From: Blastococcus sp. LR1
Lineage (GTDB): Bacteria > Actinomycetota > Actinomycetes > Mycobacteriales > Geodermatophilaceae
Length of the DNA: 64,000 nt
Direction of reading: 5' to 3'
NCBI RefSeq assembly: GCF_020166105.1
Contig: NZ_JAIUJY010000001.1
Location: 124,001-188,000 of the forward strand
Part shown: positions 1 to 64,000 of the stretch, one piece after another
Numbering within the stretch: position 1 is the stretch's first letter
Layout of the letters: every line of letters begins with the position of its first letter
Program-made: the position numbers and the translations under genes
Notes under the pieces: generated by a model
The model's input: the letters and a program-made list of their open reading frames with translations, nothing else
Database searches by the model: none
Told to the model about the DNA's origin: nothing

Positions 1-257
1 GTGTTCGCCGCCTGCAGCAGGGCGGGCAGCGGCGCGACCCGGTCCGCGACCTCCACCGCCATCTGCTTGTTCGGCATGGTCACCGAGAAGCCCCGCCACT
101 CCGGCCCCAGCCCGGCCAGCAGGTCGGGCAGCTCCTCGGGACCGATGTCGAGCGCGTCGTAGGTCCAGTCCGAGAGACCGAGCGCGGTGTAGGCCGCCCG
201 GTGCAGCAGCGGGGAGAGCGAGTGGGACACCGGCCGGCCGAGGACGGCGGCCCTCAT
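1..257 (-). CDS. aroE: Shikimate dehydrogenase, N-terminal part (cut by window edge)
   Basis: NADP-dependent reduction of 3-dehydroshikimate to shikimate in the chorismate pathway. Only the first ~85 residues lie in the window. The start ATG is at 257 and the frame stays open to base 1. The N terminus shows the family shikimate-binding motif (GRPVSHSLSPLLH), and VTMPNKQ carries the expected catalytic Lys. The start overlaps the mltG stop by 4 nt (ATGA), and the order mltG-aroE is common in actinobacteria. Start and family are clear; the NADP-binding half is outside the window. Confidence 0.9.
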   Translation of the reverse strand, partial: MRAAVLGRPVSHSLSPLLHRAAYTALGLSDWTYDALDIGPEELPDLLAGLGPEWRGFSVTMPNKQMAVEVADRVAPLPALLQAAN

Positions 258-2056
258 CCCTCGGGGTTCGCCCGCAGCCACTGCTGGAACAGCAGCACGT
301 TCTGCTGGTGCTCCTCCCCGGTCCGGGCGAAGCGGGTCTCGCCGGTGTCGGGGTCGACCACCACGAAGAAGCGCCAGTCGCCGTCGGCCGGCGCCAGGAC
401 CGCCTTGATGGCGTCGTCTCCCGGGTTGCTGATCGCACCCGGCGGCAGACCCGGGTGGAAGTAGGTGTTGTACGGCGACGGGTTGGCCCGGTCGGCCGCC
501 GTCGTCGTGATCCCACCCTTGCCGTTCGCGTAGTTGACGGTGGTGTCCAGCTGCAGCGGCATGCCGTCGGAGAGCCGGTTCTCCAGGACCCGGGCCACCT
601 TCGCCATGTCGTCGGCGCCGGCCGCCTCGGCCTGCACGATGCTGGCCTTGGTGAGCACGGTGAGGCGGTTCGCCTCGGGCACCTGCAGCGAGTCGAGCGC
701 CTGCACGGCCCGCGACACCATGGCCGAGAGCATGTCGACGGCGGTGTCGCCGGGCTCGAAGTCGTAGGTCGCCGGGAAGAGGAAGCCCTCGAGCATCCCG
801 TTGGCGTACGGGGGCAGGCCGAGCGCGACCGGGTCGGCCGCAGCGGCCTGGAGCTCCTCCAGCGGGGTGCCGGTGTCCTCCGCGAGGCGGGCCAGCACCT
901 GCACGGCGGTGAGCCCCTCGCGCAGCGTCACCCGCGAGACCTGGCGGGCCGCCGGGTCCAGCAGCAGGTCCAGGGCCGCGGCACCGCTCATCTGCAACCG
1001 CAGCGTGTAGACGCCGGGCTGGATGCCGGTGGCGGCCGGGTTGTCCTCGGCGGCGTCGATGAACGGACGCGTCGAACCGATGACATCGGCGCCGTCCAGG
1101 GTCCGGGCGATGTCGCTGAGCGTGTCGCCGGAGTTGACCCGGATGTCGACGCTGCTGGTGCCGGCGCCGGTGTAGTCCTGCGAGGTCGGGTCGAGCATCG
1201 CGAACAGCCTCTGGCCGCCGAGGACGATGCCCACCACGATGGCGCCGAGCACCAGGAGCGCGAGCAGCACCGCGAAGGGGCGCCGACGGCGACGCCGCCG
1301 CTCCCGGTCGCTGCGCGGGTCGTAAGGGGCCACCGGGATCTCGTCGTCGGTCATCGGACCGGCGGGATCACCTGCGAGGCGGTCGTCGTCGAGGACGAGG
1401 GAGTCGTCCTGGTGGTCGTGCGGGTGCTCGTCGTGCGGCTCGTGCGCCGCCGGCTGCTCGGGCAGCGCGACGGTCGCCGGGACGTCCGGGGTCCGGTCGG
1501 CGCGCCGGGACCGGCGCAGCCCGCGGCGACGCGGGCGCTCCTCGTCCACGTTGGCGCCGATGACGTCGAGCGCACCGGTCTGCTCCTCCCACGGCAGCGG
1601 GTCCGGGCCCGGGAGGTCCTCGACAGGACGCTCGGCGTCGTCATACCGGCCGGAGACTCGGGGCGTGGCGACCGTGGGGTCGTCCTCGCCGGTCCCGCTG
1701 GTGGCGAGCCGGTCCCAGACGCCGGTCGGCATCGGGGGCAGGGGGCCGGACGGGTGCTGGCGTGAGACGCCCTGTGCGGGGCGACCGCCGGGGTGGTCCG
1801 GGTGGTCGGTGGACCCGTAGGACCACCAGTCCGGCTCGACGAGCGGTCCGGTCCGGTCCTCGCCGCGGTCGATCAACCCCGACCCGTGGCGGGCGCCGCT
1901 CCTGTCGGGGTGCAGCGGCGGACGAGCGGAGGAGCCCGGCGGGGTGATGCCACCGGTGGGGGCGCCGGGGCCGGTCCAGGAGGACGCAGGCAACCCACCG
2001 GTTCCGTCGTCGGAGGAGTGCCTCCCCCGCCGCGGCGGCCCGCCGGGCGCGCTCAC
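254..2056 (-). CDS. mltG: Endolytic murein transglycosylase MltG with long cytoplasmic N-terminal extension
   Basis: Membrane-bound lytic transglycosylase that cuts nascent glycan strands and helps end their polymerisation. The 600-aa protein has about 255 residues of Pro/Gly/Asp/His-rich, probably disordered cytoplasmic sequence ending in a basic stretch. One membrane segment follows near residues 260-285, then a LysM-like region and the YceG catalytic domain. Family signatures visible are EGFLFPATYDF, ASIVQAEA (the conserved Glu is the expected catalytic acid) and GLPPGAISNPG. E. coli MltG is about 340 aa, so the extension nearly doubles it. It overlaps ruvX and aroE by 4 nt each. Confidence 0.92.
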   Translation of the reverse strand: MSAPGGPPRRGRHSSDDGTGGLPASSWTGPGAPTGGITPPGSSARPPLHPDRSGARHGSGLIDRGEDRTGPLVEPDWWSYGSTDHPDHPGGRPAQGVSRQHPSGPLPPMPTGVWDRLATSGTGEDDPTVATPRVSGRYDDAERPVEDLPGPDPLPWEEQTGALDVIGANVDEERPRRRGLRRSRRADRTPDVPATVALPEQPAAHEPHDEHPHDHQDDSLVLDDDRLAGDPAGPMTDDEIPVAPYDPRSDRERRRRRRRPFAVLLALLVLGAIVVGIVLGGQRLFAMLDPTSQDYTGAGTSSVDIRVNSGDTLSDIARTLDGADVIGSTRPFIDAAEDNPAATGIQPGVYTLRLQMSGAAALDLLLDPAARQVSRVTLREGLTAVQVLARLAEDTGTPLEELQAAAADPVALGLPPYANGMLEGFLFPATYDFEPGDTAVDMLSAMVSRAVQALDSLQVPEANRLTVLTKASIVQAEAAGADDMAKVARVLENRLSDGMPLQLDTTVNYANGKGGITTTAADRANPSPYNTYFHPGLPPGAISNPGDDAIKAVLAPADGDWRFFVVVDPDTGETRFARTGEEHQQNVLLFQQWLRANPEG

Positions 2057-2769
2057 GTGGGCGCCCGCCGGCTGTCGAGATACTGCTGCAGGATGACCAC
2101 GGCGGCCGCCTGGTCGATCACCGGGCGCGAACGACGGCTGTCGATGCCGCCTTCACGGAGGTGACTGGCTGCGGTCACGGTGGAGAGCCTTTCGTCGATC
2201 ATGTGGACCGGCACATCCGCTATGCGGTCGGCCAGTTCCTGAGCGTAGTTGCCCGCATCGACGGCCGACGCTCCCGACGCACCTGACAGATGCCTCGGCT
2301 CTCCCACGACCACCTCTGTCACCTCGTGTTCCGCGACCAGGGCCACGATCCGGTCCAGATCGGCGCCGCTCTTGGCCCGGTTGAGCGTCTCCAGCGGACT
2401 GGCGAGGATGCCGGTCGCATCGGACAGGGCGAGGCCGACCCGCACCGTCCCGACGTCGATCCCGAGCACCCGGCCGCGCGGCGCACCCGCTCCTGCGCGA
2501 CGCGGCGGCACCTTCAGGTGCTGCGGCCACCCCCCGGACAGGTCGATCTCCGTCGTCTCGTGCTTCACCGGGGGGAAGCCCTGACGGAGGTCGATCTCGG
2601 TGGTCGGGTGGTACGTCGGCTGCTCACCGGTCGATCCGGCAGGCCGCGGCCGGGCCGGAGGCACGGCCGGCAGTTCCCGGCGCCGCCTCCCGACGGGCCC
2701 GGTGTCCCCCGGGTTCTGCCCGAAGTCGGACTCGGTACCGCTCTCGTCGGAGCTCCCCACGGTGCTCAC
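2053..2769 (-). CDS. ruvX: RuvX/YqgF family RNase H-fold nuclease (putative pre-16S rRNA nuclease)
   Basis: YqgF-type protein, originally called a Holliday-junction resolvase homologue and linked in E. coli to 16S rRNA 5' maturation. The conserved domain covers roughly residues 100-235: [15 protein letters not shown] (first acidic residue), [22 protein letters not shown] and a late Asp in [15 protein letters not shown]. The first ~100 residues are a low-complexity extension absent from the usual ~140-aa proteins. It holds two similar short segments, [12 protein letters not shown] and [12 protein letters not shown]. The gene overlaps alaS upstream and mltG downstream by 4 nt, implying translational coupling. 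Confidence 0.92.
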
Positions 2770-5450
2770 CTTCCCTCGGCGGCCGCAACCGCCTGCTCGC
2801 CGGCCTGCAGTGCCGCGGGGATACCCGCGGGATCGGTGCCGCCTCCCTGGGCGACGTCGGACTTACCGCCTCCGCGGCCGCCGACCGGGGCCGAGGCCGC
2901 CTTGAGGACGTCGTTGGCCGACAGCCCCTGCGCGACCGCGGCCGGGTTGAGCGCTGCCACCAGTGCCACCTTGCCACCGGACTCCGAGGCCAGCAGCACG
3001 ACCGCCGGGCGGTCGGCGGACAGCCGGCCCCGGATGTCGAGGGCGAGCGTGCGCAGATCGCCGCCGCCCAGATCCGCCGGGGAACCGGTGACGACGGCGA
3101 CGCCGCCGACGTCCTTCGCCGACCCGGCCAGCTGACCGGCCGCGGCCACGCTCTGCTGCGAGCGCAGCTCGGCCAGCTCGCGGTCCAGGTCGCGGATCCG
3201 GGCGACCATGCCGCTCACCCGCTCGACCAGGCCGTCCTGCGGCGCCTTGAGGAGATCGGCCAGCTGGCGGACCAGGTCGCGCTCGCGCGCCAGGTAGCGG
3301 AAGCCCTCGAGGCCCACGACCGCCTCGACGCGCCGCGAGCCCGATCCGACCGACGACTCGCCGGTCAGGGCGAGCGTGCCGATCTGCGAGCTGCCCCGCA
3401 CGTGGGTGCCACCGCAGAGCTCGCGCGACCAGGGGCCGCCGATCTCCACGACGCGCACCTCCTCGCCGTAGGTCTCGCCGAAGAGCGCGATGGCGCCGAA
3501 CGCCCTCGCCTCGGGCAGCGTCATGTAGGACGCGGAGACCTTGTGGTCGGCGCGGACGGCGGCGTTGGCGACGTCCTCGATGTCGGTGCGCTGCTGCGCG
3601 GTGAGCGCGCCCTGCCAGGCGAAGTCCAGGCGCAGGTAGCCCGGCCGGTTGTAGGAGCCGGACTGCAGCGCCTGCGGGCCGAGCACCTCGCGCAGCGCGG
3701 CATGCACCACGTGCGTGCCGGAGTGCGCCTGGCAGGCGGAGAGCCGCCACTCGTGGTCGACCTCGGCGGTCAGCTCGGCACCGCTGCGCAGCTCGCCCTC
3801 GAGCACGCGGATCTGGTGGGCGACCAGGCCCTTGACCGGCCGCTGCACGTCGATGACCTCGGCGCGGCCGCCGTCCCAGGTGAGGATGCCGGCGTCGGCC
3901 ACCTGGCCGCCGGACTCCGCGTAGAAGGGGGTGCGGTCGAGCACGACGCGGACGATCTCGCCCTGTGCCGCCACTGTGCCGGCTTCCCCACCCTCCCGCT
4001 CCTCCTCGGCGACCAGCGCGAGCACCCGGGAGTCGGTGCGCAACGTGTCGTAGGCCCGCCAGTCGGTGGGACCGTGCTCGGCCAGCAGCCGGCGGTAGGC
4101 CAGGACGTCGACGGAGCCGGTGCGCTTGGCGCGGGCGTCGGCCCGGGCGCGGTCGCGCTGCTCCTTCATGAGGGCCCGGAAGCCCTCCTCGTCGACGGTC
4201 ACGCCCTGCTCGGCGGCCATCTCCAGGGTGACGTCGATCGGGAACCCGTAGGTGTCGTGCAGGCTGAACGCCTGGTCGCCCGAGAGCTTCGGGGTGCCCG
4301 CGCTCTTCGCCTGCTTCACCGCGGTGTCGAACAGCGCCGTGCCCGAGGTGAGGGTGCGCCGGAACGCCTCCTCCTCCGCGTACGCGACGCTCGAGATCCG
4401 CGCGAAATCGGTCTCCAGCTCCGGGTAGCTGGCCTTCATGGCCTCCTTGGAGACCGGCAGCAGCTCAGGCAGCGAGGCGTCCTCGACACCGAGGAGCTTC
4501 ATCGACCGGACGGCGCGGCGCAGCAGCCGGCGGAGGATGTAGCCGCGGCCCTCGTTGCCGGGGGTGACGCCGTCGCCGATGAGCATCAGCCCGCTGCGGA
4601 CGTGGTCGGCGACGACCCGCAGCCGGACGTCGGCCTCGATGTCCTTGCCGTAGGTGACGCCGGAGAGCTCCGCGGCGCGGCGGAGAACCGGGGAGACCTC
4701 GTCGATCTCGTACATGTTGTCGACGCCCTGCAGGAGGTAGGCCACGCGCTCCAGGCCCATGCCGGTGTCGATGCTCTTCTTCGGCAGCTCGCCGAGGATC
4801 GGGAAGTCCTTGCCCTCCCCGTCTCCCCGCTCGTACTGCATGAAGACGAGGTTCCAGATCTCCAGGAACCGGTCACCGGTCGGATCGGCCTCGGGGCCGC
4901 CGTCGGGGCCGAACTCGGGGCCGCGGTCGTAGTGGATCTCCGAGCAGGGGCCGGCCGGGCCCGCGGCGCCGGTGGACCAGTAGTTGTCGTCCATGCCGCG
5001 GCGCTGGATGCGCTCAGCCGGGACGTAGGCCCGCCAGGCGTCGAACGCCTCGTCGTCGTCCAGGTAGACGGTCGGCCAGATCCGCTCGGGGTCCAGGCCC
5101 AGCCCGCCGTCGGCGACCTTCCCGGTCACGAGGTCCCAGGCGAACTGGATCGCCTCGGCCTTGAAGTAGTCGCCGAAGGAGAAGTTGCCGTTCATCTGGA
5201 AGAACGTGCCGTGCCGGGTGGTCTTGCCCACCTCCTCGATGTCGAGGGTGCGCACGCACTTCTGCACGCTGGTGGCGCGCGGGTACGGCGCGGGCTCGCG
5301 GCCGGTCAGGTACGGGATGAACGGCACCATGCCGGCCACGGTGAACAGCAGCGACGGGTCCGGGGAGACCAGCGAGGCACTGGGGACGACGGTGTGGCCA
5401 CGCTGCTCGAAGTGCTCCAAGAAGCGGCGGCGGATCTCGGCGGTCTGCAT
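2766..5450 (-). CDS. alaS: Alanine--tRNA ligase
   Basis: Charges tRNA-Ala with alanine and hydrolyses mischarged Ser/Gly-tRNA-Ala. It is 894 aa, normal for bacterial AlaRS. The class II aminoacylation domain is N-terminal, followed by the tRNA-recognition region. The editing domain has its zinc ligands as HSGTHVVH near residue 575 and CGGTHV near 680, and a DHHA1/C-Ala region closes the protein. A hairpin lies just after the gene 5507-5788 and before this start. The 3' end overlaps ruvX by 4 nt. Confidence 0.97.
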
Positions 5451-5475
5451 CAGCGATCTACTCGGTTCGACGGGA

Positions 5476-5498
5476 CCGGGGAGGGTGGGGCTCCCCGG
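5476..5498 (-). terminator. Small GC hairpin between the DUF6167-type gene and alaS
   Basis: Perfect 8-bp inverted repeat (CCGGGGAG / CTCCCCGG) around a 7-nt loop in the 56-nt gap upstream of alaS. There is no T-run, so it could be a weak terminator, an attenuator or a leader structure. Its role is inferred from position only. Confidence 0.35.
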
Positions 5499-5506
5499 CC
5501 GGAGGG

Positions 5507-5788
5507 TCAGGAGTCGGCGGAGTGCGCGCCGCGCCGCAGCGAGGCGTCGCCCGGCGCGGGCAGCGGCGCGTCGAGGCCGGTGCCGGCGCGCAGCTCCAGC
5601 TCGCGCTCGGACATGGCGTCACGGACGTCCGCGCCGAAGTCACCGATCGCATCGGCGACATCGCGCAGCCCGGCGGCGATCGAGGCGCCGATGCCGGCCG
5701 GCGTCATCTTCTCGGCCGCGGCGGAGAGCTTGCGGACGACGAGCGCGCCGATGGTGATGCCCATCGCCAGCCAGAACAGCCGGCGCAT
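5507..5788 (-). CDS. DUF6167-type small membrane-anchored protein
   Basis: A 93-aa protein with one N-terminal hydrophobic segment (residues 1-20, beginning [18 protein letters not shown]), then an amphipathic Ala/Asp-rich region. It resembles the short DUF6167 proteins found upstream of alaS in actinobacteria. Function is unknown. Its start overlaps the stop of the DUF948-type gene by one base (TGATG), so the two are probably coupled. Confidence 0.75.
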
Positions 5789-6213
5789 CAGGCGGCCCGC
5801 CGGGATGAGCGGCGGGCGCGGCGCTCGGCCTTGGCGAGGGCGTTGGCGTCGGCGACCGCCTGGCCCTCGCGCTTCTTCTTGGTGGCACTCCGGACGCCGT
5901 AGCTGAAGGCGGCGACCTTGATCAGCGGGCTGCCGAGGGTGGCGGCGACCACGCTGGTGAGGGCGGCGACGTTGCTCGAGACGTTGGCGGCGTTGCCGGT
6001 GATGTCGTCGACCCGCTCGAGGTTGCTGTTCACGTGCGCGACCGTGGTGCCGGCCTGGCTCAGGATCGGCGCGCTCTGCTCACGGACCTGGCGGATGGTC
6101 AGGGTGGTCTCGTCGAGCGTCCGGCCGAGCTTGAGCAGCGGGACGGCGACCAGCACCACCAGCAGCACCAGGGCTCCGGCTGCGACCAGCCCGGCGATCT
6201 CTCCTACGGACAC
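5788..6213 (-). CDS. DUF948-family membrane protein
   Basis: A 141-aa protein with a membrane segment at residues ~5-27, then a helical region of the DUF948 type (TLDETTLTIRQVREQSAPIL...) and a Lys/Arg-rich C terminus. The predicted layout is one N-terminal membrane helix followed by a coiled-coil-like segment. The order rarA-DUF948-DUF6167-alaS is common in actinobacteria. Function is unknown; a link to the envelope or cell division is only a guess. Confidence 0.78.
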   Translation of the reverse strand: MSVGEIAGLVAAGALVLLVVLVAVPLLKLGRTLDETTLTIRQVREQSAPILSQAGTTVAHVNSNLERVDDITGNAANVSSNVAALTSVVAATLGSPLIKVAAFSYGVRSATKKKREGQAVADANALAKAERRARRSSRRAA

Positions 6214-6269
6214 GCGTGCTCCTGTTCTCAGGGGTTCATCGCCGGGAGCGGCTTTCCGGCCTCGTCACC

Positions 6270-7628
6270 CTAGTCGCGGGTGCGTGTTCGCCTGATGATC
6301 GCCCGCAGCTTGGCCAGCCGCTCCCCCAGCCGCGCCTCGACACCGCGGTTGGTCGGCCGGTAGTAGTCCTTGCCCACGAGCGCGTCCGGTGGGTACTGCT
6401 GCGGCACGACGCCGTCGGGATGGGAGTGCGGATAGACGTAGGTCTTGCCGTGCCCGAGCTTCTTCGCCCCGCCGTAGTGGGCGTCGCGGAGCCCCGGCGG
6501 AACCGGCCCGGCCAGGCCCGCGCGGACGTCGGCGAGCGACTCCCCCATCGCGGCGGTCACGGCATTCGACTTCGGTGCGGTGGCCAGGTGGACGACGGCC
6601 TGCGCCAGCGCGAAGTGGCCCTCCGGCATGCCGATGAAGGCGACCGCGTCCGCCGCGGCGACGGCGGTGAGCAGCGCCGTCGGGTCGGCCATCCCGATGT
6701 CCTCGCTGGCGGAGATGACCAGGCGCCGGGCGATGAAGCGCGGGTCCTCCCCCGCCTCGACCATGCGCGCGAGGTAGTGCAGGGCGGCGTCGACGTCGCT
6801 GCCGCGGATGGACTTGATCAGCGCGCTGGCGACGTCGTAGTGCATGTCGCCCTGCTTGTCGTAGCGGACCGCGGCCTGCGCCACCGCCGTCTCCAGCGTG
6901 GCGAGGTCGATCTCGGTCGAGCCCACGGCCTTGGCCGCCCCGGCGCCGGACTCCAGCGCGGTGAGCGACTTGCGCCCGTCGCCGCCGGCGATGCGGACCA
7001 GGTGCTCCTCGGCCTCCTCGGTGAGCGTGAACTCACCGTTCAGCCCGCGCTCGCCGGCCAGTGCCCGGCGCAGCAGCTCGCGGACGTCGTCGTCGGACAG
7101 CGGCTGCAGCGCCAGCACCAGGCTGCGCGAGAGCAGCGGGCTGACCACGGAGAAGAACGGGTTCTCGGTGGTGGCAGCGATCAGGCTGACGATCCGGTCC
7201 TCGACCGCGGACAGCAGCGAGTCCTGCTGGGTCTTGGAGAAGCGGTGCACCTCGTCGATGAACAGGACGGTGCGGCGGCCGGCGTAGGTGAGCTCCCGCT
7301 TGGCGCTGGAGATGACCGCGCGGACCTCCTTCACGCCGGAGTCCAGCGCGGAGAGCTGCACGAACTGCCGCTTGGTGGCCAGCGAGATGACGTGCGCGAG
7401 CGTGGTCTTGCCGGTGCCGGGCGGGCCGTAGAGCACCAGCGACATCGGCTCGTCGGACTCGACCAGCCGACGCAGCGGGGCCCGGTCGCCGAGCAGGTGC
7501 TGCTGGCCCACGACCTCCTGCAGGGACCGCGGCCGCATCCGCACGGCCAATGGCTTCCCCGCCCACCCCGCTCCCGGGTCGACCGCCGCGGGGCCGTCGT
7601 CCTCGGGTGCGTCGAACAGGCTGCTCAC
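6270..7628 (-). CDS. rarA: Replication-associated recombination protein RarA (MgsA), AAA+ ATPase
   Basis: Clamp-loader-like AAA+ ATPase acting at stalled replication forks. Start chosen at GTG 7628 ([11 protein letters not shown] follows), giving 452 aa. The frame is open further upstream, but that sequence lies across the divergent reductase gene and has no homology to the family. Visible: Walker [10 protein letters not shown] at ~68-76, Walker [11 protein letters not shown], sensor-1 ATTENPFF, and the C-terminal family domain ([29 protein letters not shown]). It is first in the run to DUF948, DUF6167, alaS, ruvX, mltG and aroE. Confidence 0.93.
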
Positions 7629-7664
7629 GGTTCCTGACGCTACCCGCGGGGCACGACGTCCTTC

Positions 7665-8519
7665 ATGCAGCAGCGACGCATCGGGAACGTGACCGTGAGC
7701 GCCATCGGGCTCGGCGCGATGCCCCTGTCCACGAAGGACCCGCGCCCCTCCGACGACGACGCAGCCGCCGTGGTGCACGCCGCGCTCGACGCCGGGGTGA
7801 CGGTGATCGACACCGCGGACGCCTACTCCCGGGACGAGGCGGAGTTCGGGCACAACGAGACTCTGGTGGCGCGGGCGCTGGCGTCCTACGGGCCGGCCGA
7901 CGTCCTGGTCGCGACGAAGGGTGGGCACACCCGGCGCGGCACCGAGTGGGAACTGGACGGGTCGCCGGCCTACCTGCGCCGCGCCTGCGAGGCGTCCCTG
8001 CGCCGGCTGGGCGTCGACGCCATCGGGCTGTACCAGTTCCACCGCCCCGACCCGGCGACGCCGTGGGAGGACTCGATGGGCGCGCTGCGGCAGCTGGCCG
8101 ACGACGGCCTGGTCCGGATGGTCGGCATCTCCAACGCCGATCTCGCGCAGATCGACGCCGCCCGGGCGATCGTGGGCGACGCCCTGGTCAGCGTGCAGAA
8201 CCAGTTCTCGCCCGGCTGGCGCTCGTCGGCCGACGAGCTCGCGCACTGCGCCGCGCACGGGCTGGCCTTCCTGCCGTGGAGTCCGTTCGGCGGGGTCGGC
8301 GCGGCCGGCTCGCTGGGCTCGACGGCGCCCGCGTTCGGCGAACTCGCCGACGAGCTCGGGGTGTCGGTCTACCAGGTGACGCTGGCCTGGCACCTCGCGC
8401 AGAGCGACGCCGTCGTCCCGATCCCGGGGGCGTCGCGGGCCGCGTCGATCGTCGACAGCGCCGCCGCGGCCGACCTGAGCCTCTCCCCCGAGCAGCTCGC
8501 CCGCCTCAACGCCGGCTGA
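7665..8519 (+). CDS. Aldo/keto reductase
   Basis: NAD(P)H-dependent oxidoreductase of the AKR superfamily with a TIM-barrel fold, 284 aa. The catalytic tetrad is visible: Asp and Tyr in DTADAY, Lys in ATKGG and His in QFHRPD. The cofactor-binding end carries VVPIPGASR. The physiological substrate cannot be read from sequence. The gene is divergent from rarA with only 36 nt between starts, so the promoters must overlap or lie within coding DNA. It is followed by the repeat-bearing decayed region. Confidence 0.9.
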
Positions 8520-8533
8520 CCATCGTCACCCCA

Positions 8534-8557
8534 GGTTGATCATCGGATGTAGGCACG
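8534..8557 (+). repeat. Short repeat, copy 1 (GGTTGATCATCG...)
   Basis: Begins GGTTGATCATCG and continues with a diverged GGATGTAGGCACG, aligning to copies at 8838-8862 and (inverted) 8897-8921. It sits just after the aldo/keto reductase stop and before the decayed ORF. Confidence 0.6.
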
Positions 8558-8564
8558 ATGTCCG

Positions 8565-8843
8565 CGTGGCGCGGGGCGAGCACGCGAGAGTCTCGTCCGG
8601 TACCGGCTCCTGACCAGCGACCTGCCGGAGCCCGAGGTCCAGGTGCCGTTGTGGGACCGGCGGGGACGTGAAGTCGCGCACGCCGACGTCGATCAGTTCG
8701 GACGCGACGTGGACCGCTACTCGCTGATGGCCGCCGACGGCTGGCTCGCGCTCAGGTTCGCCGCCCGTCACGGTCGGCACCCCGTCGTCGACCGCACCCG
8801 CCGGGCGCTGCTCAGCCGCGGCTGGCGCAGCGGATCCGGTTGA
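8565..8843 (+). pseudogene. Decayed DUF559-like (AbiEi/endonuclease-like) C-terminal remnant
   Basis: An open frame with no good start encodes a piece reading RYRLLTSDLPEPEVQVP, then WDRRGREVAHADVD, then directly DRYSLMAADGWLALRF. This matches the spaced blocks of the C-terminal DUF559-type domain common in Geodermatophilaceae proteins. The central block between the two halves (normally the DxxW...EYDG part) is missing, so an internal deletion is likely. The TGA at 8841-8843 lies inside the following repeat copy. A 66-aa ORF starting GTG 8643 could still be translated, but it would be a fragment. No N-terminal part was found. Confidence 0.5.
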
Positions 8844-8921
8844 TCATCGCCTGGGTGCACGGAACGGGCGTGCCGGCCGCACGACCCACCGCGTTGGCGT
8901 GCACGCAGACGATGATCAACC
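8838..8921. repeat. Inverted repeat pair (25-bp arms, copies 2 and 3)
   Basis: Arms 8838-8862 (GGTTGATCATCGCCTGGGTG...) and 8897-8921 are near-perfect reverse complements, differing at about three of 25 positions, with a 34-nt spacer. Together with the direct copy at 8534 they bracket the DUF559-like remnant. The whole could fold as a long hairpin. It could be a REP/MITE-like element or terminal inverted repeats of a lost element; no transposase is nearby. Confidence 0.65.
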
Positions 8922-8947
8922 CGAGTAGGGGCGGCCGGACCGGCGGA

Positions 8948-10036
8948 TCAGCGGCCGAGCACCTCCCGCAGCGCGGCCAGCACCAGCGCCACCCGGCCGG
9001 GGGCGGCGTTGGGACCCATGAGCCCGATCCGCCAGACCGTCGAGGCGAAAGCGCCGGCACCTGCGCCGATCTCCAGGTCGTAGCGCTCGAGCAGCTCCTT
9101 GCGCACGGCCGCCGAGTCGACGCCGTCGGGCACCTTCACGGTGGTGAGCTCCGGGAGCCGGGAGCCCTCGGCGGCGAAGAGCTCCAGCCCCAGGTCGGCG
9201 AGCCCGGCGTGCAGCAGGCGGCCGGCCTCGGCGTGCCGGGCGTGGACCGCGTCCAGCCCCTCCTCGAGGATCCGGCCCAGCCCGGCGTGCAGCGACACGA
9301 CCATCCCGGTCGGCGCGGTGTGGTGGTACGTCCGCCCCGAGCCGGCCGCCTCGCCCGCGTAGCCGCCCAGCAGCCCGAGATCGAGGTACCAGCTCTGCGG
9401 CTTCTCGATCCGCCGTTCCCACGCCCGGTCGTTGATGGTGAACGGCGCGAGGCCCGGAGGGACGCCGAGGCACTTCTGCGAGCCGGAGTAGGCCAGGTCC
9501 ACGCCCCACTCGTCCAACCGGACCGGAATGCCGCCGAGCGAGGTCACGCAGTCGGCGAGCAGCAGCGCATCGCCCTTGCCCGCGACCAGCGGCGCCAGAT
9601 CGGACAGCACGCCGGTGGAGGTCTCCGCGTGCACCGCGGCGATCAGCTTGGGCGCAGGGTGTGCGTCGAGCACGCGTGAGGCGTCGACCGGCTGCCCCCA
9701 CTCGTGTTCGACGGCGATCACGTCGGCGCCGCAGCGCGAGGCCACCTCGGCCATCCGCTGGCCGAACAGGCCGTTCACCGCGACGACGACGACGTCACCG
9801 GGGCCGACGGTGTTGACGAACGCCGCCTCCATGCCCGCCGAGCCGGTGGCCGAGAGCGGCAGCGTGCGGCGGTTCGCGGTGCCGAACACCTGACGGAGCC
9901 GGTCGGAGGTCTCGTCCAGGACCTGCAGGAACAGCGGGTCGAGGTGGCCGAGCAGCGGCAGCCCGAGCGCGGCGGTCGCCTCCGGGTACGGGTTCGAGGG
10001 GCCGGGACCGAGCAGGGTGCGGGCACGCAACGGCAT
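8948..10036 (-). CDS. Class V aminotransferase (alanine-glyoxylate / serine-pyruvate type)
   Basis: PLP-dependent aminotransferase of the alanine-glyoxylate/serine-pyruvate family, 362 aa. Typical N terminus LLGPGPSNPYPEA, glycine-rich PLP site SATGSAGMEAA, Asp in LADCVTSLGG, and PLP Lys in YSGSQKCLG. Exact substrates are not decidable; transamination of glyoxylate or hydroxypyruvate is the family norm. It lies 22 nt downstream of aspS on the same strand and may be co-transcribed. The repeat region follows it. Confidence 0.9.
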   Translation of the reverse strand: MPLRARTLLGPGPSNPYPEATAALGLPLLGHLDPLFLQVLDETSDRLRQVFGTANRRTLPLSATGSAGMEAAFVNTVGPGDVVVVAVNGLFGQRMAEVASRCGADVIAVEHEWGQPVDASRVLDAHPAPKLIAAVHAETSTGVLSDLAPLVAGKGDALLLADCVTSLGGIPVRLDEWGVDLAYSGSQKCLGVPPGLAPFTINDRAWERRIEKPQSWYLDLGLLGGYAGEAAGSGRTYHHTAPTGMVVSLHAGLGRILEEGLDAVHARHAEAGRLLHAGLADLGLELFAAEGSRLPELTTVKVPDGVDSAAVRKELLERYDLEIGAGAGAFASTVWRIGLMGPNAAPGRVALVLAALREVLGR

Positions 10037-10057
10037 GCCCGCACCCTACGAGCCGGA

Positions 10058-11836
10058 CTAGGCCTTCGTCGGGTCGGACGCCCCCGGCGCACCCGGCTGA
10101 CCGGGCAACGCCGGCTCCTCGGGCTTGGCGTCGATGCCGGCTTCCTTGCGCTGAGCATCGGTGATCGGCGTCGGCGCACCGGTCAGCGGGTCGAACCCGG
10201 CGCCGGTCTTCGGGAAGGCGATGACCTCGCGGATCGAGTCCACCCCGGCCAGCAGCGCGGTGAGCCGGTCCCAGCCCAGGGCGGCGCCGGCGTGCGGCGG
10301 CGGACCGAAGGCGAAGGCCTCCAGGAAGAAGCCGAAGCGCTCGCGGGCCTCCTCGCGGGACATGCCGAGGGTCTCGAACACCCGCTCCTGCAGGTCGGCG
10401 TCGTGGATACGCACCGAGCCGCTCATGACCTCGTTGCCGTTGATCACCATGTCGTAGGCGTCGGACAGCGCCGCGCCCTTCTCCTCGGCGAACCGGTCCC
10501 GCCACTCGGGCGTGGGCGAGGTGAACGGGTGGTGCATGAAGGTCCAGTCGCCGTCCTCGGTCTCCTCGAACATCGGGAAGTCCACGACGAAGAGGAACGA
10601 CCAGGAGCCCGGCTCGATGAGCTCCAGTCGCTTGGCGATCTCGTTGCGGGCCGCGCCCAGCAGCTCCTGCGAGGAGCGCCGCTGGCCGGCGGCGAAGAAG
10701 ATGCAGTCGCCCGGCTTCGCGCCGACGGCCGCGACCAGGCCCTCCCGCTCGGCGTCGGAGATGTTCTTGGACACCGGGCCACCGAGGGTGCCGTCCTCGG
10801 CGATGGTCACGTAGGCCAGGCCCTTGGCGCCGCGGGACTTGGCCCAGTCCTGCCAGGCGTCGAACGCGCGCCGGGGCTGCGAGCCGCCACCGGGCATGAC
10901 GACGGCGCCGACGTAGGGCGACTGGAAGACCCGGAACGGGGTGTCGGAGAAGTACTCGGTCAGCTCGGTCAGCTCGATGCCGAAACGCAGGTCGGGCTTG
11001 TCGGAGCCGAAGCGGTCCATCGCCTCGCGGTAGGTCATCCGCGGGATCTCGGGCAGCTCGTAGGAGGCCAGCTCGCGCCACAGGTTGCGGACGACGTCCT
11101 CGGCGATGGCGAGCACGTCGTCGCGGTCGACGAAGCTCATCTCGAAGTCCAGCTGGGTGAACTCCGGCTGCCGGTCGGCGCGGAAGTCCTCGTCCCGGAA
11201 GGCGCGGGCGATCTGGTAGTAGCGCTCCAGGCCGCCGATCATCAGCAGCTGCTTGAACAGCTGCGGCGACTGCGGCAGCGCGTACCACTTGCCCTGCTGC
11301 AGGCGGACCGGCACCAGGAAGTCGCGAGCGCCCTCGGGAGTGGAGCGGGTCAGGTTCGGCGTCTCGACCTCGGTGAAGCCGTGGCCGGCCATGACGTTGC
11401 GGGCGATCCGGCTGATCTCCGAGCGCAGCCGCATCACCTTCGCCGGGCCCTGGCGGCGCAGGTCGAGGTAGCGGTACTTGTAGCGGACGTCGTCGGACGC
11501 CGCCTGGTCGGTCTCGATCGGGAACGGCAGCGGAGCCGACGCCGACAGCACCTCGAGCGAGGAGGTCGCGACCTCGATCTCGCCGGTCGGCAGTTCCGGG
11601 TTCTCGTTGCCCTCCGGACGGCGGCGCACCTCACCGGTGACGAGCAGGCAGTACTCGTTGCGGAGGTGGTGGGCCTCCTCCTCGCGGACGACGACCTGCA
11701 CGTAGCCGGAGGCGTCACGGAGGTCGAGGAAGACCACTCCGCCGTGGTCGCGGCGGCGGGCGACCCAGCCGGCGAGGGTGACGGTGGTACCGGCGTCGGA
11801 CGCGCGGAGCGCGCCGGCGTCGTGGGTGCGGAGCAC
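10058..11836 (-). CDS. aspS: Aspartate--tRNA ligase
   Basis: Charges tRNA-Asp; class IIb synthetase. Start chosen at GTG 11836 ([13 protein letters not shown] follows), with an AAAGG stretch a short distance upstream, giving 592 aa; the open frame upstream of it is only overlap with the reductase gene. Shown: N-terminal OB anticodon-binding domain ([14 protein letters not shown]), motif 2 region [14 protein letters not shown] near residue 215, the bacterial GAD insert, and motif 3 [12 protein letters not shown] near 518. A short Pro/Ala-rich tail follows. Whether it is discriminating (Asp only) or also charges tRNA-Asn cannot be told here. Confidence 0.96.
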
Positions 11837-11861
11837 GGAGGTGCCTTTCGAGTGAGGGTGG

Positions 11862-12881
11862 TTACCAGCGGTCGTGCACGGAGGCGCGGATGCGCTCGTC
11901 GTACAGCCGCTCGAGATCGGAGAGCTGGGAGTCGGTGAGCGACGGCAGCGAGGCGGCGGCGACGTTCCCGCGCACCTGGTCGACGTTGCGGGCGCCGGGA
12001 ATGACGGTGGTGACGCCGAGCTGGTCGATGACCCAGCGCAGCGCGAACGCCGCGGTGGAGACGTCGTCGCCGGCGATGGCGGCCACCTCGCGCGCGGCCT
12101 CGACCCCGACCTCGAAGGGCACGCCGGCGAACGTCTCGCCGACGTCGAAGGCCTCGCCGTTGCGGTTGAAGTTCCGGTGGTCGTCGGCGGCGAACGTCGT
12201 CGACTCGTCGTACTTGCCGGTGAGCAGCCCACTGGCCAGCGGCACCCGGGCGAGGATCCCGACCCCGGCGCGCTGGGCGACGGGCAGCAGCTCTTCGAGC
12301 GGCTTGCGTCGGAAGATGTTGAGGATGACCTGGATCGTCGCGACGCCGGGGTGCTCGAGGGCGGTGAGGCCCTCGGCCACGCTCTCCACCGAGACGCCGT
12401 AAGCGGCGATCGCGCCGGTCTCGACGAACTCGTCGAGCGCGTCGTAGACCCGCTGGTCGGAGTAGACGGCCGGCGGCGGGCAGTGCAGCTGCACGAGGTC
12501 GAGCGTGTCCACGCCGAGGTTGCGGCGGGAACGGTCGATCCAGGAGCGCAGGTTCTCCTTCGTGTACTGCCCGGCCTCGAACGGATCGGCGCGGCGGCCG
12601 GCCTTGGTGGCGACGAACGGCCGGTCGATTGCCCGGCCCTGCCCCCCGACCCCGCCCGCGCGCCCGGCGAGGGCCTTGCGGATCCGCTCCTCGGAGCGCC
12701 CGTCGCCGTAGACGTCGGCGGTGTCGAGCAGGGTGACCCCGGCGTCGAGGGCGGCGTCCAGCACCTCGGCGGCGTCGTCCTCGGAGACGTCACCCCAGTC
12801 GCCGCCGAGCTGCCAGGTGCCCAGTCCGATGACGCTGACGTCGGCGCCTGTGCGCCCCAGCGGCCGCTGCTCCATGCTCAT
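11862..12881 (-). CDS. Aldo/keto reductase (AKR)
   Basis: A 339-aa AKR with the tetrad Asp/Tyr in DTADVYGDG, Lys in ATKAGRR and His in [10 protein letters not shown], plus the cofactor-binding [14 protein letters not shown] near the end. It is more like the larger AKR subgroup than the reductase at 7665. It sits between hisS and aspS, overlaps hisS by 4 nt (ATGA) and lies 25 nt from aspS, so it is probably co-transcribed with both synthetases. A second in-frame ATG two codons in (MEQRPLG) is an alternative start. Confidence 0.9.
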
Positions 12882-14140
12882 GCCCCCACGCTTTCACGAA
12901 GACGCTCGAACAGCTCACCCACAGGGACGGCGACCTGGTCGCCGGTGCTCATGTCCTTGAGCTGGCCCACGCCCTGCGCCAGGTCGCGGTCGCCGATGAC
13001 GACGATGTGCGAGGCGCCCGAGCGGTCGGCGGCCTTCATCGAGCCCTTGAGCCCGCGGTCGCCGTAGACGGTGTCGGCGGCGACGCCGGCCTGGCGCAGC
13101 TGCCCGACCAGCTTCACCGCGAGCCGCTTGGCCTCCGCGCCGAGCGGCACCACGAAGGCCTGAACGCCCGCCGAGACGCCGATGTCGAGCCCCTCGGCCT
13201 GCACCGCCAGCATCGTGCGGTCGACGCCGACGGCGTAGCCGATGCCCGAGACGTCGGGGCCGCCGAGCGCGGCGGAGAGCCCGTCGTAGCGCCCACCGCC
13301 GCCGATCGCGGACTGCGCGCCGAGGCCGTTGTGCACGAACTCGAACGTCGTCTTCGTGTAGTAGTCCAGCCCGCGCACCAGCCGGGGCGCCTCGACCCAG
13401 GTGACGCCGAGGTCGGTGAGGTGCTGGCGGACGGCGTCGTAGTGCGCCTTGGTGGAGTCCGAGAGGTGGTCGACCATCAGCGGGGCGTCGCCGAGCTGGG
13501 CCTGCACCTCGGACCGCTTGTCGTCGAGCACCCGCAGCGGGTTGATCGCCGCGCGGCGCCGGGTCTCCTCGTCGAGGTCGAGCTTGTCGAGGTAGGCCAC
13601 CAGCAGCTCGCGGTACTGCGGGCGGCAGGTGGAGTCGCCGAGCGAGGTGAGCTGCAGCTCGAAGTCGGTGAGCCCGAGGTCGCGGAAGCCCTGCACGCCC
13701 AGCGCCACCACCTCGGCGTCCAGCGCCGGGTCGTCGGTGCCGAGGGCCTCCATGTCGACCTGCGTGAAGTGCCGGTAGCGACCGGCCTGCGGGCGCTCGT
13801 AGCGGAACGCCGAGCCGACGCTCCACAGCTTCACCGGCAGTGCGCCGTCGTGCAGGCGGTGTTCGATGAACGCGCGCATCAGACCGGCGGTGAGCTCGGG
13901 GCGCAGCGTCAGCGACCGGCCGCCGCGGTCGGAGAAGGTGTACATCTCCTTGCTGACGACGTCGGTGGACTCACCGACGCCGCGGGAGAAGACGGCGGTG
14001 TCCTCGAACACCGGCGTCTCGACGTAGCCGTACCCGGCCCGCCGCAGCGGCGCGGTCAGGGTGTCGCGGACGGCGAGGAACCGCGCCGAGTCAGGCGGCA
14101 GCGTGTCGAACGTGCCCTTGGGGGCGGTCATGCCGGACAT
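12878..14140 (-). CDS. hisS: Histidine--tRNA ligase
   Basis: Charges tRNA-His; class II synthetase of 420 aa. Visible: motif 2 ([14 protein letters not shown]), the His-specific signature [15 protein letters not shown], motif 3-like GGGGRYDGL near residue 285, and a C-terminal anticodon-binding domain with [18 protein letters not shown]. The start ATG at 14140 directly follows the TAG of the MBL hydrolase; a second ATG three codons in ([10 protein letters not shown]) is possible. It overlaps the aldo/keto reductase downstream. Confidence 0.96.
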
Positions 14141-14824
14141 CTACAGTCCACGGCCCTTCGGTGCGGAGGCGGCTTCCGCCAGGTAGGGGTTGGTCGCGCG
14201 CTCGCGGCCGATCGTCGTCGCCGGACCGTGCCCGGGGAGCACGACGGTCTCGTCGTCCAGCGGCAGGACGACGTCGCGCAGCGAGCGGAGCATGTCGTCC
14301 CATGAGCCGCCGGGCAGGTCCACCCGGCCGACGGAGCCGGCGAAGAGGACGTCACCGGCCAGCAGCCCCGGCGCCTCACCCAGGTCGACCGAGAACATCA
14401 CCGACCCCCGCGTGTGCCCCGGTGCGTGCCGGACGGTCAGGTCCACCCCGGCCAGCGACAGGACGGCGCCGTCGTCCAGCGACAGCACGTCAGCCGGATC
14501 GGGCAGCCGGACGCCGGTGATCAGCGGAGCCAGCTGCGGACCGTGCCAGCGGGCCGGGTCGCTGAGCATCCCGGAGTCCAGGGGGTGCAGGTAGGCCGGG
14601 ATGTCGTAGCCGTCGCAGACCGGCAGCACGGAGAAGGTGTGGTCGAGGTGGCCGTGGGTGAGCACGACGGCGACCGGCTTCAGCCCGTCCTCGGCCAGCA
14701 TCTGCGCCAGGGGCTCGACGGCGTCCATGCCGGGGTCGACGACGACGCACTCCTGCCCGGGCCCGGAGGCGACGGCATAGCAATTGGTGCCGAAGGCGCC
14801 GGCAGGGAACGAGCGGATGAGCAC
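14141..14824 (-). CDS. MBL-fold metallohydrolase (glyoxalase II-like)
   Basis: A 227-aa metallo-beta-lactamase-fold hydrolase. Metal ligands visible: THGHLDHT (HxHxDH), a His in HAPGHTRGS, Asp in LLAGDVLF and a final His in VLPGHGP. This matches the glyoxalase II-like subgroup, thioesterases such as hydroxyacylglutathione or mycothiol-linked hydrolases; the substrate is not certain. It abuts hisS with no gap, a neighbour pair seen in other actinobacteria. Confidence 0.88.
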   Translation of the reverse strand: MLIRSFPAGAFGTNCYAVASGPGQECVVVDPGMDAVEPLAQMLAEDGLKPVAVVLTHGHLDHTFSVLPVCDGYDIPAYLHPLDSGMLSDPARWHGPQLAPLITGVRLPDPADVLSLDDGAVLSLAGVDLTVRHAPGHTRGSVMFSVDLGEAPGLLAGDVLFAGSVGRVDLPGGSWDDMLRSLRDVVLPLDDETVVLPGHGPATTIGRERATNPYLAEAASAPKGRGL

Positions 14825-14963
14825 CCGTGCAGGTTACGCGGGCCCACCGACGCTCCCCGGTGCTGCCAGGGAGCGCCCAGCGGCGCCACCTAGACTCCGC
14901 CCCGAAGAGCGCATCGCGGCCGCCTCCGGCCGCCCCCTCCGCATGCCCGAGGAGTTCGTACCC

Positions 14964-15800
14964 GTGCCCACGAACAAGCAGCGGCGTCAGGCCGCGCAGC
15001 GCCACCTGCAGCGCCAGCTGGAGCGCCGCAGCGAGATGGCCAAGAAGCGCCGCCGCAACCTGGGCATCCTGCTGACCGCGCTCGCCGTCGTCGTGGTCGT
15101 CGGCGCGGCCCTGCTGATCACCGGCGTGTTCAGCGATGACGACGACAGCGACAACCAGGCCGCCGACCCGTCGGCGCCCGCCGCCACCTCCTCGGCCGCG
15201 CGCACCACGAACCCCGACGGCACCGTCAGCTGCGACTACCTGCCCGATGAGACAGGAAACCCCGAGCTGAAGGACGTCGGCACCCCGCCGGCCCCCGAGG
15301 CCACCCCGACGCAGGGCACCGCCACGCTCCGCATGGCCACCGACCAGGGCGACCTCACGCTGACGCTGGACCGCGCCAAGGCGCCGTGCGCGGCTGCCAG
15401 CTTCGTGCACCTGACCGACGTCGGGTTCTACGACAACACGCCCTGCCACCGGTTGGTCACCTCGCCCGATTTCGGGCTGCTGCAGTGCGGCGACCCGACG
15501 GGCTCCGGCGCCGGCGGCCCGAGCTACAAGTACGCCGAAGAGGTCGCGGAGGACGCGACGTACCCGCGCGGGACGATCGCCATGGCGAAGACGAACGCAC
15601 CGAACACCACAGGCAGCCAGTTCTTCCTCTGCTTCACCGACGTCACGCTGCCGCCGCAGTACACGGTGGTCGGCACCATCGACGAGCCCGGGCTCGCCGT
15701 CCTCGACAAGGTCGCGGCCGGCGGCGTGCAGGGTGCTGAGGGCCCCGGCGACGGCCCGCCGAACATCCCGATCCAGATCACCGACATGGCCGTCGTGTAG
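14964..15800 (+). CDS. Membrane-anchored cyclophilin-type peptidyl-prolyl isomerase
   Basis: Catalyses proline cis-trans isomerisation outside the membrane. Start chosen at GTG 14964 because GAGGAG lies about 8 nt upstream; 278 aa. Residues 1-35 are basic (TNKQRRQAAQRHLQRQLERR), followed by one membrane segment (~38-60), an Asp-rich linker, then the cyclophilin domain from ~110 with CHRLVTSPDFGLLQCGDPTG, GTIAMAKTNAPNTTGSQFFL and YTVVGTIDEPG. The Arg of the classical FHR motif is present as CHR. It is divergent from the MBL gene and ends in a strong terminator. Confidence 0.92.
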   Translation: MPTNKQRRQAAQRHLQRQLERRSEMAKKRRRNLGILLTALAVVVVVGAALLITGVFSDDDDSDNQAADPSAPAATSSAARTTNPDGTVSCDYLPDETGNPELKDVGTPPAPEATPTQGTATLRMATDQGDLTLTLDRAKAPCAAASFVHLTDVGFYDNTPCHRLVTSPDFGLLQCGDPTGSGAGGPSYKYAEEVAEDATYPRGTIAMAKTNAPNTTGSQFFLCFTDVTLPPQYTVVGTIDEPGLAVLDKVAAGGVQGAEGPGDGPPNIPIQITDMAVV

Positions 15801-15815
15801 CCAATACGCGCAACC

Positions 15816-15854
15816 ACGAGAGCGCCGGTTCCCCTCGGGGACCGGCGCTCTCGT
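15816..15854 (+). terminator. Long GC-rich terminator hairpin
   Basis: ACGAGAGCGCCGGT and the matching right arm form an 18-bp stem with one bulged T and a 2-nt TC centre, 16 nt after the isomerase stop. No T-run follows, as is common in GC-rich actinobacteria. It faces the convergent DUF7660-like gene, so it may serve both strands. Confidence 0.8.
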
Positions 15855-15997
15855 CGTTCAGAACCCTGAGCGAACAGGCGCCCTAGGGGCGACCTTAGGG
15901 CTAGCGCTTCGACCAAGTCGCCGTGCACCCACTGCCCGTCACCTGGGCGCGCGCAGCCACCCGCTGGGCGTCAGACCAGAGGGTCCCGCGCGGTTGG

Positions 15998-16243
15998 CTA
16001 TTCGTAGATGAACGACGAGAACACGAGATCCCCGGCTAGGCGCCACCCCTTGCCTGAGACGTTCGCGTAACGCTGCATGTAGCCACTGTCGGTCGCCGTA
16101 TCCGTCAGGAAGGCCTGCATACGCTCGATCAACATCTCGGCGGAATCCACCTCGCGCATGATCGGGTCCTTCCTCAGCTGCTCAAGAAAGGCAGCCAGGG
16201 ACTTCGCATCCGAGACGCGATCCAAGGTCTTGTTGAGGTCCAC
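15998..16243 (-). CDS. Small DUF7660-like protein
   Basis: An 81-aa soluble protein starting at GTG 16243 with a strong GGAGG 12-16 nt upstream. The layout SLAAFLEQLRKDP, a short helical middle (EMLIERMQAFLTD) and the end GWRLAGDLVFSSFIYE matches the pattern of DUF7660 proteins (early phenylalanine-rich helix; late W-R, then a terminal aromatic-Glu). Function unknown. The coding DNA is visibly less GC-rich than its neighbours, suggesting acquisition by transfer. It is convergent with the cyclophilin gene. The family call rests on motif pattern alone. Confidence 0.68.
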   Translation of the reverse strand: MDLNKTLDRVSDAKSLAAFLEQLRKDPIMREVDSAEMLIERMQAFLTDTATDSGYMQRYANVSGKGWRLAGDLVFSSFIYE

Positions 16244-16279
16244 TTGTATTCAGTTCCTCCACCGGCAGCGGCTATCGAT

Positions 16280-16321
16280 GTCCCACCAGGCTGCCCACCA
16301 TCACGGCCAGCCTGGTGGGAC
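16280..16321. promoter_or_regulatory. 14-bp perfect inverted repeat upstream of the DUF7660-like gene
   Basis: GTCCCACCAGGCTG (16280-16293) and its exact complement (16308-16321) flank a 14-nt spacer, 37 nt upstream of the DUF7660-like start. A partial third copy (GGCTGTCCCA) follows. It could be a repressor operator, a leader hairpin or part of a repeat element. Confidence 0.4.
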
Positions 16322-16337
16322 CTGGCTGTCCCATAGT

Positions 16338-16480
16338 GGGCCGCTCTGTGCCACTCGCCTGGGCGAGTCGAGCACTCAACAAGATCAGCGCGGGCCGGCC
16401 GGGGTGTCGAAGGCCGGGTGAGGGCCCGGCCGATACGTGATGATCTGGCAGGGCTGTGCAGGCACACAGGGCGGCCTCGG
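16338..16480 (+). repeat. ~145-bp imperfect direct repeat, copy 1
   Basis: Starts GGGCCGCT and shares blocks with 16727-16875: GTCGAGCACTC, AAGATCAGC, GGGGTGTCG, AGGGCCCG, TGATCT and a CACAG-GCGGC tail. Identity looks near 75-80% with a few 1-3 nt gaps. It contains the palindrome ACTCGCC-TG-GGCGAGT at 16353-16368. It lies upstream of the DUF6980-like gene. Confidence 0.65.
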
Positions 16481-16525
16481 AGCGAGGTGTCAGGCATTCG
16501 GTTGCCGGTGCGGCAGGCCGCAGGG

Positions 16526-16741
16526 GTGGTCTGCTGCGAGACGATGCGCGCTCAACTCGACCTGACTTGTGCCGGGCATGAGGACTTGAGCCGGTGTCCG
16601 GACAGCCTCGTGACGCGGTGGCCGAACGGTGAGTACGGACTGCGGGTCCACGACGGCGGCTCCAGCGTCGTGATCATCGGCTTCTGCCCGTGGTGCGGCG
16701 TTCGGCTCCGCCCCTCGTGGACGACGGGGCCGCTAGATGCC
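16526..16741 (+). pseudogene. DUF6980-like zinc-binding protein, 3' end lost
   Basis: From GTG 16526 the frame encodes a Cys-rich protein: VCCETM, then CAGHEDLSRCPDSLV, then NGEYGLRVHDGGSS and FCPWCGVRLRPS. This order (CC..., C-x2-H, CPD, EYG..HDGGSS, CPWCG) is that of DUF6980 proteins, which probably bind metal through the Cys residues. The usual C-terminal helix after CPWCG is missing. Homology stops where repeat copy 2 begins (16727), and the frame then runs open to 17197 through unrelated sequence. It may be truncated by the repeat, or still be translated with an altered tail. No clear SD is seen. Confidence 0.5.
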
Positions 16742-16875
16742 AGTGGTCCTGGCGAGGTCGAGCACTCGACCAAGATCAGCCCGGGCAGGGCGGGGTGTCG
16801 GAGCCAGGTAAGGGCCCGACCCACGCGTGCTGATCTCGATGGGGAGCCACAGAGCGGCTTCAGCGCCGGTCGACT
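16727..16875 (+). repeat. ~145-bp imperfect direct repeat, copy 2
   Basis: Second copy of the repeat at 16338, beginning GGGCCGCT and sharing GGTCGAGCACTCGACC, AAGATCAGC, GGGGTGTCG, AGGGCCCG and TGATCT. It begins at the point where the DUF6980-like coding homology ends. The two copies are 389 bp apart and flank that gene. Confidence 0.65.
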
Positions 16876-16925
16876 CACTCCTCCGTGGCATCCCGACGGA
16901 TCGGCCGGTCCGACACACTCTCCCC

Positions 16926-17174
16926 ATGAAGTTGCGGGACGAGCGCTACTGGCTGGGGGTGTCCCCGTGGGTGTTCGTGCCCTTCTTCCTGGCTCTCGCG
17001 TGCGGCCCGGCCCTGCTCATCGAGCCGCCATGGCTGCGGGTGCCCGTGCAGGCACTCGCCCTCGGCGTGTGGTTCACGTACGTCACGAACTCACCGTGGG
17101 CCGGCCGATGGGGCCGGCTCCGACGGAGCAGCAGCCGATGGCGCGGCGGGCAGCCGACGGAACGCCGGCGCTAG
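16926..17174 (+). CDS. Small two-helix membrane protein
   Basis: An 82-aa hypothetical protein starting at ATG 16926 (MKLRDERYWLGVS). Two hydrophobic segments are clear (about 11-31 and 36-53), followed by a basic tail rich in Arg. No catalytic motif. It is convergent with relA, whose stop lies 13 nt beyond. The frame is open upstream of the ATG but those residues lack hydrophobic or conserved character. Function unknown. Confidence 0.6.
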   Translation: MKLRDERYWLGVSPWVFVPFFLALACGPALLIEPPWLRVPVQALALGVWFTYVTNSPWAGRWGRLRRSSSRWRGGQPTERRR

Positions 17175-17186
17175 TCGTCCCACCCG

Positions 17187-19655
17187 TCAGGCGGTGACGC
17201 GCTCCACGTCGAAGACGCCGTCCACGTTGCGCACCGTCTGCAGCACCGCGCCCAGGTGCGCCGGGTCGGCCAGCTCGAAGGTGAACCGGCTGATCGCGAC
17301 GCGGTCGCGACTGGTCTGCACCGACGCCGAGAGGATGTTGACCCGCTCGTCGGCCAGCGCCTTGGTGACGTCGGAGAGCAGCCGGTGCCGGTCCAGCGCC
17401 TCCACCTGGATCGCGACGAGGAACATCGCGCCGGGCTGATTGCCCCACTCGACCTCGACCAGGCGCTCGGGCTTGCTCTGCAGGTCGCCAGCGTTGGTGC
17501 AGTCGGTGCGGTGCACGCTCACGCCGCCGCCGCGCGTGACGAACCCGAGGATGGAGTCGCCCGGCACCGGGGTGCAGCACTTGGCGAGCTTGGCCCACAC
17601 GTCGGTCATGCCGTGCACGACGACGCCGGGGTCACCGCTGGCACTGCGCCGCGGCGCGGGGCGGCGGGTCGGGATCGCGGTCTCGGCGATGTCCTCGGCG
17701 GCACCCTCGCTGCCACCGAGCGCGACCATGAGCTTCTCGACCACCGAGGCCGCCGAGAGCTGGTTCTCCCCCACCGCCGCGTAGAGCGCCGTGACGTCGG
17801 CGAACCGCAGGTCCTTGGCCAGCGTGGAGAGCGCCTCTCCGCCCAGCAGTCGCTGCAGCGGCAGCCCGGCCTTGCGCATCGCGCGGGTCAGGGCCTCCTT
17901 GCCGGCCTCGACCGCGTCCTCGCGGCGCTCCTTGGTGAACCACTGCCGGATCTTGGTCCGCGCCCGCGACGAGCCGACGAACGCCAGCCAGTCCTTGGAC
18001 GGGCCGGCCGTCGGCGACTTGGAGGTGAAGATCTCGACGACGTCGCCGTTGGTGAGCTTGCTGTCCAGCGACACCAGCGAGCCGTTCACCCGGGCGCCGA
18101 TCGTCCGGTAGCCGACCTCGGTGTGCACCGCGAAGGCGAAGTCCACCGGCGTCGCCTCGCCGGGCAGGCTGACGACGTCGCCCTTCGGCGTGAAGACGAA
18201 GACCTCCTGCGGACCGAGGTCGTAGCGCAGGGTCTCCAGGAACTCGCCGGGCTCCTGCGCCTCGCGCTGCCAGTCCAGCAGCTGGCGCAGCCACAGCATG
18301 TCATCGGGCGAGCCGGCCTTGGCCGGGGCGCCGAACTCGCCGGCGCTGGGCTTGCCGCCGACGCGCGCCTTCTCCTTGTACTTCCAGTGCGCGGCGATAC
18401 CGAACTCGGCGGTGCGGTGCATGTCGTGCGTGCGGATCTGCAGCTCGACCGGCTTGCCCTGCGGGCCGATGACCGTCGTGTGCAGCGACTGGTACATGTT
18501 GAACTTCGGCATGGCCACGAAGTCCTTGAAGCGGCCGGGCACCGGCTGCCAGTGGGCGTGCATGATGCCCAGCGCCGCGTAGCAGTCGCGCACCGAGTCG
18601 ACCAGGATCCGGATGCCGACGAGGTCCCAGATGTCGGTGAAGTCGCGGCCGCGCACGATCATCTTCTGGTAGATCGAGTAGTAGTGCTTGGGCCGGCCGG
18701 TGACGACCGCCTCGATCTTCGCGGCCTTGAGCTGCTCGGTCACCTGCGAGGTGACCTCGGCGATGAACGTGTCCCGCGACGGGGCCCGCTCGGCCACCAG
18801 CCGGACGATCTCGTCGTAGCGCTTGGGGTACAGCGTCGCGAACGCGAGGTCCTCGAGCTCCCACTTGATGGTGTTCATACCCAGCCGGTGGGCCAGCGGG
18901 GCGAGGATCTCCAGCGTCTCGCGCGCCTTCTTCTCCTGCTTCTCGGGCGGGAGGAAGCGCAGCGTGCGCATGTTGTGCAGCCGGTCGGCCAGCTTGATGA
19001 CCAGCACCCGGGGGTCGCGGGCCATCGCCACGATCATCTTGCGGATCGTCTCGGCCTGGGCGGCGTCGCCCATCTTGACCCGGTCGATCTTGGTGACGCC
19101 GTCGACCAGGTGGGCGACCTCCGAGCCGAACTCGGTGGTGATCGTCTCCAGGGTGACGCCGGTGTCCTCGACGGTGTCGTGCAGCAGCGCCGCGATCAGC
19201 GTCGTGGTGTCCATCCCGAGGCCGGCCAGCACGGTGGCGACGGCGAGCGGATGGGTGATGTAGGGATCGCCGCTCTTGCGCTTCTGGCTGCTGTGCGCCT
19301 GCTCGGCGACGTCGTAGGCACGCTGCAGCAGCGCGAGATCGGCCTTCGGATGGCTCTGCCGGTGCAGTGACGCCAGCGGCTCGAGCACCGGGCGGATCAG
19401 CGTGCTGCGCTGGCCCGCGACGATCCGGCGGGCCAGCCGGTCCCGGACCCGGCGGCGCGGGGCGCCGGACTCCGGGTCCACGGGCTCGGAGCCGACGTCG
19501 TCCGGACGGCGCACCACCGGACGCTCGGGAAGGGGGCTACGGACGGGCGTCCCGCCGTCGGTCGCCGCTGAGCCCTCGACCGCAGTCGTCTCCACCGCGC
19601 CAGGCCGCGCGGGAGCCGCGTCAGCGGCTACTTCGGAGGCCACGGCTGCTCCCAC
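17187..19655 (-). CDS. relA: Bifunctional (p)ppGpp synthetase/hydrolase RelA/SpoT (Rel)
   Basis: Long RSH enzyme that makes and degrades (p)ppGpp in the stringent response. 822 aa with a ~75-residue disordered N-terminal extension. The HD hydrolase domain has its metal motif HDTVED near residue 159 and appears intact. The synthetase domain follows ([13 protein letters not shown], then [18 protein letters not shown] near 375), then TGS (~500) and a C-terminal ACT domain ([20 protein letters not shown]). Both activities are therefore expected, as in other actinobacterial Rel proteins. It lies downstream of secDF-apt, a conserved actinobacterial order. Confidence 0.96.
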
Positions 19656-19750
19656 GGTGTTCGAGGAGGGGGGACCCTCCCCATGCTAGCGGGACGCTCC
19701 GCCCCGCCGCCGCGCGCCACGGAGGGCTCACCCGGCCAGGTGGTGGGGTC

Positions 19751-20326
19751 TCAGGTGATCCAGAGCGCGTGCACCGCGTGCGGCTGCAGCCGCTCGCGTC
19801 CGCCGAGCGCGGCGAGCTCCACCACGACCGCGACCCCGGCGACGACGCCGCCGAGCTGCTCGACGAGGGCGACCGCGGCGGCGAGCGTGCCACCGGTCGC
19901 CAGCACGTCGTCGACGACCAGCACCCGCTGTCCGGGACGGATGGAGTCGGTGTGCAGCTCCAGGGTGGCGGTCCCGTACTCGAGGACGTAGTCGGCCGCG
20001 ACGCGCTCGCGCGGCAGCTTGCCGGCCTTGCGCACCGGCACCACGCCGACACCGGCGTCCAGGGCGACCGCGGCGGCCAGCAGGAAACCGCGCGCCTCGA
20101 CGCCGACGACGACGTCGAACGCTCGCTCCCCGTCGGCGAGCGCGGCCGCCCGCGGGTCGGACGCAGACGGCGTGGACAGCCCCTCGACGACCCGGCGGAA
20201 CGCCGGGCCGTCGGCGAAGACCGGCGTCAGGTCGCGGAACAGGACACCCGGCTCCGGGTGGTCCGGGATGTCCACGGTCAGGCCGGCGACGAGCTCGTCC
20301 AGGGGCTGCACCGCCTGGTCGGTCAC
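19751..20326 (-). CDS. apt: Adenine phosphoribosyltransferase
   Basis: Salvages adenine to AMP with PRPP. Start chosen at GTG 20326, which overlaps the secF stop by 4 nt (GTGA); 191 aa. Visible: N-terminal DIPDHPEPGVLFRDLTPVF, the VVVGVEARGFLLAAAVAL block, the RKAGKLPRE flexible loop, and the PRPP-binding motif VLVVDDVLATGGT. The C terminus is the usual short strand. The longer open frame upstream is only overlap with secF. Confidence 0.94.
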   Translation of the reverse strand: MTDQAVQPLDELVAGLTVDIPDHPEPGVLFRDLTPVFADGPAFRRVVEGLSTPSASDPRAAALADGERAFDVVVGVEARGFLLAAAVALDAGVGVVPVRKAGKLPRERVAADYVLEYGTATLELHTDSIRPGQRVLVVDDVLATGGTLAAAVALVEQLGGVVAGVAVVVELAALGGRERLQPHAVHALWIT

Positions 20327-21627
20327 CGGCGGCGCTTGCCGGGCCGCTGCTGCGGCCGGGCCCCGGGGCGTGGGGCCGCGGTCGCGCCGGAGGGCCGCTC
20401 CGGCCGCACCGAGGACGGCGACTCGACGACGACGTCGGCGGCCACCGACTCCGGCAGCTCGGCCACCGCGACCGCGCCGCCCGTCCGGCGCCGGCGCGCG
20501 CTGGCGACCGGTCCGGCCGGTGCACCTCCGGTGCGGGCCGCCGACGAACGGCGGGCGAGCACGCGACGGCGCAGCGCGATCTGGTCCGGCTCGCGCTCCT
20601 TGAGGTCGGCCACGATCGGCGTCGCCAGGACGATCGACGAGTAGGTGCCGGCGGCCAGACCGACGAAGAGCACCAGGGCGAGGTCCTTGAGCGTGCCGAC
20701 GCCGAGCAGCCCGGCGCCCACGAAGAGCAGGCCGGCCACCGGGAGCAGCGCGATCACCGACGTGTTGATCGAGCGCATGAGGGTCTGGTTGACAGCCAGG
20801 TTGGCCGCCTCGCCCCAGGTCATGCGGGCCGACTTCTCCAGGTCCTTGACGTTCTCGTCCACCTTGTCGAAGACGACCACGGTGTCGTACAGCGAGAACC
20901 CGAGGATGGTGAGGAAACCGATCACCGTCGACGGCGTGACCTCGAAACCGATCAGCGAGTAGACACCCGCGGTGATCACGATGTCGTGCGCCAGGGCAGC
21001 CATCGCGCCGACGGCCATCTTCGGCTGGAAGCGCACGGCGAGGAACAGCACGACCGCGACGAGGAAGACCGCGAGCGCCAGCAGTGCCTGGTCGGTGATG
21101 TCGCTGCCCCACTCGGCGCTGACCGCGTCGGCGCTGACCTCCTCAGGACCGAGCCCGGCGACGTCGGCCATCTCCTCGACGACCGCCCGCTCGCCGGCGG
21201 TGTCCAGGGCCTCGGTGCGGATCAGCAGCGTGTTGCCGCCCACCACCTGAGCGCTGGCCACCTCGGCGCCGGCGTCCTCCGCCGCGGTACGGACGTCCGC
21301 GAGCTGGGACTCGGAGCCCGGCAGCCGGAAGCTGTTGCCGCCGGAGAAGTCGATGCCGAAGTTGAAGCCCCGGAAGACCATCGAGGCGACGCACAGGATC
21401 ATCACGACAGCGGTGATCTTGTAGATCAGCCGGCTGCGTCCGACGACGTCCAGCCCCGCCTCGCCGTTGTACAACCGGGAGCTGAGGCGGGCCTGCTTCC
21501 GGGGGGCGGTCGTCTCGGCGTCGCCACCCGGGTCCTGGGGCAGCCCTGCGTCGGCGAGGGCGTTTTCGCCCTCCTCGACGGGAGCGCCCTCCGGAGTCGG
21601 GTCCACCGGGTCGGTCGGGCGGGTCAT
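20323..21627 (-). CDS. secF: Protein translocase subunit SecF
   Basis: Membrane partner of SecD that uses proton motive force to aid late steps of Sec export. Start ATG at 21627, overlapping the secD stop by 4 nt; 434 aa. Six membrane segments are expected. The conserved block FNFGIDFSGGNSF follows TM1, and GFSLYDTVVVFDKVDEN marks the TM4 region. A ~60-aa acidic N-terminal tail and a ~90-aa Arg/Pro-rich C-terminal tail are likely cytoplasmic and disordered. Confidence 0.94.
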   Translation of the reverse strand: MTRPTDPVDPTPEGAPVEEGENALADAGLPQDPGGDAETTAPRKQARLSSRLYNGEAGLDVVGRSRLIYKITAVVMILCVASMVFRGFNFGIDFSGGNSFRLPGSESQLADVRTAAEDAGAEVASAQVVGGNTLLIRTEALDTAGERAVVEEMADVAGLGPEEVSADAVSAEWGSDITDQALLALAVFLVAVVLFLAVRFQPKMAVGAMAALAHDIVITAGVYSLIGFEVTPSTVIGFLTILGFSLYDTVVVFDKVDENVKDLEKSARMTWGEAANLAVNQTLMRSINTSVIALLPVAGLLFVGAGLLGVGTLKDLALVLFVGLAAGTYSSIVLATPIVADLKEREPDQIALRRRVLARRSSAARTGGAPAGPVASARRRRTGGAVAVAELPESVAADVVVESPSSVRPERPSGATAAPRPGARPQQRPGKRRR

Positions 21628-23270
21628 GAGGTGCTCCTGTCCGTACGGCCGGTTCCCGCGGAGGCCCCGGCGAGTTCGCGCCCCTTGGCCGGCGTCGTGG
21701 CCCGGCGCGTGTGCGCGACCTGGCCCAGCCCCGAGAACCGGTTGCTGCCGAACGACTTGATCCGCGACAGCACCGCCATCAGCGGGTGGGTGAAGAGGAA
21801 GACGACGATCAGGTCCAGCACGGTCGACATGCCGAGGGTGAACGCGAAGCCCTTCACGTCGCCGATCGCCAGCAGGTAGAGGATCGCCGCCGCGAGGAAG
21901 CTCACCGCGTCGGCCGACAGGATGGTGCGCCGGGCACGGATCCAGGCGCGCGGCACCGCGGAACGCAGCGACCGCCCCTCGCGGATCTCGTCCTTCAACC
22001 GTTCGAAGTAGACGACGAACGAGTCGGCAGTGATGCCGATCGACACGATGAACCCGGCGATGCCTGCCAGGCTCAGCGTGAACCCGATCTCGCGGCCCAG
22101 CACCACCAGGCAGCCGTAGACGACGACCGCGGAGAGCACCAGGCTGGCGATCATCACCAGGCCGAGCAGCCGGTAGTAGAGGAGCGCGTACAGGAAGACC
22201 AGCGCGATGCCGATCCCGCCGGCGATCAGCCCGGCCTGCAGCTGCTCCTCCCCCAGCTCGGTGGAGATGGACTGCGCCGCGGCCTGGCTGAAGGTCAGCG
22301 GCAGGGCGCCGTACTTGAGCTGGTTGGCCAGCTCGGTGGCCGACTCCTGGTCGAACTGACCGCTGATGGTGGTCGGGTTCGTGGTGATGGGGCTGTTGAT
22401 CGTCGGCGCCGAGATGACCCGGCCGTCGAGGGTGAAGGCGACGTTCTTGCCGACGTTGGCGGTCGTGTAGTCCGCCCAGGTGTTCATGCCGTCGGACTGG
22501 AAGTCCAGCAGCACGACCCAGCTGCCGTCGGTGGGATCGGTGCCGGAGGTGGCGTTCTCGATCTCCGTGCCCTCGATGATCGTGGGCCCGAGGAGGTACT
22601 TCGCCGACCCGTCCTCGGTGCACGTGGCCACGAAGTCGGTGGGACGGGAGGTCTCCCCGGTGACGTTCTCGTCCTCGCAGGTGAGGGTCGCGAACGCCGC
22701 GGCAGCCTCCTCCTGGGTGACCGCCGGCGCGTCCGGGTCGGGCAGTGCCGGGTCCTCGACGGCGCCGTCGGTGTCGGCGGGAGCGTCGCCTTCTGCACCC
22801 TCGGCCGAGTCGCCCTCGGCGGTGCCGTCGGCGGTCTCGGCGCCGTCCGCGGCGTTCTCCTCGGCCGCGGCCGGGTCCTCCTCGGCGGGCACGGCCGGGG
22901 CCGGGCCGTCGAGCACCGGACGGAAGCGGAGCTGCGCGGTGGCGCCGAGCTCGCGCGCCTGCTCGCCGTCCTCACCCGGAACGGAGATGACGATGTTCGC
23001 ATCGCCCTCGGTGACCACCTCGGCCTCGGCGACGCCGAGCCCGTTCACCCGCTGCTCGATGATCTGGCGGGCCAGCTCCAGGTCCTCCTGGGCCGGCGCC
23101 TGGCCGTCGGGCGTGCGGGCGGTCAGCGTGACGGTGGTGCCGCCCCGCAGGTCCAGCCCGAGCTGCGGCGTGCGGGTGTCGCCCACGAAGAAGACGAGCC
23201 CGTACAGCAGGGCGATGATCGCGAGGAACGCGGCGAAGTAGCCCCTCGCCGGGGCCGGGCGGTTGGCCAC
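21624..23270 (-). CDS. secD: Protein translocase subunit SecD
   Basis: Six-TM Sec accessory protein with a large extracytoplasmic P1 domain, 548 aa. TM1 is at ~9-28, then LGLDLRGGTTVTLTA. A ~75-residue acidic Ala/Glu/Asp/Gly insertion (roughly 115-190) is followed by a segment with two Cys residues (LTCEDE, ATCTEDG) that could pair. The C-terminal half has LGEEQLQAGLIAGGIGIALV and GFIVSIGITADSFVVYFERL (TM4 with its charged residues). It is followed by secF with a 4-nt overlap and preceded by yajC 26 nt away. Confidence 0.95.
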   Translation of the reverse strand: MANRPAPARGYFAAFLAIIALLYGLVFFVGDTRTPQLGLDLRGGTTVTLTARTPDGQAPAQEDLELARQIIEQRVNGLGVAEAEVVTEGDANIVISVPGEDGEQARELGATAQLRFRPVLDGPAPAVPAEEDPAAAEENAADGAETADGTAEGDSAEGAEGDAPADTDGAVEDPALPDPDAPAVTQEEAAAAFATLTCEDENVTGETSRPTDFVATCTEDGSAKYLLGPTIIEGTEIENATSGTDPTDGSWVVLLDFQSDGMNTWADYTTANVGKNVAFTLDGRVISAPTINSPITTNPTTISGQFDQESATELANQLKYGALPLTFSQAAAQSISTELGEEQLQAGLIAGGIGIALVFLYALLYYRLLGLVMIASLVLSAVVVYGCLVVLGREIGFTLSLAGIAGFIVSIGITADSFVVYFERLKDEIREGRSLRSAVPRAWIRARRTILSADAVSFLAAAILYLLAIGDVKGFAFTLGMSTVLDLIVVFLFTHPLMAVLSRIKSFGSNRFSGLGQVAHTRRATTPAKGRELAGASAGTGRTDRSTS

Positions 23271-23296
23271 GGGTGTTCTCCTGGTCAGACGGTCGG

Positions 23297-23611
23297 TCAG
23301 ACGGCGCCGTCGGCCGGCTTGGACAGGTCCTCGGCCACCGCCGTCGACTCTGCGGGCCGGCGCACCTCGAGGATCGCCTGGCGGACGAAGGTCACGACCA
23401 CGCCGGGCGCGACCTCCAGGTCGACGGTCGACTCACCGAGGCCGGCGACAGTCCCGTGCAGGCCGGCGGTCGTCGTGACCGGGGTGCCGATCGTCAGGGC
23501 AGCCTGCATCGCGGCGGCCTGCTCCTGCATGCGCTTGCGCTGACGCGCCGGCAGCACGATGAGGACGACCAGCATGACGGCCAGGAGGATGAACGGGAAG
23601 AACTGCTCCAC
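23297..23611 (-). CDS. yajC: Preprotein translocase subunit YajC
   Basis: Small single-span membrane protein associated with SecDF. 104 aa; N-terminal TM (FFPFILLAVMLVVLIVLPARQ), a basic turn, and the YajC beta domain with TIGTPVTTTAGLHGTVAGL and VVVTFVRQAILEVR. Start at 23611. The 148-nt gap from ruvB upstream may hold its own promoter. It is the first gene of the yajC-secD-secF-apt run. Confidence 0.92.
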   Translation of the reverse strand: MEQFFPFILLAVMLVVLIVLPARQRKRMQEQAAAMQAALTIGTPVTTTAGLHGTVAGLGESTVDLEVAPGVVVTFVRQAILEVRRPAESTAVAEDLSKPADGAV

Positions 23612-23759
23612 GACAGATGTGCCTCTCTACCGCGTTGGTTGCTCGCGGTCGGTGCGGTCCGCGAGGGATCCGCTCGGGTACGTCGGCACCGGCGCGCGCG
23701 ACGACCAGACGGGACGCGCACGACCCGGCCTGCGAGTTGCGCGCCAGCGGATCGTGAGT

Positions 23760-24884
23760 CTAGGCGTCGAACAGGGGTTCTGACGACGACCCCGGGACCT
23801 GTGGGTCTGCTGTGACCCGGCCGAGGGGGACCCCGCCCCGGGGCAGTGGCCGTCCGAGGTGCTGCCAGGCCGCCTCCGTGGCGACCCGCCCGCGCGGGGT
23901 GCGCGCCAGCAGTCCGGCGCGGACGAGGAACGGCTCGCACACCTCCTCGACGGTGTGCGGCTCCTCCCCCACCGCCACGGCCAGCGTCGCGACGCCGACC
24001 GGGCCGCCGCCGAACTTTCCGACCAGCGCCTCCAGGACGGCGCGGTCGAGGCGGTCCAGCCCCAGGTGGTCGACGTCGTACAGCGCCAGGCCGGCCCGGG
24101 CCACGTCGCGCGTGACCCGGCCGTCGGCCTCGACCTCGGCGTAGTCGCGGACGCGGCGCAGCAGCCGGTTGGCGATGCGCGGTGTGCCGCGGGACCGCCC
24201 GGCGATCTCGGCCGATCCCTCGGGGGTGAGCTCGACGCCCAGCAGGTCGGCGCTGCGGGCCAGGACCCGCTCCAGCTCGGCCGGCTCGTAGAACTCCATC
24301 TGCCCGACGAAGCCGAAGCGGTCGCGCAGCGGCCCGGTGAGCAGGCCGGCCCGCGTGGTGGCGCCGACCAGTGTGAACGGGTTGATCTCCAGCGGGATGG
24401 CGGTAGCTCCCGGCCCCTTGCCGACGACGACGTCGACCCGGAAGTCCTCCATCGCCATGTACAGCAGCTCTTCGGCCGGACGGGCGATGCGGTGGATCTC
24501 GTCGATGAACAGCACGTCGCCGGGCGCGAGGTTGGACAGCATCGCGGCGAGGTCGCCCGAGCGCTCGATCGCCGGGCCGCTGGTGATCTTCACCGAGGTG
24601 CCCAGCTCGGAGCCGATGATCAGGGCGAGGCTGGTCTTGCCCAGTCCGGGCGGGCCGGAGAGGAGCACGTGGTCGGGCGCGCGGCCGCGGCGCTTGGCGC
24701 CCTCGAGCACCAGCGCCAGCTGCCGGGCGACCTTGGGCTGGCCGATGAAGTCGTGCAGCGAGTGCGGCCGCAGGGCCGACTCGACCACCCGCTCCTCGTC
24801 GCCGGCCTGCGGCTGGACGCCCCACTCCTGGTCGGCGTCGGCTGCCAGCTCGCCGGTCAGCGACCGGTCGAAGGGCGCGCTCAT
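23760..24884 (-). CDS. ruvB: Holliday junction branch-migration helicase RuvB
   Basis: AAA+ motor that drives branch migration with RuvA. 374 aa: Walker [10 protein letters not shown] near residue 82, Walker [11 protein letters not shown], sensor-1 LVGATTRAG, Arg-finger region [15 protein letters not shown], and a C-terminal winged-helix ([20 protein letters not shown]). A ~30-residue extra C-terminal tail is present. The start overlaps ruvA by 4 nt, giving the standard ruvCAB order. Confidence 0.97.
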
Positions 24885-25519
24885 GCCCTACCCAGCAGCT
24901 GCAGAGCCTGGCGCAGCAGGACGGCGACCTCGACGCCCCCGGTGGCGAGGATCTGCTCATCGGCGACCGGGGCGAGCTGCAGCACCGCGCCCTCGGCCTC
25001 CTTGGCGCTCCAGCCGAGGCCGACGAGCGCGGAGGTGAGCTGGTCGCGCCAAGGGGCGACCGGCGTGACGGCGGGCAGTCCGGGCACGGCCGGGGCGTCG
25101 AGCGAGGTGTCGACCGAGGTGGAGCCCAGCCGGTCGCGCAGCTCGAGCACCAGCCGCTCGGCGCCCTTCTTGCCGATGCCGGGCACCTGCATGAGGGCCT
25201 TGAGGTCGCCCGTCGTGACCGCGCGGCGGATCTCCCGCGGCGGATGGATGGCGAGGATGGCCTGGGCCAGCCGGGGGCCGACGCCGTTGGCGGTCTGCAG
25301 CAGCTCGAACAGCGAACGCTCGTCGTCGTCGGCGAAGCCGTAGAGCGTGAGCGAGTCCTCGCGCACCACGAGGCTGGTGGCCAGCCGGGCGGACTCCCCC
25401 ACCTGCAGCCGGGCGATCGTGCCCGGGGTGCACTGCACCGCCAGGCCGATGCCACCCACCTCCACCACCGCGCCGTCGGGACCGACCGCGGCGACCCTGC
25501 CGTTGACCGAGGCGATCAT
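24881..25519 (-). CDS. ruvA: Holliday junction DNA-binding protein RuvA
   Basis: Tetrameric junction-binding partner of RuvB. Start ATG 25519 ([13 protein letters not shown]), overlapping the ruvC stop by 4 nt; 212 aa. Domain I OB fold is at 1-65 ([19 protein letters not shown]), domain II helix-hairpin-helix motifs include [17 protein letters not shown] and [19 protein letters not shown], and domain III is C-terminal ([15 protein letters not shown]). The longer upstream frame is a shadow of ruvC. Confidence 0.95.
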
Positions 25520-26091
25520 CGGGCCGCCACCCCCTGCCAACGCGGCAGCGTGCGCTGCACGACGGGGGCGCCGATGCCGCCGGCGATCGCGGCGGAGCGC
25601 AGCCGCTGCTGGGCCGGGCCGCGCCAGGCGTGGCACACCGCGAGCGCCAGGGCGTCCGCGGCGTCGGCGGGCTTGGGGGCGGTGGCGAGCCCCAGCACGC
25701 GGGTGACCATGAGGGTGACCTGCTCCTTGTCCGCGCGGCCGTTGCCGGAGATGGCCGCCTTGACCTCGCTGGGCGTGTGCCAGGCGACCGGCCGGTCGGC
25801 CTGCGCCGCGGCGAGCGCCGCGACCCCGGCCGCCTGCGCCGTGCCGGTGGCGGTGCCCTTGTTGTTCTGGGTGAAGACGCGCTCGATGGCGACGACGTCG
25901 GGCCGGTGCTCGCGCAGCAGCGCGGTCACCGCGGTGTGCAGCTCCAGCAGCCGGAGCTCGAGGTCGAGCTCGGGCATCGTCCGGATGACTCCCACCCCGA
26001 TCGCCGTCGGCCGGGCGCCGGGACGTCCGTCGACCACGCCCCACCCGCACCGGGTGAGGCCCGGGTCGATACCGAGCACCCGCATGGTCAC
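25516..26091 (-). CDS. ruvC: Crossover junction endodeoxyribonuclease RuvC
   Basis: Resolves Holliday junctions by paired nicks. 191 aa. Catalytic acids are visible in [14 protein letters not shown] (first Asp), VVAIERVF (Glu) and the closing [15 protein letters not shown] (Asp cluster). The start is ATG 26091 or the ATG two codons later (MRVLGIDPG). It overlaps ruvA by 4 nt. The 72-nt gap before it, after yebC, may hold a separate ruv promoter. Confidence 0.95.
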
Positions 26092-26163
26092 GCTCCCGTC
26101 AGCCGAACGCTTGTTCGACCGAGGCTAACCGCCGACTCCCCCGACGAGGCGCCAACACGCCCG

Positions 26164-26921
<758 letters not shown>

Positions 26922-26925
<4 letters not shown>

Positions 26926-27584
26926 GACTGTCCCCTCTCGTCCCCGGCCGGGCGCCGTGTGCCGACGCCGGCCTCCTGGGCCAGGTGACGCCGCACGATC
27001 TCGACGAACAGCGCGTGCACCCGGCGGTCCCCGGTCAGTTCCGGGTGGAAGCTGGTGGCCACCACGTTGCGCTGGCGGACCGCGACGATCCTACCGTCGG
27101 CCGGCCCGCCCTCGACCCGGCCGAGCACCTCGACGTCCCCGGCGGCCTCCTCGACCCACGGCGCGCGGATGAAGACCGCCTGCAGCGGCGGGCCGTCGAG
27201 GCCCGCGAAGCGCACCGTCGACTCGAACGAGTCCGCCTGCCGCCCGAAGGCGTTGCGCCGCACGGTGACGTCGAGGCCGCCCACGGTCGGCTGGTCCGGC
27301 GGGGCGTCCAGCAGCCGGTCGGCCAGCAGGACCATCCCGGCGCAGGTGCCGTAGGCGGGCAGGCCGGAGCGCACGGCCGACCGCAGCGGCTCGAGCAGCC
27401 CGAAGCGGGCGGCCAGCTTGCCGATGGTCGTCGACTCGCCCCCGGGGACGACGATGCCGTCCACCCCGGTCAGCTCGTCGGCCCGGCGCACCGACCGCAC
27501 CTCGGCGCCCTCGGCCCGCAGCGCCGCGACGTGCTCGCGGACGTCGCCCTGCAGCGCCAGCACCCCGATGACGGGGACGTTCAC
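26922..27584 (-). CDS. pdxT: Pyridoxal 5'-phosphate synthase glutaminase subunit PdxT
   Basis: Releases ammonia from glutamine for PdxS. About 220 aa. Nucleophile Cys in [10 protein letters not shown], His and Glu in SFHPELTGD, and the oxyanion block [17 protein letters not shown] 27584 gives a GTGA overlap with the pdxS stop; a GTG one codon upstream (27587) is also possible. The C-terminal ~15 residues beyond the family end are variable. Confidence 0.94.
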
Positions 27585-28483
27585 CACCCGCGGGTGGCGA
27601 AGCGCTCGCTCTCCGGCAGCGTCGCCACGTTGATGCCGACCATGGGCTCGCCCAGCCCGCGCGACACCTTGGCGATGACGTCGGCGTCGTCGAAGAACGT
27701 CGTCGCCTGCACGATCGCCGCGGCCCGCTGGGCGGGGTCGCCGGACTTGAAGATCCCCGAGCCGACGAAGACGCCCTCGGCGCCGAGCTGCATCATCATC
27801 GCCGCGTCGGCGGGGGTGGCCAGGCCGCCGGCGGTGAAGAGGACGACCGGCAGCTTGCCCAGCCGCGCAACCTCGCGCACCAGCTCCACCGGCGCGCGCA
27901 GCTCCTTGGCGGCGACGAACAGCTCGGTCTCGTCCAGCGTCGCCAGCCGCCGGATCCCGGCCCGCAGGGCGCGCATGTGCCGGGTGGCCTCGACGACGTT
28001 GCCGGTGCCCGCCTCACCCTTGGAGCGGATCATCGCCGCGCCCTCGGAGATGCGGCGCAGCGCCTCGCCCAGGTCGGTGGCGCCGCAGACGAACGGCACC
28101 GTGAAGGCGGACTTGTCGATGTGGTGCGCCTCGTCGGCCGGGGTCAGCACCTCGGACTCGTCGATGTAGTCGACGCCGAGGGACTGGAGCACCTGCGCCT
28201 CGACGAAGTGGCCGATGCGCGCCTTGGCCATCACCGGGATGGAGACCGCGTCGATGATCCCCTGGATCATGTCGGGGTCGCTCATCCGCGCGATCCCGCC
28301 CTGCACGCGGATGTCGGCGGGCACGCGCTCGAGGGCCATGACGGCGACGGCGCCGGCGTCCTCGGCGATGCGGGCCTGCTCCGGGGTGACGACGTCCATG
28401 ATGACGCCGCCCTTGAGCTGCTCGGCCATGCCGCGCTTCACGAGCTCGGTGCCGGTCGCGGCCTGGTCGGGAGAGGGAGCCAC
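27581..28483 (-). CDS. pdxS: Pyridoxal 5'-phosphate synthase lyase subunit PdxS
   Basis: Condenses ribose 5-phosphate, glyceraldehyde 3-phosphate and ammonia into PLP with PdxT. Start chosen at GTG 28483, with an AAGGCGG sequence ~7 nt upstream; 300 aa. Highly conserved blocks: [45 protein letters not shown] (Lys), [15 protein letters not shown] and [20 protein letters not shown]. Part of the thrS-to-relA array, as in M. tuberculosis where pdxS lies near pimA. Confidence 0.97.
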
Positions 28484-28533
28484 GGTTTCCGCCTTCGGAT
28501 CGACAACGTCAGCTGGGCCGAACTGTACGGAGG

Positions 28534-29082
28534 TCAGCGCGAGGACCGGCCGGCCGGGTCCGCCTCCCGGGTGCCGCCGTCGATGCGGTCGTCGATGTCG
28601 AAGTAACGCGGGAGCGGTCGTGAACGGTGCAGCCGCAGCCACCGCGGGAACCGCCGGCCGCGCAGTTCACGGGTGTCCCGGACGGCGTCGTTGTAGAAAC
28701 GGCGGGCCAGCGCGACGCGGGTGAGCGTGCCGGCGAGGTCGGTCCGCAGCGCGCTCGGAACTCCGGGGAGATCGACCGGCAGCTCGCGCAGCTCCCGCCC
28801 CAGGGCGTTCTCCGCCTGCTCCCGGTCCCATCCACGGGCGGCTCGCGCGTGCGCCGCGGAGACCGCCAGCCGCTCGGCCGCATCCCCGCCCAGCGCCGCC
28901 GGGTGGTTGCGGGCCAGCTCCTCGGCCAGGCCGACCCGCCGCTGCAGCTGGGCCTCCAGCGCCGCCTCCGCCCGCTGCACACGCAGCGCCAGCCGGCGCA
29001 GCCGCGTGAGCGTCCACCCCGCCCAGACGAGCACCAGCAGGAGGACGCCGGCGGCGATCAGCAGCCACATCCCGGTCGTCAC
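28534..29082 (-). CDS. LemA-like membrane-anchored protein
   Basis: A 182-aa protein with an N-terminal TM (residues ~5-25), then a long helical part with [33 protein letters not shown] and [21 protein letters not shown]. The last block is the signature of LemA proteins (ARRFYNDAV). The C terminus is basic and then acidic. Start GTG 29082; an ATG at 29070 is an alternative. It lies 11 nt after pimA and 50 nt before pdxS. Role unknown; position suggests an envelope function. Confidence 0.72.
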
Positions 29083-29093
29083 GGGGAACGAGG

Positions 29094-30305
29094 CTAGCGG
29101 CGCACCCGCCGGATGCGGGGAGGTCGGGCCGCGGTGCCCGTGGGCGGCACGCCGGGGACGTCGTCCTCCGGGCCCACCGAGACCACTCCCCCGTCGGCCG
29201 GCAGCACCGTCTCGTAGACGGCGAGGATCCGCCGCGCGAGCACCTGCCAGTCGTACTGCGCCGCCAGCTCCGAGCCGCGGGCGGCCAGCTCCGCGCGCCG
29301 TGCCGGGTCGGCCAGCAGCTGCGACAGCGCCCGGCCCAGCGCCGCCGGGTCGTCCCGCCGCACCACCACGCCGGCCGTGCCGCCGTCGAGGACGCGGACG
29401 AAGGCGTCGAGGTCGCTCGCGACGACGGGTGCTCCGGCCGCCATGGCCTCGATGAGGATCACTCCGAAGGACTCGCCCAGCAGGTTGGGCGCGCAGTAGA
29501 CGTCGACGGTGCGCAGCAGCGCCGCCTTGTCCGCCTCCGTGACCTCGCCCAGCAGCGTGACGTGCGGGTGGAGGTCCTCGCCCACCATCCGCTCCAGCTC
29601 GTCGGCGTCGCCCCGCCCGGCGATGACCAGACGCGCGTCGGGGTGGTCCCGCACGACGGCGCGCATCGCCTCCAGCAGCACGGGCAGCCCCTTGCGCGGC
29701 TCGTCGAAGCGGCCGACGAAGCCGATGGTCGGGCCGTCCGCGCCCCGCGGGCGCCCGGTGAGCGTGGGGCCCTCGGCGAAGGCCCGGACGTGCACCCCGT
29801 TGGGGATGATCACCGCGTCGCCGCCCAGGTGCTCGACCTGCACCCGGCGCGCGAAGTCCGAGACCGCGATCCGCCCGGCGATGCGCTCCAGCCACGGGCG
29901 CACGGCCGGCCCGAGCACGACCAGCATCTTCGAGCGGGTGGTGGCGGTGTGGAAGGTCGCCACGATCGGACCGCGGGCGAGCATGCACACCAGCAGCGAC
30001 ACCGACGGCGACGACGGCTCGTGCACGTGGACGACGTCGAAGTGCCCGTCCCGCAGCCATCGCCGCACGCGGGAGGCCGAGACCGGGCCGAACTGCACGC
30101 TGGCCATCGAGCCGTTGTACGGCACCGGCACGGTGCGGCCGGCGAAGGTGATGAACGGGTCGGTGATCGACTCCTCGCGCTCGGCGGGGGTGAGCACCTC
30201 GACGTGGTGCCCCATCCCGCGCAGCGTCTCGGCCAGGTCGCGCACGTGGTACTGGACGCCCCCGGGGACGTCCCACCGGTACGGGGAGACCAGGCCGATG
30301 CGCAT
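29094..30305 (-). CDS. pimA: Phosphatidylinositol alpha-mannosyltransferase PimA (GT4)
   Basis: Transfers the first mannose from GDP-mannose to phosphatidylinositol. 403 aa. GT-B fold; N-terminal SPYRWDVPGGVQYHVRDLAE, the VHVHEPSSPSVSLL block, GFVGRFDEPRKGLPVLLEAM, and the EX7E motif in LGESFGVILIEAMAAG. A ~40-residue Pro-rich tail is extra. It follows patA with a 1-nt overlap (TGATG), and the pgsA-patA-pimA order matches mycobacteria, which supports the assignment. Confidence 0.93.
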   Translation of the reverse strand: MRIGLVSPYRWDVPGGVQYHVRDLAETLRGMGHHVEVLTPAEREESITDPFITFAGRTVPVPYNGSMASVQFGPVSASRVRRWLRDGHFDVVHVHEPSSPSVSLLVCMLARGPIVATFHTATTRSKMLVVLGPAVRPWLERIAGRIAVSDFARRVQVEHLGGDAVIIPNGVHVRAFAEGPTLTGRPRGADGPTIGFVGRFDEPRKGLPVLLEAMRAVVRDHPDARLVIAGRGDADELERMVGEDLHPHVTLLGEVTEADKAALLRTVDVYCAPNLLGESFGVILIEAMAAGAPVVASDLDAFVRVLDGGTAGVVVRRDDPAALGRALSQLLADPARRAELAARGSELAAQYDWQVLARRILAVYETVLPADGGVVSVGPEDDVPGVPPTGTAARPPRIRRVRR

Positions 30306-31249
30306 CAGGCGGGCTCTCTCGTCGGGGAGCGCGGGGCGTCGGCGGGGACGTCGGCCCAGATGCGGCCGAGCATGTGCCAGTCCTCGGGCCGCTCCGCGAT
30401 CGACTCCGTGAAGGCGTCGGCGACCGCCTGCATCGCCCGCGGCACGGCGTCCCGAGGGTCGTCGCCCCCCGTCACCGGCACCTCGGGGTGCACCTTCAGC
30501 TGCCAGCCGTCATCGGTGAAGCGGCACACGACCGGGTGCAGGGCCGCGCCGGTCTCCACCGCGAGCTGGGCGGCGCCGCCGGGCATCCGTGCGGGCCGGC
30601 CGAAGAAGGTCACCGGCACCCCGCCGGACCCGAGGTTGCGGTCGACGAGCAGGCACGCCGAGCCGCCGTCGGCCAGCCAGTCCCGCAGCACCTCGCCGCT
30701 CGGCCTCGGTCCGCCGGTGAGCGGCACGACCCGCATGCCGAGCGTCTCGCGGTAGTCGAGGAACCGCCGGTAGAGCGACTCCGGCTTGAGCCGCTCGGCG
30801 ACGGTCATGAAGGGGCCGCCCAGCCAGTCGACGAACCAGACGCCGGCGGCGTCCCAGTTGCCGCTGTGCGGCAGAGCGAGGATCACTCCCCGCCCGGCGG
30901 CCCGGGCCGCCTCCAGGTGCTCGATGCCGGGAACCGTGGTGCCGGCGAGGATCCGCTCGACGCCGAGCGTGGGCAGCCGGAAGGCCTCCTGCCAGTACCG
31001 GGCGTAGGAGCGCATGGCCCGGTGGGTGAGCTCGTCGAGCTCCGCCTCGGTCAGCGTGCCGCCGGTGACCACCCGCAGGTTGGCCCGCAGCCGGCGCACG
31101 CCGGTCCCCTCGCGACCGGCAGCCCAGTTCCCCGCCCGGTCGAACAGCCTCCGCGCCGCGGCCTCGGGCAGCATGCGCACCGCGCGCCAGCCCGCCGCGT
31201 AGCCGGCGTCCGCCGCACGGGCGAGCAGCCGCTCGCGCGCGCCGCTCAC
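30305..31249 (-). CDS. patA: PIM acyltransferase, PatA-like (lysophospholipid acyltransferase family)
   Basis: Probably acylates the mannose of PIM1/PIM2 at the inner membrane face. Start GTG 31249 overlaps pgsA by 4 nt; 314 aa. The HX4D catalytic motif is visible as LPHSGNWDAAGVW, with VDRNLGSGGVPVTFFGRPAR as the acceptor region, as in lauroyl/HtrB-type acyltransferases. Rv2611c (PatA) occupies the same place in M. tuberculosis. Substrate is inferred from synteny. Confidence 0.9.
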   Translation of the reverse strand: MSGARERLLARAADAGYAAGWRAVRMLPEAAARRLFDRAGNWAAGREGTGVRRLRANLRVVTGGTLTEAELDELTHRAMRSYARYWQEAFRLPTLGVERILAGTTVPGIEHLEAARAAGRGVILALPHSGNWDAAGVWFVDWLGGPFMTVAERLKPESLYRRFLDYRETLGMRVVPLTGGPRPSGEVLRDWLADGGSACLLVDRNLGSGGVPVTFFGRPARMPGGAAQLAVETGAALHPVVCRFTDDGWQLKVHPEVPVTGGDDPRDAVPRAMQAVADAFTESIAERPEDWHMLGRIWADVPADAPRSPTREPA

Positions 31250-31863
31250 GGGTCGATCCGCGCGCCGGCCGCGGACCGCTTCACCGCCAGGACCCGCTGG
31301 GCCACCGTGATCGCGCTGCCGGCCAGCAGCACCCACAGCGCGACGTGCACCGCGTACGGGATGCCCAGGCCGGTGAACCCGGTGCCGACGAGCACCAGGA
31401 TCAGCCGCTCGGTGCGCTCGACGACGCCCACGTTGCAGTCCAGGCCCATGCCCTCGGCGCGGGCCTTGATGTAGGAGGTGACCACGCCCAGGACCAGGCA
31501 CAGCAGGGCGAGCAGCACCAGCATCCGGTTGTCGCCCTCGCCGGAGTACCACCAGATGAGGGCCCCGAAGATCGCCGCGTCCGCCAGTCGGTCGCCGGTG
31601 GAGTCCAGAACGGCGCCGAAGACGGACCCGCCCCCGCGCAGCCGGGCGAGCGCGCCGTCGAGCATGTCCAGCAGCACGAAGACGGTGACCGCGAACGCGC
31701 CCCAGAACAGGTGCCCGGTGGCGATGAGCGCCGCCGACGCCGCCACCGCACCGACGGTCCCGGTGATCGTCACCATGTCGGGGGTGACCCCGAGCCGGGC
31801 CAGCCGGGTGACGATCGGGTTCACCACCTTGGCCACGGCGGGACGGGCGTTGACGCCGAGCAC
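31246..31863 (-). CDS. pgsA: Phosphatidylinositol (phosphate) synthase, CDP-alcohol phosphatidyltransferase
   Basis: Joins CDP-diacylglycerol with inositol phosphate to form the PIM precursor. 205 aa with about six membrane segments. The family motif D-x2-D-G-x2-A-R...G-x3-D-x3-D is intact across LLDMLDGALARLRGG and VLDSTGDRLAD. Start GTG 31863 immediately follows the HIT stop. It corresponds to PgsA1 (Rv2612c) by position in the HIT-pgsA-patA-pimA cluster. Confidence 0.93.
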   Translation of the reverse strand: MLGVNARPAVAKVVNPIVTRLARLGVTPDMVTITGTVGAVAASAALIATGHLFWGAFAVTVFVLLDMLDGALARLRGGGSVFGAVLDSTGDRLADAAIFGALIWWYSGEGDNRMLVLLALLCLVLGVVTSYIKARAEGMGLDCNVGVVERTERLILVLVGTGFTGLGIPYAVHVALWVLLAGSAITVAQRVLAVKRSAAGARIDP

Positions 31864-32442
31864 TCAGGCCTCCTTCACCGGTGCGGCGGACGACGTCCAG
31901 GCCTCGGCGAGCAGGTCGCGGGTCTCGCGCAGCACCTGCGGCAGCACGCGGGTGAGCCCCACGACCGGCATGAAGTTCGTGTCGCCGCCCCAGCGGGGAA
32001 CTGTGTGCTGGTGCAGGTGGTCGGCGATGCCGGCACCGGCGACCGCGCCCTGGTTCATGCCGATGTTGAAGCCGTGCGCCCCGGCGACGGCGCGGATCGA
32101 GCGCATCGCCGTCTGGGTGAAGGCGCCGAGCTCGGCGACCTCCTCGGGCGTGAGGTCGGTGTAGTCGGGCACGTGCCGGTAGGGCACCAGCATCAGGTGC
32201 CCGGCGTTGTACGGGTACAGGTTGAGGACGGCGAAGACCGTCGTCCCCCGCGCGACGATCAGGCCGTCCTCGTCGCTCATCGTCGGGATGACGCAGAACG
32301 GGCAGTCGTGGGCACCGGTGGGCTTGCCCTCACCCCGGATGTAGGCCATCCGGTAGGGCGTCCAGAGATGCTCGAAGGCGCGGCCGGGGCCGCCGTCGTC
32401 GGAGGAGACGGCGACCCGGTAGGGCTCGTTCGGCTCGCTCAT
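31864..32442 (-). CDS. HIT-family protein (AP4A phosphorylase-like)
   Basis: Nucleotide-binding hydrolase/phosphorylase of the HIT superfamily. Start ATG 32442, overlapping thrS by 4 nt; 192 aa. CPFC near residue 45 suggests a zinc site shared with related HIT proteins, [18 protein letters not shown] precedes the catalytic triad, and [10 protein letters not shown] is the HIT motif. Matches the position of Rv2613c in M. tuberculosis, reported as an AP4A phosphorylase; the exact activity here is inferred. Confidence 0.92.
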
Positions 32443-34505
32443 CCGGGGACCGCCGCGTTTCCGGCCACCGCGTTCCCCGGCGCCGCGTTCTCCGCCGTCG
32501 GGTCGGCGTTGTTGCGGGCCGCGACCCAGGCGGCGATCTCCTCGACGGCGACGTCGACCGGCACCCCGTTGCGCTGGCTGCCGTCGCGGAAGCGGAAGGA
32601 GACCGCACCCGCCTCGGCGTCGGTCGCGCCGGCGATCAGAACGAACGGCACCTTCTGCTTGCTGGCGGTGCGGATCTTCTTCTGCATCCGGTCGTCGGAG
32701 TCGTCCAGCTCGAACCGCAGGCCGCGGGCCTTGAGCTTCAGGGCGACGTCGCGCAGGTAGGGCACCTGCTCGTCGGTGATCGGGATGCCGACGGCCTGGA
32801 CCGGCGCCAGCCAGGCCGGGAAGGCGCCGGCGTAGTGCTCGGTGAGCACGCCGAAGAACCGCTCGATCGAGCCGAACTTGGCCGAGTGGATCATCACCGG
32901 CTGCTGGCGGGTGCCGTCGGCGGCGCTGAACTCCAGGCCGAAGCGGGCAGGCTGGTTGAAGTCGTACTGGATGGTCGACATCTGCCAGGTGCGGCCGATC
33001 GCGTCGCGCGCCTGCACGGAGATCTTGGGGCCGTAGAACGCCGCGCCACCGGGGTCGGGGACGAGCTCCAGGCCGGTCTCGCGCGCAGCCTCCTCGAGGA
33101 CGGCGGTGGCTGTCGCCCACTCCTCCTCGGAGCCGATGAACTTCGACTGCTTCTCCGGGTCGTCGCCCCGGGTGGAGAGCTCGAGGTAGTAGTCGTCCAG
33201 GCCGAAGTCGCGCAGCAGGCTGAGCACGAAGTTCAGCAGGTGCCGGATCTCGCCGGGCGCCTGCTCCGGGGTGACGTAGCTGTGCGAGTCGTCCTGGGTG
33301 AGGCCGCGCACGCGGGTCAGGCCGTGCACGACGCCGGACTTCTCGTAGCGGTAGACGGTGCCGAACTCGAAGAAGCGCAGCGGCAGCTCTCGGTAGGACC
33401 GCCCGCGCGACCGGAAGATCAGGTTGTGCATCGGGCAGTTCATGGCCTTGAGCCGGTACTCGCTGTTCTCCAGCTCCATGCCGGGGAACATCGTGTCCGC
33501 GTAGTACGGCAGGTGGCCCGAGGTCTCGAACAGCCCGCTCTTGGAGATGTGCGGGGTGCCGACGTAGTCGAAGCCCTCCTCGATGTGGCGGGCGCGGACG
33601 TAGTCCTCCATCTCCCGCTTCACCACACCGCCCTTGGGGTGGAACACGACCAGGCCGGAGCCGATCTCGTCGGGGAAGCTGAACAGGTCCAGCTCGGCGC
33701 CGAGGCGGCGGTGGTCGCGGCGCTCGGCCTCGGCGAGCTGCTCCAGGTAGGCCTTGTGCGCGTCCTTGCTCTCCCAGGCGGTGCCGTAGACCCGCTGCAG
33801 CTGCGGGTTCTTCTCGCTGCCGCGCCAGTACGCGGCGGCCGAGCGGGTGAGGCTGAACGCCGGGATGTTCGAGGTGCGCGGCAGGTGCGGGCCGCGACAG
33901 AGGTCGGTCCAGATGCGGTCACCGGTGCGGGCGTCGAGGTTGTCGTACATGGTCAGCTGCGCGCCGCCCACCTCGACGTCTGCGCCTTCGGCGTCGCCCG
34001 CCCCGCCCTTGAGCCCGATCAGCTCGAGCTTGAACGGCTCGTGCGCCAGCTCCGCCTGCGCGTCGGCGTCGCTGATCTCGCGGCGGGCGAAGTGCTGCCC
34101 GGCCCGCACGATCTCGGTCATCTTCTTCTCGAGGGCCTGGAGGTCCTCGGGGGTGAAGGGGCGCTCCGGGTCGAAGTCGTAGTAGAAGCCGTTCTCGACC
34201 GGCGGGCCGATGCCCAGCCGGGTGCCCGGGAAGAGCTCCTGCACGGCCTGGGCCAGCACGTGGGCGGCGGAGTGCCGGATGACCGCGCGGCCGTCGGCGC
34301 TGGCCGCGGGAACCGGCTCCACCTCGGTGTCGGCGTCGGGGGTCCAGGCCAGGTCCTTGAGGTCGCCGGAGGCCGGGTCGCGGACGACGACGGCACCATC
34401 GGGCCCCTTGAGCGGAACCCCCGCGTCCTTGAGGGCCTGCTGCGCCGTCGTCCCGGCCGGCACCCGGATCGGGGTGACGGCGGTCGGCGAAGGCGGGGTG
34501 GACAC
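32439..34505 (-). CDS. thrS: Threonine--tRNA ligase
   Basis: Charges tRNA-Thr and edits Ser-tRNA-Thr. Start GTG 34505, with GGGAG about 6 nt upstream; 688 aa. N-terminal TGS-like domain, editing domain ([17 protein letters not shown] with its HxxxH), class II core with motif 2 [19 protein letters not shown] and motif 3-region, zinc ligands in MNCPMHNLI, and a C-terminal anticodon-binding domain. First gene of the long array thrS to relA. Confidence 0.96.
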
Positions 34506-34610
34506 GGGAACTCCCAGGGGTCGGCACGGCATCGGGGCGCCCGGCCGAGGCCGGTCACCGGCCCCCGAGCCTAGTGCGCGTGCCCGTCCGCCCCCGAGAC
34601 GTCGCCCGGA

Positions 34611-35156
34611 CTAGAGCCGGACGGCGTCCCCGACGGTGATCTCCCCCGGTCGCCGCACCTCGGCGTAGACGCCCAGGCAGTGCTTCGGCGTGCGGGTGAC
34701 GTGCAGTTCGGCGTCCCCGATGCGGACGGTCCGCCCCACCCACGTGCGCTCGTCGCCGTCGGGCAGGTCCAGGAGCACGTTGGCGCGCGGGTCGTCGGCG
34801 GAGCAGCCCTCGGGGACGTCACCGGCCGACGCGCGGTCGATCGCCTGTCGGGAGACCAGGTGCACCGCCGCGGCGTCGACCTGCGGGCTGTCGCTCGCGG
34901 CCAGCCTGACGGGCCGGCCGAGCACCTCGCTGAGGGTGCGGGCGTCGGCCTCGCTGTCGCCGGTGGCCGCCACCTGGTGCAGCTCCGGCGTCGTCTTCAC
35001 CGTGACCCGCTCCCCCGTGTCGGCCTCGACGACCGAGTACGCCCGGTCACCGCGCAGTCCGGCCGGCTCCACCACGGCGACCGGAACGCTTCGCCCGGCC
35101 AGGGACTTCACGGGGAACACCGAGATCGAGGCCACCGAGGCCACCACGTCGCTCAC
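34611..35156 (-). CDS. MOSC-domain protein
   Basis: A 181-aa MOSC family protein (molybdenum cofactor sulfurase C-terminal type) with an N-terminal beta-barrel segment (SISVFPVKSLAG, GLRGDRAYSVVEADTG). The expected Cys is in RTPKHCLGVYAE, as in mARC-like and MOSC proteins that bind a sulfur or molybdenum cofactor. Start GTG 35156 has GGCGGAA just upstream. The partner substrate is unknown. It lies downstream of an empty stretch and is followed by thrS on the same strand, about 100 nt away. Confidence 0.87.
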   Translation of the reverse strand: MSDVVASVASISVFPVKSLAGRSVPVAVVEPAGLRGDRAYSVVEADTGERVTVKTTPELHQVAATGDSEADARTLSEVLGRPVRLAASDSPQVDAAAVHLVSRQAIDRASAGDVPEGCSADDPRANVLLDLPDGDERTWVGRTVRIGDAELHVTRTPKHCLGVYAEVRRPGEITVGDAVRL

Positions 35157-35532
35157 TTCCGCCACGCTACGCGGGCCCGGCGGAGACGATCTGACACCAA
35201 ACCGATCGACCCAGAAGACTGCGCCGCATGACGGGATCCCGGTCGGTCGGCGCCTCGCTGACCCGCCGTCGGCACGTCGACCTGGTCCGGGTCGGCAGCG
35301 CGATCTGTCCGCGCCCCCGCACGGCGCGGCGCTGACGCCCCGGGGTCCACGCTCGGCGCCGCGCTCCCTCGCGCGCCCCTCCCCTCTCCGGCCGCACCCC
35401 GTGCTGTGCCGGTTCCCCCTCGTGCCCTGGAGCCGTCTCGTCCCACGCCCCGACCCTGTCCCCGCCCGCCGACCCCGTCGCCGCCCGCTCACCGCCCACT
35501 GGTTCCTGCCGACCTACGGCGACTATGAGCGG
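35157..35532. other. Intergenic region with no recognisable gene
   Basis: About 375 nt between the MOSC gene and the HNH gene. Several open frames cross it because GC content is high, but none has a good ribosome site, domain or codon pattern. Runs such as CCCCTC-type tracts are present; no repeat, tRNA or hairpin was seen. Confidence 0.55.
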
Positions 35533-35943
35533 TCAGCCCGCCGCTCGCCCGGCTGCGCCGCCCGACCGGCGGCGCAGCCGGCGCAGCTGGGCATCCAGGT
35601 AGGGACGCGCGCGACGCTGCCCACCGGCGGTCCCGATCGCGTCGGACAACGCGGCCAGCGTGCGGCCCAGGCGGTTCTCGTCGGCCGGCCAGCCGCGACG
35701 CAGGCACTCCTCCAGCCACTCGACCGGGGTGCGGTGACCGCGCTCGGCGTTGCAGCGGCGGCAGGCGGCCACCTCGTTGGTCAGCCAGGACGGCCCGCCC
35801 TTCACGCGCGGGACGACGTGCTCCGTCGTCGCCCGAACGAGTCCGGAGAACTCCCGTCCGCACCACACGCAGGTGCGGCCGTCCCGGTCGAGGATCCGCT
35901 CCAGCCGGGCTGCTCGGTCGGGTTGGGCGCTCACCGCTGCCAT
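35533..35943 (-). CDS. Stand-alone HNH endonuclease-like protein
   Basis: A 136-aa protein with a single HNH domain. Zinc ligands are CVWC and CRRC; between them TTEHVVPRVKGG carries the first His pair and TNEVAACRRCN the Asn. Overall order: C-x2-C, EHV, N, C-x2-C. It resembles small HNH proteins of the McrA/5-methylcytosine type. No methylase or phage gene is next to it, so its role is unclear. Start ATG 35943 is followed by an Arg-rich region. Confidence 0.85.
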   Translation of the reverse strand: MAAVSAQPDRAARLERILDRDGRTCVWCGREFSGLVRATTEHVVPRVKGGPSWLTNEVAACRRCNAERGHRTPVEWLEECLRRGWPADENRLGRTLAALSDAIGTAGGQRRARPYLDAQLRRLRRRSGGAAGRAAG

Positions 35944-36021
35944 GGTCCCCCCGGCGCCGGGATCACGCCGTGGCGACCGCGTCCGCTTCGGCTTCGCCGC
36001 GACCGGCAGCGGCGCCTCGGG

Positions 36022-36564
36022 TCACCGGGAGCCTTCTCCTCGACGTGCGGACCGCGTCGCCACAGCGGCGAGGAGCACGAGGACGCCGAGCAGCAGGCCT
36101 CCTGTCCACACACCGCCGGCGAACTCGGAGGTGTACCCGTCGAGAGTGATCAGGCTGAGCTCGTCCCGCTCGACTCCGTAGCCCTCGAAGGGCTCGCGAT
36201 CAGTCGCATTGCTCTCGGAGACGGTCAGCGAGATGCTGCCTCCTGCCGTCCCCGGTTCGGGGCTCGACTGCTGCACGCGCACGACTTCCGTGAACCACAG
36301 CGCGAGCCCGACGGAGGCGAGGACGAGGGCCACCACGGCGCCACCGGTCCGGTGCCCGACCACCACGGCCGCGACACCGGCAACGACCCCGAGCACGACA
36401 GCGGCCGACCAGACGGTCGACGAGCCCCAGGCGCCGGCGCTCAGCACGCCGGTCTCACCCCAGCTGGTCGCGACCGTGCGCCTGAACCATGGCAGCCAGC
36501 TCGCAGCCGCGAGCAGCAGGGCTGTGACGCCGAAGGCGACGGGGAACGATCGGGCTCGGCCCAT
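36022..36564 (-). CDS. Hypothetical four-TM membrane protein
   Basis: A 180-aa protein with about four hydrophobic segments (residues ~10-25, 50-70, 73-92, 150-170). An extracytoplasmic Ser/Glu-rich loop of ~55 residues lies between the third and fourth. The C-terminal tail is Arg-rich. No recognised family motif. It lies downstream of tRNA-Val(CAC) and the terminator at 36616, so it probably has its own promoter. Confidence 0.65.
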   Translation of the reverse strand: MGRARSFPVAFGVTALLLAAASWLPWFRRTVATSWGETGVLSAGAWGSSTVWSAAVVLGVVAGVAAVVVGHRTGGAVVALVLASVGLALWFTEVVRVQQSSPEPGTAGGSISLTVSESNATDREPFEGYGVERDELSLITLDGYTSEFAGGVWTGGLLLGVLVLLAAVATRSARRGEGSR

Positions 36565-36615
36565 GTCCGCACCCTAGCGAGGCGAGTACGGGTGGATGTG
36601 GGGCGCGAACACGAG

Positions 36616-36656
36616 AAGGGCCAGGTCTCCCCATCCCTGGGGTGGACCTGGCCCTT
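36616..36656 (-). terminator. Terminator after tRNA-Val(CAC)
   Basis: Perfect 12-bp stem AAGGGCCAGGTC / GACCTGGCCCTT with an inner CCCCA/TGGGG pairing, just past the 3' end of the tRNA. It resembles the hairpin at 39697 after the other tRNA-Val. A T-run follows only weakly. Confidence 0.8.
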
Positions 36657-36664
36657 CGCGAACG

Positions 36665-36736
36665 TGGGCGATACTGGGTTCGAACCAGTGACCTCTTCGG
36701 TGTGAACGAAGCGCTCTACCACTGAGCCAATCGCCC
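36665..36736 (-). tRNA. tRNA-Val (anticodon CAC)
   Basis: 72 nt, cloverleaf with acceptor GGGCGAT/ATCGCCC, D arm GGCTCAGTGGTAGAGC, anticodon stem CTTCG/CGAAG with loop TTCACAC (anticodon CAC, codon GUG), T loop GTTCGAACC and discriminator A. CCA is not encoded. The body is nearly the same as tRNA-Val(GAC) at 39620, in the opposite orientation. Confidence 0.96.
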
Positions 36737-36762
36737 GTTGCGCGACTGATTGTGCCAGACGC

Positions 36763-37254
36763 TCACCGCCAGAGCGGCACCCACCCCGGCACCCAGTCGG
36801 GCACTCCCATGATGTGCAGCGTGACCACCAGGACGCCGTAGACGAAGGCCGCCGTCGCCAGCCCGATGAGCAGGCGCACCCACACCGGCTGATCGCCCAG
36901 CCAGTCGGTCCACCGCTTGACGTGGTGCTTCGTGAACTCCAGCAGGCGCTCGGCCCACGTGAACTCCGTCGCCAGCACGAACAGCCCGGCGATGACGGTG
37001 AGCCAACCGGGCCCCGGCAGCGGAATGGTGGCCAGTCCGACGGCGACCACGAGGCCGCCGACGATGCCCACGCCGACGCGGTAGCTGTGGTTCAGGCTCC
37101 GGGTGGACGCCAGCCGGCGACGCCACCGGGCCTCGGCCACGCGCTCGCGCAGGCTGTGCACCTCGTCGGCGTCGTACCGTGCCCGACGCTCGTCGGAGGT
37201 CTCCCCGCGCGTGGAACCGCCCGTGGCTGCCGCCGTCGTGTCTGATCCGCTCAG
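36763..37254 (-). CDS. TIGR02611-type (PGPGW) membrane protein, possible CTG start
   Basis: Up to 163 aa, with the family signature TIPLPGPGWLTVIAG and about three membrane segments. The frame is joined to the anti-sigma gene as a CTGA overlap: CTG at 37254 with AGGTGG just upstream, comparable to the ATGA and GTGA overlaps elsewhere. No ATG/GTG/TTG is present near there; the first in-frame GTG (37161) would give 133 aa. Function is unknown. It follows the sigma/anti-sigma genes and precedes tRNA-Val(CAC). Confidence 0.75.
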   Translation of the reverse strand: MSGSDTTAAATGGSTRGETSDERRARYDADEVHSLRERVAEARWRRRLASTRSLNHSYRVGVGIVGGLVVAVGLATIPLPGPGWLTVIAGLFVLATEFTWAERLLEFTKHHVKRWTDWLGDQPVWVRLLIGLATAAFVYGVLVVTLHIMGVPDWVPGWVPLWR

Positions 37255-38045
37255 CTGTCCACCTGCCCGGTCGCGACGACCCCCGTCGGAGCCGACGGGG
37301 CCTGCCGACCGGGCTCGATGCTGATCCCGTATCCAGGGAACTGGTCGAGTCCGGTCGACCCGGAGCCTACGGTTTCCACCGCGATCTGTGACCGTTCGAC
37401 GTCGAACGTGCCCAACGGGGTCGGCTCGCCCCTGCCGAGGCCCCACAGGACATAGGTCTCCGTGGACACGTCGTTGCGGTCGAGGCCGTGGGTGACCACG
37501 TGCACGACGTCGTCGCGGGCCACGAGGGTGCCCACCCGCCGATCGTCGTCGGTGAGGGGGACGACGGTGGACCGTCCCGGCTCGGTCAGCTGGGCCACGA
37601 CCTCCTCCTGCGCGGCCAGCGTGGACTGCAGCTCCTCGCGGGACTGGCTGAGCACGGCCGTCCACGCTCCCAGTCCCAGGACGGCGGCGGCAGCCGCGGC
37701 CACCAGCACACGGCTCAGGGGGCGCCTGCGCGCGAGCCGCGAGGGGACCGGAGCCGGCCCGGTCAGCTCCGTATCGCTCGTCGGCGCCGGCCGGGGCGCC
37801 TCCGGCGCAGGGAGCTGCTCGGTCGTCTCGACGGCGGCGCGCAGGCGGGAGCGGAGCTCCGGCGACGGCTCGGCCGAGGGCAGGTCCCGTGCCATGGCGG
37901 CCATGACCTCGGCGGTCTCGGACACCGTCCGGACGCAGCGCTCGCAGCCGGCCAGGTGCCGGGCGAACGCCGCTTCGTCGTCGGGCTCCAGCGCATGCAG
38001 AGCCCAGCCCACCGCCAGCTCGTCGAAGGCGTGTTCCCCGGTCAT
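37251..38045 (-). CDS. Anti-sigma factor, RskA-like
   Basis: Membrane-bound anti-sigma factor controlling the adjacent ECF sigma. Start ATG 38045 overlaps the sigma stop by 4 nt; 264 aa. N-terminal zinc-type anti-sigma motif H-x3-C-x2-C in ARHLAGCERC, then a Pro-rich linker, one TM (LVAAAAAAVLGLGAWTAVL), and an extracytoplasmic RskA-type domain (TLVARDDVVHVV, TYVLWGLGRGEPTPLGTF). Likely released by regulated proteolysis, as in the family. Confidence 0.88.
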   Translation of the reverse strand: MTGEHAFDELAVGWALHALEPDDEAAFARHLAGCERCVRTVSETAEVMAAMARDLPSAEPSPELRSRLRAAVETTEQLPAPEAPRPAPTSDTELTGPAPVPSRLARRRPLSRVLVAAAAAAVLGLGAWTAVLSQSREELQSTLAAQEEVVAQLTEPGRSTVVPLTDDDRRVGTLVARDDVVHVVTHGLDRNDVSTETYVLWGLGRGEPTPLGTFDVERSQIAVETVGSGSTGLDQFPGYGISIEPGRQAPSAPTGVVATGQVDS

Positions 38046-38710
38046 CGTGCCGTCCCGTCCAGGGGCGCACTGTCGTCCAGCGCGCTCCCGCTCTGCCCCG
38101 ACAGCCCACCGAGCTCGCTCTTGAGCTTGCGCATGCCGGCCAACATCCGTGTCTTCACAGTTCCCAGCGGTGTGCCGGTGAGAGCGGCCACCTCCCGCTG
38201 GGTGTACCCGCCGTAGTAGGCCAGCGTCAGAGCCTCGCGCTGCGCCATGGGCAGCACGCCGAGGGCGGAGCGGACCTGGTCGGCCACGACCCGCGACCAC
38301 GCGTCGTCCTCGACGTCGCGGGTGGCGGTCGGCGCGTCCAGCACCGCCTCGTCCTCCGCCCGGGCCTGCCGGCGGCGCTGGGACTCCTCCCGGCGCACGG
38401 CGTCGACGGCCTTGTGGTGGACGACGGCCAGCAGCCACGAGGCGAAGCTGCCCCGGGCGTCGTCATAGGCCCACGGGTCTCGCCAGACCCCGAGGAAGAC
38501 GTCCTGCAGCACGTCCTCGGCGAGGCCGTCGTCGGTGAGGATGCGACGGGCCAGGGCGAAGACCGGGCGGCGGAAGCGTTCGTACAGCTCGTCGACGGCG
38601 TTCCGTTCGCCCGCACGGATGCGCTGGAGGAGCTCGACGTCGCCGACGCCGTCCTCCGATCGGCGCACCGGTCGACTCACGGCTCCCATCGTCACATGGA
38701 GCGTTCGCAC
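38042..38710 (-). CDS. ECF RNA polymerase sigma factor, SigK-like
   Basis: Sigma-70 family ECF factor, 222 aa. Region 2 is visible as VFALARRILTDDGLAEDVLQ and WRDPWAYDDARGSFASWLL, and region 4 as ALTLAYYGGYTQREVAALTG with GTVKTRML. GTG 38710 has AGGGGGG 5 nt upstream; an ATG at 38689 is an alternative. Partnered with the RskA-like anti-sigma gene. No clear ECF promoter was found upstream, although auto-regulation is usual. Confidence 0.9.
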   Translation of the reverse strand: MRTLHVTMGAVSRPVRRSEDGVGDVELLQRIRAGERNAVDELYERFRRPVFALARRILTDDGLAEDVLQDVFLGVWRDPWAYDDARGSFASWLLAVVHHKAVDAVRREESQRRRQARAEDEAVLDAPTATRDVEDDAWSRVVADQVRSALGVLPMAQREALTLAYYGGYTQREVAALTGTPLGTVKTRMLAGMRKLKSELGGLSGQSGSALDDSAPLDGTAR

Positions 38711-38835
38711 CGTCGCCCCCCTGCGGTTCAGTGTGCCGAATCCGCGGTTCCGCGAGGCCCCTGTGACTGGTGGGACGGACGGGGCGAAACGGTTGGCAGG
38801 ACGTCACTTTTCGAGGCGTGCGTCGTTGACCGGAC

Positions 38836-39288
38836 ATGACGAGCCGATGGACCCCCGGTCACATCACCCCCATCACTCTTCACCTGGTCGGCCCGCAGTC
38901 GTGGACCGAGGTCCCCGCGCTGCTCTGCTACGACCCCTCGGACCCGTTCGCGGTCCGCATCGCCTTCGGCGAGGTGGGTGAGCAGGACGACGAGGAGGGC
39001 ATCGCCTGGCTGGTGGGCCGCGAGCTGCTGCAGGCAGGTCTGGAGCACCCCACCGGCGACGGCGACGTGCGCATCTGGCCGGCCCAGGCGAGCACCGACG
39101 TCCTGTTCCTCCACCTGCGCGCTCCCTCGGGCGAGGCGCTGTTCGAGCTCTCCCGCGCGACGGTCGCCGCCTTCCTGCGGCACACCGAGGCGCTGGTGCC
39201 GGCCGGTTCGGAGAGCGCGCTGCTCCGCCTGGACCAGGAGCTCGACGCCCTGCTGTCCAACGGCGGACCGGACTCGCCGGGCCGCTGA
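38836..39288 (+). CDS. ssgB: SsgA-family cell division/sporulation regulator (SsgB-like)
   Basis: SsgA-like proteins are unique to morphologically complex actinobacteria; SsgB recruits FtsZ at sporulation septa. 150 aa with LHLVGPQSWTEVPALLCYD, DPFAVRIAFGE, WLVGRELLQAGLEHPTGDGD and LRAPSGEALFELSRATVAAF. The general length and order match SsgB. It is divergent from the sigma operon (125 nt apart) and precedes the tRNA-Gly/Cys/Val cluster, a neighbourhood seen in other actinobacteria. The subtype (SsgB vs other) is inferred. Confidence 0.86.
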   Translation: MTSRWTPGHITPITLHLVGPQSWTEVPALLCYDPSDPFAVRIAFGEVGEQDDEEGIAWLVGRELLQAGLEHPTGDGDVRIWPAQASTDVLFLHLRAPSGEALFELSRATVAAFLRHTEALVPAGSESALLRLDQELDALLSNGGPDSPGR

Positions 39289-39383
39289 CCTGCGGAAACG
39301 CACCCGCGGCGCCCTCCGGAGGGGGCGGGGAGACCCCCCCTTAAAACCCCCTCCGGGCGTCGGTTAAAGTTCTTTCTCGTAGC

Positions 39384-39455
39384 GCGGATGTGGCTCAGTG
39401 GTAGAGCATCACCTTGCCAAGGTGAGGGTCGCGGGTTCGAATCCCGTCATCCGCT
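39384..39455 (+). tRNA. tRNA-Gly (anticodon GCC)
   Basis: 72 nt. Acceptor GCGGATG/CATCCGC, D arm GGCTCAGTGGTAGAGC, anticodon stem TCACC/GGTGA with loop TTGCCAA (anticodon GCC), T loop GTTCGAATCC, discriminator T. CCA is not encoded. First of three clustered tRNAs. Confidence 0.96.
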
Positions 39456-39496
39456 CGGAACCTCGGGGGCCGGTCGAGAGACCGGCTCCCGCGTGC

Positions 39497-39567
39497 GGTG
39501 GAGTGGCCGAGAGGCGAGGCAACGGCCTGCAAAGCCGTCTACACGGGTTCAAATCCCGTCTCCACCT
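39497..39567 (+). tRNA. tRNA-Cys (anticodon GCA)
   Basis: 71 nt. Acceptor GGTGGAG/CTCCACC, anticodon stem ACGGC/GCCGT with loop CTGCAAA (anticodon GCA), T loop GGTTCAAATCC, discriminator T. CCA is not encoded. Confidence 0.95.
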
Positions 39568-39619
39568 CGTCTCCTCCGGAGTACGAGCGCGGAGGAGGGT
39601 CCGGTCGCGAGGCCGGAAG

Positions 39620-39691
39620 GGGCGATTGGCGCAGCGGTAGCGCGCTTCCCTGACACGGAAGAGGTCACTGGTTCGATCCCAGTATCGCCCA
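39620..39691 (+). tRNA. tRNA-Val (anticodon GAC)
   Basis: 72 nt plus encoded CCA (to 39694). Acceptor GGGCGAT/ATCGCCC, anticodon stem CTTCC/GGAAG with loop CTGACAC (anticodon GAC, codon GUC), T loop GTTCGATCC. Body nearly identical to the tRNA-Val(CAC) at 36665. Confidence 0.96.
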
Positions 39692-39696
39692 CCACG

Positions 39697-39728
39697 AAGA
39701 GCCCCAGGTCTGATGACCTGGGGCTCTT
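39697..39728 (+). terminator. Terminator after the tRNA cluster
   Basis: Perfect 14-bp stem AAGAGCCCCAGGTC / GACCTGGGGCTCTT around a TGAT loop, three nt after the encoded CCA. Followed by a short T-containing stretch. It also faces the end of coaE on the other strand. Confidence 0.88.
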
Positions 39729-39744
39729 GTCATACCGGGGACCG

Positions 39745-40341
39745 TCAGCCCGCGGTCGGTGACACCCGCTCCGCCCAGAGCCGCTCCACCTGCTCGGCGA
39801 GCTGCTCCTGCGTGCCACTGTTGTCGACGACGACGTCGGCGACGGCGCGACGCTGCTCGTCGGTGGCCTGGGCCGCGATGCGAGCGCGCGCATCCGCCTC
39901 GGAGAGGCCACGACCGATCAGCCGGCTCACCCGGGTCTCCGGATCGGCCTCCACGACGACCACCAGGTCGTAGGAGCCTGCCTGGCCGGTCTCCACGAGG
40001 AGCGGGACGTCGTTGACCACCACCGCGTCCGGCGGGACGGCGGAGACCAGCTCCGCGGACCGCTTCCGCACGAGCGGGTGAACGATCGCGTCCAGCCGCC
40101 CGCGCGCCGCGTCGTCGGCGAAGACGATCGCGGCCAGGACGGCGCGGTCGAGAGCACCCTCCGACGTCAGCACCTCGGGCCCGAATTCCGTCACGACGGC
40201 TGCGAGCCCAGGGGTTCCCGGTTCGAGCACCTCGCGCGCGATGCGGTCGGCGTCGACGACGGTCGCGCCCCGCGCGGCCAGGAGGGCGGACACCGTGCTC
40301 TTGCCCGAGCCGATGCCTCCGGTGAGTCCGATCTTCAGCAC
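39745..40341 (-). CDS. coaE: Dephospho-CoA kinase
   Basis: Phosphorylates dephospho-CoA as the last step of CoA synthesis. 198 aa. Walker [14 protein letters not shown], the [20 protein letters not shown] block that contacts substrate, and [12 protein letters not shown] are clear. Starts at 40341; M. tuberculosis coaE is a neighbour of rpsA as here, but that protein carries an extra GrpB-like domain absent in this one. Confidence 0.95.
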
Positions 40342-40485
40342 GTACGGACAGTAGCGACCGAGCCGCGAAGATCACGGAGCGGTAACACGAGCCCCACACA
40401 CCCGGCGCGTCGCAGTAGTCACACGAGTCCCACCCTTAACGTTCCCCCTGGCGATCTTCCCCGCCGAGAGAGGCAGAACGAGAAC

Positions 40486-40758
40486 ATGTCCGGACACACG
40501 CACGCTGCATCCACGACGACCCGCGCCGCCCGCCGTGGCGCCGGCCGCCACCGCCTCGGCACCGCCACCGGTGTGCGCTGCGCCGACATCCCGGCGGTCC
40601 GCGACCGGATGCAGTTCCAGCGGCCGGCCGTCGCCCACCGCGGCTCGCTGCTGCGCTGGATGTTCTCCACGCCCACCACGGGGCGCCACACCTGGAGCTT
40701 CCTCGCCGGTTCCGGCGGCCGCCCCCGCACCGCGTTCGCCATCATCCTCAGCCTCTGA
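40486..40758 (+). CDS. Hypothetical 90-aa basic protein
   Basis: Starts at ATG 40486, with GAGAGAGG ~12 nt upstream. The protein is His/Arg/Thr-rich at the N terminus (SGHTHAASTTTRAARRGAGR), then RCADIPAVRDRMQFQRPAVA, with a terminal hydrophobic AFAIILSL. No domain recognised. Two strong hairpins downstream (40877, 40953) support a transcript here, one facing each way. It may be a small regulatory or lineage-specific protein, or a non-coding transcript; the leader frame also overlaps coaE upstream. Confidence 0.4.
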   Translation: MSGHTHAASTTTRAARRGAGRHRLGTATGVRCADIPAVRDRMQFQRPAVAHRGSLLRWMFSTPTTGRHTWSFLAGSGGRPRTAFAIILSL

Positions 40759-40876
40759 TCCGCCTCCGTCCTCGCGGACGGGACGCTGTCGAGGGACTCC
40801 GGGGCAGCCGCGCCGCACACGCGCGCGTCCCGTCCGAAGTCGCACTCCGTCCGGCGGGCGCTCGCCCTGCCCGTAC

Positions 40877-40912
40877 GAAGGGCCCGTGGACGTCACCGTC
40901 CACGGGCCCTTC
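40877..40912 (+). terminator. Strong hairpin downstream of the 90-aa ORF
   Basis: Perfect 16-bp stem GAAGGGCCCGTGGACG / CGTCCACGGGCCCTTC around TCAC. Lies ~120 nt after the ORF stop. One of two back-to-back hairpins between this ORF and rpsA. Confidence 0.75.
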
Positions 40913-40952
40913 GTCGTCGGTGCGGCGGCTCGTGCTGCTCCCGGGAACGACA

Positions 40953-40984
40953 GAGGCCCAGGACCCGTGCGGGTCCTGGGCCTC
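40953..40984 (-). terminator. Terminator after rpsA
   Basis: Perfect 14-bp stem GAGGCCCAGGACCC / GGGTCCTGGGCCTC around GTGC, 33 nt downstream of the rpsA stop on the minus strand. Confidence 0.8.
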
Positions 40985-41017
40985 CGACGTGCAGAGCTAG
41001 CGGGTCAGACCCTCAGG

Positions 41018-42490
41018 TCACTCGCCGCCGGCCAGCTTGGCACGGAGCGCCGCGAGCGCCTCGTCGCTGGCCAGCGTGCCGCCACCGCTGGCGGCCGGGG
41101 CGTCCGGGCCGGCAGCGTCGTCGCTGGAGTAGCTGCCACCGGCCGCCGCCTCGGCGTCGGCCTCCTTGGCGGCCGCGATCTGCTTGCGGTGCGCCTCGAA
41201 GCGGGCCTGGGCCTCGGCGTACTGCCGCTCCCAGGTCTCGCGAGCCTCGTCGTAGCCCTCGAGCCACTCGCCGGTCTCCGGGTCGAAGCCCTCGGGGTAG
41301 ATGTAGTTGCCCTCGGCGTCGTAGGACGCGGACATGCCGTAGGCGGCCGGGTCGAACTGGTCCTCTTCGCCGACGACGCCCTCATTGGCCTGCTTGAGCG
41401 AGAGCGAGATGCGACGACGGTCGAGGTCGATGTCGATGACCTTGACGAGGATCTCGTCGCCGACCTGCACGACCTGCTCCGGGATCTCCACGTGGCGCTC
41501 GGCCAGCTCGGAGATGTGGACCAGGCCCTCGATGCCCTCGTCGACGCGCACGAACGCACCGAAGGGAACGAGCTTGGTGACCTTGCCGGGGACGACCTGC
41601 CCGATCTGGTGGGTCCGGGCGAACTGACGCCACGGGTCCTCCTGCGTCGCCTTCAGCGACAGGGAGACCCGCTCGCGGTCCAGGTCGACGTCGAGGACCT
41701 CGACGGTGACCTCCTGGCCCACCTCGACGACCTCGGACGGGTGGTCGATGTGCTTCCAGGACAGCTCGGAGACGTGCACGAGGCCGTCCACGCCGCCCAG
41801 GTCGACGAACGCACCGAAGTTGACGATCGAGGAGACGACACCCGAGCGCACCTGGCCCTTGGCGAGCTTGTTGAGGAACTCGCTGCGGACCTCGGACTGG
41901 GTCTGCTCCAGCCACTGACGACGGGAGAGCACGACGTTGTTGCGGTTCTTGTCGAGCTCGATGATCTTCGCCTCGAGCTCGCGGCCCACGTAGGGCTGGA
42001 GGTCGCGGACGCGGCGCATCTCGACCAGCGAGGCCGGGAGGAACCCGCGGAGGCCGATGTCCAGGATGAGACCACCCTTGACGACCTCGATGACGGTGCC
42101 GGTGACGACCTCGTCGGCTTCCTTCTTGGCCTCGATCGTGCCCCAGGCGCGCTCGTACTGCGCGCGCTTCTTGGACAGGATCAGACGGCCTTCCTTGTCC
42201 TCCTTCTGGAGAACAAGCGCTTCCACCTCGTCGCCGACCTTGACGACCTCGTTCGGGTCGACGTCGTGCTTGATGGACAGCTCGCGCGAGGGGATGACGC
42301 CCTCGGTCTTGTAGCCGATGTCCAGCAGCACCTCGTCCCGGTCGACCTTGACGATGACGCCCTCGACGATGTCGCCATCGTTGAAGTACTTGATCGTCAG
42401 ATCGATGGCGGCGAGGAAGTCCTCGGCCGTACCGATGTCGTTGATGGCGACCTGGGGGGTGCTGGAAGGACGGACCTGAGTGGAGGTCAT
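41018..42490 (-). CDS. rpsA: 30S ribosomal protein S1
   Basis: RNA-binding ribosomal protein that helps bind mRNA. Start ATG 42490 ([18 protein letters not shown]); 490 aa with four S1/OB repeats, e.g. [55 protein letters not shown] and [20 protein letters not shown]. The C-terminal ~110 residues are variable and Ala/Gly-rich. Actinobacterial S1 normally has four repeats, so length is normal. Upstream an 18-bp palindrome is at 42654. Confidence 0.96.
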
Positions 42491-42653
42491 GTGGTTGGTA
42501 GCTCCGGACGGGGAATGCGTAGGGACAGGACACCCGCGGCCGCACGACCACGGGGAAGAACAGCGGGAAGAGCCGGCGCGGGCCACCCACGCGAACGGGC
42601 GGAACTCGTCAGACTTCTGGCGCCCCTCCATGGTACGGACGCCGAGACGGCCC

Positions 42654-42671
42654 GGTCCACCTGGGTGGACC
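42654..42671. promoter_or_regulatory. Palindrome between rpsA and the methyltransferase gene
   Basis: GGTCCACC-TG-GGTGGACC, 38 nt before the methyltransferase start and ~160 nt before rpsA. Could be an operator for either divergent gene. No promoter boxes could be placed with confidence. Confidence 0.3.
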
Positions 42672-42708
42672 CGCTGATCGACCGGCGGCGTGTCACGATC
42701 GGCGTGTC

Positions 42709-43557
42709 ATGACCTCCACCCCGCCGTCGTCGTCCCTGCCGCTCGCGAGCGACGGCTATCCCGTCGCCGGCGGGGTAGCCCGCCGGCCCGCCGGGGCCGA
42801 GGAATCGGTGCGCGCCAACCGGGCCTGGTGGGACGCCGCGGCACCGGCCTACCTCTCCGAGCACGGGTCCGACCTGGGCGACGCCGACTTCCTCTGGTGC
42901 CCCGAGGGGCTGCGCGAGGCCGACGCCCACCTGCTCGGCGACGTCGCCGGCCGGCGGGTGCTCGAGATCGGCTGCGGCTCCGCGCCGTGCTCGCGCTGGC
43001 TGCGCACCGCCGGGGCCGACGCCGTGGCGCTGGACCTGTCCGGCGGCATGCTGGCCCGGGCCGCGGAGCTGAACCGGTCCACCGGCGTCGACGTCCCGCT
43101 CCTGCAGGCCGACGCCGGCGCGCTGCCCCTGGCCGACGCGAGCATCGACCTCGCCTGCTCGGCGTTCGGCGGACTCCCGTTCGTGGCCGACGTCGAGGGT
43201 GCGCTCCGGGAAGTCGCCCGGGTGCTGCGGCCCGGCGGGCGGTTCGTGGCGTCGGTGAACCACCCGATGCGCTGGCCGTTCCCGGACTCCCCCGACCCCG
43301 AGGACCTGCGGATCGTCTCCTCCTACTTCGACCGCACGCCCTACGTGGAGACCGACGAGGCCGGACGCACGGTCTACGTGGAGCACCACCGCACGGTCGG
43401 CGACTGGGTCCGCGCCGTCGTGGGGGCCGGCCTCGTGCTCGAGGACCTGGTCGAGCCCGAGTGGACGCCGGGCCGCACGGAGAACTGGGGTCAGTGGTCC
43501 CCGGAGCGGGGTGAGCTCGTCCCGGGCACGTTGATCCTGGTCTGCACCCGACCCTGA
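42709..43557 (+). CDS. Class I SAM-dependent methyltransferase
   Basis: 282 aa. Rossmann methyltransferase: motif I VLEIGCGSAPCSRWL, motif II-type acidic VALDLSGGMLARA, DAGALPLADASIDLACSAFG (motif post-II) and VARVLRPGGRFVASVNHP. The N-terminal ~40 residues are variable, then RANRAWWDAAAPAYLSEHG, a segment typical of a family of uncharacterised actinobacterial methyltransferases. Substrate unknown. Divergent from rpsA. Confidence 0.88.
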   Translation: MTSTPPSSSLPLASDGYPVAGGVARRPAGAEESVRANRAWWDAAAPAYLSEHGSDLGDADFLWCPEGLREADAHLLGDVAGRRVLEIGCGSAPCSRWLRTAGADAVALDLSGGMLARAAELNRSTGVDVPLLQADAGALPLADASIDLACSAFGGLPFVADVEGALREVARVLRPGGRFVASVNHPMRWPFPDSPDPEDLRIVSSYFDRTPYVETDEAGRTVYVEHHRTVGDWVRAVVGAGLVLEDLVEPEWTPGRTENWGQWSPERGELVPGTLILVCTRP

Positions 43558-43606
43558 AGCTCAGGTAGAGCGTTCATGTCGGTCGTCGCTACAGCCGCCC
43601 GCGCTG

Positions 43607-44137
43607 TCACCAGAGGTCGCCGGTCCGCCAGTCGCAGGTGAGCTCGCCGGTGACGTCGAGCTCCGCTACGGCCGGCAGGACGAAGACCGCGTCGTCGTCC
43701 TCCGCGGTGCGGATCCGGCCTGCCGGCGTGAGCGCCCAGGCGGTTCCCTGCCAGCGCAGCCAGCCGCGCGCCCGGTAGAGAGCGGCGCCGTCCTCGGTCG
43801 CGCTGAGCGCACCGGCGTCGTACTCGCGGCGCACGACGTCCTCGAGCTCCGCCATCACCGCCGAGCCCAGTCCGCGACGGCGCTCGGCCGGGTGGACCGC
43901 CACCGCCTCGACGTAGCCGACCCGCAGCGGACGGCCGGCGTGCAGGAACGACCGCGGCACCAGAGCGCCGTGCGCGACGAGCCGGCTGTCGTTCCGGACC
44001 AGCGCGTGGACGCCGCCGAGCGCGTGCCGCCAGTCGTCGTCGCCGAAGCGCTCTCCACGGAACGCCGCGTCGAGCAGCCGGCGCACCTCCGCGAGCGCGC
44101 CGGCGTCCAGCTGTGCCGTGCGCAGCAGCGCCATCAT
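43607..44137 (-). CDS. GNAT acetyltransferase, AAC(2')-I-like
   Basis: 176 aa. By family resemblance an aminoglycoside 2'-N-acetyltransferase: WRHALGGVHALV, LRVGYVEAVAVHPAERRRGLG (acetyl-CoA loop), ALSATEDGAALYRARGW, then DDDAVFVLPAVAE and a closing CDWRTGDLW. These blocks align with the mycobacterial AAC(2')-Ic proteins in order and spacing. Native role may be other than resistance, as proposed for mycobacterial AAC(2'). Starts 7 nt after the polA stop, so likely co-transcribed. Confidence 0.85.
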   Translation of the reverse strand: MMALLRTAQLDAGALAEVRRLLDAAFRGERFGDDDWRHALGGVHALVRNDSRLVAHGALVPRSFLHAGRPLRVGYVEAVAVHPAERRRGLGSAVMAELEDVVRREYDAGALSATEDGAALYRARGWLRWQGTAWALTPAGRIRTAEDDDAVFVLPAVAELDVTGELTCDWRTGDLW

Positions 44138-44144
44138 CCAGCCC

Positions 44145-46883
44145 TCAGTGGGCGGCCTCGTCCCAGGTCCGGCCGAAGCCGACCGAGACCTCGAGCGGAA
44201 CGGACAGCTCGGCGGCGCCAGCCATCTCGCGCCGCACGAGGGTCTCCAGGACGTCCCTCTCCCCCGGGGCCACCTCGAGCACGAGTTCGTCGTGCACCTG
44301 CAGCAGCATGCGCGACTTCAGGCCCTCGGCCACGATCGCCTTCTCCACGTCGAGCATCGCGACCTTGATGACGTCGGCCGCCGAACCCTGGATGGGCGCG
44401 TTGAGGGCCATGCGCTCGGCCATCTGCCGCCGCTGTCCGTTGTCGCTGGTGAGGTCGGGCAGGTAGCGCCGCCGGCCGAGCGTCGTCTCGGTGTAGCCGG
44501 TCTGCCGGGCCTCGCCGACGACGCCGTCGAGGTAGTCGCGGATGCCGCCGAAGCGCTCGAAGTAGGCGTGCATCTGCTCCCGCGCCTCCTCGACGGAGAT
44601 GCGCAGCTGCCCGGAGAGCCCGTAGGCGCTCAATCCGTAGGCCAGTCCGTAGCTCATCGCCTTGATCCGGCGACGCATCTCCGGGTCGACCTCTTCGATC
44701 GGGATGCCGAAGGCCCGCGCCGCGACGAACGTGTGCAGGTCCTCCCCCGACATGAACGCCTCGATGAGGCCCGCGTCGCCGGAGAGGTGGGCCATGATCC
44801 GCATCTCGATCTGGCTGTAGTCCGCCGTCATCAGCGACTCGTAGCCCTGCCCCACCACGAACGCCTGCCGGATGCGACGGCCCTCCGCGCTGCGGATCGG
44901 GATGTTCTGCAGGTTCGGATCGGTCGAGGAGAGCCGGCCGGTCGCCGCGATCGTCTGCTGGAACGTGGTGTGGATGCGGCCGCCGTCGTCCACCATCGGG
45001 ATGAGCCCGTCGATGACCGTGCGCAGCCGGGTGACGTCGCGGTGGCGGAGCAGGTGCTCCATGAACGGGTGCCCGGTCTGCTCGAACAGCCAGGTGAGCG
45101 CGTCGGCGTCGGTGGTGTAGCCGGTCTTGTTCTTCTTCGTCTTGGGCAGTCCCAGCTCGTCGAAGATGACCGCCTGCAGCTGCTTCGGGGAACCGAGGTT
45201 CACCTCGCGTCCGATGACGGCGTAGCACTCGGCGGCAGCCGCGGCGACGGCGTCGGCGAACTCCTTCTGCAGCTCCTGCAGGAAGTCCACGTCCGTGGCG
45301 ATGCCGCGGTACTCCATCGAGGCGAGCACCCGCGTGAGCGGCAGCTCGATGCCGCCGAGCAGGTGCGCCCCGCCCTTCTGGCCGAGCACCTGCTCGAGGG
45401 CGTCGGAGAGGTCGTTGACCGCCACGGCCTTGAGGACGTCGGCCTTCGCGGCCTCGGCGGCGACGTCGTCGTCGCTCGGGCCGAGCCCGTCGAGGGTCAG
45501 CTGCCCCTCGGGCTCCGCGGCGTCCTTGAGCTCGCGGCGCAGGTACCGCACGGCGAGGTCGCCGAGGTCGAAGGAGCGCTGCCCCGGCAGGGCCAGGTAG
45601 GCGGCGAGGGCGGTGTCGCTGGCCACGCCGGCCAGCTCCCAGCCGCGGGCCCAGATCGCCAGCAGCGGGCCCTTGACCTCGTGCACGACCTTGGGCCGGT
45701 CGGCGTCGGCGAGCCAGGCGGCCAGCGCCTGCTCGTCGGCGACGTCCAGGTCCGGGCCGAGGTCGACGAACGCGGTGTGGTCGTCGGCAGCCGCGAGCGC
45801 CAGGCCGGTGAGCTCGCCGGTGCCACGACCCCAGGTGCCGCGGAAGATCACGCCGGTGTGCCCGGTGCGGGCGTGCGCGTCCAGCCAGGCTCCGAGGTCG
45901 CCGGGAGCCACCTGGTCGACGGTGACGTCGAAGCCGCCCTCGACCTCGGGCTCTGCGCTGGTGAGCGTGGAGAACAGCCGGTCGCGGAGCACCCGGAACT
46001 GCAGGTTGTCGAAGAGGGTGTGCACCTCGTTGCGGTCCCACGCCTGGACGGCGAGGTCCTGCGGGCCCAGCTCCAGCGGCACCGCGCGGTCGAGCTCGGT
46101 GAGCCGGCGGTTCTGCAGCACGGAGGAGAGGTGCTCGCGCAGCTTCTCCCCCACCTTGCCCTTGACGGTGTCGACCTGGTCGACGAGCGCGTCGAGGTTG
46201 CCGTACTCGCGGATCCACTTCGCGGCGGTCTTCTCGCCGACGCTGGGGATGCTCGGCAGGTTGTCGCTCGGGTCGCCCCGCAGCGCGGCGAAGTCGGGGT
46301 ACTGCGCCGGCGTGAGGTTGTACTTCGCCTCCACCTCCTCCGGCGTGAAGCGGGTCATCTCCGAGACACCCTTGCGCGGGTAGAGCACCGTCACGTGCTC
46401 GTTGACCAGCTGGAGCGCGTCGCGGTCACCGGTGGCGATCAGCACGTCCATGCCCTGCTCGACGGCCTGGACGGTGAGCGTGGCGATGACGTCGTCGGCC
46501 TCGTAGCCCTCGGCGGTGATGACCGGCACGCGCAGCGCCCCCAGCACCTCCTGCACGAGGCTCACCTGGCCGCGGAAGTCCGTCGGGCTCTCCGCGCGGT
46601 TGGCCTTGTACTCGGCGTAGATCTCGCTGCGGAACGTCTTGCGGCCCACGTCGAAGGCGACGGCGAGGTGACTGGGCTTCTCGTCCCGCAGGATGTTGAT
46701 CAGCATCGAGGTGAAGCCGTAGACGGCGTTCGTCGGCTGTCCCGTGGTGGTGGAGAAGTTCTCGACCGGCAGCGCGAAGAAGGCGCGGTAGGCCAGTGAG
46801 TGCCCGTCCAGGAGCAGCAGCCGCGGGCGCACCCCGGAGGTCGTGGGGGCGGTGGACACGGGGGCGGAGACGGGAGCGGACAT
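44145..46883 (-). CDS. polA: DNA polymerase I (5'-3' exonuclease/polymerase)
   Basis: Repair and Okazaki-processing polymerase, 912 aa. N-terminal 5'-3' nuclease (LLLLDGHSLAYRAFFAL, ALRGDPSDNLPSIPSVGEKT), central 3'-5' exonuclease-like domain, C-terminal polymerase with motif A TADYSQIEMRIMAHL, motif B RRRIKAMSYGLAYG and motif C LLQVHDELVLEV. In the exonuclease region the DxE metal site is replaced (GVIFRGTWGRG), so proofreading is probably lost, as in other actinobacterial PolI. The AAC(2')-like gene follows at 7 nt. Confidence 0.96.
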   Translation of the reverse strand: MSAPVSAPVSTAPTTSGVRPRLLLLDGHSLAYRAFFALPVENFSTTTGQPTNAVYGFTSMLINILRDEKPSHLAVAFDVGRKTFRSEIYAEYKANRAESPTDFRGQVSLVQEVLGALRVPVITAEGYEADDVIATLTVQAVEQGMDVLIATGDRDALQLVNEHVTVLYPRKGVSEMTRFTPEEVEAKYNLTPAQYPDFAALRGDPSDNLPSIPSVGEKTAAKWIREYGNLDALVDQVDTVKGKVGEKLREHLSSVLQNRRLTELDRAVPLELGPQDLAVQAWDRNEVHTLFDNLQFRVLRDRLFSTLTSAEPEVEGGFDVTVDQVAPGDLGAWLDAHARTGHTGVIFRGTWGRGTGELTGLALAAADDHTAFVDLGPDLDVADEQALAAWLADADRPKVVHEVKGPLLAIWARGWELAGVASDTALAAYLALPGQRSFDLGDLAVRYLRRELKDAAEPEGQLTLDGLGPSDDDVAAEAAKADVLKAVAVNDLSDALEQVLGQKGGAHLLGGIELPLTRVLASMEYRGIATDVDFLQELQKEFADAVAAAAAECYAVIGREVNLGSPKQLQAVIFDELGLPKTKKNKTGYTTDADALTWLFEQTGHPFMEHLLRHRDVTRLRTVIDGLIPMVDDGGRIHTTFQQTIAATGRLSSTDPNLQNIPIRSAEGRRIRQAFVVGQGYESLMTADYSQIEMRIMAHLSGDAGLIEAFMSGEDLHTFVAARAFGIPIEEVDPEMRRRIKAMSYGLAYGLSAYGLSGQLRISVEEAREQMHAYFERFGGIRDYLDGVVGEARQTGYTETTLGRRRYLPDLTSDNGQRRQMAERMALNAPIQGSAADVIKVAMLDVEKAIVAEGLKSRMLLQVHDELVLEVAPGERDVLETLVRREMAGAAELSVPLEVSVGFGRTWDEAAH

Positions 46884-46948
46884 CGCCGCCGATCGTAAGT
46901 GCAGCCGCCGACACCCGGGACGCCCCGGGCGATGGCTACGGTGCGGGA

Positions 46949-47365
46949 ATGAGCACTCCTCCCCCGGCCTGGCTGCCCGACGGCGTGAGCAGCCCTCTCG
47001 ACGACAAGCTGGGCGTCCAGATCACCGACTGGAATCCGGACCGGATGGTCGCGACCATGCCCGTCGCCGGCAACGAGCAGCCGTTCGGCCTCCTGCACGG
47101 CGGCGCCACCTGCACGCTGGTCGAGACGATCGGCTCCATGGCGGCCGCGATCGGCGCCGGCCCCGACAAGCAGGTCGTGGGCATCGAGCTCAACGCCAGC
47201 TACATCCGCGCCGCGACCGCCGGAACGGTGACCGCCGTCTGCACCCCCGTCCGGCGGGGTCGCACCCTCTCCACGTTCGTCATCGACATCACCGACGACC
47301 AGGGCCGACAGACCGCGACGGCCCGGCTGACCTGCATGACGCTGAACACCCGGAAGAGCGACTGA
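46949..47365 (+). CDS. Hotdog-fold thioesterase (PaaI-like)
   Basis: 138 aa starting at ATG 46949. Hotdog thioesterase: PFGLLHGGATCTLVETIGSMA carries the HGG element and the catalytic acid, and VVGIELNASYIRAA plus TARLTCMTL close the fold. Probably hydrolyses acyl- or aryl-CoA. Divergent from polA with 65 nt between starts, where their promoters must lie. Confidence 0.88.
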   Translation: MSTPPPAWLPDGVSSPLDDKLGVQITDWNPDRMVATMPVAGNEQPFGLLHGGATCTLVETIGSMAAAIGAGPDKQVVGIELNASYIRAATAGTVTAVCTPVRRGRTLSTFVIDITDDQGRQTATARLTCMTLNTRKSD

Positions 47366-47569
47366 GCTCCGCGCAGGACCGGGGAACGGTCCCCGCGATC
47401 GCCCGCCGGACCGGCCTCCCACCTGCTGGGATCACCGCTGCGAGCCGGTCGATGGCGGAGCGTGACGCCTCCGGCGTGTCGCGGAAAGGTCACAGCTCAG
47501 CACGCGGCAACAGCACCGACACAGAACCGGGTTAGGGTCCGACCTCAACAAATCCGTCTGGGAGGTCGA

Positions 47570-48877
47570 GTGACGCACGCGGGAAACCGTGCCCGCCGGC
47601 ATGGTCGTCGAGCGGGAACCCCCGTCGTCGTCCGACTGCTGCTGGTCCTGACGTTCGGGCTCGGCCTGGCCGCGCTGACGCCGGGCATCGCCTCGGCCGA
47701 GGGCGAGCAGGTCGCCGGCACGCTGCAGACCAGCCGGAGCGGCCCGATCGAGGGCATCGGCGTCACGGTCACCACGACCGCCGGTGAGGACGTCGACGAG
47801 GTCGAGACCGACGAGGACGGCCGCTGGGCGGTGGACCTCCCCGGTGCCGGTCAGTACACCGTCTCGATCGACGCCGACGACCTGCCCGACGGCGTCGAGC
47901 TCGCCGGCGAGGCCAGCCGCACCGTCACGGTCGACGACGGCCGGCGCCAGGCGGTCATCATCGGTCTCGAGGACGGCAGCCGCGGCTCCGGCGGCGGCAA
48001 CATCCAGGCCGTCCAGCTCCTCGTCGACGGCATCCGCTTCGGTCTGCTGATCGCGATGGCCGCCGTCGGCCTCTCGCTGATCTTCGGCACCACGGGGCTG
48101 ACCAACTTCGCGCACGGCGAGCTGGTCACGATCGGCGCGGTCGCCGGCTGGTACATCAACGTCTCCGGCGGCGTGAACCTGATCGTCGCGACCGTCCTGG
48201 CGATGGTCGTCGGCGCCGCGGTCGGGGCGCTGAACGAGCTGGCGCTCTGGCGGCCGCTGCGGCGGCGTGGCACGGGCCTGATCGCCGCGCTGGTGGTCTC
48301 GATCGGCCTGTCGCTGCTGCTGCGGTACCTGATCCAGATCGTCTACGGCGGCCGGTCGAGCCCCTACCAGGGCTTCTCGGGAGGGCGCGCCGTCGACTAC
48401 GGCCCCTTCACGATGACCAACGCCGACCTCGCCTCGGTGATCATCTCGATCGTCGTCCTCGTCCTCGTGGCCGTCATGCTGCAGCGGACGAAGATCGGCA
48501 AGGCCATGCGCGCCGTGTCCGACAACCGCGACCTCGCGGCGTCGTCGGGCATCGACGTGAACCGCGTCATCCTGGTCGTGTGGATGATGGGTGGCGCGCT
48601 CGCCGCACTGGGCGGCGTGCTGCTCGGCCTGTCCGACCAGGTGCAGTGGGACATGGGCTTCCGCCTGCTGCTCCTGATGTTCGCCGGTGTCACCCTGGGT
48701 GGCCTCGGCACCGCGTACGGCGCCCTCGTGGGCAGCCTGATCGTGGGTGTGTTCGTGCAGATGTCGACTCTCGTCATCCCGAATGACGTGAAGTACGTCG
48801 GAGGGCTGCTGCTCTTGATCGTCATCCTCGTCATCCGACCCCAGGGCATCCTGGGCAGCCGCGCACGGATCGGCTGA
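47570..48877 (+). CDS. livH: Branched-chain amino-acid ABC permease LivH with fused N-terminal extracytoplasmic domain
   Basis: One of two permease subunits. Start GTG 47570, GGAGG 5 nt upstream; 435 aa. Residues 1-45 form a signal peptide (basic RARRHGRRAG, hydrophobic core, cleavage near IASAEGEQ), then about 90 residues of beta-rich sequence (VAGTLQTSRSGPIEGIGVTV, ETDEDGRWAVDLPGAGQYTV) like a carboxypeptidase-regulatory/Cna-B fold. The LivH part from ~145 has TTGLTNFAHGELVTIGAVA and GILGSRARIG. Standard LivH is ~300 aa, so the domain is an addition. Confidence 0.92.
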   Translation: MTHAGNRARRHGRRAGTPVVVRLLLVLTFGLGLAALTPGIASAEGEQVAGTLQTSRSGPIEGIGVTVTTTAGEDVDEVETDEDGRWAVDLPGAGQYTVSIDADDLPDGVELAGEASRTVTVDDGRRQAVIIGLEDGSRGSGGGNIQAVQLLVDGIRFGLLIAMAAVGLSLIFGTTGLTNFAHGELVTIGAVAGWYINVSGGVNLIVATVLAMVVGAAVGALNELALWRPLRRRGTGLIAALVVSIGLSLLLRYLIQIVYGGRSSPYQGFSGGRAVDYGPFTMTNADLASVIISIVVLVLVAVMLQRTKIGKAMRAVSDNRDLAASSGIDVNRVILVVWMMGGALAALGGVLLGLSDQVQWDMGFRLLLLMFAGVTLGGLGTAYGALVGSLIVGVFVQMSTLVIPNDVKYVGGLLLLIVILVIRPQGILGSRARIG

Positions 48878-48880
48878 CCC

Positions 48881-49879
48881 ATGGCCGACCTCCTCAACGC
48901 CCTGGCCGTCGCGGGCAAGTCCGCGCTCGGGTTCCAGGCGATCTTCTTCGCGCTGCTGGCCATCGGCATCAACGTGCAGTTCGGCTACGCCGGCCTGCTG
49001 AACTTCGGCCAGATCGCCTTCGCGATGCTCGGCGGGTTCGGCATCGCCATCTCGGTCAGCAAGTGGGGCCTGCCCTTCTGGGTGGGCGTGCTGGTCGGCC
49101 TGGCGGCCGCCGTCGTGCTGGCCCTGCTCCTGGGTCTGCCGACGCTCCGGCTGCGCGCGGACTACCTGGCGATCGCGACGATCGCGACCGCCGAGGGCCT
49201 CCGCCTCTTGTTCCGCTCGGTATCGGCGACGCCGGTCACCAACGGAACCCGTGGCCTGTCGGCCTTCAACACCGACTTCATCGCGCTGGCGCCGTGGAAC
49301 ACCTCCCAGCGCTACTCGATCCTCGGGACCAGCTGGTCCGGTGGCGAGCTGTGGGTCGCGCTGGTCGGCTGGATCCTGGTGATCCTCGGCAGCCTGCTGG
49401 TCTTCGCGCTCATGCGCAGCCCCTGGGGCCGCGTGCTCAAGTCCATCCGCGAGGACGAGGACGCCGTCCGCGCGCTGGGCAAGAACGTCTACGTCTACAA
49501 GATGCAGGCGCTCGTGCTCGGCGGCATCTTCGGCGCCCTCGGCGGCATGGTCTACGCGGTGGGCACCGGCTCGGCCGTGCCGGACCAGTACCAGAACGCC
49601 AACACGTTCCTGGCCTACGCCGCACTGATCCTCGGCGGAGCGGCGCGGGTCCTCGGCCCCGTGATCGGCTCCATGATCCTGCTGTTCATCCTGCAGTTCG
49701 CCGACACCGGCCTGCGGCTGCTGATCAGCAACGGGATCATCCCCGAGGACCTGCTGTCCTCCACCGACGTCGCGCAGATCCGCTTCGTCCTCGTCGGACT
49801 CGGGCTCATGCTGCTGCTGATCTTCCGCCCTCAGGGCATCTTCGGGGACCGACGAGAGGTGATGCTCGATGCCCGCTGA
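48881..49879 (+). CDS. livM: Branched-chain amino-acid ABC permease LivM
   Basis: Second permease subunit, 332 aa with about nine membrane segments. Typical blocks: NVQFGYAGLLNFGQIAFAML, LRLRADYLAIATIATAEGLR, VLKSIREDEDAVRALGKNVY (contact loop for the ATPase) and a closing RPQGIFGDRREV. Starts three nt after livH ends. Its end overlaps livG by 11 nt. Confidence 0.95.
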   Translation: MADLLNALAVAGKSALGFQAIFFALLAIGINVQFGYAGLLNFGQIAFAMLGGFGIAISVSKWGLPFWVGVLVGLAAAVVLALLLGLPTLRLRADYLAIATIATAEGLRLLFRSVSATPVTNGTRGLSAFNTDFIALAPWNTSQRYSILGTSWSGGELWVALVGWILVILGSLLVFALMRSPWGRVLKSIREDEDAVRALGKNVYVYKMQALVLGGIFGALGGMVYAVGTGSAVPDQYQNANTFLAYAALILGGAARVLGPVIGSMILLFILQFADTGLRLLISNGIIPEDLLSSTDVAQIRFVLVGLGLMLLLIFRPQGIFGDRREVMLDAR

Positions 49880-50873
49880 CCTTCCACCGCACGGTGCGAC
49901 GGCCTCCGGCGCCGGCACGACCGGGGCCGCTCCCCAGCGACTGGCCCAGGCGGCGCTGCGCGACCTCCCCTGGGAGGTCGGCGTGCCCAAGCCCGACGCT
50001 GCCGTGGTCGTCGACGGCGTCACCCGCACGTTCGGCGGTCTGACCGCGGTCTCGGTGGACCACCTGGAGATCCAGCGCGGTGGCATCACCGGGCTGATCG
50101 GGCCGAACGGCGCCGGCAAGACGACGCTGTTCAACCTGCTCACCGGCTTCGACCAGCCGGACACCGGCACCTGGTCGTTCAACGGCCAGTCACTGGGCAA
50201 GATGTCGCCGCACCAGGTCGCCCGGCTCGGCGTCGTCCGCACCTTCCAGCTCACCAAGGCGCTCTCCCGGCTCACCGTGCTGCAGAACATGCTGCTCGGC
50301 GCGCAGGGCCAGCGCGGTGAGAGCTTCTTCCGCGCCCTGGTGCCCGGCACCTGGCGGGCGCAGGAGAAGGCGAACACCGAGAAGGCGATGGACCTGCTCC
50401 AGCGGTTCAAGCTCGATGCCAAGAAGGACGATTTCGCCGGCATCCTCTCCGGCGGGCAGCGCAAGCTGCTGGAGATGGCGCGGGCCCTGATGAGCGACCC
50501 GCAGGTCGTCATGCTCGACGAGCCGATGGCCGGCGTGAACCCCGCGCTCACCCAGAGCCTGCTCGGCCACGTCAAGGACCTCCGCGAGGAGGGGATGACG
50601 GTGATCTTCGTCGAGCACGACATGGACGTCGTCCGCGACATCAGCGACTGGGTCGTGGTCATGTCCGCGGGCAAGATCATCGCCGAGGGCCCGCCCGAGT
50701 CGATCAGCCAGAACCAGGCAGTCGTGGACGCCTACCTCGGCGCCCACCACGACGCCCCGCTCACCGTCGAGGACGAGGACCGGGTGCTGGCCGAGGTCGA
50801 GGCGGAGATCGCCCGCGAGGAGCACCGGGACACCCCGGGCTCCGCCGACAGCAGCAAGGGGACGGGCCGATGA
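49869..50873 (+). CDS. livG: Branched-chain amino-acid ABC ATPase LivG
   Basis: ATPase subunit, 334 aa. Walker A GPNGAGKTT at ~78-86, Q-loop TFQLTKALSRLTVLQNML, signature LSGGQ, Walker B VVMLDEPMAG and switch His in VFVEHDMDVV-type block. About 45 extra N-terminal residues and a ~50-residue acidic C-terminal tail are added to the usual ~255 aa. Overlaps livF by 4 nt. Confidence 0.95.
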   Translation: MPADLPPHGATASGAGTTGAAPQRLAQAALRDLPWEVGVPKPDAAVVVDGVTRTFGGLTAVSVDHLEIQRGGITGLIGPNGAGKTTLFNLLTGFDQPDTGTWSFNGQSLGKMSPHQVARLGVVRTFQLTKALSRLTVLQNMLLGAQGQRGESFFRALVPGTWRAQEKANTEKAMDLLQRFKLDAKKDDFAGILSGGQRKLLEMARALMSDPQVVMLDEPMAGVNPALTQSLLGHVKDLREEGMTVIFVEHDMDVVRDISDWVVVMSAGKIIAEGPPESISQNQAVVDAYLGAHHDAPLTVEDEDRVLAEVEAEIAREEHRDTPGSADSSKGTGR

Positions 50874-51721
50874 GCGAGCCGGTGTTCGAGGTCGACGAGA
50901 CGGGCGAGGAGGTCACCCGCGCCGACCTGGCGGAGAGCGCCGAGCTCTCCCCCGCGGAGAAGGCCGCGACCCGCGAGGAGCATGTGCGGCTCGCCGAGGG
51001 CGCCCTCGTGCGCGCCGACGACCTGATCGCCGGCTACGTGCCGGGCGTGAACATCCTCCGTGGCTGCGACTTCTACCTGCAGGAGGGCGAGCTCGTCGGC
51101 ATCATCGGCCCGAACGGCGCCGGCAAGTCGACGCTGCTCAAGGCGCTCTTCGGGCTCATCCCGGTGCGGTCGGGTGCGGTGACCCTGCGCGGCGAGAACA
51201 TCACCTCGGCGCCCGCACACCGGCTCGTGTCGCTCGGCGTCGGGTACGTCCCCCAGAACAACAACGTGTTCCCCTCCCTCACGCTCGAGGAGAACATGCA
51301 GATGGGCGTCTACCTGCGGCCGAAGACCTTCAAGGAGCGCTTCGACTACGTCGTCGACCTCTTCCCGCTGCTGGGCGAGCGGCGCAAGGCCAAGGCGGGC
51401 ACCCTCTCCGGCGGTGAGCGGCAGATGGTCGCCATGGGCCGGGCGCTGATGATGGACCCGTCGGTGCTGCTGCTCGACGAGCCGTCGGCGGGCCTCTCCC
51501 CCGCCTACCAGGACGAGGTCTTCATCCGCTGCCGCCGGATCAACGCCACCGGCGTCTCGATCATCATGGTCGAGCAGAACGCCCGCCGGTGCCTGCAGAT
51601 CTGCGACCGCGGCTACGTGCTCGACCAGGGGCGGAACGCCTACACCGACACCGGGGCGTCGCTGATGAACGACCCGAAGGTCATCGAGCTCTACCTGGGC
51701 ACGCTGGCCAAGGCCCAGTAG
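50870..51721 (+). CDS. livF: Branched-chain amino-acid ABC ATPase LivF
   Basis: Second ATPase subunit, 283 aa. Walker A GPNGAGKST, YVPQNNNVFPSLTLEENM (Q-loop), signature LSGGE, Walker B VLLLDEPSAGLS, and EQNARRCL after. A ~45-residue acidic N-terminal extension precedes LVRADDLIAGYVPG. Last gene of livHMGF, followed by the hairpin at 51739. Confidence 0.95.
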   Translation: MSEPVFEVDETGEEVTRADLAESAELSPAEKAATREEHVRLAEGALVRADDLIAGYVPGVNILRGCDFYLQEGELVGIIGPNGAGKSTLLKALFGLIPVRSGAVTLRGENITSAPAHRLVSLGVGYVPQNNNVFPSLTLEENMQMGVYLRPKTFKERFDYVVDLFPLLGERRKAKAGTLSGGERQMVAMGRALMMDPSVLLLDEPSAGLSPAYQDEVFIRCRRINATGVSIIMVEQNARRCLQICDRGYVLDQGRNAYTDTGASLMNDPKVIELYLGTLAKAQ

Positions 51722-51738
51722 GCCCCCCTTCGTCCCCT

Positions 51739-51775
51739 CGCAGCGCCGGTCCCCTTCCAGGGGGCCGGCGCTGCG
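51739..51775 (+). terminator. Terminator of the liv operon
   Basis: CGCAGCGCCGG / CCGGCGCTGCG, 11-bp perfect stem extended inside by CCCC/GGGG, 18 nt after livF. Confidence 0.82.
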
Positions 51776-51919
51776 GCGTTCGAGGGTGTCCGCCGGCGAC
51801 GTCGGCGTGAAGCGTCCGCTGGGGACCGGCTCATGGCGTCGTCCTCACCTCCGGAACGGCGTCCACGCGGTCGAGCTCGAGGACGGCGTGCCGAGGGCGA
51901 GGACGGCGGGTGGCTCACA

Positions 51920-51952
51920 GGAGCCCGGACAGCACCGGAGCCCGGACAGCAC
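51920..51952. repeat. Two tandem 16-bp repeats
   Basis: GGAGCCCGGACAGCAC at 51920-51935 and again at 51937-51952, one base apart. They sit between the liv operon end and the hairpins that follow the solute-binding gene. Confidence 0.6.
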
Positions 51953-51987
51953 AGTGGCGCGGCACCCCGGGGTGCCGGGCCACTGTG
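51950..51987. terminator. Interrupted-stem hairpin downstream of the solute-binding gene
   Basis: CACAGTGGC-GC-GGCACCCC folds onto GGGGTGCC-GG-GCCACTGTG with a 2-nt internal mismatch on each side. It lies about 35 nt past the solute-binding gene stop and next to a second hairpin. Confidence 0.6.
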
Positions 51988-51994
51988 GTGGCTC

Positions 51995-52016
51995 CTACCG
52001 GGTCAGGACCCGGTAG
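51995..52016 (-). terminator. Terminator of the solute-binding protein gene
   Basis: Perfect 10-bp stem CTACCGGGTC / GACCCGGTAG around AG, six nt after the stop at 52023 on the minus strand. Confidence 0.7.
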
Positions 52017-52022
52017 CGGGGA

Positions 52023-53348
52023 TCAGCGCTGCGGGCCGACCCCGTTCTGGTTCAGGCTCTCCAGGATCCGCGAGGACTCCTCGAAGCCGATGACCACGAT
52101 CGCGTCGGGGTTGAACTCCACCATCTCCTGGACCTCGGAGTCGAAGTTCGCGGCCTGCGGGTCGTAGGTGATGCTGACGATGTCGTCCTCGGCGAGGCCG
52201 GCGTCGATCAGGTTCTGCTTCGTGTTGTCCGACAGGCCCGTGCCGTACGGGTCGTTGAGGGCAAGGATCCCGACGGTGTTGTTGCCGTCCTCGATGATGA
52301 GGTCGGACAGGGCGCGAGCCTGCAGGGTGTCCGGCGGCGCGGTGCGGAAGTACAGACCGTTGTCGTTGTAGGTCGTGAACTGGTCCGACGTGTTGGCCGG
52401 CGAGATCTGCATGACACCGGCGCCGGTGATGGCGTCGATGACGGTCAGGCTCACGCCGGACGAGGCGGCGCCCACGATCGCGTTGACGCCGGACTGCAGG
52501 AGGCGGTCGACGGTCTGCGTGGCCGTGTCGGTCGAGGCGTCACCGGAGTCACCCTCGACGAGCTGCACGGGCTGTCCGAAGACGCCGCCGGCCGCGTTGA
52601 TGTCCTGGATGGCGAGCTTGGCGCCGGCGACCTCGGGCGGGCCGAGGAACGCGAGGTTCCCGGTCAGCGGGAGGAGCGTGCCGATGACCAGCGGCTCGCC
52701 GGCGGCGGCAGCCGCGGCCGGGGCCGGGCCTTCGTCGGTGGCGGCGTTGGCCTCGTCACCGGCGATGACGAACTCGGTGGCGTCGTTGTCGATCTGGTTG
52801 TCGTCGCCGAACTGCTGGAGGCCGAAGCTGGCCTGAGCGGGCTCACCGGCGTCGGCGAAGCTCAGCGGACCCGACTGGCCGTCGTAGTCCACGTTGCCGC
52901 CGCCACCGAGGATCTCCGCGCAGCTGGCGAAGTCCTCGCAGGCGTCCCCACCGAAGGTGAGGCCGTTCATGTAGTCCTTGAAGACGTTGGCGTCGTTGGT
53001 GCCGGCCGACTGAGCGGCCAGGGCGACCAGGACGACGGCGTCGTAGGTCTCGCCGGCGTAGTTGAAGTCCTGGAGGTCGGGGTCGACCTCCATGAGGCGG
53101 TCGCGGAACTCCTGCGAGAGGTCCGTGAGGGGCAACGTGCCCTTCATGCCGGCGAGCGCGCCCTCCTCGGAGAAGTCCTCTCCGAGGGCGTTGCCCATGT
53201 TGCCGTCGGTCCCGTAGACGTTGACCTGCTTCTCGCCGCTGTCGCCGGAGTCCGCGGTGTCGCCGCTGTCGCCGCCGCCACAGGCGGTGAGGGCGAGGAG
53301 GGCGGCACCGGTCACGGCGATGCCTCGGGCAGTGGTGCCAGTGCGCAT
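52023..53348 (-). CDS. livK: Branched-chain amino-acid solute-binding lipoprotein with circularly permuted halves
   Basis: Lipoprotein that would deliver ligand to LivHMGF. Start chosen at ATG 53348, GGGAG 7 nt upstream; 441 aa. Lipobox LTAC gives Cys23, then an Asp/Ser/Gly linker. Residues ~42-200 begin VNVYGTDGNMGNALG and correspond to the C-terminal half of normal LivK proteins; a linker (DEGPAPAAAAAAGEP) follows; residues ~218-441 begin LVIGTLLPLTGNLAFLGPPE, the normal N-terminal half, and end ILESLNQNGVGPQR, the usual lead-in to YGTDG. The reading frame is uninterrupted. The gene is convergent with livF. Confidence 0.9.
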   Translation of the reverse strand: MRTGTTARGIAVTGAALLALTACGGGDSGDTADSGDSGEKQVNVYGTDGNMGNALGEDFSEEGALAGMKGTLPLTDLSQEFRDRLMEVDPDLQDFNYAGETYDAVVLVALAAQSAGTNDANVFKDYMNGLTFGGDACEDFASCAEILGGGGNVDYDGQSGPLSFADAGEPAQASFGLQQFGDDNQIDNDATEFVIAGDEANAATDEGPAPAAAAAAGEPLVIGTLLPLTGNLAFLGPPEVAGAKLAIQDINAAGGVFGQPVQLVEGDSGDASTDTATQTVDRLLQSGVNAIVGAASSGVSLTVIDAITGAGVMQISPANTSDQFTTYNDNGLYFRTAPPDTLQARALSDLIIEDGNNTVGILALNDPYGTGLSDNTKQNLIDAGLAEDDIVSITYDPQAANFDSEVQEMVEFNPDAIVVIGFEESSRILESLNQNGVGPQR

Positions 53349-53483
53349 CAAGCAACTCCCAGTGTCATCTGACAAGCGTCGGACGCGCCTCGCGGGAGGA
53401 CCCGGTCGGGGAGGCGCCCGATCAGTGGGCAGAACGTAGCTGCCGATTCCGCCGATCGGTCCAGACCCCGAAGCGATAGTGAT

Positions 53484-53497
53484 GAGGTCGTGACCTC
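53484..53497. promoter_or_regulatory. Palindrome upstream of the solute-binding gene
   Basis: GAGGTC-GT-GACCTC, ~135 nt upstream of the solute-binding protein start and ~90 nt past the pdtaR end. Could be an operator for a GntR/LysR-type regulator; no regulator gene is adjacent. Low certainty. Confidence 0.25.
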
Positions 53498-53586
53498 GAT
53501 GACGTCAGCGGGACGAAACGAGCACAGAACGTGCGCGGTCGATGACGAAGCGCTTTGACAGGCTGTGGTGAGGCCCGGGCGGACGA

Positions 53587-54186
53587 TCAGGCGGGCGCTT
53601 CGCCCGCTGCGGCACTCCCGGTGAGGATCGCCTCGGCCAGCGCCTTCATGCTCGTGCGCTGGTTCATCGCCGTGCGCTGGATCCAGCGGAAGGCCTCGGC
53701 CTCGGTCATGCCCTGGTCGCTCATCAGGCGGCCCTTGGCCTGCTCGACCACCTTGCGGGTCTCCAGCCGCTCCTCGAGGGTCCGCACCTCGCCGTCCAGC
53801 GCCGTCATCTCCGCGAAGCGGCCCCGGGCCACCTCGATGGCGGGGACCAGGTCGTTCTTGGAGAAGGGCTTCACCAGGTAGGCCATGGCACCGGCGTCCC
53901 GCGCCCGCTCCACCAGCTCGCGCTGGCTGAAGGCGGTCAGCACGATCACCGGGGCGATCCGGGCCGTCGCGATCTGCTCCGCGGCCGAGAGCCCGTCGAG
54001 CACCGGCATCTGGATGTCGAGGATGACCAGGTCCGGGTTCAGCTCGCGCGCGCGGTCGACCGCCTGCTGCCCGTCGCCGACCTCCGCGACGACGCTGTAC
54101 CCCTCCTCCTCGAGCATCTCCTTGAGATCGAGGCGGATCAGGGCCTCGTCCTCGGCGATCAGGACGCGGATCGGATCGGTGCTCAC
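53587..54186 (-). CDS. pdtaR: ANTAR-domain response regulator (PdtaR-like)
   Basis: Phosphorylation-dependent antiterminator: receiver domain at residues 1-120 (VLIAEDEALIRLDLKEML, PDLVILDIQMPVLDG with the phospho-Asp, VIVLTAFSQ, YLVKPFSKNDL), then an ANTAR RNA-binding helical domain (VVEQAKGRLMSDQGMTEAEA). 199 aa. The partner kinase (PdtaS) is not in the window. Placement near polA, tesB and pyk parallels M. tuberculosis Rv1626. Confidence 0.92.
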   Translation of the reverse strand: MSTDPIRVLIAEDEALIRLDLKEMLEEEGYSVVAEVGDGQQAVDRARELNPDLVILDIQMPVLDGLSAAEQIATARIAPVIVLTAFSQRELVERARDAGAMAYLVKPFSKNDLVPAIEVARGRFAEMTALDGEVRTLEERLETRKVVEQAKGRLMSDQGMTEAEAFRWIQRTAMNQRTSMKALAEAILTGSAAAGEAPA

Positions 54187-54261
54187 GGGGCGGGAGCCTA
54201 GCGGCGTCGGACGCCGACCACTCCCCCGCTAGGCTTCTCGGGCGCCGGTCGCACCCGGCAG

Positions 54262-54335
54262 GCCCCCGTACCCCAATCGGCAGAGGGAGCGGATTCAAAA
54301 CCCGCGCAGTGTGCGTTCGAGTCGCACCGGGGGCA
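54262..54335 (+). tRNA. tRNA with anticodon CAA (tRNA-Leu), atypical
   Basis: 74 nt. Acceptor GCCCCCG/CGGGGGC, anticodon stem GCGGA/CCCGC with one A-C mismatch at the loop end and loop TTCAAAA (anticodon CAA), T arm GTGCG TTCGAGT CGCAC, discriminator A. The variable region is only ~5 nt, whereas normal bacterial tRNA-Leu has a long variable arm. The fold otherwise is good. It would read UUG, a rare codon in GC-rich genomes. Identity beyond anticodon is uncertain. Confidence 0.8.
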
Positions 54336-54469
54336 CCGTGCATTCGGTTCTGTCGTGGCGAGTGGGGCCCGGAGGGCTCCGCGCAGCCGCGACGCAGCGG
54401 CTCCACGCGACCGTGGTGGCACGTGGCCGCGGTGCGGTCCGGAGGACCGCAGTGTCATAGCGTGACCCT

Positions 54470-56110
54470 GTGACCGAGCCCGTTCCGCACATGACTCCCG
54501 AGCAGTTCCGGCGCCACGGGCACGAGGTGATCGACTGGATCGCCGACTACTGGGAGCGCATCGGCTCGTTCCCCGTGCGGTCCCAGGTCTCCCCCGGCGA
54601 CGTCCGCGCCGCTCTCCCGGAGTCCGCCCCCGAGCAGGGCGAGGGCTTCGACGCGATCCTCGGCGACCTCGACCGCGTCGTCCTGCCCGGCATCACGCAC
54701 TGGCAGCACCCCGGCTTCTTCGGCTACTTCCCGGCCAACACGTCAGGCCCCTCGGTGCTCGGCGACCTCGTCTCCGCCGGCCTGGGCGTCCAGGGCATGT
54801 CGTGGGTGACCAGCCCCGCGGCGACCGAGCTCGAGCAGCACGTCATGGACTGGCTGGCCGACCTCCTCGGCCTGCCGGAGTCCTTCCGCTCCACGGGCAC
54901 CGGCGGCGGCGTCGTGCAGGACTCCAGCTCCGGCGCCAACCTGGTCGCGCTGCTCGCCGCCCTGCACCGGGCCGCCGGGGGCGCCACCGTGCGCCAGGGC
55001 GTCCAGCCCGAGCGGGCGACCGTCTACGTCTCCAGCGAGACGCACTCGTCGATGGAGAAGGCCGTCCGCATCGCGGGCCTGGGCACCGACGCCGTGCGCA
55101 TCGTGGAGGTCGACGGCGACCTGGCCATGAACCCCGGCGCGCTGGCCGCCCGCCTCCAGCGCGACGTCGACCGCGGCTACCGCCCCGTGCTGGTCTGCGC
55201 CACCGTCGGGACGACGTCGACCACCGCCGTCGACCCGCTGGCGGCCATCGGCCCGATCTGCCGAAAGTACGGCGTCTGGCTGCACGTGGACGCCGCCTAC
55301 GCCGGTGTCAGCGCGATCGCCCCGGAGCTGCGCGAGCTGCAGGCCGGCGTCGAGTGGGCCGACAGCTACACCACCGACGCCCACAAGTGGCTGCTCACCG
55401 GCTTCGACGCCACGCTCTTCTGGGTCGCCGACCGGGCCGCCCTCACCGGTGCGCTGGCGATCCTCCCCGAGTACCTCCGCAACGCCGCGACCGACGCCGG
55501 CGCCGTGGTCGACTTCCGCGACTGGCAGATTCCGCTCGGCCGCCGCTTCCGGGCGCTCAAGCTGTGGTTCGTGCTCCGCTGGTACGGCGCCGAGGGCCTG
55601 CGCGCGCACATCCGCTCGCACGTGGCGCTCGCCCAGGAGCTCGCGGCATGGGCCGAGGCCGACGAGCGCTTCGACGTCGTCACCAAGCACCCGCTGTCGC
55701 TGGTCTGCCTGAAGCCCCGCTGGCCCGTCGGCGTCGACGCCGACGTCGCCACCATGACGCTGCTCGACCGGCTCAACGACGGCGGCGAGGTCTTCCTGAC
55801 CCACACCACGATCGAGCGGCAGCCGGTCCTACGCGTGGCCATCGGCTCGCCGGCGACCACCCGCCAGCACGTCGAGCGGGTGTGGGCGCTGCTGAAGGAG
55901 GGCCACGACTGGCTGGCCGCCGACTTCGCCGCACAGGCGGCCGAGCAGGCCGCTGTCCGGGCTGCCGAGCGTGCGCGGGCAGAGCAGGAGCGCGCCGAGC
56001 GGGACCGTCAGAAGGTGGAGGCGACGGCAGCCGAGGCCGGGGCCACCGGGCCGGCCGCCACGGAGGAGCCGGCGGAGACCGTCCCCGAGGAGACCGGCGA
56101 CCCCGCATGA
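54470..56110 (+). CDS. Group II PLP-dependent decarboxylase (aromatic amino-acid type)
   Basis: 546 aa, dopa/histidine/tryptophan decarboxylase family. N-terminal HEVIDWIADYWERIGSFPV, HWQHPGFFGYFPANTSGPSV, PLP-site GGVVQDSSSGANLVAL, DAAYAG, Lys in TTDAHKWLLTGFDATLFWV. The last ~60 residues are a Glu/Ala-rich tail not part of the fold. Likely makes an aromatic or imidazole amine, but family includes aspartate-type uses, so the substrate is uncertain. Start GTG 54470, weak SD; ATG 54491 is alternative. Confidence 0.88.
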   Translation: MTEPVPHMTPEQFRRHGHEVIDWIADYWERIGSFPVRSQVSPGDVRAALPESAPEQGEGFDAILGDLDRVVLPGITHWQHPGFFGYFPANTSGPSVLGDLVSAGLGVQGMSWVTSPAATELEQHVMDWLADLLGLPESFRSTGTGGGVVQDSSSGANLVALLAALHRAAGGATVRQGVQPERATVYVSSETHSSMEKAVRIAGLGTDAVRIVEVDGDLAMNPGALAARLQRDVDRGYRPVLVCATVGTTSTTAVDPLAAIGPICRKYGVWLHVDAAYAGVSAIAPELRELQAGVEWADSYTTDAHKWLLTGFDATLFWVADRAALTGALAILPEYLRNAATDAGAVVDFRDWQIPLGRRFRALKLWFVLRWYGAEGLRAHIRSHVALAQELAAWAEADERFDVVTKHPLSLVCLKPRWPVGVDADVATMTLLDRLNDGGEVFLTHTTIERQPVLRVAIGSPATTRQHVERVWALLKEGHDWLAADFAAQAAEQAAVRAAERARAEQERAERDRQKVEATAAEAGATGPAATEEPAETVPEETGDPA

Positions 56111-56123
56111 GCGGGGCCGGGCC

Positions 56124-56999
56124 TCATCCGGCGGGGCGGATGAGGCCCTCCTGGGCCACCGTCGCGACGTGCCGGCCGTCGGCGGACCAGAGCTTGCCGA
56201 AGCACAGCGCGCGGCCGGCGGAGGCCGCCGGGCTGTCGGTCTCGTAGAGCAGCCAGTCGTCGGCCCGCACCGGCTGGTGGAACCAGATGGCGTGGTCCAG
56301 GCTCGCGCCCGCGAAGTCCGGCCAGCCGCCGCCGAGCCGGGCGAACCCGGCCGACAGCAGGGTCATGTCGCTCACGAACGTCAGGGCCGCGGCATGGACG
56401 GCGGGGTCGTCGCCCAGGTCGCCCGCCACCCGGAACCAGGTCCGGGTCTCGGTGTGCGGCGGGGACTTCGGCGGCGCGGCGAACGGGTCCTGCAGGAACC
56501 GCTGCTCGACGACGTGCTCCATCGCGTTCATCCACGCCGCCTTGTCCCCGTGCCGGGCGACGACGTCGGCGGTGCCGAGCGCCTCCTCCGGCGACGGGAC
56601 GTCGGGCGCGGGCGTGACGTGCTCGGCGACCGGCGTCTCACCCGCATGGAAGTCCGCGGTCAGCGCGAAGATGGCGACCTCCTCGCCCTTGCGCTCCTGC
56701 CAGGCCACGACCCGGCGGGTGGTGAAGGAGCGCCCGTCGCGGATCCGGTCGACGGCGTAGCGGATCTCGGCGAACGGGTCGCCGGGGCGCAGGAAGTAGG
56801 CGTGCAGCGAGTGCACGCCGCGATCGGCCGGCACGGTGCGTCCGGCGGCGACCAGCGCCTGGCCGGCGACCTGCCCGCCGAAGATGCGCTGACGCTCGGT
56901 CGAGGGCGTCTTCCCGACGTAGACGTCGGTGTCGCGCTCCTCGAGGTCGAGCACGGCCAGCAGCGCCGCCGCCTGGCTGTCGCCCCGTCCGCCGGTCAC
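56124..56999 (-). CDS. tesB: Acyl-CoA thioesterase II (TesB-like)
   Basis: 291 aa. Double hotdog thioesterase: RIFGGQVAGQALVAA, VHSLHAYFLRPGDPFAEIRY, RDGRSFTTRRVVAWQ in the first half; SLDHAIWFHQPVRADDWLLY with the catalytic Asp in the second. Start GTG 56999 overlaps the pyk stop by 4 nt, the same pair as M. tuberculosis pykA-tesB1. The longer frame upstream is pyk shadow. Confidence 0.93.
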   Translation of the reverse strand: MTGGRGDSQAAALLAVLDLEERDTDVYVGKTPSTERQRIFGGQVAGQALVAAGRTVPADRGVHSLHAYFLRPGDPFAEIRYAVDRIRDGRSFTTRRVVAWQERKGEEVAIFALTADFHAGETPVAEHVTPAPDVPSPEEALGTADVVARHGDKAAWMNAMEHVVEQRFLQDPFAAPPKSPPHTETRTWFRVAGDLGDDPAVHAAALTFVSDMTLLSAGFARLGGGWPDFAGASLDHAIWFHQPVRADDWLLYETDSPAASAGRALCFGKLWSADGRHVATVAQEGLIRPAG

Positions 57000-58411
57000 G
57001 AGTCGGTACCCACCTCGTGCACGCGGATCAGGTTCGTCGATCCGACGGTGTTGGGCGGGCTGCCGGCGAGGACGACGACGCGGTCGCCCACCTTGAGCCG
57101 GCCGATCGAGAGCAGAGAGAAGTCCACCTGCTCGACCATGTCGTCGGTGTGCTCCACAGCGGGCACCAGGAACGTCTCCACACCCCATGAGAGCGCCAGC
57201 TGGCTGCGCACCCGGGCGTCCACGGTGAAGGCGAGCAGCGGCTGGCGGGGGTGCAGCGCAGCCAGCCGGCGGGCGGTCTCGCCGGTCTGGGTGAAGGTGG
57301 CCAGCGCCTTCACGTCGAGGGACTCGCCGATGTCGCGGGCCGCCCGGACGATCGCGCCCGAACGCGAACGGGACCGGCGGGCCACCTCGGGCACCCACAG
57401 GTGGTCGCTCTCGACCGCGTCGATGATGCGTTCCATCGTGCGGACGGCGCCGATCGGGTACGCACCCACCGAGGTCTCGCCGGACAGCATCACCGCGTCG
57501 GCGCCGTCGAGCACCGCGTTGGCGACGTCGGACGCCTCGGCGCGGGTGGGCCGGGAATTGGTGATCATCGACTCGAGCATCTGGGTGGCCACGATGACCG
57601 GCTTGTTGCGCTCGCGGGCGGCCTGGATCGCCCGCTTCTGCACCAGCGGCACCTGCTCCAGCGGGAGCTCCACGCCGAGGTCACCGCGGGCGACCATGAT
57701 GCCGTCGAAGGCCTCCACGATCGCGTCGAGGTTCCTGACCGCCTCGGGCTTCTCCAGCTTGGCGATGACCGGGACGTAGATGTCCTGCTGGCGCATGATG
57801 TCGCGCACCAGCGCGACGTCGGTCGGCGACCGCACGAAGGACAGCGCGATGAAGTCCACGCCCAGCGACAGTGCGAAGCGGAGGTCGTCGGTGTCCTTGT
57901 CCGACAGCGCGGGCACGCTCACCGCGACCCCGGGCAGCGACAGGCCCTTGTTGTTCGAGACCTTGCCGCCCTCGACGACCAGGCAGAAGACGTCGGGGCC
58001 CTCGACCCGCACGACGCTGAGGGAGAGGTTCCCGTCGTCGACCAGCAGCCGGTCGCCGACCTTCACGTCGTTGGACAGGTTCTTGTACGTCGTGGACACG
58101 CGCTCGGCCGTGCCGGCGACGTCCTCGACCGTGATGCAGACCTGGCTGCCGGTCTCCCAGACCACCGGGCCGTCGGCGAACGTGCCGAGCCGGATCTTGG
58201 GGCCCTGAAGGTCGGCCAGCACCGCGACGGCGTGGCCGGTCCGGTCGGAGGCCGCCCGCACCAGGCGGTAGGCGGAGGCATGGTCCTCGTGCGCACCGTG
58301 GCTGAAGTTCAGCCGGGCCACGTCCATGCCCGACTCGACCAGTGCGTTGATCTGGTCGGCGGAGCTGGTGGCCGGACCGAGGGTGCAGACGATCTTCGCG
58401 CGGCGGGACAT
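56996..58411 (-). CDS. pyk: Pyruvate kinase
   Basis: Last step of glycolysis, phosphoenolpyruvate plus ADP to pyruvate plus ATP. 471 aa, single-domain core length. MSRRAKIVCTLGPAT, RLNFSHGAHEDH, GVDFIALSFVRSPTDV, VARGDLGVELPLEQVP (metal site), VIVATQMLESMI and MLSGETSVGAYP. No extra C-terminal PEP-utiliser domain. tesB overlaps its stop. Confidence 0.97.
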   Translation of the reverse strand: MSRRAKIVCTLGPATSSADQINALVESGMDVARLNFSHGAHEDHASAYRLVRAASDRTGHAVAVLADLQGPKIRLGTFADGPVVWETGSQVCITVEDVAGTAERVSTTYKNLSNDVKVGDRLLVDDGNLSLSVVRVEGPDVFCLVVEGGKVSNNKGLSLPGVAVSVPALSDKDTDDLRFALSLGVDFIALSFVRSPTDVALVRDIMRQQDIYVPVIAKLEKPEAVRNLDAIVEAFDGIMVARGDLGVELPLEQVPLVQKRAIQAARERNKPVIVATQMLESMITNSRPTRAEASDVANAVLDGADAVMLSGETSVGAYPIGAVRTMERIIDAVESDHLWVPEVARRSRSRSGAIVRAARDIGESLDVKALATFTQTGETARRLAALHPRQPLLAFTVDARVRSQLALSWGVETFLVPAVEHTDDMVEQVDFSLLSIGRLKVGDRVVVLAGSPPNTVGSTNLIRVHEVGTDS

Positions 58412-58512
58412 GCGGATAACGCTAGTGCTACGACGAACTGCATGGCGGAGCGGCCCGAGCCCGGATCCCGCGTGTCGGCGTTACCGACCAGTAGGTTCCG
58501 GGCCCGGCCCGC

Positions 58513-60003
58513 TCAGCGGAGCGCGACCGCCGTCGGGGTGACCGGCCGCGGCAGCATGGAGCTGCCGGTGAGCCAGGTGTCGACCGAGGCGGCCGCGGCG
58601 CGCCCCTCCGCGATCGCCCAGACGATCAGCGACTGCCCGCGCCCCATGTCACCGGCGACGAAGACGCCGGGCACGGTGGACATGTACTCGGCGTCGCGGG
58701 ACACGTTGCCGCGGCCGTCGACCTCGACGCCCAGGGTGTCGACCAGGCCCTCGGTCTGCGCGCCGGTGAAGCCCATCGCGAGGAAGACGAGGTCCGCCGG
58801 CAGCTCGCGCTCGGTGCCCTCGATCTTCTGGAAGCGGCCGTCGACCCGCTCGACCTCGTGCAGCAGCAGGGCCCGCACGTTGCCGTTGTCATCGCCCAGG
58901 AACCGCTCGGTGTTGACCGAGTAGAGCCGCTCGCCACCCTCCTCGTGCGCGCTGGAGACGCGCATGATCATCGGGTAGGTCGGCCAGGGGTTGCTGCCCT
59001 GGTCCCGGCGGTCCGGCGGCGACGGCATGATCTCCAGCTGCGTGACCGAGGCCGCGCCCTGGCGGTGCGAGGTGCCGAGGCAGTCGGCGCCGGTGTCACC
59101 GCCGCCGATGATCACGACGTGCTTGCCGGCGGCGTTGATCGGCGGCTCGTCGAGCTCGCCGATCGCCTGCAGGTTGCCGTAGGGCAGGTACTCCATGGCC
59201 AGGTGGATGCCGGCCAGCTCGCGGCCGGGAGCCGGCAGGTCGCGGCCGATCGTGGCGCCACCGGCGAGGACGACGGCGTCGTGGTCCCCGCGCAGCTGCT
59301 CGACCGACAGGTCGGCCTCGGCGCTCCCACCGACGTCGACGCCGGTGACGAAGCGGGTGCCCTCGGCGCGCATCTGGTCCAGCCGCCGGTCCAGGACGGA
59401 CTTCTCCATCTTGAACTCGGGGATGCCGTACCGGAGCAGGCCGCCGATCTTGTCCGCCCGCTCGTACACGGTGACGTCGTGCCCGGCGCGGGTGAGCTGC
59501 TGCGCGGCGGCGAGGCCGGCAGGCCCGGAGCCGACGACGGCGACCTTCTTGCCGGTGCGCTCGGCCGCGTTCTGGGGGGTCACCCAGCCCTCGTCCCAGG
59601 CGCGGTCGATGATCTCCCACTCGATCTGCTTGATCGTCACCGGCGACTCCTGCAGGTTGAGCACGCAGGAGCCCTCGCACGGCGCCGGGCAGAGCTTCCC
59701 GGTGAACTCCGGGAAGTTGTTCGTGGCGTGCAGACGCTCGATGGCGCTCTGCCAGTCGTCACGGCGGGAGAGGTCGTTCCACTCCGGGATCAGGTTCGCC
59801 ACCGGGCAGGCGTGGTGGCAGAACGGGATTCCGCAGTCCATGCAGCGCGCGGCCTGGGTGCGGACCTCGGCCGTCGGGAACAACGGGTCCTCGCCGTTCT
59901 CCCGCCGGCTGTAGACGTCCTTCCAGTCCATGAGCCGGAGCTCGACCGGACGGCGCGGCGGCAGCGCGCGGTCGTACTTCAGGAAACCGGTCTGGTCAGC
60001 CAC
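58513..60003 (-). CDS. gltD: Glutamate synthase small subunit GltD
   Basis: NADPH-dependent electron-donating subunit of GOGAT. Start GTG 60003 with GGAGGAGG 7 nt upstream; 496 aa. N-terminal iron-sulfur Cys cluster in ARCMDCGIPFCHHACPVANL and CPAPCEGSC, FAD-binding VAVVGSGPAGLAAAQQL and NADPH-binding VVIIGGGDTGADC, closing VFVAGDMGRGQSL. Follows gltB by 44 nt, as usual. The frame continues open upstream through gltB but that part is a shadow. Confidence 0.95.
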   Translation of the reverse strand: MADQTGFLKYDRALPPRRPVELRLMDWKDVYSRRENGEDPLFPTAEVRTQAARCMDCGIPFCHHACPVANLIPEWNDLSRRDDWQSAIERLHATNNFPEFTGKLCPAPCEGSCVLNLQESPVTIKQIEWEIIDRAWDEGWVTPQNAAERTGKKVAVVGSGPAGLAAAQQLTRAGHDVTVYERADKIGGLLRYGIPEFKMEKSVLDRRLDQMRAEGTRFVTGVDVGGSAEADLSVEQLRGDHDAVVLAGGATIGRDLPAPGRELAGIHLAMEYLPYGNLQAIGELDEPPINAAGKHVVIIGGGDTGADCLGTSHRQGAASVTQLEIMPSPPDRRDQGSNPWPTYPMIMRVSSAHEEGGERLYSVNTERFLGDDNGNVRALLLHEVERVDGRFQKIEGTERELPADLVFLAMGFTGAQTEGLVDTLGVEVDGRGNVSRDAEYMSTVPGVFVAGDMGRGQSLIVWAIAEGRAAAASVDTWLTGSSMLPRPVTPTAVALR

Positions 60004-60047
60004 GTGCTGCCTCCTCCTGCTGCTCGATGGTGCGGTGGGCGGTCCGG

Positions 60048-63000
60048 TCAGCCACGTGCGGCCTCCATCACTGCCCGGTCGACGTCGATGCCGGCGGCCT
60101 CGGCGGCCCGCCGGGCCTCCATCGCCCGCCGGTAGTCGCGCGGCATGATCACGCTGAACTGCTCGGACCAGCGGCCCCAGTCGGCCAGCAGCGCGGCGGC
60201 CACGGTCGACTCGGTCTCGGCGGCGTAGCGCACGAGCACGTCGCGCAGCCACTGCGCGGACTCGCCGTCCAGCGGCTCGACGTCGACCATCTCGGTGTTG
60301 ACCCGGTGCCTCGCCAGGTCGAGCACGTAGCCGACGCCCCCGGACATGCCCGCCGCGATGTTGCGCCCGGTCGGGCCCAGGATCACCGCGCTGCCGCCGG
60401 TCATGTACTCCAGCGCGTGGTCGCCCACGCCCTCGACGACCGCGAGCGCACCGGAGTTGCGGACGCAGAACCGCTCGCCGACCCGGCCGCGCAGGAAGAT
60501 CTCCCCGCGGGTGGCGCCGTAGCCGATGACGTTGCCGGCGATGACGTTGTCCTCCGCCAGGAAGGGCGCCTCGCGCGAGGGACGGACGATGATCCGCCCG
60601 CCCGACAGGCCCTTGCCGACGTAGTCGTTGGCGTCGCCGAACAGCCGCATGGTGATACCGGGCGGCACGAAGGCACCGAAGGACTGACCGGCCGATCCGC
60701 CGAAGGTCAGGTCGATCGTGCCGTCGGGCAGACCCTCGCCACCGAAGCGGCGGGTCACCATCGAGCCGAGCATCGTGCCGACGGTGCGGTTGACGTTGCG
60801 GACGGGGAGCTCCAGGCTCACCGGCCGCGCGTCGAGCAGCGCGCCCTCGCACAGCTGGATCAGCGTCTGGTCCAGTGCGACGTCGAGGCCGTGGTCCTGC
60901 CCGCGCATCCGCCGCAGCGGCGCGCCCTCGGGCAGCTCGGGCACGACCAGGACCGGCGAGAGGTCCAGTCCCTGCGCCTTCCAGTGCCCGACCGCCTTGC
61001 GGGTGTCCAGCAGCTCGGCGTGGCCGACGGCCTCGTCGATCGACCGGAAGCCCAGCTCGGCCAGGTAGTGCCGCACCTGCTCGGCGAGGAACTCGAAGAA
61101 GGTGACGACGAACTCCGGCCGCCCGGTGAACCGCTTGCGCAGCTCCGGGTTCTGGGTGGCCACGCCGACGGGGCAGGTGTCCAGGTGGCAGACCCGCATC
61201 ATCACGCAGCCGGACACGACGAGGGGCGCGGTCGCGAAACCGAACTCCTCGGCGCCCAGCAGCGCGGCGACGATCACGTCGCGGCCGGTCTTCATCTGGC
61301 CGTCGACCTGCACGGTGATGCGGTCGCGCAGGCCGTTGGCCAGCAGCGTCTGCTGGGTCTCCGCCAACCCCAGCTCCCACGGGGAGCCGGCGTGCTTGAG
61401 GGAGGTCAGCGGCGCAGCACCCGTGCCGCCGTCGAACCCGGAGATCAGGACGACGTCGGCGTGCGCCTTGCTGACACCCGCAGCGACCGTGCCGACCCCG
61501 ACCTCGGCGACCAGCTTGACGTGCACCCGCGCCTCGTTGTTCGCGTTCTTGAGGTCGTGGATGAGCTGCTTGAGGTCCTCGATCGAGTAGATGTCGTGGT
61601 GCGGCGGCGGGCTGATCAGGCCGACGCCCGGCGTCGAGTGCCGGGTGCGGGCCACCCACGGGTAGACCTTGGCGCCGGGCAGCTGGCCGCCCTCGCCGGG
61701 CTTGGCGCCCTGCGCCATCTTGATCTGGATGTCGTCGGCGTTGACGAGGTACTCGCTGGTGACGCCGAACCGGCCGGAGGCCACCTGCTTGATCGCCGAG
61801 CGGCGCAGGTCGCCGTTCGCGTCGGGGCTGAAGCGGTCGGGGTCCTCACCGCCCTCACCGGTGTTGGACCGGCCGCCGAGCCGGTTCATCGCGATGGCGA
61901 GCGTCTCGTGGGCCTCCTGCGAGATGGAGCCGTAGCTCATCGCGCCGGTGTTGAACCGCTTGACGATCTCGCTGACCGGCTCGACCTCGTCGATCGGCAC
62001 GGGCGGGCGGACGCCGGTCTTCAGCGTGAAGAGACCGCGCAGCGTGGCGGCGTCCTCCGACATCTGGTCGACCGTCTGCGTGTACTTCTCGAAGACGTCG
62101 TACTGCCGCGAGCGGGTGGCGTGCTGGAGCAGGAACACCGTCTCGGGGTTGAACAGGTGCACCTCGCCCTCGCGGCGCCACTGGTACTCGCCGCCGGTCT
62201 CCAGCCGCCGGTGCGCGCGCTCGGTCGGGTTCACCGGGTACGCGCGGCGGTGGCGCAGGGCCACCTCCTCGGCGAGGACGTCGATGCCGACGCCGCCCAG
62301 CGGGGCGGAGGTGCCGGTGAAGTACTCGTCGACGAGGTCCTTGGACAGGCCGACGGCCTCGAAGATCTGGGCCATCGTGTACGAGCCGACGGTGCTGATG
62401 CCCATCTTGCTCATGACCTTGAGGACGCCCTTGCCGAGCGCCTTCACCACGTTGCGCACGGCCTGCGCCGGCTCGATGCCGGTCAGCTCGCCGTCGCGGA
62501 TGAGGTCCTCGATCGACTCGAAGGCCAGGTAGGGGTTGACGGCGGCCGCGCCGTAGCCGAGCAGCAGCGCGACGTGGTGGACCTCGCGGCAGTCGCCGGA
62601 CTCGACGACGAGACCGACCTCCATGCGGGTCTTCTCGCGCACCAGGTGGTGGTGCACCGCGGCGGTCATCAGCAGCGACGGGATCGGGGCGCGCTTCTCG
62701 TCGCAGTCGCGGTCGGAGAGCACGATGATCCGGGCGCCCGCGGAGATGGCCTTGGAGACCTTCGTCCGCAGCTGCTCGATCGCCTCGGCCAGCGCCGTGC
62801 CGCCACCGTTGACGTCGAAGTGGCCGGTGATCCGCACGGCGGCGAAACCGGGCAGGTCGCCGTCGTCGTCGATGTGCAGGATCTTGGCCAGCTCGTCGTT
62901 GTCGATGACCGGGAAGGGCAGGTGGACCTGCCGGACCGACGCCGGGGACGCGGTGAGCAGGTTCTGCTCCGGCCCGAAGGTGCGCCCGAGGCTGGTGACC

Positions 63001-64000
63001 AGCTCCTCGCGGATGGCGTCCAGCGGCGGGTTGGTGACCTGGGCGAAGAGCTGCCCGAAGTAGTCGTAGAGCAGCCGCGAGCGGTCCGACAGCGCCGCGA
63101 TCGGGGTGTCGGTGCCCATGGAACCGATCGGCTCGGCCGCACTGGCCGCCATCGGCGTGATGAGCACGCGCAGGTCCTCCTCGGTGTACCCGAAGAGCAG
63201 CTGCCGGCGGACGACTGACTCGTGGCTGGGCCGCGAGCGGCGACGCTCGGGCAGCGAGGGCAGGTGGACCAGGCCCGCGTGCAGCCAGTCGTCGTACGGC
63301 TGCGCGGCGGCCAGGGCGCCCTTGACCTCCTCGTCGGAGACGATCCGCCCGGAGGCGGTGTCGACGAGGAACATCCGGCCCGGCTGCAGCCGGCCCTTGG
63401 CGACGATGTCGGCGGCCGGGATGTCGAGCACGCCGACCTCGCTGGCCATGACGACCAGGTCGTCCTTGGTGTGCCACCAGCGGCCGGGACGCAGGCCGTT
63501 GCGGTCCAGGACCGCGCCGATCAGCGTGCCGTCGGTGAAGCAGACCGCGGCCGGCCCGTCCCACGGCTCCATGATCGAGGAGTGGAACCGGTAGAAGGCG
63601 CGGCGAGCCGCGTCCATCTCGTCGTGGTTCTCCCACGCCTCCGGGATCATCATCAGCACCGCGTGCGGCAGCGAGCGGCCCGACAGGTGCAGCAGCTCGA
63701 GCACCTCGTCGAAGGTCGCCGAGTCGCTGAAGTCGCTCGCGGTGACCGGGAAGATCCGCTCCAGGCCGAGCTCGGACGCCGGACCCGCGGGGCCGTCGAA
63801 CATCTCGGTGGAGAGCTTGGCCTCGCGCGCCCGCATGCGGTTGCGGTTGCCCTTGATGGTGTTGATCTCGCCGTTGTGCGCGATGAAGCGGAACGGGTGA
63901 GCCAGCGGCCAGCTCGGGAAGGTGTTGGTGGAGAAGCGGCTGTGCACCAGCGCGATCGCCGACTCGTAGCGCTCGTCGCGCAGGTCGGGGAAGAACAGCG
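60048..64000 (-). CDS. gltB: Glutamate synthase large subunit GltB (5' part outside the window)
   Basis: Catalyses glutamine plus 2-oxoglutarate to two glutamate. The frame runs open to base 64000, so the start and the N-terminal glutaminase Cys are outside the window. Visible: part of the glutaminase domain ([34 protein letters not shown]), central domain, FMN/synthase domain with [18 protein letters not shown] and the 3Fe-4S motif [15 protein letters not shown], and the C-terminal beta-helix region ([10 protein letters not shown]). About 1317 residues in the window, versus ~1500 in full-length GltB. Confidence 0.96.

Follow-up and report, generated by a model that had tools for sequence, protein, structure and literature searches.

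A circularly permuted LivK-type binding lipoprotein beside livHMGF in Blastococcus sp. LR1, at a locus probably permuted about five times in Actinomycetota

A 64,000-nucleotide stretch of the genome of Blastococcus sp. LR1 (contig NZ_JAIUJY010000001.1, positions 124,001 to 188,000; hereafter the window) encodes a lipoprotein that is very probably the functional binding component of the adjacent LivHMGF importer, of LivK type (HAAT family) and circularly permuted, its gene having been re-cut in place at two neighbouring sites about five times in Actinomycetota. Circular permutation of the window protein is supported by the order of its sequence blocks, the alignment of its rearranged sequence, its positional orthology with unpermuted genes, the rotated order of elements in its predicted fold, and sequential structure alignments that extend over only half of it.

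The permuted livK gene (52023..53348, minus strand) is defined by its ORF, by Pfam and by full-length relatives, and encodes 441 aa in a single intact frame from an ATG at 53346-53348 to a TGA stop codon at 52023-52025. An earlier note on this DNA, made from the sequence alone, had described one intact frame in which a lipobox and linker, the block that normally forms the C-terminal half of LivK, an Ala/Pro linker and the normal N-terminal half follow one another, ending where normal proteins lead into YGTDG; sequence, Pfam and alignment bear out this description throughout. The protein, whose parts all lie on the minus strand, begins with a signal peptide (residues 1-22, 53283..53348) that, read by eye, runs into the lipobox LTAC (residues 20-23), and Cys23 (53280..53282) is predicted from this motif to be the lipid-anchor residue. 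The lipobox pattern was matched by 48 of 51 permuted proteins among the matches listed. A Gly/Asp/Ser spacer (residues 24-40, 53229..53279) follows, in the region of which the mature AlphaFold model has pLDDT values below 50 (residues 1-15). The next block (residues 41-199, 52752..53228) starts with QVNVYGTDG and reads QVNVYGTDGNMGNAL... after the spacer, a block that is placed after mid-chain in LivK-type proteins. The internal linker between the old C-terminus and the old N-terminus, ANAATDEGPAPAAAAAAGEP (residues 200-219, 52692..52751), starts close to the C-terminal end of the unpermuted Rhodococcus sp. ARC_M5 protein (L122) in an alignment of the two. The normally N-terminal block (residues 220-441, 52026..52691; Pfam and alignment) runs from LVIGTLLPLTG to the terminus NQNGVGPQR, the point at which normal proteins enter YGTDG. 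The profile PF13458 (Peripla_BP_6) matched with 126.8 bits against a cut-off of 31.7, in two stretches, the better of which places residues 220-439 on positions 2-217 of the 343 in the profile; an NCBIfam search returned no family over its cut-off for this protein. The gene had also been credited with a Shine-Dalgarno sequence and a terminator. The former stands, as a GGGAG recognized by eye at 53356..53360 (minus strand), with 7 nt between it and the ATG downstream. The latter does not: a G+C-rich hairpin seen by eye directly after the stop codon (51995..52016) has no T run, and a scan of 51650-53600 for terminators and promoter consensus sequences detected none.

When its blocks are returned to the canonical order, the window protein and the Rhodococcus sp. 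ARC_M5 orthologue align over their full lengths, a check that the earlier note had proposed together with structure prediction and a search for the same order in related genomes. AlphaFold yielded a confident, two-lobed predicted fold whose elements do not follow the canonical linear order; the order in the model is a rotation of it. The split point had been placed in a loop between a helix and a strand, which agrees with a predicted helix at 211-220 followed by a predicted strand at 230-234. Sequential structure alignment with the unpermuted orthologue model covered the whole length of that model, and with the permuted model it covered about half (218 residues at best). Among the best 50 Foldseek matches listed from the PDB, the permuted model aligned over 201-267 columns, except for one match of 318 columns with an rmsd of 20.8. 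The best 50 VIA-align matches listed spanned 210-225 residues, nearly all of them within residues 189-419, with one (4n03) starting from residue 92. No permuted solved structure was noticed among the PDB matches listed by either program. Profile and structure methods that work in sequence order draw their score mainly from one half of such a protein, so more permuted proteins may be hidden in annotated families.

In the window, permuted livK adjoins the genes of the other importer components, all of them on the plus strand: the LivH permease (47462..48877; PF02653, 159.6 bits), the LivM permease (48881..49879; PF02653, 138.9 bits), the LivG ATPase (49869..50873; ABC_tran and BCA_ABC_TP_C) and the LivF ATPase (50870..51721; Pfam and synteny), the last of these convergent with livK. 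On the other side of livK, an ANTAR-type response regulator gene (53587..54186, minus strand) is a conserved neighbour by Pfam and synteny. A similar response regulator gene and a convergent livF flank an unpermuted gene in a genome of family f10 (G057), whose product shares 58% (N half) and 45% (C half) identity with the window protein; the N-half identity of Geodermatophilaceae proteins to it is 50-61%. The order response regulator-livK, convergent with livF-livG-livM-livH and in many cases flanked by pyk and polA at opposite ends, is found repeatedly, both with permuted livK (L094, L096-L098) and with canonical livK (e.g., L115, L122, L125 and L152). This shared neighbourhood suggests that the permutation most likely happened in place. 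LivH of the window carries an N-terminal extracytoplasmic extension resembling CarboxypepD_reg, with a PF13620 score (30.6 bits) just below the cut-off of 32.3. In loci L094-L173 and the window, 57 of 59 LivH rows have an N-terminal extension, open and of 125-396 aa, and PF13620 was detected in it at E <= 1e-3 in eight of nine relatives, above the cut-off in three. This CarboxypepD_reg-like (beta-sandwich) LivH domain accompanies permuted and canonical livK alike.

Searches were carried out within Actinomycetota. The family, class and phylum surveys give match spans, and block order was assigned from ORFs for the retrieved loci, where profile order divided 276 distinct homologous ORFs into 159 canonical and 117 permuted. 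The permuted ORFs have two breakpoints, about 20 residues apart. At breakpoint A (82 ORFs), the protein starts with the YGTDG-type strand and ends at about GIGP; this form occurs in Geodermatophilaceae, Micromonosporaceae, f13, f39, f49 and f41, and also in Nonomuraea sp. SYSU D8015 and Streptomyces sp. GESEQ-4. The genes in the latter two records (L112 and L114) cluster tightly with those of f41, which is probably Nocardioidaceae, a placement that either transfer or mislabelled or contaminated assemblies would explain. At breakpoint B (35 ORFs), the protein starts with LEGMKGT and ends with ...YGTDGNMGNALGENFDAGK or similar, about 20 residues further on; it occurs in f81, f68, f122 and two MAGs (L100, of the Acidimicrobiales, and L103). 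With the permuted profile A1, a query biased towards this breakpoint region, permuted-order match spans were found in 52 of 150 f81 genomes (54 matches), 2 of 35 f68 genomes and 10 of 149 f41 genomes, and in 11 of 394 and 6 of 296 genomes in the class-wide and phylum-wide surveys, respectively. Classed by junction, f81 contributed 30 distinct ORFs. A class survey with the canonical profile A3 matched 155 of 394 genomes; split matches among those listed (G011, G000 and G589) broke at about position 225, and apart from a contig-end fragment no other split site appeared among the matches listed. A genome with two tandem matches of the breakpoint-B span was also observed (G1110:C22:10757-13243, minus strand).

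Trees were built on the rearranged proteins after removal of near-copies, long branches, partial matches and two rows that were frame-broken or cut (L100 and L228), with L100 retained in one tree. The permuted genes fall in five places. One lineage holds the Geodermatophilaceae, f13 and Micromonosporaceae genes and lies beside Rhodococcus/Gordonia-type canonical genes; another consists of f39 and f49; a third, of f41 and the records named Nonomuraea and Streptomyces, lies among Nocardioidaceae. Most breakpoint-B genes form the fourth, and the breakpoint-B genes of f68 form the fifth, beside an Acidimicrobiaceae canonical gene. Starred branches force five state changes (bootstrap range 5-5, two trees). 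Trees of the separate halves gave five changes between canonical and permuted order for the N half, three of them forced by starred branches, and six for the C half, five of them forced. The lineage of the window is weakly supported as a single origin (90/66, 79/93 and 57/45 in three trees) and includes canonical f8/f15 rows in the N-half tree, and the f39 and f49 lineage is split in the C-half tree. The pairing of f68 with the Acidimicrobiaceae canonical gene has support of 97/82 in the tree that retained L100 and 58/28 in another. The livK locus thus appears to have been permuted at least four separate times in Actinomycetota and most likely five, with a count that could be from four to six. 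The linker, considered as a shared derived mark of the window lineage, was set aside, being too like the canonical C-terminus to prove one origin.

Tandem duplication of livK in place, followed by in-frame fusion of the tandem copies and loss of the outer halves by truncation, would yield the permuted chain, and this is the most likely route. Cuts at a tolerant site would then permute the same locus about five times at two neighbouring sites. Tandem unpermuted livK genes are present at the liv locus of several relatives (L127, L129 with three copies, L132, L153 and L164); those of L158 stand apart from all liv genes seen, and further unpermuted pairs occur in G575, G738, G546, G627 and G710, so that starting material for duplication, fusion and trimming is plentiful. 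Many breakpoint-B genes retain a canonical-like GDGxL stretch ahead of the old first strand. Among the 276 distinct ORFs, none was a fused or half-trimmed intermediate with two N blocks or two whole C blocks. The tandem duplication and loss of outer halves suggested in the earlier note accordingly stays plausible, favoured by the tandem copies and lacking such an intermediate. A rough calculation gives a chance of about one in ten thousand that five random cuts in a chain of 382 residues all land inside one stretch of 25, but the searches were biased to this region by the permuted profile, so the estimate is only a pointer. With confidence a little better than even, we favour the view that one positionally orthologous gene was permuted at least four and probably five times, always inside a single stretch of about 25 residues, and that this recurrence reflects a site that tolerates re-cutting, a locus prone to duplication, and a LivH, with its extracytoplasmic beta-sandwich-like domain, that tolerates or rewards the move of the anchor to the other lobe.

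LivK and LivJ proteins (HAAT family, PF13458, type I; e.g., 3ipc, 3td9, 4gnr and 4n0q) resemble the window protein in that both of its halves are homologous to theirs, it is encoded beside livHMGF, and its predicted fold is two-lobed; it differs from them in its reversed block order, an extra internal linker, and an anchor at another point of the old chain. Tp0684 (TpMglB-2) of Treponema pallidum is described as a circularly permuted glucose-binding lipoprotein, termed "Type Ic", in which the first three N-lobe strands are relocated to the C-terminus; anchoring is named there as a possible reason for the permutation, and Type Ic is presented as one widespread class and not as repeated cuts in one locus (PMC4990184). 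Like Tp0684, the window protein appears from its predicted fold to be a tethered type I binding protein that has been permuted naturally, but judged by the published description it differs from this member of a sugar family in its cut site and in having 222 residues moved. Permutation by duplication is an established model, as in the DNA methyltransferases and saposin/swaposin (PMC3320104). The same route is proposed here, with tandem copies in relatives; in contrast to the cases covered there, livK would have been permuted several times over as one positional orthologue, at two adjacent breakpoints, and no intermediates were seen. Tp0684 is the only natural case of a permuted binding protein with this fold noticed in the open-licence literature, where neither a permuted LivK nor repeated permutation of one orthologous gene was found. 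OpuAC, considered as another permuted case, was dropped because the terms looked for were absent from PMC2861598. Permuted binding proteins and the duplication route are thus already known, and repeated permutation of one locus is apparently new. Permuted and unpermuted orthologues that occupy one neighbourhood, several times over, constitute a natural test of how freely a working protein can be re-cut. The comparative material is unusually good and allows tests of how the permutation originated, what it costs and why neighbouring sites are reused, and of whether it makes a difference to an ABC importer from which side its binding protein is tethered.

The conservation of the gene bears on whether its two junctions could be chimeras of assembly or annotation, which we regard as next to impossible. 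Collinear full-length matches of 61-100% identity are present in 28 of 36 Geodermatophilaceae genomes (its own included) and absent from eight, so that the order sought in relatives is kept, and identical junctions recur in named isolates and MAGs across many separate assemblies, making mis-assembly very unlikely. Both halves are under purifying selection (dN/dS of 0.03-0.45 by NG86 in all 17 pairs), with looser values in the linker (0.09-0.96). One Geodermatophilaceae genome has a second, divergent permuted copy (G025:C11:38989-40314, L092). A single ancient permutation, with later transfer between lineages or later returns to canonical order, would account for a breakpoint A that coincides to within a few residues across three lineages, and for the adjacency on the tree of the window lineage and the main breakpoint-B lineage; a single clade for breakpoint B was rejected only weakly (AU test, p 0.012 and 0.035 in two data sets). 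It would leave two different breakpoints to be explained, and the AU test rejected a single clade of all permuted rows (p 8.5e-9) and a single clade for breakpoint A (p 9.7e-87). The permuted lineages stand beside canonical genes, and reversion would be the same complex event run backwards several times, so a single origin is considered quite improbable. Somewhat less improbable, and still unlikely, is a route by fission and fusion, in which two half genes were re-joined in the other order with no duplication. Its end product would look alike, but relatives have tandem whole copies at the locus, and duplication, fusion and truncation is preferred.

In the permuted chain, the strand that follows the lipid anchor is that of YGTDG and no longer the old first strand. 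From there the chain would run to the old C-terminus, pass via the flexible Ala/Pro linker to the old N-terminal part, and continue to the helix that precedes YGTDG; the same two-lobed fold and pocket would form, with the anchor entering elsewhere in the chain. By the LIVBP structure the two strands would lie in different lobes, and if this assignment holds the anchor has moved to the other lobe, a move that may have an effect. S275, T298, Y346 and D26 (mature numbering) are invariant in 20 permuted proteins, as are the corresponding S83, T106, Y154 and D235 in 28 canonical ones; by comparison with LIVBP, these are putative ligand-pocket positions. LivM is encoded within 5 kb of the permuted gene in G617, G494, G589, G895 and G1037. 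With liv neighbours retained and pocket-type residues invariant, a working binding protein of LivHMGF is the best reading, and permuted LivK would presumably bind amino acids or amides and take part in their transport. The permuted protein might instead sense or scavenge, the change of order marking a switch of role. The Micromonosporaceae genes are consistent with this: at 11 loci (L099, L102, L104-L111 and L113) they are orphans, with no liv gene in flanks of up to 6 kb save a 28% livG-like match in L102, the best LivM match in five genomes (G050, G298, G340, G089 and G115) is at most 36% identical, and this group sits on a long branch (0.57). No LivM match was detected in the f13 genome G163, and LivHMGF transport is an unlikely role of the permuted gene both in Micromonosporaceae and in G163. 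As an account of the permutation itself, a role switch is improbable, since the gene stays near livM in the window and other lineages and the alignments of permuted and of canonical proteins both conserve the pocket-type positions; the importer-associated role is therefore retained for the window protein. G128 (f16) also holds an unpermuted gene, on the same contig as its LivM. The permuted gene of L104 is adjoined by genes for enoyl-CoA hydratase and 3-hydroxyacyl-CoA dehydrogenase.
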